Shown: positions 1 through 43,278 of the stretch, one piece after another
Numbering within the stretch: position 1 is the stretch's first letter
Layout of the letters: the number at the start of each line of letters is the position of its first letter
DNA from: a virus
Length of the DNA: 43,278 nt
IMG/VR virus record: IMGVR_UViG_3300015360_000079
Span: 1 to 43,278 of that record
Reading direction: 5' to 3' (one strand)
Position numbers and translations under genes: made by a program
The notes under the pieces: generated by a model
Seen by the model: only the letters and a program-made list of their open reading frames with translations
The model's database searches: none
Told to the model about the DNA's origin: nothing

Positions 1-840
1 AATAAACTCATCCCCCGCGAAGCAGCAGTAGGTTCCCCATTTGAGGAACTAGAAGGAGTAGACTTTGCTTATGGCAAGGCTGTTCATGCCGGGATGCAAA
101 GTCTTTTCATTGACCAAAACTTTGATAAGGCAATCTGGGAAGCTTTCAAAGCTTGGAGTATTGGGCTGGATGAAGTTAAGAAACAAAAAAGTTTCTGGAC
201 TGCATTGCAAGCAATCGACAAAGGACAAACTTTAGTTAAAGGATTGCTTGCTCAAGGTTGGATTATTGCACAGCTTCAACACAAGCCCGCGGTTGAAGTT
301 AGTTTTACTATCTCCATGCCGGATGGCTTTAGATATCGTGGTCACATAGACTTGATTCTATTCCATCCTGAGCGTGGAACTTACATGGTAGTTGAAATTA
401 AAACTACTGGCTTTAACAATATCCATGAGGCAATGTATGGAAATTCCCAACAAGGACTTGGATATGGAGTTGTTATTGACAGACTCTGCGGTGCTCAAGC
501 TAGTATTACCATTCTTTATCTTGTCTATAAAGTTGGGAGTGCAAGAGAGTGGGAAACCCTGCCTCTGCCTAAATCTAAAACCCACAAAGCTATGTGGTTT
601 AAATCTATTCTCAATGACAAGAGAGAGATTGAAGCAATGCGAGCAAGCAATTACTATCCGATGAGAAGCCAGGGTTGCTATGCTTTCTTTCGGCCATGTA
701 ATTACTACGGACTCTGCACACTTCAGAATTCTCGCATCATTCCGCCGGGTGTGCAGCCTAAGAAAGACACTACAAAATATGATTTCACATTTGATTTCTT
801 GGAACTTCTTGCATCACAGCTTGACATAAACGAATATTAG
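1..840 (+). CDS. PD-(D/E)XK (Cas4/RecB-like) exonuclease, 3' part of a gene crossing the window ends
   Basis: The frame is open from the first base. It continues in frame from an ATG at 43177 if the window is circular, giving a protein of about 313 residues. Counting from the internal Met at 94, the nuclease core is D86, then E101-x-K103 in VVEIKTTG. An upstream G-K-A-V-H-A-G stretch fits the conserved His of RecB-type nucleases. A C-terminal Cys-rich stretch (CYAFFRPCNYYGLC, near 195-209) resembles the iron-sulphur ligands of Cas4 and AddB relatives. Such phage enzymes usually resect DNA ends next to a single-strand annealing protein, and a Sak4-like ATPase lies two genes downstream. The family call is firm; the iron-sulphur cluster and the recombination role are inferred. 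Confidence 0.8.
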   Translation, partial: NKLIPREAAVGSPFEELEGVDFAYGKAVHAGMQSLFIDQNFDKAIWEAFKAWSIGLDEVKKQKSFWTALQAIDKGQTLVKGLLAQGWIIAQLQHKPAVEVSFTISMPDGFRYRGHIDLILFHPERGTYMVVEIKTTGFNNIHEAMYGNSQQGLGYGVVIDRLCGAQASITILYLVYKVGSAREWETLPLPKSKTHKAMWFKSILNDKREIEAMRASNYYPMRSQGCYAFFRPCNYYGLCTLQNSRIIPPGVQPKKDTTKYDFTFDFLELLASQLDINEY

Positions 841-852
841 GAGTATTATATA

Positions 853-1113
853 ATGCCACAACCACGAACCCTGAAAAAGGGAGAAGTTATTGAAATTGAT
901 GGAGTGCAGCACAGGACTTATTTTAACTGGAAGAAAGCAGGATTCCAAGTCCAGAAGGGAAGTAAGTCTACAAAGAAAAACATAGCAGGTGTTGCACTGT
1001 TTAGCGAAGATCAAGTGGAAGAAATAAAACAACGTGAAGAAGATTGGCAGGAAGAAGAACAAAGAGACAATGACTTTGGTCTCAATCACTTTGGTCTCAA
1101 TCCAAACGATTAA
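853..1113 (+). CDS. hypothetical 86-aa protein
   Basis: I do not recognise this family. The ATG follows an AGGAG ribosome site at 840-844. The product is highly charged (GEVIEIDGVQHRTYF near the start, a Glu/Gln-rich stretch EEDWQEEEQRDND near the end) and contains no cysteine or membrane segment. It closes with a short tandem repeat, F-G-L-N-H followed by F-G-L-N-P, encoded by a 15-nt direct repeat at about 1075-1104. It sits between the nuclease and the Sak4-like ATPase, which suggests co-expression with recombination genes, but its function is unknown. Confidence 0.7.
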   Translation: MPQPRTLKKGEVIEIDGVQHRTYFNWKKAGFQVQKGSKSTKKNIAGVALFSEDQVEEIKQREEDWQEEEQRDNDFGLNHFGLNPND

Positions 1114-1140
1114 TCTAATCTAACCTAACTTAATCTAAAT
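1111..1140 (+). repeat. CTAA-type short repeats in the leader of the Sak4-like gene
   Basis: The gap between the two genes is made of degenerate TCTAA/CCTAA units. The next ATG at 1145 has no visible Shine-Dalgarno sequence, so this AT-rich leader may itself guide initiation or may be a protein or RNA binding site. The repeat is seen; any role is inferred. Confidence 0.4.
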
Positions 1141-1144
1141 TCAA

Positions 1145-1978
1145 ATGAACCTAGCTGACATTGACCCCGCAGAAAACGCCTTCCGTAAGATTCTAGTTTA
1201 TGGCCCACCTAAGTCTGGTAAAACCAAGCTTGTTGGAACTCTAGCTGAACGCTTCAAGCTTGATTGGATTGATCTGGAGAATGGTTATAAAACTCTCTTT
1301 CAACTTCCGAAAGAACTCCAAAAGAATATTAACATCATCCGAGTTCCTGATTCTCGGGAGTTTCCCATTGCAGGACAAATGCTTTGGGCAGTAACTAAGG
1401 GAAATAAAGTTAAAGTTTGTGAGAAGCATGGCAATGCAAACTGCCCACTGTGCTTGAAGGATCCCGGCTGGGAGATTGAATTAAACAATCAGCCCATTGA
1501 TAGAATCCTAGTTATTGATTCTGCAACTCAGCTTACTATGTCCATCCTTAACCGGATGATGAAAGATGCGTGGGCTAAAGACCCAGAAACAAAACCTGAA
1601 TGGGATAACTATCGTGAGATGGGTAACAGGCTGAATGGAATCTTTGGTCAGATTCAAGCAGGGCGTTATCACTGCATAGTAATCTCGCATGAAGTTGAGA
1701 TTATGAATGACAAGACCAAGGAAACTAAAGTCGTTCCTGTTGCAGGGACTACAAATTTTAGCAAAAATTTTGGGAAGTTTTTTGATGACATCGTCTATCT
1801 CGAAATCAAAGACAAACGCCACCAGCTTGGGAGCAACACTACCTATAAGCTTAATACTCTCACTGGCAGCCGCGCGGGTATTGACCTTGAAAAACTTACA
1901 GGTAATGTATCTCTCATTCCATTTTTTGAGCAGCCCAACTTATCAAAGGCGGTTGTTGGAACAGTTGGAAAACCTTAG
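1145..1978 (+). CDS. Sak4-like RecA-fold recombination ATPase (AAA_24 type)
   Basis: The 277-residue protein has a Walker A motif GPPKSGKT at about residues 20-27 and a Walker B-like strand (ILVIDSAT) near 121-128, the layout of phage Sak4 single-strand annealing or recombinase ATPases. Between them is a C-x3-H-x4-C-x2-C cluster (CEKHGNANCPLC, near 92-103) that could bind zinc. Its place next to a Cas4/RecB-like nuclease supports a role in homologous recombination and replication. There is no clear ribosome binding site before the ATG. The ATPase fold is secure; the specific Sak4 assignment is likely. Confidence 0.75.
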   Translation: MNLADIDPAENAFRKILVYGPPKSGKTKLVGTLAERFKLDWIDLENGYKTLFQLPKELQKNINIIRVPDSREFPIAGQMLWAVTKGNKVKVCEKHGNANCPLCLKDPGWEIELNNQPIDRILVIDSATQLTMSILNRMMKDAWAKDPETKPEWDNYREMGNRLNGIFGQIQAGRYHCIVISHEVEIMNDKTKETKVVPVAGTTNFSKNFGKFFDDIVYLEIKDKRHQLGSNTTYKLNTLTGSRAGIDLEKLTGNVSLIPFFEQPNLSKAVVGTVGKP

Positions 1979-2084
1979 ACTTAATCCTTACAAGCTGATG
2001 CCAGGCTTGATGAAATTAGTTGATGAAGCAGCAGAAGCAGAGAAGCAAGGAAAGAAATTAACCTTTAAACAAATCGGAGAATGA
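1956..2084 (+). CDS. small hypothetical ORF overlapping the Sak4-like gene end
   Basis: A second frame stays open through the last 23 bases of the preceding gene and encodes about 42 residues that look like a genuine helical protein (NPYKLMPGLMKLVDEAAEAE). A TTG at 1956 follows AAAGGCGG, a plausible ribosome site. An ATG at 1998 would give 28 residues. The stop lies just before the next ATG, with compact spacing. Function unknown. Confidence 0.4.
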   Translation: MEQLENLRLNPYKLMPGLMKLVDEAAEAEKQGKKLTFKQIGE

Positions 2085-2085
2085 A

Positions 2086-2262
2086 ATGAAATTCATATAT
2101 TATATTGTATCCATGATTGATGGTAATGTAACTGGAACTGATGATGGAGAAGTTGCAGAACAACTTCGAGACAGTGAAGAGCATTTTGTAATTGAGCCAG
2201 AGAAAAACAAATGGCTTCAACTTGATGGTGAAGACGTTGAAATTGAAATGTATGGAATATGA
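2086..2262 (+). CDS. hypothetical 58-aa acidic protein
   Basis: This ORF begins at an ATG six bases after CGGAGA and ends in an ATGA overlap with the next gene at 2259. The product starts MKFIYYIVSMIDGNVTG and continues with many Asp and Glu residues and one Trp (NKWLQLDGEDVEIE). It is small and acidic, without cysteines. The tight coupling on both sides supports a real gene; its role is unknown. Confidence 0.65.
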   Translation: MKFIYYIVSMIDGNVTGTDDGEVAEQLRDSEEHFVIEPEKNKWLQLDGEDVEIEMYGI

Positions 2263-2522
2263 GCAACCCTGCAGCGTTCTCCGTTATTCCTAACCTTGAT
2301 GCACTAGCTATTGCTGACAAGGCTGACCCAAACATTCTTATTCCTGTTCAAGCAACACTCGCTGATTGGACTTTGATTCTAGTCTTTCTCCGAGCTAGTA
2401 TTGATAACGGAAAGATTCTGAAAGACCTCCCAGAGATTACAGCTACTAGCTTTGTTAAGGTTCTAGAAGATGCAATCAGGAATCAATTGCTCTATGGAAA
2501 TCCTAAAGGAAAGCAACAATGA
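2259..2522 (+). CDS. hypothetical 87-aa protein
   Basis: The start overlaps the previous stop (ATGA) and the end overlaps the next start at 2519 (ATGA), so the gene is translationally coupled on both sides. The product is mostly hydrophobic and helical (IPNLDALAIADKADPNILIPVQATLADWTLILVFLRASIDNG) with no recognised motif. The central hydrophobic stretch is too interrupted for a confident membrane call. It belongs to the same operon as the damaged dNMP kinase gene. Confidence 0.65.
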   Translation: MSNPAAFSVIPNLDALAIADKADPNILIPVQATLADWTLILVFLRASIDNGKILKDLPEITATSFVKVLEDAIRNQLLYGNPKGKQQ

Positions 2523-2662
2523 TCCTTGGTTTAGTTGGTAAGATTGGCAGTGGCAAAGATACATGTGGTGATTGGCTAGCAACACAGCATAAGTTTCAAA
2601 AGAAATACTTTGCTAAACCTCTCAAGGATGCAGCTTTGGATAACCCGATAGAAAGGTGCGTG

Positions 2663-2854
2663 ATGGAGATCCTCGCGGAGAACTATCGGCTGAAGGCTAT
2701 CGAACATGCGGTATGGCATCTGCTCGACGACTCAGAGAGCAATGGCGCGATCGTAACGATTGATCTGGCAATATCCGGCGGGGCGCACTACAAGAGGCTG
2801 ACGGAACTGCTGCCAGAGGAACATCCAGCCCCCGTCAATTCAGTTATCTTTTGA
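2663..2854 (+). CDS. possible 63-aa inserted ORF inside the kinase gene
   Basis: The GC-rich segment contains its own ATG at 2663, preceded by GAAAGGTG, and ends at the TGA that interrupts the kinase. The product (MEILAENYRLKAIEHAVWHL, later LAISGGAHYKRLTELLPEE) resembles no family I know. Base composition matches the accessory genes at 33.8-34.4 kb rather than its neighbours. A 7-bp inverted repeat (CAATTCA at 2836-2842, TGAATTG at 2852-2858) surrounds the stop. It may be a small accessory gene that replaced part of the kinase. Confidence 0.4.
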   Translation: MEILAENYRLKAIEHAVWHLLDDSESNGAIVTIDLAISGGAHYKRLTELLPEEHPAPVNSVIF

Positions 2855-2890
2855 ATTGCACTTGAATATAAAAGAGCAGAAGTTTCTTTC

Positions 2891-3193
2891 TTGCATTGTA
2901 AATGGGCAATCTGTGACGTTAGATTTCAGAATGAGATTGATTGGATTTATAGTGTTGGTGGTTATATAATTAATATTGGCCGACCTAATAATCCAATTAA
3001 GCAAGGACTCAGTGGTGCAGTTAAATCTCATGCAAGTGAGCCAACTGAGTTAGTGTTTAAAACTGAACGAACTTGGAGTATATTAAACCGAGGAACACTT
3101 AATGATTTAAATATTACTTTACAAGACGTATACGACGGAATTAAACTGGCACAAACTATTAATTTATTTAAAACTAAGGAACTTAAATCATGA
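2891..3193 (+). CDS. C-terminal dNMP kinase fragment, possibly still translated
   Basis: This is the downstream half of the interrupted kinase, open from the in-frame stop at 2854. It keeps the conserved family features: DVRFQNE, a following GGYIINI strand, an R-P pair, HASEP and the terminal GTLNDL motif. It lacks the ATP-binding P-loop, which lies in the upstream half. No clear ribosome site was found, and an ATG at 2930 within the frame could also serve. The stop at 3193 overlaps the next start at 3190. Confidence 0.4.
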   Translation: MHCKWAICDVRFQNEIDWIYSVGGYIINIGRPNNPIKQGLSGAVKSHASEPTELVFKTERTWSILNRGTLNDLNITLQDVYDGIKLAQTINLFKTKELKS

Positions 3194-3666
3194 GCGAAGC
3201 TCAACAGCAAGACTTTTCTTCCATTGACCAACTGCTCGACGCTTCGATGGATGAAATCTCCAATGCACCGGAGTTTATGAATCCCCCGAATGGTGCTTAT
3301 CTTTGCACGGTAAAGAAAGTTGATACCAAAGCTGAGGTTGGCAAAGAGGGTGAGAAGCGCAGGGCTGTCCGGCTGATTTTCACTATTGATTCTGTGGTGG
3401 AATTGGCTGATACTAATGAAACTCCGCCGCCGGTTGGTGCTATGTTTTCGCAAACCTTTGGTTGGGATGCGAAAGCTGCGGCAGAAGAAGGCCCGCAAGC
3501 TGGCTGGCGTTGGTTGAAAGGTGCAGTGAAAGGTGTTAGTGATCAGCTTGCACTCCCGAAAATGAGTGATACTCTTGCTGTGCTTGAAGGTAAGAAAGTC
3601 ACCATCGCACTGACGCTGAATGATGGTAAGTATGTGAACATTAAGACCCTGCTCTTGGCAGAGTAA
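3190..3666 (+). CDS. hypothetical 158-aa protein, candidate single-stranded DNA-binding or replication accessory protein
   Basis: A good ribosome site (AAGGA) precedes the ATG. The protein has an N-terminal Gln/Asp-rich start, then alternating strands (GAYLCTVKKVDTKA, RAVRLIFTIDSVVEL, KKVTIALTLNDGKYVNIKTL) that suggest a beta-barrel of OB type. This is a layout seen in small phage ssDNA-binding proteins encoded beside polymerases. I see no diagnostic motif, so the function is inferred from shape and position directly upstream of DNA polymerase. A rho-independent terminator follows. Confidence 0.6.
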   Translation: MSEAQQQDFSSIDQLLDASMDEISNAPEFMNPPNGAYLCTVKKVDTKAEVGKEGEKRRAVRLIFTIDSVVELADTNETPPPVGAMFSQTFGWDAKAAAEEGPQAGWRWLKGAVKGVSDQLALPKMSDTLAVLEGKKVTIALTLNDGKYVNIKTLLLAE

Positions 3667-3707
3667 GAAAAGAAAGACTCCTGACGGAGAGTAGTGATTG
3701 GTTTTCT

Positions 3708-3750
3708 GGTAGGGGTTCCAAGTTACATCAAAAACTCCTACCATTTTTTT
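3708..3750 (+). terminator. rho-independent terminator after the 158-aa gene
   Basis: GGTAGGGGTT (3708-3717) pairs with AACTCCTACC (3733-3742) as a 10-bp stem with one G-T wobble, followed by seven T residues (3744-3750). It separates the recombination operon from DNA polymerase. Confidence 0.75.
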
Positions 3751-3785
3751 GCCTGTTCCCCGCAAACACACTGAAAGTTAGTATC

Positions 3786-5978
3786 TTGAAACTCCTGCTG
3801 GTAAGTGACTTTGAAGATAAAGAATATCTTGTAAATCTCAAGTTCCTTCTCAAAGAACACCAAGTCTTTGTTCATCAAGGCTGCCCGCAAACTGTATCCG
3901 AGATTGTTTTTAAATGTAAAGCCCAGAAAGTTGACGCAGTAATTACCTCAAATGAAAACTTCCTCCGTAAGATTATTCCCACTAAGGAAAAACCGAAACT
4001 CTCTGACTACGCCGGGAGTATCGTGGACATTGGTAATCAGGCTAGTGGTTTTCTGGAGTGTCTCGTTATATCTCCTCTTGCACATATTCATACTGTCCGT
4101 CATGGGCGTTTTCTGCTTGAAAGATTTCTTTCTAAACTAACTAAACTGGAGCTTTGGAATGACCCTCTTGGGAAGTTTGGATGGACATTGGGTGATAACC
4201 CTACTGTTCTTAACAATTTTTATAGTCTGCTTGACTCTGCGATATTCGTGGCTTCGGACATTGAAACGAGCAGAGCCACCAAATTCATTAACTGTGTTGG
4301 ATACACTGCTGTTCTCGACAGGAATACTGCTAGGACTATTGTCGTTCCTGTGGATTCTCAATTTAATCTTGCTTATATTCGGCAAGTAAATGCACACCCT
4401 ATCCCGAAAGTTTTTCAGAATGGTCTATATGATAATAGCTACTTTATCTATGGGCGTGCTCCTGTTACTAATTGGTATTTTGATACTCAGCATCTTTTTC
4501 ATTCTTGGTTATCTGAGCTGCCTAAAGCCCTTAGCTTTATTGTCAGCTACATGCTCAGAAAGCAACCATTCTGGAAAGACCAAGCAAGAGAAGGGGATTT
4601 GGAAAGCTACTATGAATATAATGGACGAGATTGTTTTGGAACTGCCTCGGCACTTATAAAACTTCTGGAAGAAATGCCAGATTGGGCAGTCCAAAACTAT
4701 ACCGACCATGAATTTCCTCTGACTCCAGCTTGTTTGAGTTGTGCACTGGAGGGACTGAAAGTAGATTTAGTTGAACGAGAAAGAATCCGCAAGGAGCAAC
4801 AAACTAAACTGGATGAAAACATTCGAAGCTTGGGAGTAATGAGTAATACCCCGGGGTTCAATCCGAATTCTCCAAAGCAAGTTGCACAACTTCTTACTCT
4901 CTGTCAGGTAAAGAATGTTAAATCAACTAAAGAATCTGAGCTTCAGAAATTTAAGTTTTATAATCCACTCGCTGGAAGATTCATTGAAAGAATTCTCGAC
5001 GCAAGAGAACAAAGAAAACTGCTTTCCACCTACGTTGAATGTGAACTTGAAGGAGATAGACTGCTGTATAGTCTTAGTCCCGGGCTTACCGACACAGGAA
5101 GATTGGCAAGTCGAGCTGGATTTCTATGGAATGGAACACAGATACAGAATCAGCCGCCATACGCTAAGTCAATGTATATCGCTGATGAAGGATACGATTT
5201 GGCAGAAGCGGATAATGAGCAATCAGAATCGCGATGCACTGGCTATCTTGCTCAAGATGCAACGCTTATTGCTGCTGTTGAATCCGACAGAGATTTTCAT
5301 TGCACCAACGCTAGTTTGTTTTTTGGCATTTCATATGAAGAAATCCTTGCCGAGCACAAATCAAAAAAAGATTCAGATAACCCCAACGACACTACTCGCT
5401 ATCTTGGAAAGCGTGTTAATCACGGAGCAACCTATAACATGAAGTGGGCAGTCCTGATTGACACTATGGGGCTGGAAAAAATCTTCCTAGCTAAAAAGCT
5501 CTTGAAGCTTCCCAGTGTTTGGACTGCAAGACAAGTAGCAGAACACTTGATTAAATGTTATGAGCGTGCCTATCCCGGGATTAAAGGAACTTACTATGCC
5601 GATGTTGTTTACAGAGTTCTCACACACGGTTTACTTGTCAGCCCGTTGGGTTGGACTAGGAAGTGCTTCGGAAATCCAAAGAAAAATCCAAGAGATCTTA
5701 ACGCATACGTTGCACATGAACCGCAAAACTTATCCGTTGGAATCATTAATCTGGGGTTTAGAGCACTTTTCAGAAAGCAAATTGAGTGGTGGCCCAGGTT
5801 TAGACTTAAAGCACAAATTCACGATAGTATTTTGTTCCAAATACGGAAGGACTCACATAACCTTCTCCCGGAAATTTCTAGTATTTTGCAGCGTCCAATT
5901 AAAGTTCACGGCAGGGTATTAGAAATCCCTGTCTCAATGAAAGTAACCGGCCAACGATGGAGCGCAACTAAATCATGA
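3786..5978 (+). CDS. family A DNA polymerase with 3'-5' exonuclease domain
   Basis: The 730-residue protein is the replicative polymerase candidate. Exonuclease motif I is D158-x-E160 (ASDIETS), motif II is in FQNGLYDNSYF, and motif III is in YYEYNGRDCFGTA. The polymerase part has TDTGRLASR near 430, motif A DNEQSESR near 475 (D-x2-Q-x-E), motif B RYLGKRVNHGATYNM near 538 and motif C QIHDSILF near 677. The start is a TTG; no ATG is available close upstream. It follows a terminator, so it probably has its own promoter, which I could not identify. Its stop overlaps the next ATG (ATGA). Confidence 0.93.
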   Translation: MKLLLVSDFEDKEYLVNLKFLLKEHQVFVHQGCPQTVSEIVFKCKAQKVDAVITSNENFLRKIIPTKEKPKLSDYAGSIVDIGNQASGFLECLVISPLAHIHTVRHGRFLLERFLSKLTKLELWNDPLGKFGWTLGDNPTVLNNFYSLLDSAIFVASDIETSRATKFINCVGYTAVLDRNTARTIVVPVDSQFNLAYIRQVNAHPIPKVFQNGLYDNSYFIYGRAPVTNWYFDTQHLFHSWLSELPKALSFIVSYMLRKQPFWKDQAREGDLESYYEYNGRDCFGTASALIKLLEEMPDWAVQNYTDHEFPLTPACLSCALEGLKVDLVERERIRKEQQTKLDENIRSLGVMSNTPGFNPNSPKQVAQLLTLCQVKNVKSTKESELQKFKFYNPLAGRFIERILDAREQRKLLSTYVECELEGDRLLYSLSPGLTDTGRLASRAGFLWNGTQIQNQPPYAKSMYIADEGYDLAEADNEQSESRCTGYLAQDATLIAAVESDRDFHCTNASLFFGISYEEILAEHKSKKDSDNPNDTTRYLGKRVNHGATYNMKWAVLIDTMGLEKIFLAKKLLKLPSVWTARQVAEHLIKCYERAYPGIKGTYYADVVYRVLTHGLLVSPLGWTRKCFGNPKKNPRDLNAYVAHEPQNLSVGIINLGFRALFRKQIEWWPRFRLKAQIHDSILFQIRKDSHNLLPEISSILQRPIKVHGRVLEIPVSMKVTGQRWSATKS

Positions 5979-6316
5979 AGATGCACGTTAAAGCTGTCCA
6001 CCTAGCAGGAGATAAAGTAGGAACTGCTAGTGGAACTAAAATTAGAATTGAATACAATGAACAAGAATTTAAAAAGTTTGAAGGCAAGTGGACTTCTGAG
6101 GAAGTTGCTGTCCTACAACAGGCTAAAAGTTCAGAGCGTTTGAGTGATAAACTATTCATGCTCTACATCCTTGCAGCTAAGCATGAAGGATTGAGCGCAT
6201 TTGATAAGACAAAAATCTTAACTCCGAATGGAGAAGAAATTCATGGCACAGAAATTAAAGATAATCCTGAAAGAAATACTAAGCTGGAGTCAGGAATTAT
6301 CATTGATCGGGGTTAA
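5975..6316 (+). CDS. hypothetical 113-aa protein
   Basis: Translation is coupled to the polymerase through an ATGA overlap. The product is lysine- and glutamate-rich (GTKIRIEYNEQEFKKFEGKW, then LSDKLFMLYILAAKHEG) with no cysteine pair or nucleotide-binding motif. It could be a polymerase accessory protein by position only. I do not recognise the family. Confidence 0.65.
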   Translation: MKMHVKAVHLAGDKVGTASGTKIRIEYNEQEFKKFEGKWTSEEVAVLQQAKSSERLSDKLFMLYILAAKHEGLSAFDKTKILTPNGEEIHGTEIKDNPERNTKLESGIIIDRG

Positions 6317-6398
6317 GACTCTGATCGTAGGACTTATGTTTGTATTCATTGGAATCTTCTTACTAAAGGTGGGGCTGTGGCTAAATCAAATCTTGTAA
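6303..6398 (+). CDS. tiny membrane peptide (about 31 aa)
   Basis: A TTG at 6303 or an ATG at 6336 (preceded by TAGGA) opens a frame encoding an almost wholly hydrophobic peptide, GLMFVFIGIFLLKVGLWL. The stop lies just inside the start of the DHH remnant. One transmembrane helix is the only visible feature. It could be a real small membrane protein, or chance coding in a decaying region. Confidence 0.35.
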   Translation: MIGVKTLIVGLMFVFIGIFLLKVGLWLNQIL

Positions 6399-6538
6399 TC
6401 TACCATGCTAATTGCGATGATGGCTTTGGTGCTGCATGGTGTGCATGGAAAGCTTTGGGAGAGAAAGAAACAGATTACTTTGCAGCAGGTTTTGTCCGGC
6501 CATTCTATGAGTGGGTAGAAATTCTTAAACTATATTAA
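6377..6538 (+). pseudogene. truncated DHH-family phosphoesterase remnant
   Basis: From a GTG preceded by AAAGGTGGGG, the frame reads NLVIYHANCDDGFGAAWCAW, the hallmark start of DHH/RecJ-like phosphoesterases. About 40 residues in (near AAGF) the similarity ends, and a stop follows after 53 residues. Intact relatives run to several hundred residues and need further Asp and His motifs that are absent here. The gene looks deleted. A short stable peptide cannot be excluded. Confidence 0.6.
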
Positions 6539-6569
6539 TTCTAAATCCGCTGTCAGGGAAAGGAATGGC

Positions 6570-7862
6570 ATGTATGAACCAAATCAAAAACAAGAGACCA
6601 AAAGCCCCGCAACAGAAAGCAGAACTGAAAGTTTTTTCGACCACTATTTTGATTTCACAGCCGAAACGGAATCACCTATTATCTATCATCGTTGGTGTGC
6701 AGTTTCGTTGCTTGGAGCTATCTTGGGTAGAAAATATTATATACACTTGGGACACGAAACAATTTATCCTAATTTCTACACAATGCTTATCGGCAGCCCC
6801 GGCACTCGCAAAAGCACAGCTATTAAAATCGCTAGAAATCTACTTAAAGACTCTGGTTACAAAACCTTTGCAGGAAATAAAACCTCAAAGGAAAAGTTTC
6901 TTCAAGACCTTGCCAGTGGGTTTTCGGTGGACGGAGTTGGGGACGGTATTTTAGGCCAGGAGATTACAGCATATGAAGAAGCAGACGAAACAGAGCCGAG
7001 GGAAGTCTACGTTGCGGTTGACGAAGTCAATGACTTTATTGGCGCAAACAACCACGAGTTTATATCCCTACTTACTACGCTGTGGGATAACCTGCCTTCG
7101 TATGCACATAGAATTAAAACCGGGAGAAGTGTTCGCATTACCAAACCGACAGTTAACATCATCAGTGGAAATACACCAACAGGATTCGCCTTGGCATTTC
7201 CCCCAGAAATTATGGGACAAGGGATGTTATCTAGACTTCTCCTTATCTACGGTGAATCAAATGGAAAAAGAATTCCTTTCCCTGAGGCACCTAATGAGAT
7301 TCTTAGGAATCAGCTCATCCGGAGAATTGTCGAAATTGGAGCAAGAGTGGAAGGGCCTTGCCAAATCTTACCGAAAACAAAAGCTTTGCTTGGGGAGATT
7401 TACAAAAAGTGGGCGGAGATTGATGACGCAAGATTCAAAACTTACAGCACCAGAAGATTCACTCATCTATTAAAGCTTTGTTTAGTAGTTAGTGCAAGTA
7501 GAGGAAGCACAGAACTTTCTGAAGAGGATGTAATCTACGCTAACAGCATTTTAAGTTTTGCAGAGCAAGGTATGCCAGCAGCACTTGGAGAGTTTGGAAG
7601 AAGTAAACATGCAGCAGTTGGGGGAAAAATCCTTCAGATTCTAGAGGATGCTGGCAAGCCTGTTAAGATGCAACAGATTTGGAAACTTGTTCACAGTGAT
7701 TTGAACCGCATTGAAGAACTTGGAGAGATTATTAGAAACCTACTCCAAGCAGAAAAGATTCAGATGGCAGTAGATAAACTAGGCTATCTTCCAAGAAAGC
7801 AAGTAAGGCAAGTGCTTACAGGGACTTTAGATTTTAAACTACTTAGAGAATCGCAACTATGA
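6570..7862 (+). CDS. DUF3987-type helicase-like P-loop ATPase
   Basis: The 430-residue protein opens with a low-complexity tail, then RWCAVSLLGAILGRKYY and a Walker A motif GSPGTRKST at about 75-83. An acidic Walker B-like strand (VYVAVDEVNDF) lies near 150, and a polar NIISGNTPTGF segment precedes an Arg-rich LSRLLLIYGE, as in DUF3987 proteins of phage replication modules. A C-terminal helical part follows. It probably acts as the replicative or primase-associated helicase next to the family A polymerase. The ATPase is clear; the helicase role is inferred. It overlaps the next gene by ATGA. Confidence 0.75.
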   Translation: MYEPNQKQETKSPATESRTESFFDHYFDFTAETESPIIYHRWCAVSLLGAILGRKYYIHLGHETIYPNFYTMLIGSPGTRKSTAIKIARNLLKDSGYKTFAGNKTSKEKFLQDLASGFSVDGVGDGILGQEITAYEEADETEPREVYVAVDEVNDFIGANNHEFISLLTTLWDNLPSYAHRIKTGRSVRITKPTVNIISGNTPTGFALAFPPEIMGQGMLSRLLLIYGESNGKRIPFPEAPNEILRNQLIRRIVEIGARVEGPCQILPKTKALLGEIYKKWAEIDDARFKTYSTRRFTHLLKLCLVVSASRGSTELSEEDVIYANSILSFAEQGMPAALGEFGRSKHAAVGGKILQILEDAGKPVKMQQIWKLVHSDLNRIEELGEIIRNLLQAEKIQMAVDKLGYLPRKQVRQVLTGTLDFKLLRESQL

Positions 7863-8437
7863 ATTATTATGAATTAGTAAAAGAGTTTGAAGAAACTGCG
7901 GATGGGCCAGAAAAGAAACCCATGATTGAAGGCACCCCGCAGGAAATCCTGAATTTAATTATCAGCCTGATTCAAGAAGAAGTAGTGCATGAATTACTTC
8001 CCGCATTGGAAGCAATGAAAACTGGAACTCAAACTATCGAGAAGCTTACCCCGGTTTTGGATGGTATGGTGGATTCTATTTATGTTATCTTGTTTGGTGC
8101 AATCAAAATGAGACTTCCAATTCAGGAAGCTTTTGTTGCAGTGCAAGAAAGTAACATGAAGAAGTTCTTCCCTTGTTCCTACTGTAAGGGTGAAGGATGT
8201 TTGAGCCAGAAAACAACGGTAGAAATGATTGATGGTCAACCTATTAGTATTACCTGCAATACGCGGGGATTCGAAGTTAGAAGGAACCAAGCCAAAAAGA
8301 TTCAGAAACCTTTTGGCTGGAAAGCCCCGGATATTTTTAGTGTTCTGGTAGCTAAGAAATGGCAAGAGATTGCTGCAACGAGAGGGAAATTAACTAGCAC
8401 AGAAGAGGCTAGGAAGGAAGGAATTAGCTATGGCTGA
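7859..8437 (+). CDS. MazG-like nucleoside triphosphate pyrophosphohydrolase with a zinc-knuckle insert
   Basis: The first 100 residues match MazG/PRA-PH-like folds: helices with EE-x3-E (residues 40-45), the D68-x3-D72 pair and the ending VQESNMKKF. The usual tail (GFEVRRNQAKKIQKPFGWKAPDI) follows, but between them lies a cysteine-rich insert, CSYCKGEGC near 106-114 and C133. This resembles a half-degenerate DnaJ-type knuckle. Such enzymes cleave (d)NTPs or alarmones to monophosphates. The stop overlaps the next small ORF. Confidence 0.75.
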   Translation: MNYYELVKEFEETADGPEKKPMIEGTPQEILNLIISLIQEEVVHELLPALEAMKTGTQTIEKLTPVLDGMVDSIYVILFGAIKMRLPIQEAFVAVQESNMKKFFPCSYCKGEGCLSQKTTVEMIDGQPISITCNTRGFEVRRNQAKKIQKPFGWKAPDIFSVLVAKKWQEIAATRGKLTSTEEARKEGISYG

Positions 8438-8543
8438 ACCCCGGCCAGATAACTGGATAGTAATGACTGCAAAGTTTTTTCTAATTGTAGTTGCTCTAAG
8501 TGCAGGTGCAGGAATAATCGTAAGTCTAATTAAATCAATCTAG
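8430..8543 (+). CDS. 37-aa single-pass membrane protein
   Basis: The ATG overlaps the end of the MazG-like gene and is preceded by AAGGAAGG. After a polar start (MAEPRPDNWIV) comes one hydrophobic helix, FFLIVVALSAGAGIIVSLI. It is compact with its neighbours and likely real. Function unknown; a membrane regulator or lysis helper are possibilities only. Confidence 0.55.
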   Translation: MAEPRPDNWIVMTAKFFLIVVALSAGAGIIVSLIKSI

Positions 8544-8555
8544 GAGTGTCCCGCA

Positions 8556-8750
8556 ATGAAAACTAAAGTTCGCTTCACCATTACCGCCACTGTTGATCGC
8601 ATGATTGATATGGAAAACTTCAAGCAAGCTGAAAGCATTGATGAATGTATTGAGCAAGAAAGCGCAGAACTTCAGGAACGGCAAGCTGCAAGTGAGGCTT
8701 TGCAGGATGCCGACCTGATTGAAGTTACTGCTGTAAAGTTACTGGCGTAG
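8556..8750 (+). CDS. hypothetical 64-aa acidic protein, last gene of the plus-strand block
   Basis: TAGGAG at 8541-8546 precedes the ATG. The product is a small Glu/Gln-rich helical protein (SIDECIEQESAELQERQAAS) with no known motif. Its 3' end overlaps the end of the convergent 1553-residue virion gene by 26 bp, so the two transcription units meet without spare sequence and without a visible bidirectional terminator. Confidence 0.6.
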   Translation: MKTKVRFTITATVDRMIDMENFKQAESIDECIEQESAELQERQAASEALQDADLIEVTAVKLLA

Positions 8751-11700
8751 AAGGAATAGGAGTATTTAGAAAATCAGGCAACTCACCACCCATGACTGTT
8801 TGCATGTTGCGAACAACAGGGTCGGTGAGTTGTGTTTTCATTTTGTTAACTACAGATTGATTTGCACCAAGCATTTGACGGTGAACCCAACCGTTAAAGT
8901 TTTCAATCCTTCCTCCGGCAGCTGCGTATCCCGTTGCCATTTCTCTCCAATCCTCTGTTGAGAGAGTATTAATCTTATCCCCGGCAAGTTTGCTTTTTAC
9001 TATGGCTCCGTAAGTTTCAATCCTATCCTTGTCCAGAGCTTTATATTTTGCAAAACGATACATAGAATCAAGTTGAATTGCCTCATCCAAAGGTCTGCCA
9101 CCTAGAATCCTTGAGGCATTAGACCAACTTGCAAGGTCATTGTTAGAAGAAATAAGATTGCCAGCATTAGTAGTAGATCGGCCCGATACAACTTGAGCGA
9201 TACCAGCAAGAGGCCGATTGATACCATTGTGAGCAAGCCCATCCAAAAGGATTTGTCCATTCAATCCCCCTTGAGTAGTTCTCTTAGCAGTTTCCCAAAC
9301 AGTAGAAGCAAACCTTGCAGTGGCATTTACAATCGGAAGCTCTAAAACCGAGGTAGGAATAACAGTAGCATACCGCGGGGTTAGATCGCCCCTAGAATAA
9401 ATGTTAGTGTTGATTGCATTGGAGCCGATTCCATACATAATCCAATCACCAATATCCTTGCCGACAACTTTATAGGTTCCAGAGATAATATCCTCATGGC
9501 CAGGAGTATTGTTGCCGACAAGATTGGTGTTAATAGCGTAGAAAGCAGGATTAGATTGCAGACCATAGAGAGTATTCTGCATCCCGAGCATCATGCCAAC
9601 AGCTTTCTTATCCCCGGTTTCTAGGAATCTAAAGGCATTTTGAACAAGGTTGAATTGGTAAGTTTGGAAGAGGCCAATAGCATTACCAACAGGGCCTTGG
9701 AATAAAACTGGACGTTGAGAGGCAGTAAGATTCCCCATTACCCTGTTGAGGAATGTGTTTTGGTAGGATACAATTTCCGCTCTTGACAGCCCCGCAGCAG
9801 TTCCAATCTGACGCATGATATCCGCAGCAATGAATCTAGTAAATCCTTGGCTCCAATCATTACCAGTAACTTTGACTCCGAGATTAACAAGGGCTTCGCC
9901 TTTCTGTTGGAGATAAGAAGCTGAGAGTTTACTTGGTTCAAGTGTAGCGGTTTCTGCCATTTCTCGAACTGCATCAAGTTCTGTTTTGAAAAACTGAAGC
10001 TTTTTGTAATCTTCAAAGATAGCCTTGTCTTTGAAAAAGGTTCCAATCGCATTGCTAACAAGTTTAGGAATTGAAGGAATAGCCGCACCTTCCACCCCCG
10101 GGATTCCTACATTCATTAGGGACGAAAGCCTGCCAACAGCTTCAGAATTTCCAGTGATAGCCCGGCGGATATTGCTAATTTCAGGACCCAAAATTGTAGG
10201 CGTTGAAAGAATATTCATCAGAGTATCCAAGAAATCCAGCCGAAGAACGCCAGTAGCCAATGCTCCGTTAGCTTTCTGAATAAATCCTTGAATCACAGGC
10301 TTGGGAATAGAAGTATTAGCCAATGCCAAATCAGCCATAGAACCATAAGGATTCTCATAGCCGTATTTTTTCATAATTTGGTTAGCTTCTGCCCAACCAA
10401 TCTCACCCTGCGCAGCTTTGCTAAAAGCAGACTTAATGCTATTCCAAAGAGTTGTCCCCGAAGATTCAACAAACTCATTAATCTGACTTAGGGTTTTATA
10501 TTCTCCAAGCTTAGATTGATTCAATCCAGTGTGAATCATATCCTCGTAAGGATTTTTAACAGTGCGCTCATTGATGAAAGTCTTACCTTGCGAGGTTGCA
10601 ATGTTAGTGTATTCCTTACCAAGCTGGCGAAGTTCTGCAAACTCTTGCCCATAGCGAAGCTCTAACATTCCCCGATTTAGATTTGAAATTTGGCTATAGT
10701 GCCAGCCATTGAATTCATCCAACACATGAGAGTCAGTCCGAGGAATAACATCCGAAAGGATTCCTTGGCGAGCAAGAGAGTTGTTGATTTTGAATTCATT
10801 AAACATCAACTGAGAGTCATACTCCCCTTTGATTTTATAGAATTCCTTAACATCATTCTTGGTAAAGACTTCAAACTGATCGCCAAAGCGCTCTTTAATT
10901 AGCTGAATCTTTTTAGCAAGTGAGTCTGCACTGGAAGCTACGATAGCGTGCTTTTCACTGGAAGCCCCGAATTTTCCAACAGGTTCCGTAACGAAGGCTA
11001 CAAAGTTTTGCTTTGCAGTATCAATCGGAGGAATGTAGATTGTAGAAGAATCAAGATTACTGATCTGTCCCCGGGCATTGACTAATTCTTTGATCGAGGC
11101 TACGCGAGTAGAGTTAATCTTGGTATGAGTTTCCAAGTATTTAAAGACTTCAGCCGGCATAGTAAATACATCACCCGCGCCGGGAGCTGGAATTGGTTGT
11201 TGTTTTTGCAAGGCTTTAGCAACAGCTTCCTGATACTCTCTACGAATGATAGAGTTCTCAGGGTAGGTTGCAAGTCCAAGGTTGTCAAAAACATACTTAC
11301 TGGAACTTCCACGGAGCTTGTTAACTACCCCGTTAAATTCAGCCATAAACTGCGGGGAATTCCTAATAGCTACTTCTACCCCAAACAGAGTATCAATGGC
11401 AGCTTGAAAATCCTGTTTAATTTTCTGTCCAACATACTTTCCAAGCCACTCCATTTCAGCTTGAAAGGTTCCATAGTTAGCGGAGGAAGAAGTAATAACT
11501 CCCTGAGTAATGTCAGCAGGATTAGCTTTCCTTGCTTGAGCTGTTAAATCCCGCGGAAGATCAGCAGAATCTGGCCCAAAGAATTTATCCGTAGTAGTAA
11601 GGGCATTGGTTTGGGCTTGCTTAACCCGCATGTGAACATCCAGAATTCCTTCCATTACTGGCCGGGACTGGACTGAAACCGTATCGTAAGTTAAGACTGC

Positions 11701-13386
11701 GTAATGTGGTGCTTGATAGTCAACCTTACCAAACAAATTCCAAGCTCCACCAGAAGCAGTGTTTTCTACAAATTCTCTGTCCACGTCTGCAATACGTGCA
11801 ACTTCGTCTGCATTTTTTCCTTGGAGTAAGAGATCTTCAACAAGCTTTTCTTTCTGCCCTCTAACATAGAGTGCAAGATCTTCATAAGATTTAATTTCTA
11901 CACCCCCGGGAGCACCAACAAACTGTGCATCCTTAGGTTGTTCAAGAAGTGCTTTCTGAGCTTTGCCCAAATCTTTAACATCAATAACTTCATTCACATG
12001 AAGCTTAGGAGCAAGACTCCAAGAAGTCCAATAAGTATTTGCTTCAATAGGGCTAAGTTCAGTGAGGTCAACATTCTTTCCTGGAGCCTTGAAGTTATGG
12101 CCACCAGCAACCAAGTCCCCGGATTTAAGCCGAGTTACTCCCGCGCCTTTAGTTGCAAAATCTGCAACAGTAGGCACAGGCTCAGTAATAAGCAAATCAC
12201 CATGAGTGGAAGTTTGGCTCATATCCAAAACAAGCTGATTACGCTCAAGCTTGAGAGGATTTACACCCCAAGAATTAGGATGTTTAGTAGTAGGAATCTC
12301 AGGATTTCTAGCCGAGGCTAGTCTACTAACCTTTTCAACGCCACCAATAACCCCGGCAGCGTCATCAAGATTTCCAATAGAGTCAATATTGTTTTTCAGT
12401 GCTTGACCAAGTTGCTCATCTCCCCCAGCTAAGACGTTGAAATCATTAGCAATGTTCTGGTCAATAGTTTTTCTGGAGCTTTTGGTAAGCCCAACTTGTT
12501 TGGGGTCAGTAGGACTAAGCAAAGATTCAGGGCTGAGCAGATCATCTTTTCCTGCTCGATCAACATATTGTCTTGCAATCTTAGTTCCCCCATCGAGTTT
12601 TACTGCACCAATCTGGGGAACAAGTTCGTATTGCCTGTTTTTGCTGGTTTCCAGCCTGAGGAATTTATTCAGCTGTCCTTTAACAGCCGCATACTCGATT
12701 ACTCCACCAATGGTTCCCCCGAGGATTCCAGCAAAAATCATGTTCCTGCCAGAATCCATTGCTAGATTCATCCAATCTACTTCTTCCTTATCAAGGGCGG
12801 GAGCAACTTTCATAGTTGCCACAATGGCAGCTTCAAATGCCATAGCATCCAAAACTTGATTTCCTGCACCAAGCAGAACTGCACGAACTTTGTTTGCACT
12901 CAGCGTGTCATAAACAGTCCCGGCAGCAATCTCTTGTTTTGCAAGGTCGAGGAATTCTTTTTGTTTGGAGCCAAAGAGGCCAGTAGCAACTTCAAAGTTT
13001 TTGCCAAACTTTCCTGCTTGAGCAAAGCGAAGTGCTTTAACACCAATAGTTCCAGGAACCAGCATTGCAGCAAGCTCACCAACAATACCAATCCCCGCGG
13101 AATTCTCTGAATAATACTTTCCTAAATCATCATCAAAGTATTTTATTGCATCTCCGGTCTTTACATACTTGGAGTCTGCACCAAAAATGTTTCCAACTGC
13201 AACAGCGGTGTTATAGAGGGAATTTCCTGTAGCAATCAGTGAGGCTGCTACACCTTTAGTAAGCCCATCAGAAAGCTTATCTACAAAGGTGCCACCATTT
13301 GTTTGAAAGATGGTGTGATTATTGGCAGCCAAAATCATAGGATTTACTGCCCCAACATTATCGTCTAAACCAAGTTCTTCAGCCAT
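8725..13386 (-). CDS. very large (1553-aa) putative internal virion / DNA-ejection protein
   Basis: This is the last gene of the late block, directly after a lytic transglycosylase virion protein and two genes after the lysis cassette. The sequence has Gly/Ala-rich hydrophobic stretches near the N-terminus (GIVGELAAMLVPGTIG, NMIFAGILGGTIGGVIEYAA), then long helical regions and no catalytic motif that I recognise. Size and place match the largest ejection proteins of podoviruses, which form a channel across the cell envelope. This is inference; no family hallmark was seen. Its 3' end overlaps a convergent gene by 26 bp. Confidence 0.7.
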   Translation of the reverse strand: MAEELGLDDNVGAVNPMILAANNHTIFQTNGGTFVDKLSDGLTKGVAASLIATGNSLYNTAVAVGNIFGADSKYVKTGDAIKYFDDDLGKYYSENSAGIGIVGELAAMLVPGTIGVKALRFAQAGKFGKNFEVATGLFGSKQKEFLDLAKQEIAAGTVYDTLSANKVRAVLLGAGNQVLDAMAFEAAIVATMKVAPALDKEEVDWMNLAMDSGRNMIFAGILGGTIGGVIEYAAVKGQLNKFLRLETSKNRQYELVPQIGAVKLDGGTKIARQYVDRAGKDDLLSPESLLSPTDPKQVGLTKSSRKTIDQNIANDFNVLAGGDEQLGQALKNNIDSIGNLDDAAGVIGGVEKVSRLASARNPEIPTTKHPNSWGVNPLKLERNQLVLDMSQTSTHGDLLITEPVPTVADFATKGAGVTRLKSGDLVAGGHNFKAPGKNVDLTELSPIEANTYWTSWSLAPKLHVNEVIDVKDLGKAQKALLEQPKDAQFVGAPGGVEIKSYEDLALYVRGQKEKLVEDLLLQGKNADEVARIADVDREFVENTASGGAWNLFGKVDYQAPHYAVLTYDTVSVQSRPVMEGILDVHMRVKQAQTNALTTTDKFFGPDSADLPRDLTAQARKANPADITQGVITSSSANYGTFQAEMEWLGKYVGQKIKQDFQAAIDTLFGVEVAIRNSPQFMAEFNGVVNKLRGSSSKYVFDNLGLATYPENSIIRREYQEAVAKALQKQQPIPAPGAGDVFTMPAEVFKYLETHTKINSTRVASIKELVNARGQISNLDSSTIYIPPIDTAKQNFVAFVTEPVGKFGASSEKHAIVASSADSLAKKIQLIKERFGDQFEVFTKNDVKEFYKIKGEYDSQLMFNEFKINNSLARQGILSDVIPRTDSHVLDEFNGWHYSQISNLNRGMLELRYGQEFAELRQLGKEYTNIATSQGKTFINERTVKNPYEDMIHTGLNQSKLGEYKTLSQINEFVESSGTTLWNSIKSAFSKAAQGEIGWAEANQIMKKYGYENPYGSMADLALANTSIPKPVIQGFIQKANGALATGVLRLDFLDTLMNILSTPTILGPEISNIRRAITGNSEAVGRLSSLMNVGIPGVEGAAIPSIPKLVSNAIGTFFKDKAIFEDYKKLQFFKTELDAVREMAETATLEPSKLSASYLQQKGEALVNLGVKVTGNDWSQGFTRFIAADIMRQIGTAAGLSRAEIVSYQNTFLNRVMGNLTASQRPVLFQGPVGNAIGLFQTYQFNLVQNAFRFLETGDKKAVGMMLGMQNTLYGLQSNPAFYAINTNLVGNNTPGHEDIISGTYKVVGKDIGDWIMYGIGSNAINTNIYSRGDLTPRYATVIPTSVLELPIVNATARFASTVWETAKRTTQGGLNGQILLDGLAHNGINRPLAGIAQVVSGRSTTNAGNLISSNNDLASWSNASRILGGRPLDEAIQLDSMYRFAKYKALDKDRIETYGAIVKSKLAGDKINTLSTEDWREMATGYAAAGGRIENFNGWVHRQMLGANQSVVNKMKTQLTDPVVRNMQTVMGGELPDFLNTPIPSTPVTLQQ

Positions 13387-13434
13387 GCTAGTTTCCTATT
13401 ATGTTTGTTAGAGGAAAGAAAAAACTAAAAAAAT

Positions 13435-15609
13435 TTACTGAGCTTCTGCTGGAGTTAGAATTCCCTGTTGAGCACGAGCAGGGCCAAGTTTACCCCGGAT
13501 TTCTTTACTAAGATTCTTAGCTTGCAACAAAGCCAGGAAACTGCTCATTGCTGCAGGGTTAGTCATATCAATATTAACTGTAGTGCTAAAAAGATTCTTG
13601 CGGGATTCAAACTTCCCAGGAATCTCCACATCATCTGCCGCAGCTGCAATGCTGGTAGGAACTTTAATCTGGAGTGGATAACTATTTTGCTGCTGGAGTC
13701 CAACAGATTGATAATTATAAACTCGATTGTTAATTGAAGTTCCAAGCTTGTAGTAAGCTGCAAGATCAGTTACAGCCTGCTCCCGAGAATAGCCATCCTT
13801 CCCAATCTGAGCAACTACTGATTGTGCCAGCACAAGATCATTAACTTGCTGGTGCCCGGTTGCAGTATTAAGAGTTTTAAGAACCTCTTTGAATTGTGGG
13901 TTGAAAGGAATCGGGCCAGAATTAACTGCTTCAGCCATAACAGTAGGAGAAGGAATAGCATAAGGATTATCCCCGGCATTGCTTTGGGGATTATTCCTCA
14001 TAATCTCAAACTGCCCATTGATGTATTGATTCTTAACAATAGCTTTAGCTTTATCCGTGGTAGCTAGCGCAGTAATCTGTGCAGGTATCTGAGATTCAAT
14101 GTCAATAACTTTCTGCAAAATCCTGCCCTGACCATCACTAATTTTAGCCCGGGGAAGCAGTTGAAAAGCTTTCATTGCATCAACAGGATTATCACCAAGC
14201 CGGCCAGTTGCCACAACTTGAGCAATGACAGATTGTTCTTCCTGTTTAAGTTGTTCAAACTGCTGCGGAGTATAGCCAACAGAAGCAAGATCATTCCTAA
14301 AGCGTTCTGCTTGTGCAGTTTTAGCTTTAAGAAGTTCATTGCGTTCCCGGGAATTAGCAAGCAGCACATCCCGATAAGCTAATTGAGATTCCAACTGTGC
14401 AATAGCAGCAGCTTCAGTAAGCCCACCACGAGCCAAAGCATTACGATTGATACTCAACTGGCTAAGAGTTGTAGCTTGTGTCATTTCAAGCTGTGCAACT
14501 TCCATTTGGCTCTTAGCAAACTTAGCGTTGGCCTCAGCTTTAACACCATCTGCGCTAAGAGTCGTTGTTGCAAGAGCATCAGTAGCAGCTTGGCGTTGAA
14601 CACTAGTGTTAAGCTCATTGACCAATCGAGCTCTAGTATTGATTTGGTCAACACCAGCGTTATATTCAGTTTGCAGCCGGGGAAGCTCAGCAAATTGTGC
14701 ACTGAGAACTTCCATAATCCCATTGTCTTGAATGTTTTTCTTTTCAAGACCTGCAATGGCATCAGCCCTAGCAATATTCATCTTGCCAAGGTCTTTAATT
14801 TCCTGCAGGGTCTGCCCTACAATGTAGCCAGAATCATTAGGATTAACTCCCGCGGCAGTAGCATTGCTAGAAACCTGATTTGCTTTGGCAAGTTCTTGGT
14901 TTCGCAAATCAATGCTTAAATCTCTAATAGACTTTCCTGCATCCGTAGCTGCTTGAATTCCACGTTCAGAAGAAACGCGGAAAGCTTGAGTAGCTTGGTC
15001 AACAGCAGTAATTGCATCCTGATTGCTTTTAGCAAGCGCAGAAGTAGATAGTCCAAAAACCCCAAGGATTTTATCAACGGTAGAAACTTGAGTTGAATCT
15101 TCCCCAGGAGCAACAGGGGCAGAAGTAGGAGCACGAGCAACATTGTTAACAGATTCAAGTCTACTTCTAGTTCCATCAGAAGCTAGAAGAACCTGCTCAT
15201 AGGCTGCACGAACCTTAGGAACATAGTTGGCAGTTTCAGAATTGTTTGCTGCTCTGCCACCCATCAAAAGTCTTCTATTGACATTACCACCATTATAACC
15301 TGCCAAAGCTGCGTCAAGATTTCCACCCGCCATTCTCATCTGGTCTTGAAGAATAAGTCCCCCGGCCAGAATGTTGAATTTTGGGTCCTTAATGTCTGCA
15401 CCTGCTGGAATTTTGCCTTGCTTTTTTAGATTATCAAATTGTTCTGGCATAACCTGCATAATCCCCTTAGCACCCCGGGGAGAAGTTGCATTGATGTCGC
15501 CAGTTGTGTTTTCTACCATCTGCACAGCCCTAAGAATCATAGGCGGCAAGCCTAGAGTTCTTTCTACTTCACTAAAATCCTGACCATAGTCTGCAACAGA
15601 TTTAGTCAT
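13435..15609 (-). CDS. internal virion protein with N-terminal lytic transglycosylase (SLT) domain
   Basis: The 724-residue product starts with an SLT fold: catalytic Glu33 in MVEN, then SPRGAKGIMQVMPEQF at 43-58 and AGYNGG at 103-108. The remainder is long, Ala/Gln-rich and helical, typical of virion-carried proteins that cut peptidoglycan locally during DNA entry. It is followed by the 1553-residue protein, and the two probably act together as the ejection apparatus. The domain call is firm; virion location is inferred from context. Confidence 0.85.
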   Translation of the reverse strand: MTKSVADYGQDFSEVERTLGLPPMILRAVQMVENTTGDINATSPRGAKGIMQVMPEQFDNLKKQGKIPAGADIKDPKFNILAGGLILQDQMRMAGGNLDAALAGYNGGNVNRRLLMGGRAANNSETANYVPKVRAAYEQVLLASDGTRSRLESVNNVARAPTSAPVAPGEDSTQVSTVDKILGVFGLSTSALAKSNQDAITAVDQATQAFRVSSERGIQAATDAGKSIRDLSIDLRNQELAKANQVSSNATAAGVNPNDSGYIVGQTLQEIKDLGKMNIARADAIAGLEKKNIQDNGIMEVLSAQFAELPRLQTEYNAGVDQINTRARLVNELNTSVQRQAATDALATTTLSADGVKAEANAKFAKSQMEVAQLEMTQATTLSQLSINRNALARGGLTEAAAIAQLESQLAYRDVLLANSRERNELLKAKTAQAERFRNDLASVGYTPQQFEQLKQEEQSVIAQVVATGRLGDNPVDAMKAFQLLPRAKISDGQGRILQKVIDIESQIPAQITALATTDKAKAIVKNQYINGQFEIMRNNPQSNAGDNPYAIPSPTVMAEAVNSGPIPFNPQFKEVLKTLNTATGHQQVNDLVLAQSVVAQIGKDGYSREQAVTDLAAYYKLGTSINNRVYNYQSVGLQQQNSYPLQIKVPTSIAAAADDVEIPGKFESRKNLFSTTVNIDMTNPAAMSSFLALLQAKNLSKEIRGKLGPARAQQGILTPAEAQ

Positions 15610-15625
15610 TAGAGTTCCTCAATTC

Positions 15626-17245
15626 TTAAACAATGGTAGGACTGCCAAGATCACCAGGAGTATAGTTAGGAAGTGCATCAGGGTCAACAGTATTAAGAGC
15701 GTTATACTGATCTAACCAGCCCTGAATATCAGACCCAATCTTTTCTCTAAACTCTGTATCTGGTTGATATTTAAAGTTCTGCTTGTAGGGAACAACTACG
15801 CCATCAGGAAGTTTAGAGAACAAATCTCCATATTCCCGTTCTAGTTCAAGATTCTGTCCGTCGCCTGGCTGCAGCGGGAATTTAAACAGCTCTTTTGCAT
15901 TAGCAGAATAACCAAACCAGCTACCGTCAAAACCTTTATTTGAAAAGCTACCATCAACTGAGTAACCTTTAGGTTCTGCCGGGGTTTTTCCGCCAGCGGC
16001 GCTAGAAGCAAGACTTCCAAGAATTGCACCAATAGCAGTTCCAATGCCGGGAAGAATAGCAGTTCCAATAGCGGTTCCAACAGCACCCCTCACATCACCT
16101 TGTGCAAGTTTAAAGAGCGCACCAAGATAAGGAACAAAATTTGAGAAAGATGCACCCGCAACATCGGCAGCAGTTGCTGCGCTATCAGTAGCTAGTGAAC
16201 CACCAAATGAGAAAGGGTTTTCTCCAAAAATAGATGCAGCATTTCCGGCACCGCCAAGCGCACCAAAGATTGAATCTCCAGAGCCAGTGATTCCACTAGA
16301 AATGTCAAAGCCACTAGACGTAGCTCCTGCAGCATTACCAAAATTAAATGCGTCGGAAGCTCCAGAACTCCCGCTTAGAAATCCGGAAACTCCAGGTTCT
16401 CCGGCAGCATTTTGAAGATTCCCGAAATCGAGTCCGCTAGTGCTGGGTCCTGTGCGAAAAAAGTCCCCAACGGAGCCGACCCCCTCAGCGGCGCCACCAA
16501 AGTTAGGGTTGGACATAATAGATTCTACGAGTGCAGCAGGATTAGTTGAACCTAAATCATAGCTAAATCCTGGAGTAACTCCACCACCAATTCCTAGATT
16601 CTGTCCAACATCAGTAAGTGGCCCAAGTCCACCAGCTTGCACAGTTGCTTCTAAAGGACTGCCAGCAGTAAAGTCAATTGCTTTATCCCCACCACCAAGC
16701 CCAGGAAGTTTAGTTCCTTTTAGATAGGGTGCAACTTTTCCTGCAATGTTAGCAGCCGCTAGAATTTTAGATGCAGGACTTGCACTTTGAGAACTAGAAG
16801 CAGAAGTCCTAGCAGTATTTCCCGCGTTTGCAGCAGCATTAGTTTGAGCCGCTTGAGCAGCAGCATACTTAGCTGCAGTATCAGTTTTAGCAGCAGTAGC
16901 TTGTGCAACAGCCCGAGCAAAAGCATCATTACCAAGAAGCTGAGCAGTAGAGGAATTATAACCTCCAGTGGTTGCTTGAGCTTGGTAGATTTGTGGCAGT
17001 TGAGTTTCCGACATTTGCTTAAAGATTTGAGCTACAAGTGCATCAGTATCTGCAAATGCAGAAGCTTTTGAAAAGTCCCCGGAATTTGCACGATTAACAG
17101 CACCCCCAAGGAGATTATCAATATTGGCTCTTGCCCCGGGAGAACCAATAGTAGAACTCTTTTTATCATACTGTTGAGCGAGTGTCAGCATTTGGGTTAG
17201 AAATGCATTAGGGTCACTGACTGGAATCTTCTGTTGTTCAGCCAT
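15626..17245 (-). CDS. 539-aa Ala/Gly-rich putative internal virion protein
   Basis: The N-terminal third is helical and Ala/Gln-rich (QATAAKTDTAAKYAAAQAAQ). The middle is rich in Gly, Ser and Phe. A hydrophobic Gly/Ala stretch near residues 390-415 (VGTAIGTAILPGIGTAIGAI) could insert into membranes. A GAAAGGA site precedes the ATG. It lies between holin and transglycosylase genes, so it is likely the smallest of three ejection proteins. No specific family was recognised. Confidence 0.65.
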   Translation of the reverse strand: MAEQQKIPVSDPNAFLTQMLTLAQQYDKKSSTIGSPGARANIDNLLGGAVNRANSGDFSKASAFADTDALVAQIFKQMSETQLPQIYQAQATTGGYNSSTAQLLGNDAFARAVAQATAAKTDTAAKYAAAQAAQTNAAANAGNTARTSASSSQSASPASKILAAANIAGKVAPYLKGTKLPGLGGGDKAIDFTAGSPLEATVQAGGLGPLTDVGQNLGIGGGVTPGFSYDLGSTNPAALVESIMSNPNFGGAAEGVGSVGDFFRTGPSTSGLDFGNLQNAAGEPGVSGFLSGSSGASDAFNFGNAAGATSSGFDISSGITGSGDSIFGALGGAGNAASIFGENPFSFGGSLATDSAATAADVAGASFSNFVPYLGALFKLAQGDVRGAVGTAIGTAILPGIGTAIGAILGSLASSAAGGKTPAEPKGYSVDGSFSNKGFDGSWFGYSANAKELFKFPLQPGDGQNLELEREYGDLFSKLPDGVVVPYKQNFKYQPDTEFREKIGSDIQGWLDQYNALNTVDPDALPNYTPGDLGSPTIV

Positions 17246-17254
17246 GATTTAGCC

Positions 17255-17677
17255 TTAGTCCTTTCCTTTAAGTTTTTCAACAGTTCTGTAGGCGCCAAGA
17301 CCTAACATGCCAAACAGCAGTGTCATAAGAGTTTCAAGTTCTAAAGAGGGTGCTTCACGCCACATCCAAAGATTAGTTCCAAGCCAAGAAAGAATTGGGC
17401 GCAGCATAAGTTGGTAGAAAAGTCCACATGCACAAACCCAACCTACAGCAGGACGCCAGCCAGAAACAAAAAGATTAGGACTCTTTGCTTCCTCAGTATT
17501 AGTTGCTGCTTGAGCTACTGCAAGTTGAACCGCAGCCTCAAGCTCTTTAAGCTCTCTGGTTTGGGTTAATTGCATCAATTCATACTGAGCTTTAGCAGCA
17601 TCAGCAGGGTCAGGAAAGATTCTAGCGATAAGCTTAGAACCTAACTCAAAAATTCCAGAGAGAATTAAAGGATTCAT
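17255..17677 (-). CDS. holin, GTA-type three-transmembrane family
   Basis: The 140-residue protein has an N-terminal amphipathic part (GIFELGSKLIARIFPDPADA), a long helix, then membrane segments around VSGWRPAVGWVCACGLFYQL and LMTLLFGMLGLGAY. The WRPAVGW motif is characteristic of the 3TM holins described for gene transfer agents and many phages. It would perforate the inner membrane to time lysis. It overlaps the endolysin gene upstream by ATGA. Confidence 0.8.
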   Translation of the reverse strand: MNPLILSGIFELGSKLIARIFPDPADAAKAQYELMQLTQTRELKELEAAVQLAVAQAATNTEEAKSPNLFVSGWRPAVGWVCACGLFYQLMLRPILSWLGTNLWMWREAPSLELETLMTLLFGMLGLGAYRTVEKLKGKD

Positions 17678-18018
17678 TTGATTCCTTCGTGGGAAAGGCT
17701 GAAGTGGTTACCATCTACTTTAACAAAGTCACCTCCCCAACAACAGAGGGGATTGAGAGTTTTCCAGTAGCTACCTAAGAAAGCATACATGGAAGAATCC
17801 CGCAGATATTCACCATCTTTAAAAAGATTTAGGTCAACTGCAAGTCTTTTGCAATGCAAACTATTAAGAATTCCTGAACCATTCTTAACATTTAGCGCTG
17901 CCTGTTCTGGAGTTCTATAAGCTTCTCCGAAAGAAAGTTCATAACCCATGCGGTAAGCATAGTCTATCAGGCGTGCTACATAGATCGTGAACTTTCTTTG
18001 TTTTTCGGAGAGAGTCAT
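17674..18018 (-). CDS. endolysin, M15 family (VanY-like) peptidase
   Basis: The short 114-residue enzyme carries the zinc-peptidase signature S53-x-H55-x6-D62 (SLHCKRLAVDL) and the later H105 in GNHFSL, with an upstream EAYRTPEQ loop typical of D-Ala-D-Ala carboxypeptidase or L-Ala-D-Glu peptidase endolysins. It cleaves peptidoglycan cross-links at the end of infection. It has no signal peptide, so it depends on the adjacent holin. The gene lies between a single-pass membrane protein and the holin. Confidence 0.88.
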   Translation of the reverse strand: MTLSEKQRKFTIYVARLIDYAYRMGYELSFGEAYRTPEQAALNVKNGSGILNSLHCKRLAVDLNLFKDGEYLRDSSMYAFLGSYWKTLNPLCCWGGDFVKVDGNHFSLSHEGIK

Positions 18019-18019
18019 T

Positions 18020-18346
18020 TTACCGTTCCTTAAGCTTTTTGCGAAGTGACCCCGGCATTTGAAGATCTAACTTTTCCCTCTCAGCCGGGGTCAACGTAAG
18101 AACATAGGTAGCTTCGTTTAAGCTTTCAATTATGGTTTGTTGTGTTTCAACGATTTTCGTTTGCTTACCATCCATCCCGTGAAGGAAATAACCCGTAATG
18201 GCAGCACCACTGACCAACACAACAACGCATATGTCATAATTGCGTATCCTTAAAAGTTTACTTGACCAGGGGACTGGAATCTCGACTGACTTTCGCTTAT
18301 CGTGAATATTGGTTCTATCGTTGGAATCACAATCTTCTTCAGCCAT
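18020..18346 (-). CDS. single-pass membrane protein of the lysis cassette (spanin or antiholin candidate)
   Basis: I chose the ATG at 18346 (MAEEDCDSND, 108 residues), because TGAGGA lies at a good distance before it and it begins 8 bases after the extended stop of the upstream gene. A GTG at 18394 is open but has no ribosome site. The protein is cytoplasmic and charged at first, then has one transmembrane helix (NYDICVVVLVSGAAITGYFL), then a polar helical tail ending in Lys/Arg. This is the topology of an inner-membrane spanin or an antiholin. No outer-membrane partner was found. Confidence 0.6.
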   Translation of the reverse strand: MAEEDCDSNDRTNIHDKRKSVEIPVPWSSKLLRIRNYDICVVVLVSGAAITGYFLHGMDGKQTKIVETQQTIIESLNEATYVLTLTPAEREKLDLQMPGSLRKKLKER

Positions 18347-18353
18347 TTTTTGC

Positions 18354-18473
18354 TCATTCCTCAGTCCAAATAACAGTGATGTAAATAATGCCACCTACAA
18401 GAGTTGCACCGTTAAGGTTGATTGAAATTCCTTCAGCAACCCCACGGAGAGTAATAGGACTAACTCCTAAGGG
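18354..18473 (-). CDS. 39-codon extension of the 192-aa tail protein in the -1 frame
   Basis: Immediately around the stop of the 18467-19045 gene, the -1 frame opens with CCC and runs 39 codons to a TGA at 18354-18356. It lacks any ATG, GTG or TTG start but reads like the natural end of a virion protein (ITLRGVAEGISINLNGATLV, then GGIIYITVIWTEE). The stop fits the start of the next gene. This implies either a -1 ribosomal frameshift at CCC-T or a one-base loss in a run of C residues. Confidence 0.5.
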   Translation of the reverse strand, partial: PLGVSPITLRGVAEGISINLNGATLVGGIIYITVIWTEE

Positions 18474-19045
18474 TTAACAGTAAAGAGCAATTCTGGATTA
18501 AAATAAAGATCAGTGGTAGAGAGGGCAAAGCCAACAGGTTGAATAATCTGACCACTCCCCGCGGGTGCAACCAATGTTTTATCCCCATTTACAGTATTAA
18601 GATAGTAAATGGAGCCAATCGTAAGTCCACTAAATCCACTTGCAAGACCTTGCATTACATAAACTTCTCCAAAGTTTGCATTAAGAATTCCATTTGGAGC
18701 GTATGCAAAGCAAGGTTTGGTAGTATTTGAAGCGTTTGCATTTCTTATCTTCTGCCCTCCAGAGTTATGAATATTGCACATAGCTCCAGCAGAAATATCT
18801 TCACTAGCTTGCAAGTAAAGCCGATTACAGTTTTGTGGATAGATAGTTTGAGCAATTGTTACCTGTGGCCAATCATCTTGAAACTGCGCTACAATTCCAC
18901 AAAAATCTGTAAAGGCTTGTTGCAAACTCAACATCGCATTATACATTGCTTGGAATTCCGCATACACCACAGGATCTTTCATTTCCTGCGGGGGGCTATC
19001 TGGAATAGCAAGTGTAAATGGACTGTTAACCCTTGATTTAGCCAT
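18467..19045 (-). CDS. 192-aa virion protein, probably tail-associated; possibly longer by frameshift
   Basis: The product starts MAKSRVNSPFTLAIPDSPPQ and has a beta-rich C-terminal half (GEVYVMQGLASGFSGLTIGS, then YYLNTVNGDKTL). It lies between the 549-residue tail protein and the lysis genes, the usual place for a tail fibre or receptor-binding accessory. The zero frame ends FTVNP-stop, but the -1 frame continues convincingly for 39 codons. The complete product may therefore have about 230 residues. No named family was recognised. Confidence 0.7.
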   Translation of the reverse strand: MAKSRVNSPFTLAIPDSPPQEMKDPVVYAEFQAMYNAMLSLQQAFTDFCGIVAQFQDDWPQVTIAQTIYPQNCNRLYLQASEDISAGAMCNIHNSGGQKIRNANASNTTKPCFAYAPNGILNANFGEVYVMQGLASGFSGLTIGSIYYLNTVNGDKTLVAPAGSGQIIQPVGFALSTTDLYFNPELLFTVNP

Positions 19046-19050
19046 AAACT

Positions 19051-20700
19051 TTACCTATCTCCAGCGTTACTGCCACTAAAGATATAAGTTACAAGATTAA
19101 ATGCACCATAAAAGTAAAGCGTGTGGTTTTGTCCTGTAACTCGGCAGCCATAAACTTGGAGATCTTCTCTGGTTTTCTTAAGTGTCAGTGTGTTTTTGGT
19201 TGCAAAGTTCTTTCCGTCATAGGAAGTAAAAAGTTTAATAAGGAAATTAGAATTAGTTAAGTCAACGTTTTCAATTTCCAAATCCAACACAGTTAAGAGT
19301 CTGTTACGAATCAGTTGGAACTTTCCAATCAGAAGAACAGAATCTGTCTGGAAGTTTCCTAGATCAAAGTTCAGAATCTGAACCGTCCCATCCTGCTGGA
19401 GAAAAGCTATATCCCGTTTAGGCTTCGGAGAAGTTCTTTGCTGCTGGCTGAGTTGGTCATAAGTTGTCCCGGCCAAATCATCGTAAGTTCTGCCCTCAAG
19501 ATCGTCATAGGTTTGCACGCCGAAAAGATTCGGAGCGTTCCATGCAAACACATCAGTATGAGTTAGCTTAAGTTTTCCAAAGCGTTTAAGATTAAGATCA
19601 TAAATCAATGCATGAGTAAATAGGCCGTTATTAACCCCATAAGATAGGATGAGATAGCGAGCGCCAATAAGTGCAAGGTTAAGAAAGAGGTCACTGTTAA
19701 GATAAGTTCTTGTAAATTCTTCTGTAACAGGGTTAAAATCCTCGAAGATTCTTGCACTAAAAAAGTCTGCGCATTCTGGAAAGATTCCTTCAGCCGTGTT
19801 ACGAGATACTTTTTGAAGTCCCTTAGTTGTCCAAGCATAGTGTGCTCCGGCTCCAGTTTCATAAGAAACAACTTGAGGAGTTGTAACTCCCCCGGCGAAT
19901 TGGATTTCTTTCCAAACCCACGGAAAACGAATGTTTCCAGTGTAGCCGCCGTAGACTGCATTTTGATTGGTGTAAATGCAATAGCCACCAGTCATAGGCA
20001 GAACAACTACAATGTCACCTTTAAGGTCATTAGGGGTAGAAGTTCCTGCACCCGTGGAAAGCGAAGGAGTAAAATTAAGCAGTGTAACTCCAGTTACTCC
20101 ACCCCAAAAGAGTGCATTATCTCCATCCCACGCAATGAGATAAAGACCTGAACTACAGATTCCTTTAATATTTGCAGCAACTAACCCGGTAAGGGTTATT
20201 GGATTCATTGTATTAGTTACAAAATTATACTCATAGCAACCAATATTTTCATAAAAGATAAAGGTTCTTCCCTGAACTTGGGCAGTAGTTACCAAGCCAG
20301 TTTCAGGAAAAGACCCTGGGGGAAATGGAGTAATAGATTGCCAAGCATTATTGTTGGAGTTGAAGAAATAGTTTGAGCCTGCCCCGGGGACAAAGATTCC
20401 TTTGTTTTGGTCCGTGTCAGAGATTGGAAACGCGTGGTCAAAGTTATTTGCATCAACCGTGTATTGGTCAATAACTTCTCTGAAGCCTACAGATTGCATC
20501 CCTTGACCAGTAGGAACTACGTTGTGAAGATAGAAAATCTGGGGGATGCCAATATCTCTATCAGCATCCTCCCCAGCAAACCCCGGAACCTTAGCAAAAT
20601 TTTGGTCCATTTGGGGGTTAATAATAGTCCTTCCACCAAACGCGGAAACTAAAGGATACGCTGCTGCATTTAAGTTACCGCGAAAAGTGTAATATGGCAT
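19051..20700 (-). CDS. 549-aa tail protein (tubular/nozzle or knob candidate)
   Basis: A beta-rich protein with repeated short strands, many Asn, Gly and Tyr residues, and a triple degenerate repeat near 390-410 (TYDDLEGR, TYDDLAGT, TYDQLSQQ). It has blade-like segments such as GLYLIAWDGDNALFWGG and GYCIYTNQNAVYGGYTG, suggesting a beta-propeller-type tail structure as found in podovirus nozzle proteins. No enzyme motif is present. Its role in the tail is inferred from composition, size and order after the adaptor genes. Confidence 0.6.
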   Translation of the reverse strand: MPYYTFRGNLNAAAYPLVSAFGGRTIINPQMDQNFAKVPGFAGEDADRDIGIPQIFYLHNVVPTGQGMQSVGFREVIDQYTVDANNFDHAFPISDTDQNKGIFVPGAGSNYFFNSNNNAWQSITPFPPGSFPETGLVTTAQVQGRTFIFYENIGCYEYNFVTNTMNPITLTGLVAANIKGICSSGLYLIAWDGDNALFWGGVTGVTLLNFTPSLSTGAGTSTPNDLKGDIVVVLPMTGGYCIYTNQNAVYGGYTGNIRFPWVWKEIQFAGGVTTPQVVSYETGAGAHYAWTTKGLQKVSRNTAEGIFPECADFFSARIFEDFNPVTEEFTRTYLNSDLFLNLALIGARYLILSYGVNNGLFTHALIYDLNLKRFGKLKLTHTDVFAWNAPNLFGVQTYDDLEGRTYDDLAGTTYDQLSQQQRTSPKPKRDIAFLQQDGTVQILNFDLGNFQTDSVLLIGKFQLIRNRLLTVLDLEIENVDLTNSNFLIKLFTSYDGKNFATKNTLTLKKTREDLQVYGCRVTGQNHTLYFYGAFNLVTYIFSGSNAGDR

Positions 20701-20702
20701 GA

Positions 20703-20972
20703 TTACTGACCGTCTCCACCACCATCACCACCACCGGAGCCGCCACCATCGCTATCTCCACCATTAGTAGCTTGGTCAGCACCATCATCAAATGCGTGAT
20801 GTTCTTTCCGACCTTCAAGAGGCCAGATAGTAATCTTAGAATTACCGGAGACTTCAATTTCAAGAGTTTCTGCGGGATTCACATAGCGCAGATTTTGAAT
20901 GTCAGTCCCATCAATTACTTTAATTTCCAAACCAGCGGCTTGATCACCAGGAACAGTAACAGAGAATTTCAT
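20703..20972 (-). CDS. hypothetical 89-aa virion-region protein with Gly/Asp tail
   Basis: The N-terminal 60 residues form a plausible small beta domain (MKFSVTVPGDQAAGLEIKVI, later TLEIEVSGNSKITIWPL). The C-terminus is a flexible run of Gly, Asp and Ser. It lies in a string of small structural genes. A role as a minor virion component or assembly linker is possible; I do not recognise it. Confidence 0.55.
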   Translation of the reverse strand: MKFSVTVPGDQAAGLEIKVIDGTDIQNLRYVNPAETLEIEVSGNSKITIWPLEGRKEHHAFDDGADQATNGGDSDGGGSGGGDGGGDGQ

Positions 20973-21266
20973 TTAAATTTCCTTTTGAGTTTGCTTACGG
21001 GGCAGCCCATCAATCAGTTTAGGTTGCATACCATTTGCAACTTTTTGATGGTTGGGCATTTCATTATCTACAATCACATCAGGGTCAAAACTTGGAACAA
21101 CCATCTTACCACCAGCTGCAACTGCGTATTCACTAAATTCATGCGGAACTGCGGGGGTTCCATCAAGTTTATGAATCTCAACTACATTACCATCAACTAC
21201 TTGCTGATAACCTAGCTGCCCTGCAAGTTGTCCTGCTGTAAATTTAATTTCAATATAGCCATTCAT
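20973..21266 (-). CDS. hypothetical 97-aa virion-region protein
   Basis: The ATG at 21266 (MNGYIEIKFTAGQLAGQLGY) follows GAAAGGAAAA and sits 14 bases after the previous stop, so I prefer it to an upstream in-frame start at 21338 that would overlap the glycine-rich gene. The protein has short strands (GNVVEIHKLDGTPAVPHEF) and a basic end. Function unknown; context suggests a tail accessory protein. Confidence 0.6.
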   Translation of the reverse strand: MNGYIEIKFTAGQLAGQLGYQQVVDGNVVEIHKLDGTPAVPHEFSEYAVAAGGKMVVPSFDPDVIVDNEMPNHQKVANGMQPKLIDGLPRKQTQKEI

Positions 21267-21279
21267 GAGATTTTCCTTT

Positions 21280-21765
21280 CTACCATTTAACAATACAAAG
21301 TCCTTGAGTACCATTAGTTTCAGCAGTTCCGCCGCCACCGACCCCAGCAGGGACAGTAATTAAAATTTCTTGCCTCCCTTTAACAGTTACAGGCTCGTCA
21401 ACATACCAGCCACCACCACCAGCAATGCTACCACCACCCCCAAAACCTTTTCCAGCGCTAATTGAGCCACCAGAACCAAAAGGAGAACCACCACCTGTCG
21501 GGCCAATATTAGCATTATAACCATTTGGACTCCCACCAACACCAGCAGCAGTTCCGCCGGTAGTAGTTAAAAGGTTTCCAAAAAACGCAGCAATTCCAGT
21601 AGTAGTGTTACTTCCACCACCAGCAATCAAAGTTACCCAAAGTAGATATACACCTTCGGGCACTTTAAATTTTTGATTTGCACCAACTGTTTCATATTTT
21701 TTAATCCCATGCACGATATTGGGTCTAGCATTTAACATTAAATCGATATTAGGGATAGAAAACAT
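21280..21765 (-). CDS. glycine-rich tail-tip protein, receptor-binding candidate
   Basis: The ATG at 21765 (MFSIPNIDLMLNARPNIVHG) follows GGGAGATT and is preferred to a start at 21816 that overlaps the upstream gene. The sequence matches phage glycine-rich adhesin-like domains: VPEGVYLLWVTLIAGGG, a long Gly/Ser loop region, then EILITVPAGVGGGG and a final IVKW. Such proteins sit at fibre tips and often vary with host range. The 161-residue length suggests a stand-alone tip protein. Confidence 0.65.
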   Translation of the reverse strand: MFSIPNIDLMLNARPNIVHGIKKYETVGANQKFKVPEGVYLLWVTLIAGGGSNTTTGIAAFFGNLLTTTGGTAAGVGGSPNGYNANIGPTGGGSPFGSGGSISAGKGFGGGGSIAGGGGWYVDEPVTVKGRQEILITVPAGVGGGGTAETNGTQGLCIVKW

Positions 21766-21767
21766 GA

Positions 21768-22217
21768 TTAATAATCTCCCGCATCCGGCAGAGAAACAGC
21801 ATGGCCAGCAGCACAAGCAGTGCCGATAGAATAATAAACCCTATAACCTGGGGTCATAATAAGTCCAAGCCAAATATCATAGATGATTGACTTAGCAACT
21901 TGACTGATTGTGTTAGAAGCAATAGTTTCTTCTGCAACTAACTGGTTGTTTGTAGCCACAGTTGGCGTTGAACCATTGTTAAGGAAGAAACGCATAACAG
22001 TTGCTACGTTAGTTCCACGATGAACAACTCTAGCACGAGGAACAGAACGCCCAAAATTTCCAGCAATCGCACTTCCATTAACACCAACAACAGCTACAGA
22101 ACCAATCAGCTGCACAGTGCCAGTTCCATCCAGTGCAGTGTTGGCACTTAGAAGAACTGTTTGGTCTGGAAATACGCTCTGGGGCAGAATCGGAGAAATC
22201 GGAATTTGGTTAGCCAC
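21768..22217 (-). CDS. 149-aa virion protein
   Basis: A beta-rich protein (TVQLIGSVAVVGVNGSAIAG, later AKSIIYDIWLGLIMTPGYRV) with no Cys-rich or catalytic motif. The compact fold with a C-terminal hydrophobic strand suggests a small fibre or baseplate-like domain. It lies between the SPRY-domain protein and the glycine-rich tip protein, and the three may form one receptor-recognition module. Family not recognised. Confidence 0.6.
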   Translation of the reverse strand: MANQIPISPILPQSVFPDQTVLLSANTALDGTGTVQLIGSVAVVGVNGSAIAGNFGRSVPRARVVHRGTNVATVMRFFLNNGSTPTVATNNQLVAEETIASNTISQVAKSIIYDIWLGLIMTPGYRVYYSIGTACAAGHAVSLPDAGDY

Positions 22218-22229
22218 AGTAAATCCTTC

Positions 22230-22943
22230 CTAGTAAACCGGCATGCCAGCATTAAAAAATTGGGTATACATAAAACTTGACCCGCTAGTTGCAATAACAG
22301 AAGAAAGTTGAAGTGCAGCAAACCCTGTAGGAATTGCATAAACAAAGGGTGTGCCACCAAAATTAACACTTACTTGATCGTTAAGATTCTGGATGCTTGC
22401 TGCGGGATAGTAGGTTCCGATCAGGCTGCCAGCATAAATAACCCCTTGACTTACATTGTTTTTATAAAAGGTTATTTGATCAGCATCCAAATCCATTGCA
22501 ACACCAATAACATCCCCGGCAGCAAAAGTAGCGCCATAAGCTGCGCTGACAGAGTTGTTAAATCTTGTTGCATCCTGCCTGTAGGCAAATCCCCCGGAAT
22601 CAAAGCCAAGTTGCTGAGCTAATGTAGAAGTAAGCTTAGCAACTCCAAGATTGATAGGGCCAGTAAGGGCAATAATTGTAACTTCCCAATAATACTTTCC
22701 ACTGCCCTTACCAATATTAGCCCGAACACCAGCACTCAAACCATCAGAAAGGTTTTTAGTTGCAATTAAATTCCCCCCAGAGAGCGTAATGTTTCCACTC
22801 TTGTCTGAAGGATTCCACTGTGCAAGCGTAGTTACTAGGCTGATGATCTTTTGCTTCAGTGCACGAAATTCTGGTGCTGCATTTGAAGCATCTACTGAGC
22901 CTGTTGGCTGTGTCGGGTCATCAGGATTAGGAGTATATGCCAT
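22230..22943 (-). CDS. SPRY-domain virion protein, host-recognition candidate
   Basis: After a short helical start (PEFRALKQKIISLVTTLA), residues 60-225 read as a SPRY/B30.2-like beta-sandwich: GSGKYYWEVTII, later GDVIGVAMDLDADQITFYKN, then YYPAASIQN, VSVNFGG and AIPTGFAALQL. In other phages SPRY domains occur in tail or fibre proteins and are thought to bind ligands. The placement among small tail genes supports adsorption. Domain identity is likely; the ligand is unknown. Confidence 0.7.
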   Translation of the reverse strand: MAYTPNPDDPTQPTGSVDASNAAPEFRALKQKIISLVTTLAQWNPSDKSGNITLSGGNLIATKNLSDGLSAGVRANIGKGSGKYYWEVTIIALTGPINLGVAKLTSTLAQQLGFDSGGFAYRQDATRFNNSVSAAYGATFAAGDVIGVAMDLDADQITFYKNNVSQGVIYAGSLIGTYYPAASIQNLNDQVSVNFGGTPFVYAIPTGFAALQLSSVIATSGSSFMYTQFFNAGMPVY

Positions 22944-22948
22944 TTAAT

Positions 22949-23752
22949 TCAAACTCCTGCCGGGATTGAGTTAATAAATGCATCGCTTGGTGCAGCAAAA
23001 GCAAGCTGAGAAACTGCAATTAGGTTTGTTTGACTGGCTCCACTATTATTGGCCATAGACATAGAAGGATTACCAAACCCTGCAGAATTCATTGTAAATC
23101 GCGGGGTGCCTCTACATACATAAACTACTGTGTTAATAGTGATAGAAGTTAAAAACCCAAGAGTGCAAAGAATTTGATACCAAGTAGCTAGATCAACTGG
23201 AATTGGAGTAATTGTGTAGTTAATTCCACCAGTATTTCCATTCAAGACTGTCCAACTATGAACCTCTGCTGCACTAAAGCCATTGTTTGTTACAGTTCCA
23301 GTTGTAGCTACTGCAACTCCATCAGTTGGCCCCCAAGCAGTTGAAATCTGGGGAGGAACATTGGGAGTAAAGAACATATCCCAATCTGCAATCTGCCACA
23401 AACCATTACCAGTGAGGCTAAAATAGCGCAGTCCAGCAACCCAAGGAAGATAAATCTTTCTCTCTGATTGGGCTGGAATTGAAAAGGTTGCAGTTACTTG
23501 TTCAGTTGGTGCAGCTACTGCGCTGTTCTGCATGGAAAGCGTAAAGTTTTGCAGCAAAGTAGTAATATTTCGGATGGTTACTTCCATCCAGGCATACTCA
23601 GAAATCTCACCAATCGTGCTAAAAATTGCAGCAACCCCAGAACTAGAGTTTTCTAGGATTTGCTCTTGGGTATTCCAAGTAATATTGGATTCTAGTGTAA
23701 AAAACAAAGAACCCAAAATTGAAATTTCTGCAAAATTACCTTTCCAAGTCAT
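22949..23752 (-). CDS. 267-aa virion protein
   Basis: A Ser/Thr/Asn-rich, beta-strand-rich protein (ATFSIPAQSERKIYLPWVAG and ITINTVVYVCRGTPRFTMNS) with no nucleotide-binding or catalytic motif. Its start overlaps the end of the 207-residue adaptor candidate (ATGA), so the two are coupled. Composition suggests a tail or fibre component. Family not recognised. Confidence 0.6.
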   Translation of the reverse strand: MTWKGNFAEISILGSLFFTLESNITWNTQEQILENSSSGVAAIFSTIGEISEYAWMEVTIRNITTLLQNFTLSMQNSAVAAPTEQVTATFSIPAQSERKIYLPWVAGLRYFSLTGNGLWQIADWDMFFTPNVPPQISTAWGPTDGVAVATTGTVTNNGFSAAEVHSWTVLNGNTGGINYTITPIPVDLATWYQILCTLGFLTSITINTVVYVCRGTPRFTMNSAGFGNPSMSMANNSGASQTNLIAVSQLAFAAPSDAFINSIPAGV

Positions 23753-24372
23753 GCTCGCACTTCCTCTTCCAAGTAACTTACAGTGAGAAGCTGAATATGT
23801 TGAGCTACAAGATTGTCATATTTCTTCTGCTTATCATCCTGGCCTGCCATTTTGTAAATAATTGCCTGTGCAGCGTCAATCAAAATATAAGGATAGTTAT
23901 CTGCAATCCAGGAGCTATATTGATTGGGATTAATGTTAGGTCTAGCGTAGTAACCTGCTAGGATGTATTGACTGTTTAGATTGGTTCGACAGTTAATCTG
24001 CATCCCCGCGGTGTAATAGCAATTTACCCTGAGTGAATTATAAGCGTCAAAAACATTATCCGCAGGAACAGGGTCTAACTTTCCAATGGGGGCTCCAGTA
24101 TATGCACCTGTAAGAGGGTCATATGTTTGAACTCCATACATTTGGAGATACTTAAGTGCTCGAAAATTCGGAAGCTGGTCTGAAATGCTGATTCGAAAAT
24201 TATACTGAGAACTGCCTAGATTGATTAGTTTTTCACAAAGGTCAAACTTCCAGAACTCGAGAAAGTGCATCATCAGAGTTGCTCTGAGCAGTGCACTCCG
24301 AATCTCAGCTTGAAATTCGGGGCGATTTGTTTCCAAAATCACCAAGTCTTCGAGTTCTGAAAGGGTTGTCAT
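23749..24372 (-). CDS. 207-aa head-tail adaptor / tail tubular A-like protein
   Basis: A mostly helical protein starting MTTLSELEDLVILETNRPEF, with a helix of Leu and Phe (ALLRATLMMHFLEFWKFDL) and a long C-terminal helix (YPYILIDAAQAIIYKMAGQD). Length and helix order resemble podovirus adaptor or gatekeeper proteins that close the portal. It follows the capsid genes, as adaptors do. The assignment rests on pattern and order, not on a clear motif. Confidence 0.55.
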   Translation of the reverse strand: MTTLSELEDLVILETNRPEFQAEIRSALLRATLMMHFLEFWKFDLCEKLINLGSSQYNFRISISDQLPNFRALKYLQMYGVQTYDPLTGAYTGAPIGKLDPVPADNVFDAYNSLRVNCYYTAGMQINCRTNLNSQYILAGYYARPNINPNQYSSWIADNYPYILIDAAQAIIYKMAGQDDKQKKYDNLVAQHIQLLTVSYLEEEVRA

Positions 24373-24386
24373 GACCTGTTTCTTTT

Positions 24387-24818
24387 CTATTTAGCTTGAT
24401 CTGCTGCATTTCCGCCAAGATCAGCGGAAGTAGTAATGCCACCAAGAACAGCACCAGTTTGATTCGGAACAGGAGCGTTTACATTACCCGCGTTCTGTCC
24501 GTTTTCTTTAAGTTTCTGGAGTCGTTCTGCATCTTCCTTAGCCTTCTGTGCAAGCATTTGTCCTGCTGTTTGCACTTGTGCTTTAAACTGAGTTTCCGGA
24601 ACAGGATTCTTCGGCTCAGGAGCAACCTCCGGAATATGTTCTGAAATGTTCGGTTGCTTACCAAGAATCCGTTCAAACTCTGCAATCTCTGAAGGTTCAT
24701 CAGTTTCATAAACCCCAAAAGACCCTAGTGCAGTGGGAGAAAAAGTAATTGTTTTACCAGCAGCAAAAATAAAAGTGGAACCAACAATGCTGCTTTTAAA
24801 GATTCGAACTTGACTCAT
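24387..24818 (-). CDS. hypothetical 143-aa virion-region protein
   Basis: The N-terminal 55 residues form a small beta domain (GSTFIFAAGKTITFSPTALG). A Pro/Glu linker, a Gln/Lys helix (QMLAQKAKEDAERLQKLKEN) and a flexible Ala/Gly/Asn end follow. It is the first gene after the terminator that follows the capsid genes. A neck or head-completion role is possible; I do not recognise the family. Confidence 0.55.
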   Translation of the reverse strand: MSQVRIFKSSIVGSTFIFAAGKTITFSPTALGSFGVYETDEPSEIAEFERILGKQPNISEHIPEVAPEPKNPVPETQFKAQVQTAGQMLAQKAKEDAERLQKLKENGQNAGNVNAPVPNQTGAVLGGITTSADLGGNAADQAK

Positions 24819-24839
24819 TTTAAACTCCTAGGATTTAAG

Positions 24840-24886
24840 AAAAAAATGGGTGGGACTTAAAAGGTTTTAAACTTAGTGTCCCACCC
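24840..24886 (-). terminator. rho-independent terminator downstream of the capsid genes
   Basis: GGGTGGGAC (24848-24856) and GTCCCACCC (24878-24886) form a perfect 9-bp GC-rich stem. On the minus strand it is followed by A then seven T (24846-24840). It lies inside the late block, so it probably lowers tail-gene expression relative to capsid rather than ending the operon. Confidence 0.8.
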
Positions 24887-24938
24887 AAACCCGCACCACA
24901 CGAACACTTACTTTAAGGTTTGATTTTTTAGTTGGATT

Positions 24939-25262
24939 TTAACCAATTACAATTTTAAACCTGAATGGAGTATCCCTAACCAGCGCATTAGCATCAGCTG
25001 CCAACATCGCTGCACTCACCCCGGCAGTCACAGCATACACATTTCCGTTTACTGTAATTGACGTAATAATCGGGGGAAGCTGAACAATAACTTGTGTAGG
25101 ACTAGAAGTGTTTTGAATCCGGGGTCGAAATTGATCTTTAACAAGTTCAGTTGCATTAAGCGCACTTGCCACTGTAATGTTCTGACTTGCATCCGGAACC
25201 CGCGCACCTTCACCAGTTACTGTAACAGAAGATACTCCAGGAGGAACTTTAACTAAAGCCAT
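24939..25262 (-). CDS. 107-aa protein after the capsid gene, decoration or head-completion candidate
   Basis: A small beta-rich protein (MALVKVPPGVSSVTVTGEG, then VIVQLPPIITSITVNGNVYA) encoded between the major capsid gene and the internal terminator, and so probably expressed at capsid level. That dosage and its strand-rich sequence suit a capsid-associated protein. No motif was recognised. Confidence 0.55.
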   Translation of the reverse strand: MALVKVPPGVSSVTVTGEGARVPDASQNITVASALNATELVKDQFRPRIQNTSSPTQVIVQLPPIITSITVNGNVYAVTAGVSAAMLAADANALVRDTPFRFKIVIG

Positions 25263-25289
25263 GTTTCATTCCCTCCTGGATTTCTTACA

Positions 25290-26504
25290 TTAACCTGCAG
25301 CCGGAGCAGTAAAGTTGTATTGAATGTTATAGGCCGCCGGGTTACGAACTTCACAAGTAAGCTCTGAAGTCAGCGTTCCACCAACAGCGTCAATACCATT
25401 GTCAACAACTTGACCATCCATGTTAAACTCTTTGCTCATGGTTTTCCGACCTTGCAAGTAAGCAAGGCTGAAAGAGCTAAGATCAAGTGCAACTCCCATG
25501 CGCGCCCAAGTAGTATTGGGGCCAAAAGCATTAAACAGCGGATGTTCAACAATCCGGAAAGTTCCCCGGGCCGTTTTAATCGTGCTGAATTGCAGGCCAT
25601 AGCTGGTTTGTCCATCTTGAATGAAATAAGTTCCATTCAGACGAGCAATGCCGTTAATAACCCGGCGAGCCGTGCCCCCAACAAACCACACACGCTCATT
25701 CGCGACTTTAGGGTCAGTCGTTACGTTGAAGCTAAGATCAAGCTGCGCTTCAAGTTGCGTGTAGTTAGTCGTCCCACCAAGAGTAGTTACGTTAGCAGCA
25801 GAGTTGGCAGTAACAATCGAAATCACACCATCCATCGTGTGGAAGGGTTGACTGTTACGAATACCAACAAACTTCTGACCCCAGAACAGGGCTTTTTCTA
25901 CGTCTGCTGCGTGGAAAGCCGCACAATCTTGGCGATTCTCAGCAATGGTAGTATCACCAGCGATAACTTGCGTAGCACCAGCAGTGCCACTAACAGCCCA
26001 AGTATTACGGAAGATTTGGGTATAGTTAGTTACACGAACCGGATTGATTGCCAGAGCATTGGGACGCAACGAAGCTTCCTCAAATGCGCTACCAACCATA
26101 TAAAGTGCAACGCTGGCACCAATTGCAGCAGCAGCAACAGTTCCGACCTGGCGAGTAACAGAAACTTGAGTCGGAGAAAGCACGCTGTTAACAATAATGT
26201 TCTCGCCCGTGGTATCAACACGGAAGATCATACCAGCAAGAACGTTGGTGGTGCTAAGAACAGTAAATACGTTATCCGCAATGGCTTGACCAGCAGCAGT
26301 CAAAGTCATTGAAGGAAAGAGCATGGTTTTCGTAAAGAATCCATGCTCAAATTGCAGCGCAGTTTTGCTTGGCAGCATTGCAGTAAGACCAAACAAAGGC
26401 GCGCTACCATTAGGCATCAACCGCGTAATCATGGAGGCAAAAGATTTCCTCGCAAGATCAGGCGTTAGGTTGGTAGTACCACTAGTCCAAATACCCGCAG
26501 ACAT
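25290..26504 (-). CDS. major capsid protein, SU10/DUF5309-like
   Basis: The 404-residue product has the family pattern: an N-terminal arm (LARKSFASMITRLMPNGSAP), a central segment FEEASLRPNALAINPVRVTNYTQIF-type with the conserved N-x-TQIF, a long helix with ADVEKALFWGQK, and late strands TFRIVEHPLF and FSLAYLQGRK. HK97-fold proteins of this group assemble on a scaffold into the head shell. Position after the scaffold candidate and before a strong terminator fits high expression. This is the best-supported structural call after the terminase. Confidence 0.85.
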   Translation of the reverse strand: MSAGIWTSGTTNLTPDLARKSFASMITRLMPNGSAPLFGLTAMLPSKTALQFEHGFFTKTMLFPSMTLTAAGQAIADNVFTVLSTTNVLAGMIFRVDTTGENIIVNSVLSPTQVSVTRQVGTVAAAAIGASVALYMVGSAFEEASLRPNALAINPVRVTNYTQIFRNTWAVSGTAGATQVIAGDTTIAENRQDCAAFHAADVEKALFWGQKFVGIRNSQPFHTMDGVISIVTANSAANVTTLGGTTNYTQLEAQLDLSFNVTTDPKVANERVWFVGGTARRVINGIARLNGTYFIQDGQTSYGLQFSTIKTARGTFRIVEHPLFNAFGPNTTWARMGVALDLSSFSLAYLQGRKTMSKEFNMDGQVVDNGIDAVGGTLTSELTCEVRNPAAYNIQYNFTAPAAG

Positions 26505-26533
26505 AAATATCTCCTAGTTCTTTTAAAGTTGGT

Positions 26534-27178
26534 TCAAGCCGTTCCAGCAAACAAGCCTTCGAACGAAATAACAGGGCTAGCAGTGACAGCAATATTGGTT
26601 CCGTTTGCAGTCGAGTTCACAGAAACAGTAATAGCCCCGGTTGCAGCATTGACTGCAGTAATCAAGTTCGGAGCTGCACCAATACCAACACCAGAAACAG
26701 CCTGACCAACAGCAACGTTTTTCACATCCGCCAAGTTAACAAGTTGCAGAGTCGGGGATGCGTTAGTCGTATTCATCAACACTGTTGCTTGTGGTTGATC
26801 GCACTCAACAGTAACAAGATAACGACGGATTACAGAAGCAGCAACGTTCACCGTGCCAACGGTAACAACACCAAAAGCAGGCGTAAAAGTCATTGCAAAT
26901 GCAACACCGTTTACATAAGTAAACTCATAAGCTGAACCAGCAGGCGGAGAACCAAGAGCCAGCCAAATGTTATTGCCAGTGTCCGTAGTATCTATAAAGC
27001 CACCAGCCGGGCCAGTTCTACGAACAACACCACCAGCAATAAGTGCAGCAGTAAGAGTGCCAGCGCCAACAGTAGTCAAGTTTTGAGAGATGTAATTACA
27101 AGGAATTACATCTCCCATTTGCGGAGGCCCACCATAAACTCCACCTTGACGTTGACCAGAAGGTAGAAAGAGACCCAT
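26534..27178 (-). CDS. 214-aa head protein, decoration candidate
   Basis: The product is rich in Thr, Val, Ala and Gly with many short strands (LTAALIAGGVVRRTGPAGGF, later SVNSTANGTNIAVTASPVIS), resembling capsid-cementing or Ig-like proteins. It lies between the scaffold candidate and the major capsid gene, where decoration proteins are often encoded. No specific family was identified. Confidence 0.6.
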   Translation of the reverse strand: MGLFLPSGQRQGGVYGGPPQMGDVIPCNYISQNLTTVGAGTLTAALIAGGVVRRTGPAGGFIDTTDTGNNIWLALGSPPAGSAYEFTYVNGVAFAMTFTPAFGVVTVGTVNVAASVIRRYLVTVECDQPQATVLMNTTNASPTLQLVNLADVKNVAVGQAVSGVGIGAAPNLITAVNAATGAITVSVNSTANGTNIAVTASPVISFEGLFAGTA

Positions 27179-27203
27179 AAAAACTCCTATCTAAAATGTT
27201 TTG

Positions 27204-28067
27204 TTAGCCTTGAAAGGGAGATTGGTTGCTCATCGGCTCATTAGAAGTCATGAGAGCTTCCCAATCTAGATCATCAGTCCCGTTGACAGTTCTACCACCA
27301 ACAGGGTCATTAGGATTTCGTTTACCACTTGAATTTTGAGCTTTTCCGGTAATCAACTCTGCCATGCCTTGCATTACTTGTTTGGCTTGGTCAGCAATTT
27401 GGTCTGGCGTTGCACCAGGAGTTTTTGCGTAAAGTTGACTGGAAATAGCTTCAAGAATGGGCTGAACTACAGGGTTTTGAAATGCAGGGTTATCTCTTGC
27501 AATTTGTGCCCGGGTCATAGATTGATTAACTTGACCCGGAATTGATTCTTTCATTGCCTTACCACTATGTTCGTAAGCACTTTTAGCCAAACGATTTGAA
27601 ACATTTGTGCTCATCATCAAAGTGCTTTGCACAGTCTGATTCAAAATCTGGCTAAAAGCTTGCATATCTCCAGAAAGTGCTTTCTGCATCAATTCAGGAG
27701 AAATATTTCTTGCTACATCTACAGTTTTAAGTTGCTCTTGCAGTTGTTTAGGATCAAGATTGAAAGGGTCAATCGCTTGAACCGGCTTTCCATCCGCGCC
27801 TGTGGGAGTAGTAGGAGTTTGCCAAATATCCTTAAAGTTATCAAGTGGAGATTGGGGCTTGCCTTGATTGTCTGGATTCCCATCAGCACCCATTTTAGGT
27901 TCATTGGGGTTAGGATTTTGGGAAGGATTAAGATTCCCACCATTAGGCGCAGGTGCAGCCCCCGGAGTAGTTCCAGAATTAGTAGGTTGATTTTTTCCAT
28001 CCGCAGTAGGAACTTGCGGAGCTTGTGCTTGATTCTTGCCAAAGATCATTTCCATTACGCCAGCCAT
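27204..28067 (-). CDS. 287-aa scaffolding / capsid assembly protein candidate
   Basis: The first 90 residues are disordered and rich in Pro, Asn, Gln and Gly (GAAPAPNGGNLNPSQNPNPN). The second part is helical and charged (DPKQLQEQLKTVDVARNISP and later ATPDQIADQAKQVMQGMAEL). The hydrophilic, partly coiled sequence and place between portal and capsid are typical of tailed-phage scaffolds. An AAGGAG site precedes the ATG. No protease domain was seen. Confidence 0.65.
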   Translation of the reverse strand: MAGVMEMIFGKNQAQAPQVPTADGKNQPTNSGTTPGAAPAPNGGNLNPSQNPNPNEPKMGADGNPDNQGKPQSPLDNFKDIWQTPTTPTGADGKPVQAIDPFNLDPKQLQEQLKTVDVARNISPELMQKALSGDMQAFSQILNQTVQSTLMMSTNVSNRLAKSAYEHSGKAMKESIPGQVNQSMTRAQIARDNPAFQNPVVQPILEAISSQLYAKTPGATPDQIADQAKQVMQGMAELITGKAQNSSGKRNPNDPVGGRTVNGTDDLDWEALMTSNEPMSNQSPFQG

Positions 28068-28072
28068 TTTAA

Positions 28073-28369
28073 CTACTCCTTAGTGGGGGTTACAACATTG
28101 GATTGAACTTGCGGGGGAGGTGTAGATTTCGCATGTTCAGAATCTAAAAGAAGTTGCTCCAAAACTTTAATCATGCCAGTTGCATGAGCTTGGTTTTGGA
28201 TAAAATCTCCGGGACTGGCAGGGTCAAAACGAAGTTCTAACATACCTTCTGCCAAATCCGCGATTAGAGTCTGAATTCTAGCAACTTGCAATTCAGTAAG
28301 TTGTTCAGCTTGATGTTGCTCAGTTGGAGTTAATTCATACTTTGTAAACTTGGATGGAACTAATTTCAT
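28073..28369 (-). CDS. hypothetical 98-aa protein coupled to the portal gene
   Basis: The ATG overlaps the portal stop (ATGA). The product is helical (TPTEQHQAEQLTELQVARIQ and later ATGMIKVLEQLLLDSEHAKS) with a Pro/Thr-rich end. Small proteins are often encoded between portal and scaffold in podoviruses; no function can be given from sequence. Confidence 0.6.
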   Translation of the reverse strand: MKLVPSKFTKYELTPTEQHQAEQLTELQVARIQTLIADLAEGMLELRFDPASPGDFIQNQAHATGMIKVLEQLLLDSEHAKSTPPPQVQSNVVTPTKE

Positions 28370-30276
28370 GCTGGTGCTCCTGGGGCTTGCGGTTGCGGAA
28401 CATTTGGTTGTTGTGCATTTGTCATTGCTTGAGTTTGAGCAATGTATTGCTGTTTTTCTTCTGGTGTGCGCTTAAAGTCATCAATAAACTTAGCACCTTG
28501 ACTCTTAGCCCACCAAATAAACATATCAATTGAGTCATATTCAGCTCGCAACCCGGGGTCACTAGCAATAGCTTGCAACACAACCTGCATGAAACTAGAA
28601 TCCAGAATCTTATCCGTTGGCAACATACCATCCGAGATTTGGAGTTCCAATGAGGCTTTTCTAAGTGCTACAGGGTCAATAGCAACACCCCTACCTTCAG
28701 TAAGATTAAAGATTGAGCCAGCACCCTGGAATTGCAGAACATTAGTTTTCAGAATCTCTTTAATCGTAGTCATCATCTGAGCTTCAATAAAGAGTGCAAG
28801 AGTTTGAAGTCTAGCATTGGAGTTACCCATAACAGTTTCAAACTCTCGTCTTGTCTTGTTTCCTTTTTGAAACTGCCCTTCTTGCGGTTTATTAATTCCA
28901 TTAACCCGCTGAGCCATATCTAGAACTAGCTCTGCACCCTGAACCCAACCAGCCATGTTCTGTTCCTGAAAGGGAACTACTGCAAAAGCTTCTCCAACAC
29001 CTTTGTTGTAAGCCGAGTTTTTAACTGGAATCCGTGCGACCGGATTATCTTTATTAATGTCCGCCTCACGGATTCTGGAAGGGTCGTAGAAGATTCTATC
29101 CATAACTCGCCGTCTGTCACCCTGAGCTTTACATGCCATATTCGCAGTGGCAATCTGCTGATAGGGAATAACGTTCCAGGCAAAGGACTTTGTTTGGAAC
29201 CACAATCCATCTTCGATAGGTTGCCCAAACACTGTAGGAAGCATGTTATGGGCATTTGTAAGTCTCTCGAAATAGATTACATATTGGTGGTTGATTAGAA
29301 TCAATTTCCAAATTTGGGGATGAGAAGCAAAGGGAGTTCGAATGTTGAAATCAGAAGGAATAATCCTCACGTAGAGGGTTGTTACTTCATAGATTCCATA
29401 CATCGGCATTACTTTATTGGGGTTTTCCAGCCCCGACCAAGCAAGCCAATTTAAGTTTACGTTATTAACCGGGGAGTTTCCAAGTGCATTGGGATTAATC
29501 TGGGGAATGTAGTATTGCTGAGCCATCATTCCCCCGCCAATGTTGGAACTAAAGGAAGGCTCAATATTCTTTTTAACTAAGCCTTCTTGCGGGAGACTGT
29601 TGATTAGAGTTTTCAGCATAACTCTAGTATAAATCTCAGTGTAGCCTCCAAATTCCCCTTTCTGGGCTACATCCGCAATCGGAACTCGCATATCAAAAAT
29701 GCAGTTATAGGGGTCAATCCGCTTACAACGATTTCCTTGCCAAACAATCTGCTCAGGTTTTCCTTCATTGCCATTTTTAAAGCTTGCATCAGTAACTAGA
29801 CTATAAGTTGTCTCTCTAACCCACGAGGTATCAATTCCCATGTAGTTATACTTCAGTCCATCACGGAAAGCCATCATGAATTCCCGCACCCATTTTCCTT
29901 TAACCTGTTGCTGCTGAAAAATGGTATCTACCTGCAGAGCAACATCAATGTTTTGTGGCGTTCCCGCGGCGGAGAACATAGGAAAACCGGTGAGAAAGCT
30001 AGAAACGAGATAAGCTAAACCTGTTTCTACTTGGGGATAGACAATTGGAACTACGGGGTCTTGAATCTTCCTAAAATCTCCCTGTGCATTAGCAAGAATG
30101 CTTTGCACATTGTCATAACCTAAATTTCCTTCCCGCATATATTGCTTATCAACAAATTCCAGCATGGGACGAACACTCCAACCCATGTTGAATTGTGCAT
30201 AGCAAGCTTGTTCAAACTGAACAAAACCTTGCAGAGTTGCATCGGTAAGAGAAATAGGGGTAGATTCAGCAGCCAT
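28366..30276 (-). CDS. portal protein
   Basis: The product has 636 residues when started at the ATG at 30276 (MAAESTPISLTDATLQGFVQ), which has GGAT 8 bases upstream. A TTG at 30303 would overlap the terminase stop. Portal-like features are the Gln- and Tyr-rich N-terminus (MREGNLGYDNVQSILANAQG), a predicted wing region with GFPMFSAAG, a central beta part and a Gln/Pro-rich end. Size and position directly after the large terminase make this the dodecameric DNA gate. Identification is mainly by order and size. Confidence 0.75.
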   Translation of the reverse strand: MAAESTPISLTDATLQGFVQFEQACYAQFNMGWSVRPMLEFVDKQYMREGNLGYDNVQSILANAQGDFRKIQDPVVPIVYPQVETGLAYLVSSFLTGFPMFSAAGTPQNIDVALQVDTIFQQQQVKGKWVREFMMAFRDGLKYNYMGIDTSWVRETTYSLVTDASFKNGNEGKPEQIVWQGNRCKRIDPYNCIFDMRVPIADVAQKGEFGGYTEIYTRVMLKTLINSLPQEGLVKKNIEPSFSSNIGGGMMAQQYYIPQINPNALGNSPVNNVNLNWLAWSGLENPNKVMPMYGIYEVTTLYVRIIPSDFNIRTPFASHPQIWKLILINHQYVIYFERLTNAHNMLPTVFGQPIEDGLWFQTKSFAWNVIPYQQIATANMACKAQGDRRRVMDRIFYDPSRIREADINKDNPVARIPVKNSAYNKGVGEAFAVVPFQEQNMAGWVQGAELVLDMAQRVNGINKPQEGQFQKGNKTRREFETVMGNSNARLQTLALFIEAQMMTTIKEILKTNVLQFQGAGSIFNLTEGRGVAIDPVALRKASLELQISDGMLPTDKILDSSFMQVVLQAIASDPGLRAEYDSIDMFIWWAKSQGAKFIDDFKRTPEEKQQYIAQTQAMTNAQQPNVPQPQAPGAPA

Positions 30277-30290
30277 TTTAGTTATCCAAT

Positions 30291-31856
30291 TTAAAAGGAA
30301 CAAATCTGTTCTTGGGATACAACCTTAGCTTTTGCCCAAGCATCATCTTCAAGAGCTTCGGATGTTTGGCAAGACCAGTAGTGTTCTTCCACCATCTGTC
30401 TTGCATAAGCACAAACATCCAACTTGTTATCTAAGTTATCAGTTTTCTTCGGGTCAAACTGACAAATTTCAAATATTACTGCATCCCAGACTAGATCGCC
30501 AAGATAGAGTTCTGGTTTAGCAGCGATTAATTCTTTAAACATCCGCGAGATTCTAGAAACTTTACTAACTCCGCGGGGAGCCACAGGAACACAAAGAATC
30601 TGACCGTGGATTTGTAGTTTATCCATTGCTTGGCCAAACCAATAAAGCAAGGTAGATTGATAAGCTACATCTTCAATTCCAATGCAGGGACAGCCAGTTT
30701 CAAAACAAAGCTCAAGAGCTAGGCGGATTGTTTCTCCCGGGCTAAACTTTCCAGATTTTAGTCTTTGGAGGACTGGAGTTTGATCGTAGACTTCAAAGTA
30801 TCCAATTTCAACATTATCTCCATTAAGCTTTCCTGAAGCTGGGTCAATAATAATAAACTTTGCGTCGGGTTTGCTAAATCCATCTTTGTAAGGATTTTTA
30901 GGGATTTTCGAAACATCAATTCCAGCTCTACTTCCTGCAAATTCATCGTTAAGAACCTCAGAGAAAAAGATCTCTGGATGCCCCATTGCAATATCGCTCT
31001 TTAGTTCTGAGACGATTTGCTCATAGGGATAAAGTTCTTCCCAAATAGATTCTCCGTTAATGTCAATTGCACCTGCAATAAAGGAAATCCATTCAGGATT
31101 ATGTTTAAGCTTTTTCAGGATACAAGTCATTTGAGCATACATATTTCCAATGTAGAGAAATGTGCAGCCTTCCTTGCCTCCTGCTTTCATTGCAGTGCCA
31201 ACCATCCAGCGTTCTAACTTCTCAGATTCAACTACAGATTCTGCACATTCTGCTGTTTGTATATCATCAAAGATCATGAAATCCGGGCGAGTAAGTTTAA
31301 GATTCAAACCCCGCATGGAAGTTCCAGCACCAAGAGCTGCTAGAATCATATTCTTTCCACGGAAGCCAAACTTTTTAAGTTTTGATTGATCTAATTCCTT
31401 ATTAACCCGCCAATCCCCGAAAACTTTCTTAAAGTTATGGGAATCCATGAAATCTATTACGTCTGCAATTGTGTTCTCTGCTAGTCCTTCCCGAGAACTG
31501 TAGACGCAAATAAATTTCTTTTTTGTAAACAGAATAGTATAAACAATTAGCAAGCGGATTACAGTAGTTTTGCCTAGTCCGCGGGGGAGCCCAATTGCTA
31601 TCTTTGAAAAATCCCGCAGCCTTTTAAGTCTGTCACAAAGCAGAATCCAAATTTCAACAAAAACCGGGGGAAACGCATACTTAAATACATCAGGATTTAG
31701 AAACCCCGCAAGAAAATCCAGGCTGGCTTTGCAAGCTTCTATGATTTCTTCAAACTTTACAGTTATTTCTTTTGTTGTTGAACCCCCAGATTCTGCTTCT
31801 GGAACGCGGGTTGTTTCAACATCAAAAAGACTGTGCAGATCATCTGCTTGTTTCAA
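30291..31856 (-). CDS. terminase large subunit
   Basis: The ATPase domain has Walker A GLPRGLGKTT at 89-98 and Walker B FMIFDDIQ at 193-200. The RNase H-like nuclease domain has D338 (FIIIDPASG), E395 (IGIEDVAYQ) and a late Asp in NLDNKLDVCAYA near 490. It packages DNA into the prohead through the portal. The start is a TTG at 31856 that overlaps the stop of a 49-codon ORF (TTGA), suggesting coupled translation. The 521-residue length is normal. Confidence 0.93.
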   Translation of the reverse strand: MKQADDLHSLFDVETTRVPEAESGGSTTKEITVKFEEIIEACKASLDFLAGFLNPDVFKYAFPPVFVEIWILLCDRLKRLRDFSKIAIGLPRGLGKTTVIRLLIVYTILFTKKKFICVYSSREGLAENTIADVIDFMDSHNFKKVFGDWRVNKELDQSKLKKFGFRGKNMILAALGAGTSMRGLNLKLTRPDFMIFDDIQTAECAESVVESEKLERWMVGTAMKAGGKEGCTFLYIGNMYAQMTCILKKLKHNPEWISFIAGAIDINGESIWEELYPYEQIVSELKSDIAMGHPEIFFSEVLNDEFAGSRAGIDVSKIPKNPYKDGFSKPDAKFIIIDPASGKLNGDNVEIGYFEVYDQTPVLQRLKSGKFSPGETIRLALELCFETGCPCIGIEDVAYQSTLLYWFGQAMDKLQIHGQILCVPVAPRGVSKVSRISRMFKELIAAKPELYLGDLVWDAVIFEICQFDPKKTDNLDNKLDVCAYARQMVEEHYWSCQTSEALEDDAWAKAKVVSQEQICSF

Positions 31857-32002
31857 AGACCTAAATCCTTTTCAATCTCTTTCAGAATCCTAATGGCTTT
31901 GTCTGCATCAAGCTTGCGTTGTTCTTCCTCAGCAATCTGCTGCTTAGTTTTATGAAACTTGCAAGCCTCAGAACATTTCTGCTGTAATTGGTTCTGGGGC
32001 AT
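31853..32002 (-). CDS. 49-aa ORF bridging the two terminase genes
   Basis: An ATG at 32002, inside the end of the small terminase gene, opens another frame and encodes a Cys-containing helical peptide (QQKCSEACKFHKTKQQIAEE, then ending KEIEKDLGL). Its TGA overlaps the TTG start of the large terminase, which is the arrangement of a coupled gene. It may be a real small protein or may act mainly to deliver ribosomes to TerL. Confidence 0.5.
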   Translation of the reverse strand: MPQNQLQQKCSEACKFHKTKQQIAEEEQRKLDADKAIRILKEIEKDLGL

Positions 32003-32525
32003 TCTTGACTTTGTGATTATCATCTTGCTCTCCTTCTAGTGCCTTGCGGGAATCAGCCTCAGCAATTCTGGCCAATAAGTTTTTAGCCCCAATTGTTGCC
32101 ATAGTCTTTCCTTGGACTGAGACAACTTGGTTTTCATTATTAATTTGAATGTTTTGAACAAGAACTTTAGGAAGCACAATCGAAACCAAAGAATCTCTAA
32201 TATTCAGGGTTTGCTCAGTAGGAACACCTGCACCCCGGCGAACCATTTTGTTTACTCGTTCCAGCGCGCTTAGAATCTTGTCAGGATTCATAAACAAGTC
32301 AATGTTTTCTTCGAGCTTGTTCAGAAGGGTATCTTCTAAGCTGTTATATCTTTCATCTCGTAGGGTTGCGCTTTGCAGCAAATCTACTTTCCTGGCTGCT
32401 ACTGCTCCAGCAAAAGTATCATCCTTTAAGAGTTCAGTAATATAACTTTGCTCACATCCTACTGCTAATGCCGCTGCTGCCGGGGAGACCCCGTTTCCGA
32501 GAAGTTCCTGAATCTTTTCCTTCAT
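31968..32525 (-). CDS. terminase small subunit candidate
   Basis: The 185-residue protein begins with a helix-turn-helix-like segment (GVSPAAAALAVGCEQSYITELLK split across residues 12-34) suited to recognising packaging sites. A helical oligomerisation region (LLNKLEENIDLFMNPDKIL) and a polar tail follow. It is the first gene of the late block, directly upstream of the large subunit. AAGGAAAA precedes the ATG, and a sigma-70-like promoter lies about 45 bases further upstream. Confidence 0.75.
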   Translation of the reverse strand: MKEKIQELLGNGVSPAAAALAVGCEQSYITELLKDDTFAGAVAARKVDLLQSATLRDERYNSLEDTLLNKLEENIDLFMNPDKILSALERVNKMVRRGAGVPTEQTLNIRDSLVSIVLPKVLVQNIQINNENQVVSVQGKTMATIGAKNLLARIAEADSRKALEGEQDDNHKVKNAPEPITAEMF

Positions 32526-32569
32526 GGGAGTTTTCCTTGCATGTTTCTAAGTGTTTCTAAGTTGATAAC

Positions 32570-32598
32570 ATTATCTCTTGTCAGGGGTAAAGTAGCAA
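32570..32598 (-). promoter_or_regulatory. sigma-70-like promoter for the late block
   Basis: On the minus strand, TTGCTA (32598-32593) is followed after 17 bases by GATAAT (32575-32570). Transcription would start near 32563 and run into the small terminase gene. A 10-bp tandem repeat (GTTTCTAAGT, 32543-32562) lies just downstream in the leader. Confidence 0.5.
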
Positions 32599-32751
32599 GT
32601 GGAGATCGGAGCTGGCTTTCTTAATTTTTAAAAAATTTTTTTTGAATTTAATTTCTTATGTTGTTTTCAAAAACTTCAGAAATTTTTAACGCGTGACTTA
32701 GGATATAAGAGAGGCCGCACCCCAAAAAGGCCCCTTACCGGCCTGATAAAT

Positions 32752-32774
32752 GCGAATCATTCTCATTCTCATTC
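32752..32774. promoter_or_regulatory. Fur-box-like site 1
   Basis: GCGAAT-C-ATTCTC-ATTCTC-ATTC follows the hexamer layout of ferric uptake regulator sites, with repeated ATTCTC units each one base from ATTATC. Proteobacterial iron-regulated promoters often carry this form. The match is seen; binding is inferred. Confidence 0.5.
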
Positions 32775-32794
32775 AGCCTGCGTGACCAGCTAAG

Positions 32795-32844
32795 TTAGTA
32801 AGTACTCACTATCTAATCTCATATTGTTAGTGAGTACTAACTAA
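32795..32844. repeat. 17-bp inverted repeat with 16-bp spacer
   Basis: TTAGTAAGTACTCACTA (32795-32811) and TAGTGAGTACTAACTAA (32828-32844) are complementary at 16 of 17 positions. There is no T-run on either side, so it is more likely a regulator or enhancer site, or a replication hairpin, than a terminator. A smaller CTACCC/GGGTAG hairpin follows at 32845-32864. Confidence 0.65.
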
Positions 32845-32864
32845 CTACCCATCCTGCCGGGTAG

Positions 32865-32883
32865 GGTAATGATAATCATTCTC
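32865..32883. promoter_or_regulatory. Fur-box-like site 2 (strong match)
   Basis: GGTAATGATAATCATTCTC matches the 19-bp Fur consensus GATAATGATAATCATTATC at 17 positions and contains a 6-1-6 palindrome, AATGAT-A-ATCATT. It lies about 50 bp upstream of a TTGACG sigma-70-like element. Confidence 0.6.
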
Positions 32884-33013
32884 ACTGCGGGGATTGATAG
32901 CCTACCGTCTATCAGTTGACGAATTTTCGACAGGCTGTAGATTCTTCGGCATGGCTAAGTCTTTGATTCTAAAGGCTTTCTTCTAGCCTATGTCAATTTT
33001 TCGTCATTTTGCT

Positions 33014-33029
33014 TGGCATACTTGTTGCT
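33014..33029 (+). promoter_or_regulatory. second, weaker sigma-54-like promoter
   Basis: TGGCATACTTGTTGCT keeps the invariant GG (33015-33016) and GC (33027-33028) separated by 10 bases, and the TTGC block, with one change from the TGGCAC consensus. It lies 69 bp upstream of the stronger copy. Confidence 0.4.
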
Positions 33030-33082
33030 TAGGTTTTAGCTAAGTACTTGATTTGATTGAGTTTTTTATTTTCTACCTAGCA

Positions 33083-33098
33083 TGGCACGCCGCTTGCT
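33083..33098 (+). promoter_or_regulatory. sigma-54 (RpoN) promoter matching the full consensus
   Basis: TGGCACG-CCGC-TTGCT matches the -24/-12 consensus TGGCACG-N4-TTGCW exactly, with GG and GC 10 bases apart. Transcription would start near 33110 and read into the accessory genes from 33204. Such promoters need an activator bound upstream; the 17-bp inverted repeat at 32795 is a candidate site. Confidence 0.6.
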
Positions 33099-33128
33099 AC
33101 ATAGTAGGCATGAACATTTTCTTATTTT

Positions 33129-33154
33129 GTGCAGTGCACCATTGTTAGTAACAA
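33129..33154. promoter_or_regulatory. two short palindromes in the probable leader
   Basis: GTGCA-G-TGCAC (33129-33139) and TTGTTA-G-TAACAA (33142-33154) are perfect odd-length palindromes just after the predicted sigma-54 start point and before the first accessory gene. They look like operator half-site pairs. No matching regulator was identified. Confidence 0.4.
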
Positions 33155-33203
33155 GTGTGAGAGGCTTTTCTCTGTTTTTCAACTGAAAAAAAGGATTAGA
33201 ACC

Positions 33204-33368
33204 ATGAAGAAATCATTGGAGGAATTGGACAATGCCTACACCAAGGCATGTGTCAAGGCCGTTAAGGCCGATTTTGACTACGCCAAGGCCAAGGCAAATG
33301 CCGAGGCCGCTTGGGCCGAATACTTCTCAGCCAAGGCTGCATGCGAGGCCAGGGCCAAGATGGCGTGA
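33204..33368 (+). CDS. 54-aa Ala/Lys-rich helical repeat protein
   Basis: The ATG at 33204 follows AAAAAGGA; an upstream GTG at 33129 lacks a ribosome site. The product (MKKSLEELDNAYTKACVKAV and later ADFDYAKAKANAEAAWAEYF) is a single amphipathic helix with aromatic residues at roughly heptad spacing. It resembles the 68-residue product at 33513 in design. GC content and GGCC density are much higher than in phage core genes. It is the first gene after the sigma-54-like promoter. Function unknown. Confidence 0.6.
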   Translation: MKKSLEELDNAYTKACVKAVKADFDYAKAKANAEAAWAEYFSAKAACEARAKMA

Positions 33369-33375
33369 GACTATC

Positions 33376-33501
33376 ATGTACACACTCCAAATAAATGCGC
33401 AAGGCAACCGAATCGTATGCAAGGGTTCTGTTGCGCGAAACACTTACCGTATTATTTTCGCTGGCAGCTATGCGGCTTGCCAGAATTATCAGTTTATCTA
33501 G
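33376..33501 (+). CDS. hypothetical 41-aa protein
   Basis: A short gene seven bases after the previous stop, with GTGAG as a possible ribosome site. The product (MYTLQINAQGNRIVCKGSVA, then RNTYRIIFAGSYAACQNYQF) is strand-rich and contains two cysteines. The next ribosome site, TAGGAG, overlaps its stop. Unknown function; compact spacing supports it. Confidence 0.5.
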   Translation: MYTLQINAQGNRIVCKGSVARNTYRIIFAGSYAACQNYQFI

Positions 33502-33512
33502 GAGCCACGAAA

Positions 33513-33719
33513 ATGAAGACATCCGCAGCAAAGGCTGCCAAGGTCGAGGCCGCATGGGCCTCCTATGTTAAGGCTAAGGCCGACTGGGCCGTCGCAAAAG
33601 ATGCATGGATCACCAACGCCAACGCCAAGGTCGCAGCCAAGGCCGATGCGGCCTACACCAAGACCGTGCGCGCGCGGGGCGTCTGGGCCAAAGTCAGGGC
33701 CAAGGGCCAACATGGCTAA
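33513..33719 (+). CDS. 68-aa Ala/Lys/Trp-rich helical repeat protein
   Basis: GGAG lies 8 bases before the ATG at 33513. The protein is built of Ala/Lys units with regularly spaced Trp and Tyr (AAWASYVKAKADWAVAKDAW, later AAYTKTVRARGVWAKVRAK). It is basic and probably one long amphipathic helix. It looks like a paralogue of the 33204 product. Nine GGCC tetramers occur in this short gene. It could bind nucleic acid or membrane, but neither is shown. Confidence 0.6.
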   Translation: MKTSAAKAAKVEAAWASYVKAKADWAVAKDAWITNANAKVAAKADAAYTKTVRARGVWAKVRAKGQHG

Positions 33720-33768
33720 ACTTTCAAAACAACAATCTGACGCAATCGCATTAGGGGCACGAAAATGA
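33712..33768 (+). pseudogene. 18-codon duplicate of the start of the 34489 gene
   Basis: MAKLSKQQSDAIALGARK matches the first 13 residues of the gene at 34489 (MAKLSKLQSEAIA). About 35 of 41 bases agree between 33711-33751 and 34488-34528. It then breaks off into TTAGGGGCACGAAAATGA, a leader similar to that of the 33513 gene. It is a recombination scar or a leader peptide overlapping the next start (ATGA). Confidence 0.55.
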
Positions 33769-34121
33769 AAGCCACCGTGGAATTTGTGCGAACAGGCACG
33801 CAAGATGTGGATGTAGAAATAGAAATAGGGGAGCAACCGTTCGTTGCCGCAGATTGGGACAGGGGCAACGCCCGGCATGCCGGGATCACTGGCAACGGCA
33901 CCCTAGCCGGATTGGTGGCTTGCGCTGCTGCTATCCGAGCGCATACTGAGGGCATGCAAATCGGCGAACGGTTGTGGGCCGTCGCGGGCGACGAAACGCG
34001 AGTTGCGGCTTATCGTCGTTTGCTGCGTTACGGATTTGCGCAAGCGTCAGAATTTGGATTTAACCACGACGGCAGTCAATGGCGCGGCGAGGGGCGTATT
34101 TTCGTTTTTCAACGGGAGTAA
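33765..34121 (+). CDS. hypothetical 118-aa protein
   Basis: The ATG overlaps the preceding stop. The protein has a strand-rich start (MKATVEFVRTGTQDVDVEIE), a helical Ala-rich middle (LAGLVACAAAIRAHTEGMQI) and a basic, aromatic end (GFNHDGSQWRGEGRIFVFQ). GC and CpG are visibly high. No known motif. It belongs to the accessory cassette and is probably a recent acquisition. Confidence 0.6.
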   Translation: MKATVEFVRTGTQDVDVEIEIGEQPFVAADWDRGNARHAGITGNGTLAGLVACAAAIRAHTEGMQIGERLWAVAGDETRVAAYRRLLRYGFAQASEFGFNHDGSQWRGEGRIFVFQRE

Positions 34122-34149
34122 GACTACCAGTAGAACGGCAGCAACAATA

Positions 34150-34172
34150 CCGGCCCGCAATCGTGCGGCCGG
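34150..34172 (+). promoter_or_regulatory. GC-rich hairpin between accessory genes
   Basis: CCGGCCCGCA and TGCGGCCGG form a strong stem with a one-base bulge and a short loop. No T-run follows. It may stabilise the mRNA or partly terminate it. Confidence 0.45.
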
Positions 34173-34190
34173 AATCTCAAGGAGAATAAA

Positions 34191-34472
34191 GTGCACATGT
34201 TAACAGACTCAGACTACCAAGCCATCGCCATTGCGGAGGCCGCACTATCAGCAGCAAAAGCCCATACCGGCGGTCGTTATGCCGGATGGCTGCGCCAGAT
34301 GGCGCGCAACAGTTACACGATAGATCCGACACGCCCGGCGCCTGACGCGAACGACGATGAGAAGGAAAGGTTACACGCGGTCGCGCTCACTGCCGTTAAA
34401 CAATGTATTGCTATGGACGCAATATCCCGGCATGACGCCATAGTCCGCGGATGGATTCGCAACGGGCAGTGA
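34191..34472 (+). CDS. hypothetical 93-aa protein
   Basis: AAGGAG precedes either a GTG at 34191 or an ATG at 34197; the GTG has the better spacing. The product is helical and Ala-rich at first (SDYQAIAIAEAALSAAKAHT), then charged (DDEKERLHAVALTAVKQCIA). No recognised domain. GC content is raised like that of its neighbours in the cassette. Confidence 0.6.
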   Translation: MHMLTDSDYQAIAIAEAALSAAKAHTGGRYAGWLRQMARNSYTIDPTRPAPDANDDEKERLHAVALTAVKQCIAMDAISRHDAIVRGWIRNGQ

Positions 34473-34488
34473 AAAAAAGGATAGAATC

Positions 34489-34746
34489 ATGGCCAAACTT
34501 TCGAAGCTGCAATCTGAGGCAATCGCATATGCGATCAATGGGATTCTCGTTGCGCAAAAAATGCAGCAGGAAGCCTGCAAGAATCCCAAATATAATCATG
34601 CCGCGTGGCTACAACAAGAATGTAATTATTGGCTACAAATACAAGCCGCTGGTGTGGAATTGATACCACATCAAAAGGCCCTTGCCGATAAAGGGAGATT
34701 CGATACATTTTCGCGGATAGTTGATGCGAAAATGCAAAAAAGATAG
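34489..34746 (+). CDS. hypothetical 85-aa protein, parent of the 33712 duplicate
   Basis: The leader TGAAAAAAAGGATAGAATC is nearly the same as that of the 33204 gene. The protein begins MAKLSKLQSEAIAYAINGIL and continues as a helical, Gln/Ala-rich product with one Trp pair (AAWLQQECNYWLQIQAAGVE). Its start is duplicated at 33712. Last gene of the accessory cassette; function unknown. Confidence 0.6.
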   Translation: MAKLSKLQSEAIAYAINGILVAQKMQQEACKNPKYNHAAWLQQECNYWLQIQAAGVELIPHQKALADKGRFDTFSRIVDAKMQKR

Positions 34747-34756
34747 CTAAAGGCTT

Positions 34757-34787
34757 AAAATCCCCTTGACGCAGGTGAGGGGCTTTT
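34757..34787 (+). terminator. terminator-like hairpin after the accessory cassette
   Basis: AAAATCCCCT (34757-34766) pairs with AGGGGCTTTT (34778-34787) apart from one mismatch, ending in four T. It overlaps the -35 element of the next promoter. Confidence 0.55.
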
Positions 34788-34795
34788 GAGATAAT
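34766..34795 (+). promoter_or_regulatory. strong sigma-70-like promoter
   Basis: TTGACG (34766-34771), an 18-base spacer and GATAAT (34790-34795) each match consensus at five of six positions. Transcription would begin near 34802, upstream of the 224-aa gene. Confidence 0.65.
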
Positions 34796-34809
34796 AGTTT
34801 AACGGTGAA

Positions 34810-34832
34810 GCGCCCGACCGATTACAGGGCGC
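34810..34832 (+). promoter_or_regulatory. leader hairpin upstream of the 224-aa gene
   Basis: GCGCCC (34810-34815) and GGGCGC (34827-34832) make a perfect 6-bp stem near the predicted 5' end of the transcript, followed by an A-rich segment and GAGGAAA. It may protect the mRNA or tune translation. Confidence 0.45.
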
Positions 34833-34857
34833 AAAAGCATAGAGGAAAATTGCAACA

Positions 34858-35532
34858 ATGGAAACCAACCAAGTAATTGAAAATGAAGCGCCGCAAGCCG
34901 TCGCCGAAGTACTGGTGCTGGGAACGAAAGCTGTTAGCGACAAATACACATTTAAAAAGGATAAAACGACGGGAGTTAAGCGCCCGCACTTTATGGTTAG
35001 TATCCCAGTGCCCACACTGGAAAGCCTGTTCGCTGGCGCGGATATTGCCAAGGATGCGGAAGGGAATTATATTCATCCTGAGCATAAAGAGATTTTCAGC
35101 CTTTTGCAGGATGCGGTCAAAAAGGCAGGAAAAGAAATCGTGGACGCATCCACGGATAACGAAAGTGTGGTATTTCCTGATGGGATTTGGGATTTTGGCA
35201 AGCTTGCACGTCAACCTAAATACGCTCGCGCGGGGAGCGGAGTTGAAAAAGAGGATTTGGAAGCGCTTTGTCAGTCGTATAAAGATATCATGTTGCCGAT
35301 TCTTGGCGAAGCGAAAGCGCGAGGGATTAAAATTGCCTGCCAGTATTTTATGCGCAGATGTTCGGGAATTGATGCGGTTGAAAAATCTGTAATCGCAAAA
35401 ATCCGTGAAAATCTCGGTACTTGGTTCGTGAGTATTGACGCGGATAAACAGGAAACTTTTGCGACGGTATATGAATACTTGGATGGCAAGCTTGGCGAAG
35501 TATTGAACCTGAATACGGCTGAAGTGTTTTAA
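34858..35532 (+). CDS. hypothetical 224-aa protein under its own promoter
   Basis: This gene has a strong promoter, a structured leader and a following hairpin, so it is probably highly expressed. The product starts METNQVIENEAPQAVAEVLV, has a strand-rich N-terminal domain (KRPHFMVSIPVPTLESLFAG), a middle with SVVFPDGIWDFGKLAR and a helical end. I do not recognise it. Possible roles are a DNA-binding or replication protein made early. It contains a Cys/Arg pair (YFMRRCSGID) but no complete metal site. Confidence 0.7.
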   Translation: METNQVIENEAPQAVAEVLVLGTKAVSDKYTFKKDKTTGVKRPHFMVSIPVPTLESLFAGADIAKDAEGNYIHPEHKEIFSLLQDAVKKAGKEIVDASTDNESVVFPDGIWDFGKLARQPKYARAGSGVEKEDLEALCQSYKDIMLPILGEAKARGIKIACQYFMRRCSGIDAVEKSVIAKIRENLGTWFVSIDADKQETFATVYEYLDGKLGEVLNLNTAEVF

Positions 35533-35578
35533 ATCCTGATTGAAGGGAGTTAGCAATAACTCCCTTTGATAAGGATTT
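35531..35578 (+). terminator. long two-part hairpin, probable terminator
   Basis: An outer stem AAATCCT/AGGATTT (35531-35537, 35572-35578) encloses a perfect 10-bp inner stem AAGGGAGTTA/TAACTCCCTT with a GCAA tetraloop (35543-35566). The T-run is short, so termination may be partial. Confidence 0.6.
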
Positions 35579-35620
35579 AGCAAGGCAAATGGATACTAAC
35601 CCGTCTAAGGATGCTAGATT

Positions 35621-36160
35621 GTGAATAACTCTAAGCAATCAACGCAAGTTATACAGTTAAACCTAGTAGCTAACTCCAAGCCGCTAGAACCAATCAAAGT
35701 TATTTATCCTAAATATGACTGGGATTATCCCGACAACCACGGGAAAATCTTAAGTCTAGTGCGCTGTTATGTGGAAAATGCTAGAAAGGCTTTTCACCTT
35801 AGCACAGATAGATTGCCCATGCCGGTTTTGAGTTATAAACTGCGGGGCAGATTGTTGGGGAAGTGTAGGGCATTTCATGGCAAGAATCATTGGATTCTAT
35901 TTATAAATCCTATTCACGCGGATTCTAGCCATATGGTGCAAGTAACTAATACAGTTGTGCATGAGATTTGTCACAAGGTTACATGGATTTTGCATGGATT
36001 TAGAGTTATGCCACATGGAAGGGAGTTTGAATTCGTCGGGGAAATGCTAGGACATGCACTAAGCCGGGTTATTCAAGTTCCTGAATACTTTGAGGCGGCA
36101 CGCAAGATTAAGGCAGAAAAGCAAGCGGGAAAACGTAACCTTAAATTGGAGGATTTTTAA
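35621..36160 (+). CDS. SprT-like zinc metalloprotease
   Basis: The 179-residue protein carries H114-E115-x2-H118 (VVHEICHKV) and a third ligand candidate H132 in MPHGREFEF, the SprT/Spartan arrangement. Cellular relatives cut proteins cross-linked to DNA; phage copies are known but poorly studied. The start is a GTG preceded by AAGGA. Upstream residues form the usual helical scaffold (ILSLVRCYVENARKAF). The C-terminus is Lys-rich and ends in LEDF. Catalysis is expected from the intact motif. Confidence 0.8.
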   Translation: MNNSKQSTQVIQLNLVANSKPLEPIKVIYPKYDWDYPDNHGKILSLVRCYVENARKAFHLSTDRLPMPVLSYKLRGRLLGKCRAFHGKNHWILFINPIHADSSHMVQVTNTVVHEICHKVTWILHGFRVMPHGREFEFVGEMLGHALSRVIQVPEYFEAARKIKAEKQAGKRNLKLEDF

Positions 36161-36174
36161 ATTGGCAGATAGCT

Positions 36175-36441
36175 AATCCCTGCCTTTCCAATCTTTCCCT
36201 TATTTCCTATCTTTCCTATATCCCCTATGCCCTACTAACCCTAACCTAATGTTACTAGGAATAACCCTCTGCTAAAGGTTAGTAGGGGTTATTTTTATTT
36301 TCATTTAATTTTTTATACCCCAAATAAAACACATTAACAGTAGGACATTGCATTAAGATTAGTAACATTGTTGGAACCTTTGCCGGGGAAGGGGTAATAG
36401 GAAAGACCGGAAAGATAGGAAAAAACAGAAAGACAGGGATT
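36175..36441. repeat. interrupted inverted repeat (pyrimidine arm / purine arm)
   Basis: TTTCCTATCTTTCC (36203-36216) is perfectly complementary to 36409-36422. AATCCCTGCCTTTC (36175-36188) is complementary to 36428-36441 at 13 of 14 positions. The arms enclose about 190 bp. Confidence 0.6.
36230..36305 (+). terminator. rho-independent terminator after the SprT-like gene
   Basis: CCCTACTAACC (36230-36240) and GGTTAGTAGGG (36277-36287) form a perfect 11-bp stem with a long loop, followed by GTTATTTTTATTTT. Confidence 0.7.
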
Positions 36442-36483
36442 GAAGAAAATTGAATTTAACTAACTTTAAGGATGCAGAATCAG

Positions 36484-36564
36484 ATGAAGATACAGATAGA
36501 ATTAGATAGAATTGACGTTGTTATTGATGATATTAAAACCTTACTGAAAAACATTGAAAGGTAA
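36484..36564 (+). CDS. 26-aa hypothetical peptide
   Basis: AAGGA at 36468-36472 lies 11 bases before the ATG. The product is a charged helix (MKIQIELDRIDVVIDDIKTL). It ends five bases before the next ATG. It is too short to classify but is compactly placed. Confidence 0.4.
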   Translation: MKIQIELDRIDVVIDDIKTLLKNIER

Positions 36565-36568
36565 AATC

Positions 36569-36787
36569 ATGAACCAGAACCAATCCCGCGTTGAAATTGA
36601 AATTAAATGCTATGGCCCCGAAGGAAAAGAATACTACACTAAGCAACTAACCATAACAGGGCCGATTGAAAAACAATCCGTGCTAAGGTGGGATTTTAAT
36701 ATATTTGAATACCGGCTGCAAAAGGTAGTTAAAAGTTTACCCGGGCTTGTAATGAAAACTAATCTTGAAAGAAAGGAACCAGCATGA
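36569..36787 (+). CDS. hypothetical 72-aa protein
   Basis: I use the ATG at 36569, preceded by AAAGG, rather than an upstream TTG. The protein is a small alpha/beta unit (SRVEIEIKCYGPEGKEYYTK, then WDFNIFEYRLQKVVKSLPG) with no motif. It overlaps the following gene by ATGA. Unknown early function. Confidence 0.65.
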   Translation: MNQNQSRVEIEIKCYGPEGKEYYTKQLTITGPIEKQSVLRWDFNIFEYRLQKVVKSLPGLVMKTNLERKEPA

Positions 36788-37038
36788 ATAACACCGGTCG
36801 AATCTTTCAACTTCAAATCAATGAACAGGCAATTAACTTTCTAAAAGAAATTGCCCTTCCACTAACAATCAGTGCAATGGAGGATGAAGCTAAAAACATT
36901 CTAGCCTCAGATTCTTCGCCAGATGAACAACGCAAAAATTTAATTAAGGCTAATGCAATTCAAGACTATTCAAAACAAATGATTAGTTATTTCAATGGTT
37001 TTCTTGCAGCTAATCCTAAATCTACAACTGAGGAATAA
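36784..37038 (+). CDS. hypothetical 84-aa protein
   Basis: Coupled to the previous gene through ATGA. The product is helical (AINFLKEIALPLTISAMEDE, later YSKQMISYFNGFLAANPKST) without cysteine. Unknown role in the early operon. Confidence 0.6.
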   Translation: MNNTGRIFQLQINEQAINFLKEIALPLTISAMEDEAKNILASDSSPDEQRKNLIKANAIQDYSKQMISYFNGFLAANPKSTTEE

Positions 37039-37044
37039 TCCATC

Positions 37045-37275
37045 ATGAGCATTTACGATCCTGATTGGAAATACACAAAAGCGGAAGATATGAAACCGGA
37101 TTATCTCGAAAAGAAATTCGCAGATATTAAACGATACCAAGAAATAAATCATTACCAAAAAACTAACCAAAATCAATATGCAATGCCAGCAGTTTGGCGC
37201 AGTAACAGGCCACAAAAGAAACTCATGGAAGAAATTCAAAAACCAAAGTTTTTTTCTGATGAAAAACCTTTTTGA
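37045..37275 (+). CDS. hypothetical 76-aa protein
   Basis: Starts six bases after the previous stop with a GAGGAAT-type site upstream. The product is Lys/Tyr/Gln-rich and probably largely disordered (MSIYDPDWKYTKAEDMKPDY, later YQKTNQNQYAMPAVWRSN). No recognised domain. Confidence 0.6.
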   Translation: MSIYDPDWKYTKAEDMKPDYLEKKFADIKRYQEINHYQKTNQNQYAMPAVWRSNRPQKKLMEEIQKPKFFSDEKPF

Positions 37276-37307
37276 TTCTAACTCTTTAACTTTTTAGGAT
37301 ACTAGCC

Positions 37308-38453
37308 ATGCCGCAACGTTGCCGATTTTCTGGCCTTCAACTTCCTGCATCCCCGGATTTTCCATCAATTCAACTAAAGTGGGATGCACATTTAATCTTC
37401 CGCGCTCCCTTTAGGATTCTTGTTGACGAGATTGAAAACAGGAAAACTCTAACTCCCCGCCAGCAAAGGCTACTCTTTCTAGCTTTGCTAAAGGAAACCG
37501 ATCTTTGCATTTTTGAATCCCCTGCACTTCCCTCAGATAGAATTATTGAAACTAACTTTGCAAAACTGTTGGATGTTTGTTACTTCATTTTCCAGCATCG
37601 CACACTCTATGATTCTTTCCCGCGTTATCGGATTGATAACGGGACTTGCAATCTGGCTAACATTGGAACCATCCTAGATACTTGGCTATCTGTCCGGGAT
37701 ACAAATCAATCCAAATGGGATAAGAAAGGTCTAGACCTTATTATGGCCGATCAAGCCCTAGAACAAAAAATCACAAAAGCAATTCTAAGCAAAAAAGACC
37801 TCACTCCCAATTTTAATAAAACTCTAATCCGTTGGGCTTTGGAAACTGCCGAAGCTCCCAAAGGAAAATATGTAAAATGGTCTAGAATCTTTCTTGCTAG
37901 CCATTCCCGCAAGTGCCCATTGTGCAAAGGGGATGGAATGTTTATTTTCTTCCACATTAATAACAAAGAATCCTGCCCTACTTGTGAGGGAACAGGTAAG
38001 ATTTCTGATATTGAAAAGCTCTCATTTGATGGAGTAATGGAACTTAGAAACTTCATGGTTCTACACTTGCCTGAGGAAACAAGCTATGAATCTACTAGAA
38101 AACGTGCGGTTCTCCATCATCTTAGCAAAAAGCTTAAAGCTATCCAACAACTCCGCAATGCTTTTGGGCTTAACATTTATGACAGTCCCGAGGATGCAGA
38201 ACGCGCAATGCGGGATAAGCGCAATTCCCCTACTGCAATTCCAGAACCAAAACCGGAACAATTCCAACGCAGAATTGATTACTTGCGGGAGCTTGCTAAG
38301 TATCGTGCCCAAGAAACCGCCGAGGATTCTGAGACTGAGGAAGAATCTGATGTTGAAGAATTGGAACCAGAGATTCTAGTAGATGATTCAGAAGAATTAG
38401 AATCTGAGGAATCCCCTGTCACTCCCCGCGCTATTTCTTCGGATGAGTTTTAA
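37308..38453 (+). CDS. 381-aa protein with DnaJ-type zinc knuckles and acidic tail
   Basis: The middle contains CPLCKGDG and CPTCEGTG (about residues 204-232), a pair of CxxCxGxG knuckles that should bind zinc. The N-terminal 190 residues are helical (LTPRQQRLLFLALLKETDLC) and unrecognised. The last 45 residues are strongly acidic and end in SSDEF. An acidic tail with a terminal Phe recalls phage ssDNA-binding proteins, whose tips recruit replication partners. This protein lies upstream of the SF1 helicase gene, separated by one small ORF. Function is otherwise unknown. Confidence 0.7.
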   Translation: MPQRCRFSGLQLPASPDFPSIQLKWDAHLIFRAPFRILVDEIENRKTLTPRQQRLLFLALLKETDLCIFESPALPSDRIIETNFAKLLDVCYFIFQHRTLYDSFPRYRIDNGTCNLANIGTILDTWLSVRDTNQSKWDKKGLDLIMADQALEQKITKAILSKKDLTPNFNKTLIRWALETAEAPKGKYVKWSRIFLASHSRKCPLCKGDGMFIFFHINNKESCPTCEGTGKISDIEKLSFDGVMELRNFMVLHLPEETSYESTRKRAVLHHLSKKLKAIQQLRNAFGLNIYDSPEDAERAMRDKRNSPTAIPEPKPEQFQRRIDYLRELAKYRAQETAEDSETEEESDVEELEPEILVDDSEELESEESPVTPRAISSDEF

Positions 38454-38811
38454 CATGCAAACAATTGATGCTGCTACCTATCTGCATATGACCAATTCTT
38501 TTTCCATGCCTGAACCAATCAAGGCTAAAATGGATAGAATGTATTTAAAGGTTTGGTCTTTCTCTTACTTTCTTAGTCAATCATTTATTGAAACTAGCCA
38601 GAACTCCAGAGTTGTTTATGTTACTGACTCTGACCAAACGTGGAAAGTAATACCGCAATGCAATTGGAGTGATATTCTTTTCGATGAAAAACATAGCCAG
38701 ATTGGATTGTCTTTCAGAGGCTTGACAGATTATGGCTTTTATGCGATAATTAAACCCTGGGAATCTAAGTATTCGCTTCGTTTTTCACGTCATATTAGGG
38801 AAGGATACTAA
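38443..38811 (+). CDS. hypothetical 122-aa protein
   Basis: The gene overlaps the end of the zinc-knuckle gene by 11 bases; an ATG at 38455 would avoid the overlap. The product is aromatic-rich (MYLKVWSFSYFLSQSFIETS, later LTDYGFYAIIKPWESKYSLR). No motif. It lies five bases before the helicase gene and is probably co-transcribed. Confidence 0.6.
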   Translation: MSFNMQTIDAATYLHMTNSFSMPEPIKAKMDRMYLKVWSFSYFLSQSFIETSQNSRVVYVTDSDQTWKVIPQCNWSDILFDEKHSQIGLSFRGLTDYGFYAIIKPWESKYSLRFSRHIREGY

Positions 38812-38816
38812 CTCCA

Positions 38817-40571
38817 ATGGCAACTATTAAAGAACTAATCGAAAAAGCAAGACAGCAAGCAAGCAAGAATCCGCAACTTAAAATCCATGTTGAAAGGAAA
38901 ATCCTTCAGAACCCCGCAGCAGAAACTGAAAAGAAAACTGAGGGAATCCCGCAAGCAATTGCACCAATCAAGCAGAATGATAGCAATCAGGAAAAAGATA
39001 GCAATACTAGAAAACCAGCAGTAGAACTTAATCCTGAACAACTCCGCGCCTGTCAATTAGGTTTGGAAGGTTCAGATTTTTGTTTGATTGGTGCAGCAGG
39101 AACGGGTAAAACTACTACGCTTCGCACTCTGCTAGAGGATATGATTGCAAATGATAAACTTCCACCGTTTCAATCAGGCACTAAATATCTTTTTGCGGGA
39201 ACACCTAGTTGTGCCATTGTCTCTTATACCCGCCGTGCTGTTAGAGTATTACGTAGGAATATGCCTGATGGTCTGCGTGCCAATGCTATTACCATTCATA
39301 AACTCTTAGAATATGAACCCGTTTGGTATGAGATTGAAACTCCCGACGGGCCTAAAAATACAATGCGATTTGAACCGCAACGCACTGCATTGCGTCCAGT
39401 CCCCGGAATTAAACTTGTTGTTATTGATGAAAGCTCAATGTGCTCTGTTGATCTTTATGAAAAACTCCGTGCTGCTTGTCCTAATGCACATTTTATTTTT
39501 GTTGGAGATATTCAACAATTGCCCCCAGTTTTCGGCAGTGCTATCTTGGGTTTCAAACTCTTAACTGTTCCTGTAGTTGAGCTAACTCACGTTTACAGGC
39601 AAGCCCTAGAATCTCCAATCATTAAACTCGCGCATAGAATCCTTAGTGGTAAACCTCTCCCACCGGATGAATGGAAAAACTATGAAAAGCCGGGAGAGCT
39701 TACAATCCGCCCATTCAAAAAGCGTGTTGAAGGTTCTACTGCACTTCTAGCAATGAAGCAATGGATGCGTAGCATGTGCCGTTCAGGAGATTTTAATCCT
39801 GAAACTGATGTTATTCTCTGCCCCTTTAATGTTAGCTTGGGAACTAAAGAGTTTAACAAAACTATTGCGGATGAGTTTGGAAAGATTCGTGGTGCTCCTG
39901 TCTTTGAAATTATTGCAGGCTTTCAGGAACATTACTTTGCGGTCGGAGACCGGGTCTTAGTTGATAAGATGGATGGAATTATTGCTAAGATTGTTCGCAA
40001 CGGAAAGTATACAGGCAAACCATTTAAGAAAGAAAACATTAACCTCAATCGTTGGGGACAGTTTGATGCACGCCCAGGTGAGGATGAATTGCACTTGATT
40101 GGACTCTCTGAAGATCAAGCAGAATTCATGCTTGAAAACGAAGATACTGAAACCGATGAACGCAAGGCAGAAGCCTCACATATTATTGATGTAACTCTGC
40201 TTGATGATGAAGGAAATCCCGGCCCTATTACTGAAACTCTTAACACTGCCGGGGAGATTAACAATCTAGACTTTAGCTATGCCCTTTCTATTCACAAATC
40301 TCAAGGCTCTGAATGGGATAAAGTTTATCTTATCCTCCATCAATCTCATGCTACCATGAATCAGCGTGAACTACTTTACACTGGAGTTACCCGTGCTAAA
40401 CGAGAACTTTACATTGTATGTGAAAACCGCTCACTTGCGCATCGGAAAGATTCAACTTTTGAGACGGGCATACTCAGTCAAAAAATCAAAGGTAATAGTT
40501 TGGCGGAGAAGGCAGAGTTTTTTAAAGGTAAGCTTGATTCTAACTCCAATCTTGCAGAGAGAATCCTGTGA
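38817..40571 (+). CDS. SF1B DNA helicase (RecD/Dda/Pif1-like)
   Basis: After a 70-residue Lys/Gln-rich tail come motif I GAAGTGKTT (92-100), motif II VIDESSM near 202, motif III GDIQQLPP near 225, HVYRQ (motif IV region), and late motifs V and VI, YALSIHKSQGSEWD and LYTGVTRAKRELYIV. These place it among 5'-3' SF1B helicases such as T4 Dda and RecD. It is probably used in replication initiation, fork restart or recombination. The 584-residue length is normal. It overlaps the next gene by GTGA. Confidence 0.92.
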   Translation: MATIKELIEKARQQASKNPQLKIHVERKILQNPAAETEKKTEGIPQAIAPIKQNDSNQEKDSNTRKPAVELNPEQLRACQLGLEGSDFCLIGAAGTGKTTTLRTLLEDMIANDKLPPFQSGTKYLFAGTPSCAIVSYTRRAVRVLRRNMPDGLRANAITIHKLLEYEPVWYEIETPDGPKNTMRFEPQRTALRPVPGIKLVVIDESSMCSVDLYEKLRAACPNAHFIFVGDIQQLPPVFGSAILGFKLLTVPVVELTHVYRQALESPIIKLAHRILSGKPLPPDEWKNYEKPGELTIRPFKKRVEGSTALLAMKQWMRSMCRSGDFNPETDVILCPFNVSLGTKEFNKTIADEFGKIRGAPVFEIIAGFQEHYFAVGDRVLVDKMDGIIAKIVRNGKYTGKPFKKENINLNRWGQFDARPGEDELHLIGLSEDQAEFMLENEDTETDERKAEASHIIDVTLLDDEGNPGPITETLNTAGEINNLDFSYALSIHKSQGSEWDKVYLILHQSHATMNQRELLYTGVTRAKRELYIVCENRSLAHRKDSTFETGILSQKIKGNSLAEKAEFFKGKLDSNSNLAERIL

Positions 40572-40954
40572 CCCCAAGCCCAGAACTAAACGCGGTTCTA
40601 ATACCAAACCTGCTAAGCATGGAAAAACTAAAATACACAGACCTAATAGAGTTTACGAGGTGGATTGGCTTGAGTGATTTTAGTAAAAGAGAACAGCATA
40701 TAACCCTTGGGATGGTAAGAAATCTTAGCATCTGGGATGTTACTGAAACAAAGATAGATAGATTTGGGCCACAAGCATGGAACTATTTTCTTTGTTTTCA
40801 ACATCTTCAATGGTTAATGGCAAACACGGGGATTGACACTCAGCAGAAAATCTGGGATAATGTATGTAATCAATCAAGAATCCGTGCCCTATGGCTACAA
40901 GAAAATATGCCGCACTTGTATCAAAACTCTTTGCAGGAGAATCAATCTTCCTAA
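40568..40954 (+). CDS. hypothetical 128-aa protein
   Basis: A GTG start overlaps the helicase stop. The product is helical with many Trp residues (LIEFTRWIGLSDFSKREQHI, later WNYFLCFQHLQWLMANTGID). It has no nucleotide-binding motif. Its end overlaps the next gene by 64 bases in a different frame. Unknown function, coupled to the helicase. Confidence 0.6.
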   Translation: MTPSPELNAVLIPNLLSMEKLKYTDLIEFTRWIGLSDFSKREQHITLGMVRNLSIWDVTETKIDRFGPQAWNYFLCFQHLQWLMANTGIDTQQKIWDNVCNQSRIRALWLQENMPHLYQNSLQENQSS

Positions 40955-41181
40955 CAATTGATTCCTCCCGCAGTCCACAAGCTGTGCATGTAGCACTTTG
41001 TAAAGAAAAGAAACTACAAGAGAACTTCCTTAATGAATTTGACTGTGCTCCCGAACATCATAAACTGAGAATGAAAAAGCTACCAAACCCCGCAAACACA
41101 TACCAATTTTACTTAGAAGAAGTTAAGCTTGGCTTTACTATCTTGGATGAACCACCGGGGATTACAGAAGATGGCAACTAG
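40891..41181 (+). CDS. hypothetical 96-aa protein, related to its downstream neighbour
   Basis: Begins MATRKYAALVSKLFAGESIF and continues ITIDSS-like into a Lys-rich helix (LCKEKKLQENFLNEFDCAPE). The first five residues and the general order match the product at 41171, suggesting a tandem duplication. It overlaps the preceding gene by 64 bases and the next by 11. No known motif. Confidence 0.6.
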   Translation: MATRKYAALVSKLFAGESIFLTIDSSRSPQAVHVALCKEKKLQENFLNEFDCAPEHHKLRMKKLPNPANTYQFYLEEVKLGFTILDEPPGITEDGN

Positions 41182-41407
41182 AAAACTCAGAATCTATGAA
41201 GGTGTTTGGGAAAAACTTAAGAAGGATGGCAAAGCTTTTATCACTGCCAAAGATTCCAAACAGAAAGCACGCATCATTAAGGGCGTGATTAAAGAGAAGT
41301 ATCAGGATGATGAAAACAAATTTAACTATGAGAAACTTGAATACAAAATCTATCCCCATGGAATCAATTTTATTTTAAACAAATGCCCCTCAATTAAGGA
41401 CTTCTAA
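41171..41407 (+). CDS. hypothetical 78-aa protein, paralogue of the 40891 product
   Basis: The ATG at 41171 (MATRKLRIYEGVWEKLKKDG) follows ACAGAAG and is preferred over an in-frame ATG at 41129. It is Lys-rich and alternates strand and helix (AFITAKDSKQKARIIKGVIK). It shares the MATRK start and similar spacing with its neighbour and ends in IKDF. Unknown function. Confidence 0.6.
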   Translation: MATRKLRIYEGVWEKLKKDGKAFITAKDSKQKARIIKGVIKEKYQDDENKFNYEKLEYKIYPHGINFILNKCPSIKDF

Positions 41408-41409
41408 TT

Positions 41410-41841
41410 ATGAACATTGACGGTAAGCCAGAACATACAATGCAGGAAGTTATGCAAGCTCACGTTGCTAAAATTGGTGACTTCCCCGGGCTTGGCACTG
41501 AATCTAAGAAACCCTTGGATGCAGAAGCGCCTGCTACCATTCCCAACCTTGAGCAGATTAAAGAATTCTGCCATGACACAGGTTCTAATTTCCATATCTC
41601 AATGAGCAGGAATAACACTGAGGTTGTTATCTACAATCCCGCGTTGGATTCTAGGGTTTCTCTTTGTGATTCTCGACTCCAACCTAGCTGCATGGTAGCT
41701 GATGTTCTTTCTAGGATGCAAAAAGTATTTGAAGATATGAAAGCTGAAGCAGCAGAACTAATTGCTAAAAATGCTTTCAATAATCTTGAGCGTGTTGGAC
41801 TTCACGCAGTAGGAAGTAAAGAGGGAGAGAAACCGCAATGA
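41410..41841 (+). CDS. hypothetical 143-aa protein
   Basis: Starts three bases after the previous stop. The N-terminus is polar, the centre strand-rich (SNFHISMSRNNTEVVIYNPA), and the end a charged helix (VLSRMQKVFEDMKAEAAELI). Three cysteines are scattered and do not form a clear site. Overlaps the next gene by ATGA. Confidence 0.6.
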   Translation: MNIDGKPEHTMQEVMQAHVAKIGDFPGLGTESKKPLDAEAPATIPNLEQIKEFCHDTGSNFHISMSRNNTEVVIYNPALDSRVSLCDSRLQPSCMVADVLSRMQKVFEDMKAEAAELIAKNAFNNLERVGLHAVGSKEGEKPQ

Positions 41842-42134
41842 GCCAAGCACAATCCCAAGTTAAGGAAGTCCCACTAGATTTTCAAATGAGGCTTGCAGAA
41901 ATTAAGCGCAAGCTAGAAGTTAACGAGCCAGGTTTTGGAACACTGCTGAATCATATTCATAAACAAATCCACAGTCTCCCAGAACTTTCTTATATCTTGA
42001 GTGAGGAAGATATTGGCAGGATTGTTGAATCTAACAAGCGTGAAATGAAAATTGAAATCTCAGCTAAGGAAAAACCTGAAGGTCAATCCCTTAGATCTGA
42101 ACTGAAAAAAGGAGTAAGCGTTGATGACTTCTAG
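41838..42134 (+). CDS. hypothetical 98-aa protein
   Basis: Coupled by ATGA to the upstream gene. A charged helical protein (FQMRLAEIKRKLEVNEPGFG and SEEDIGRIVESNKREMKIEI) ending in VDDF. No motif was recognised. The end overlaps the next start by a few bases. Confidence 0.6.
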   Translation: MSQAQSQVKEVPLDFQMRLAEIKRKLEVNEPGFGTLLNHIHKQIHSLPELSYILSEEDIGRIVESNKREMKIEISAKEKPEGQSLRSELKKGVSVDDF

Positions 42135-42402
42135 AATTCCTTATTACCTAAATACAAATACAAAAGAAAAAGCTTGGCCGGCATTTACTGTAGAACTTAG
42201 TGAAAATAAAAAAGAATTTAGAATTGTCAGCGTTTATGCCGAATCTGTAGGTGATTGGAAATCTTTAGGTGATTGGGTTAGATTTCCGTGTGGTGAGAAT
42301 ATTACAATAGATTGGTTCTTTGAAAGATTTCTTTCTGAACTATACATGACTGCTTATAACCAAGCAAAATTAGATTTACTAAATTTTATGGGAATTAAAT
42401 AA
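42124..42402 (+). CDS. hypothetical 92-aa protein
   Basis: The ATG at 42124 overlaps the previous gene and follows GGAGTAAG. The product has a strand-rich first half (PAFTVELSENKKEFRIVSVY) and an aromatic helical second half (IDWFFERFLSELYMTAYNQA). No known domain. The local sequence is more AT-rich than its neighbours. Confidence 0.6.
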   Translation: MTSRIPYYLNTNTKEKAWPAFTVELSENKKEFRIVSVYAESVGDWKSLGDWVRFPCGENITIDWFFERFLSELYMTAYNQAKLDLLNFMGIK

Positions 42403-42404
42403 TC

Positions 42405-42671
42405 ATGACGTCTAAATCCCGCAAGCCAAAGAAAGTTATTAAGCATCGCTTCACTGAAGAAGAATTCCAAATGCATTTAGATTTGGCTAGGAAGTATGGC
42501 ATTGGTGCTGGACGTGAACAAGCTAGTGCTGGAAGTGCACAAGCTAGGGAAGATCAACCGCATTGGAAATCCCATGAAAAGATTTGCATGGTTCAAGCAG
42601 CCAAGGATGTTGCAGCAGCCAATGCCAAACTAACTTATTCAATCTATAAAATCTTGGAGACTATGAAATGA
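42405..42671 (+). CDS. hypothetical 88-aa basic protein
   Basis: Starts three bases after the previous stop. A Lys-rich N-terminus (MTSKSRKPKKVIKHRFTEEE) and a central Gly/Ala/Gln segment (GIGAGREQASAGSAQARED) precede a helical end. A nucleic-acid-binding role is possible from charge alone. Overlaps the next gene by ATGA. Confidence 0.6.
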   Translation: MTSKSRKPKKVIKHRFTEEEFQMHLDLARKYGIGAGREQASAGSAQAREDQPHWKSHEKICMVQAAKDVAAANAKLTYSIYKILETMK

Positions 42672-43006
42672 CAGCCAAGTGGATTGAAGCTAATGCTTAT
42701 GAAATCCCCGCAAGGATTACTAATTCTGTTGTCCTCAGTCCGGGAGTTGTGCAACTAACAATTGAATTTGATAAGACAGCAGCACCAAAGAAAAAGTATT
42801 GGTATGCACTAGACTTCAAAACAAAACGCTACATTCAAGTGCAAGCCCGGGATGTTTATGATGCTATTGAGCGGGTTAAAGCAAGTCTGTTTGATTTTAC
42901 TAGCTTGCAAGAAAAGAAACCTAACGCTGTTTTCTGGACTCGCGCAATGACAGGCATGAGAACTAACCGTGTTCCCCGCAAGGTTAACCAATATAAGAAG
43001 CGTTGA
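42668..43006 (+). CDS. hypothetical 112-aa basic protein
   Basis: Coupled by ATGA. The strand-rich first part (SVVLSPGVVQLTIEFDKTAA) leads to a helix (ARDVYDAIERVKASLF) and a strongly basic C-terminus (MRTNRVPRKVNQYKKR) that could contact DNA or RNA. No recognised family. Confidence 0.6.
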   Translation: MTAKWIEANAYEIPARITNSVVLSPGVVQLTIEFDKTAAPKKKYWYALDFKTKRYIQVQARDVYDAIERVKASLFDFTSLQEKKPNAVFWTRAMTGMRTNRVPRKVNQYKKR

Positions 43007-43007
43007 T

Positions 43008-43278
43008 ATGGGTAGACTCTTAGTAACAATGCTTCCAGAATCTTGGATAGAATTTCACAAAGAATTAGCACGCCACCACAAGCCACTCTATAAACATTTA
43101 CAAGCGTTGGAAAATGCAGGTGGAACTGATGAAGTTGTAGCCTATCTTAATATTGTTTTAGGTTGTGAGGTAAATCATGGTGAAAGTCTGGAGCGTGCAG
43201 GAACAATCTTTCGTAACGCCCTGCTTAGAAAGTCAGGAGCTATTCTACTTCCTGATATGTCAGTCGTTCGGCCCTGGG
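43008..43278 (+). CDS. hypothetical protein, 3' end crosses the window boundary
   Basis: Starts two bases after the previous stop. The product (MGRLLVTMLPESWIEFHKEL, later ERAGTIFRNALLRKSGAILL) is helical and unrecognised. The frame is open at the right edge. Joined to the left end of the window it would finish after one more codon (GAA, then TAA at 3-5), giving 91 residues. Its 3' part overlaps the nuclease start for about 107 bases. Confidence 0.55.
   Translation, partial: MGRLLVTMLPESWIEFHKELARHHKPLYKHLQALENAGGTDEVVAYLNIVLGCEVNHGESLERAGTIFRNALLRKSGAILLPDMSVVRPW
43177..43278 (+). CDS. 5' part of the PD-(D/E)XK nuclease gene (continues at position 1)
   Basis: An ATG at 43177, preceded by GTGAGG, opens exactly 34 codons to the window end (MVKVWSVQEQSFVTPCLESQ, then ELFYFLICQSFGPG). 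They run in frame into the reading frame that is open at position 1. This supplies the missing N-terminus of the Cas4/RecB-like nuclease, including a Cys that could join the C-terminal cluster. It depends on the two ends being adjacent. Confidence 0.65.
   Translation, partial: MVKVWSVQEQSFVTPCLESQELFYFLICQSFGPG

Follow-up and report, generated by a model that had tools for sequence, protein, structure and literature searches.

Predicted sigma-54 promoters as a recurring property of the early control region in a group of phages

Virulent phages are thought to begin with sigma-70-type promoters, which fire at once, and a sigma-54 promoter gives no transcript before an activator that senses nutrients or stress has acted. 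Enhancer-dependent sigma-54 promoters assisted by IHF are well known from bacteria, glnAp2 and nifH being examples. The pspA promoter belongs to the same class, and the psp operon of E. coli, which filamentous phage induces, has a sigma-54/PspF/IHF promoter that answers to phage infection (PMC11720261); there, however, the promoter belongs to the host, while in the case described here it sits in the phage genome. For Pectobacterium phage Q19 a phage-encoded sigma-54-like protein was proposed (PMC7693777), which links a phage to sigma-54, but as a weak structural hint (E 0.67) for a protein and not as phage promoters for host RpoN. In the literature searched, whose coverage leaves most subscription journals outside, we found no earlier report of sigma-54 early promoters in virulent phages. 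The locus analysed in this work resembles the bacterial sigma-54/IHF promoters in its -24/-12 elements with N10 spacing, in IHF sites located between candidate enhancer and promoter, and in two to three palindromes of 15-17 bp, putative activator sites, positioned 80-180 bp upstream. It differs from them in that the sites precede viral early genes and in that the activator presumably comes from the host and is not the same in all phages.

The analysed stretch of 43,278 bases (further called the window) is a whole virus record, with no tRNAs and no Rfam matches. TerL, portal and major head protein are encoded in its left, leftward arm, while DNA polymerase, primase/helicase, a Sak4-like protein and a Dda-like helicase are encoded on the rightward strand; the arms diverge at a 678-bp non-coding region (32526-33203), between the gene in the terS position and the small genes starting at 33204. 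Of those window proteins that were scanned, none was identified as an integrase, a repressor, an RNA polymerase, a sigma factor or an activator of sigma-54. A CCAAAAAGGCYCCTACCCCC stretch near terS (window 32711-32745) recurs at equivalent places in relatives; read on the leftward strand it is G-rich and then runs into T's, and is perhaps a terminator or antitermination signal.

According to TerL, the closest cultured phages are Aeromonas P5 (36%), EBPR podovirus 3, the PaP2/119X group (Fredfastierviridae) and Polaromonas phage Tiera, with 31-37% identity to the window protein, and 119X and P5 likewise have genes divergent from terS. In the tree, the window TerL groups with uncultured relatives on a long branch, and the phage is probably a sister lineage of Fredfastierviridae, not a member. 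P5, EBPR podovirus 3, 119X and Tiera differ from the window in that the pattern TGGCAYRNNNNTTGCW is absent from their whole records. Six MAG contigs from the genome collection were considered as host evidence and, coming from scattered taxa, were taken as binning noise.

An earlier annotation made from the letters of the window (the sequence-only reading) had placed in the terS/early intergenic region an exact -24/-12 match and, 69 bp upstream, a second copy with one change and the same GG-N10-GC spacing. Both were found at these positions and on the same strand (Table 1). The pattern TGGCACRNNNNTTGCW has a single exact match in the whole 43 kb record, at 33083-33098; compared with YTGGCACG-N4-TTGCW, this site reads exactly TGGCACG-N4-TTGCT and is preceded by A, not Y. 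The copy at 33014 shows one mismatch to the consensus and two to literal TGGCACG. In a scan of the whole genome for rival sites these two were ranked highest by GG-N10-GC match, and the sole further one-mismatch match (22341-22356) is devoid of the GC. The two-site arrangement was also noticed in three relatives (L047, L134 and L139). A chance origin had been called unlikely, which stands for the full match and is weak when judged from the window alone, where three matches with at most one mismatch were counted versus 1.14 expected, and 8 of 100 shuffles equal that number. Over IMG/VR, the exact 16-mer was present in 23 contigs, roughly the number estimated by chance for a 16-mer, and is therefore uninformative. 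It is the comparison across related phages which places the promoter-site signal far beyond chance.

Table 1. Features of the window control region and of the genes flanking it (predicted from sequence; distances given as negative numbers refer to the main site)
Feature	Position	Strand	Remarks
terS-position gene	31968..32525	-	starts packaging and structural arm, leftward; adjoins TerL; weakly similar to Tiera and 119X small terminases
Sigma-70-like promoter, leftward arm	32570..32598	-	TTGCTA-17-GATAAT, 9/12; basis is consensus match alone
Weaker Fur-box-like site GCGAATCATTCTCATTCTC	32752..32770	+	14/19
SlmA-binding-site-like palindrome GTAAGTACTCAC	32798..32809 (within 32793-32811)	.	11/12
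Second SlmA-binding-site-like palindrome GTGAGTACTAAC	32830..32841 (within 32828-32846)	.	11/12
Fur-box-like site GGTAATGATAATCATTCTC	32865..32883	+	17/19; 0.02 expected in window
Candidate enhancer palindrome 1, TGACGAATTTTCGACA	32917..32932	+	one mismatch to TGTCGA-N4-TCGACA; -166
Candidate enhancer palindrome 2, TGTAGATTCTTCGGCA	32936..32951	+	two mismatches; -147; 19 bp from copy 1 (spacing shared with L068)
Second exact IHF consensus site	32956..32968	-	58 bp upstream of 33014 site
Candidate enhancer palindrome 3, TGTCAATTTTTCGTCA	32991..33006	+	two mismatches; -92
Second sigma-54-like site TGGCATACTTGTTGCT	33014..33029	+	one change; 69 bp upstream of main site
IHF consensus site (WATCAANNNNTTR exact)	33041..33053	-	42 bp upstream of main site
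Main predicted sigma-54 promoter TGGCACGCCGCTTGCT	33083..33098	+	exact consensus, unique in record; homologous position in relatives
Predicted transcription start	33110	+	A of CA, 13 nt after C of GC; from conserved T-R step
First downstream gene, 54 aa, Ala/Lys-rich	33204..33368	+	no Pfam or PHROG match
Cassette ORF, 41 aa	33376..33501	+	no family match
Ala/Lys-rich protein, 68 aa	33513..33719	+	resembles 33204-33368
Cassette ORF, 118 aa	33765..34121	+	
Cassette ORF, 93 aa	34191..34472	+	
Cassette ORF, 85 aa	34489..34746	+	
Sigma-70-like promoter before 34858	34766..34795	+	TTGACG-18-GATAAT, 10/12, with TG; such sites not commoner than in shuffles
224-aa protein	34858..35532	+	blastp 1e-4 to L008, 3e-4 to L045; weak profile match E=0.023; comparable gene-order position

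Relatives were collected by scanning IMG/VR with TerL alignments, a few more coming from the genome collection; single-protein scans with the window TerS and TerL returned no relative, whereas the alignment scan did find them. Their terminases are 45-53% identical to that of the window, or are kin of those. Each control region was taken to extend from terS as far as the first large gene on the divergent side, and after removal of regions sharing a 40-mer the set contained 80 non-redundant regions of relatives and the window, 81 altogether (56 kb). The weight matrix employed in early searches, in the site alignment and in the palindrome and IHF work had approximate weights; the counts made afterwards relied on simple consensus patterns and are therefore independent of it.

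On the early strand, TGGCAYR-N5-TGCW is present in 33 of the 81 regions, with eight matches elsewhere in 1.6 million strand-bases, and TGGCAYRNNNNTTGCW gave 27 sites in the control regions against about 0.05 expected from dinucleotide-based resamples. When the spacing was varied from N6 to N15, GG-N10-GC accounted for 43 sites and every other spacing for 0-2. The sites split 38 to 5 between the early strand and the terS strand, a site facing terS being found in five relatives, and in many relatives the first early gene begins 50-75 nt downstream of the GC. After clustering of TerL at 85%, the motif occurs in 28 of 61 clusters. The site is missing from 48 of the 81 regions, and its patchy distribution on a first TerL tree forces at least 10 changes; sigma-70 sites that could replace it in the site-negative relatives are enriched in neither group. 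The predicted sigma-54 promoter is a recurring property of this phage group, not a curiosity of one genome.

In 33 aligned sites the sequence TATANTAGTR is conserved just downstream, in columns unused in finding the sites, and its terminal T-R step, likewise conserved, falls 12-13 nt beyond the C of GC. Sigma-54 promoters start transcription about 12 nt past the GC, and the start near 33110 was predicted from this step. The fold of the 5' leader is no more stable than that of shuffles. The two exact IHF sites of the window, at 32956 and 33041, form a direct repeat (D2) and lie between the candidate enhancer and the promoter, a placement frequent, though not universal, in sigma-54 promoters. 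Exact IHF sites in one orientation at -40 to -65 are present in the window and in eight other sigma-54-positive relatives, and the distances of -42, -53 and -65 differ by steps of approximately one helical turn. In the wider range of 20-160 bp upstream, 10 of 34 positives carry the exact IHF consensus, versus 0.33 expected.

The candidate enhancer palindromes of the window are degenerate copies of TGTCGA-N4-TCGACA, and 6 of 100 shuffles have as many; in the relative L068 three copies are located at -177, -158 and -90. Several relatives have two to three copies of a 15-17-bp palindrome at enhancer distance, often about 20 bp apart. These are CGGCAA-N3-TTGCCG in L007, L010, L116 and L117, TGACA-N5-TGTCA in L150, L167 and L041, and NtrC-like TGCACCA-N3-TGGTGCA in L141, L149 and L161, where the copies are spaced by about 20 bp and occupy -124 to -177. 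NtrC-like sites are present in L046 and L155 as well. Over the 81 control regions 12 NtrC-like sites were counted versus 2.2 expected, and in that of the window there is none with up to three mismatches. The palindrome classes were picked by eye, in positives. A blind test for palindrome repeats scored 7 of 34 positives versus 5 of 47 negatives and did not separate the groups by count, the strongest repeat pairs (score of at least 17) occurring in positives only. Because of this selection by eye and the lack of separation in the blind count, we consider the enhancer part weaker than the rest. The combination of TGTCGA-N4-TCGACA with a sigma-54 site was absent from 369 bacterial genomes of one class, and over IMG/VR it was returned only from the contig of L068 itself and from one apparently unrelated phage contig of 58 kb (L180). 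In L180, two GG-N10-GC sites stand around tandem TCGACA/TGTCGA palindromes (L180:2850-3050), and a terminase-like pair of genes follows about 0.6 kb further on.

As to the proposed tie to a host nitrogen, stress or motility signal, NtrC-like sites were seen in some relatives only, and the window palindromes fit no nameable activator site. From the sequences we conclude that the presumed activators differ between phages of the group, and the variation of the palindrome class among relatives, NtrC-like in some, suggests that each phage is matched to the activator of its own host.

Fixed published motifs of other host regulators were counted in the 81 control regions as well. Fur-like sites number 33 versus 5.3 expected and are found in 26 regions versus 4.9 expected. 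Palindromes resembling the SlmA binding consensus GTGAGTACTCAC (PMC3116907) number 11 versus 0.2 expected, and a looser form, TTAGTNAGTRCTNACTAA, occurs in 24 of 81 regions versus 1.4 expected; sites for SlmA, a nucleoid occlusion protein, on phage DNA could let the phage inhibit division. DnaA boxes (13 versus 1.0 expected) of the form TTATCCACA, up to four per region, are present in L046, L141, L149, L158 and L161, and only in sigma-54-positive regions. LexA-like sites are mildly enriched (10 versus 2.2 expected), and boxes such as TACTGTATATTTGTACAGTA were seen in the control regions of L134 and L161. Motifs of CRP, FNR, ArgR, PurR, ArcA and NagC and scrambled motifs are unenriched in the control regions.

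The sites had been described as lying upstream of an accessory cassette, which is correct for the window; in relatives the promoter is located directly before a conserved first early gene and therefore would head the main rightward arm. The first early protein of the relatives has about 205-270 aa and no family match. Its structure, modelled with pLDDT of 63 from the window and 88 from L081, gave no fold match in PDB and one viral match without a name. The product of 34858..35532 is a probable distant counterpart of this protein, and the small-gene cassette 33204-34746 is, as read from the gene order, inserted between promoter and first early gene in the window; its two Ala/Lys-rich proteins were not found in relatives. 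The cassette may rely on sigma-54 more than any other part does, because the counterpart at 34858 comes later and has a sigma-70-like site of its own.

We consider it very probable that host-type sigma-54 promoters, acting with a host activator and IHF, drive the early arm. The sigma-54 assignment of the sequence-only reading is borne out by recurrence, the strict N10, the strand and position bias, the IHF placement and the enhancer-like palindromes. Host RpoN-RNA polymerase would bind 33083-33098 as an inactive closed complex, and probably 33014-33029 too; a host enhancer-binding AAA+ activator would occupy the tandem palindromes within 32917-33006, and IHF at 32956-32968 and 33041-33053 would bend the DNA between activator and polymerase. 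ATP hydrolysis by the activator would then set off transcription near 33110, leading into the cassette and on into the rightward early arm, which would thus wait for a host-state signal.

Other explanations were weighed against this one. A chance match in AT-rich non-coding DNA could account for the low excess in the window itself (three matches versus 1.14), but the comparative counts, made against the same dinucleotides and across distinct phages, refute it at the level of the group; it is arguable only for the single site of the window, and we regard it as extremely improbable. The sites might instead be some other conserved phage element, such as an operator or a promoter read by a polymerase that the phage has modified, which happens to resemble the sigma-54 consensus. 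The conserved stretch indeed exceeds -24/-12, since TATANTAGTR follows, and the strict long motif TGGCAYRN4TTGCWN2TATANTAGTR appears in other viral lineages: before Hsp20 genes in L170, L174, L175, L176, L178 and L169, which form two apparently unrelated viral groups, and before small genes in another lineage (L172:4557-4584, L179:6286-6313 and 7545-7572). The Hsp20-linked motif can have another origin if the host of those contigs lacks RpoN. For the phages studied here we nevertheless find such an element unlikely, as the window proteins that were scanned include no recognised polymerase, sigma factor or activator, and as the N10 strictness, the published consensus positions and the IHF sites with palindromes at enhancer distance make up a sigma-54 layout.

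The control region could also titrate or exploit host regulators for DNA replication or partition, with the sigma-54 sites being minor. Enrichment of SlmA-like, DnaA-box and Fur-like sites, together with the confinement of DnaA boxes to sigma-54-positive regions, would agree with such a role; the sites are, however, strand-biased and often precede the first early gene by a similar, short interval, as promoters do, and we judge this role still less likely than that of another phage element.

Sigma-54 promoters driving the early arm would place its expression under a host-state gate. The phage had been called lytic, in agreement with the absence of recognisable lysogeny genes; against this, Shea, a cultured phage belonging to the closest family with a name, was reported to persist unintegrated, as an episome (PMC13348215), which makes such a gate plausible. 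Tentatively, and with more doubt than belief, the terS/early region may be seen as a multi-input reader of the host state, in which RpoN and a phage-specific activator (NtrC in some) are joined by Fur, SlmA, DnaA and IHF adding iron, division and replication signals, the phage staying an episome until the host state is right and then entering the lytic programme. It is predicted that rpoN mutants would resist or delay such phages intracellularly, beyond receptor loss. If true, the phage would "ask permission" of host physiology before early expression, and this would offer environmental phage biology a concrete and testable mechanism for one of its old questions, that of pseudolysogeny and of infection conditional on nitrogen, iron or the state of growth.
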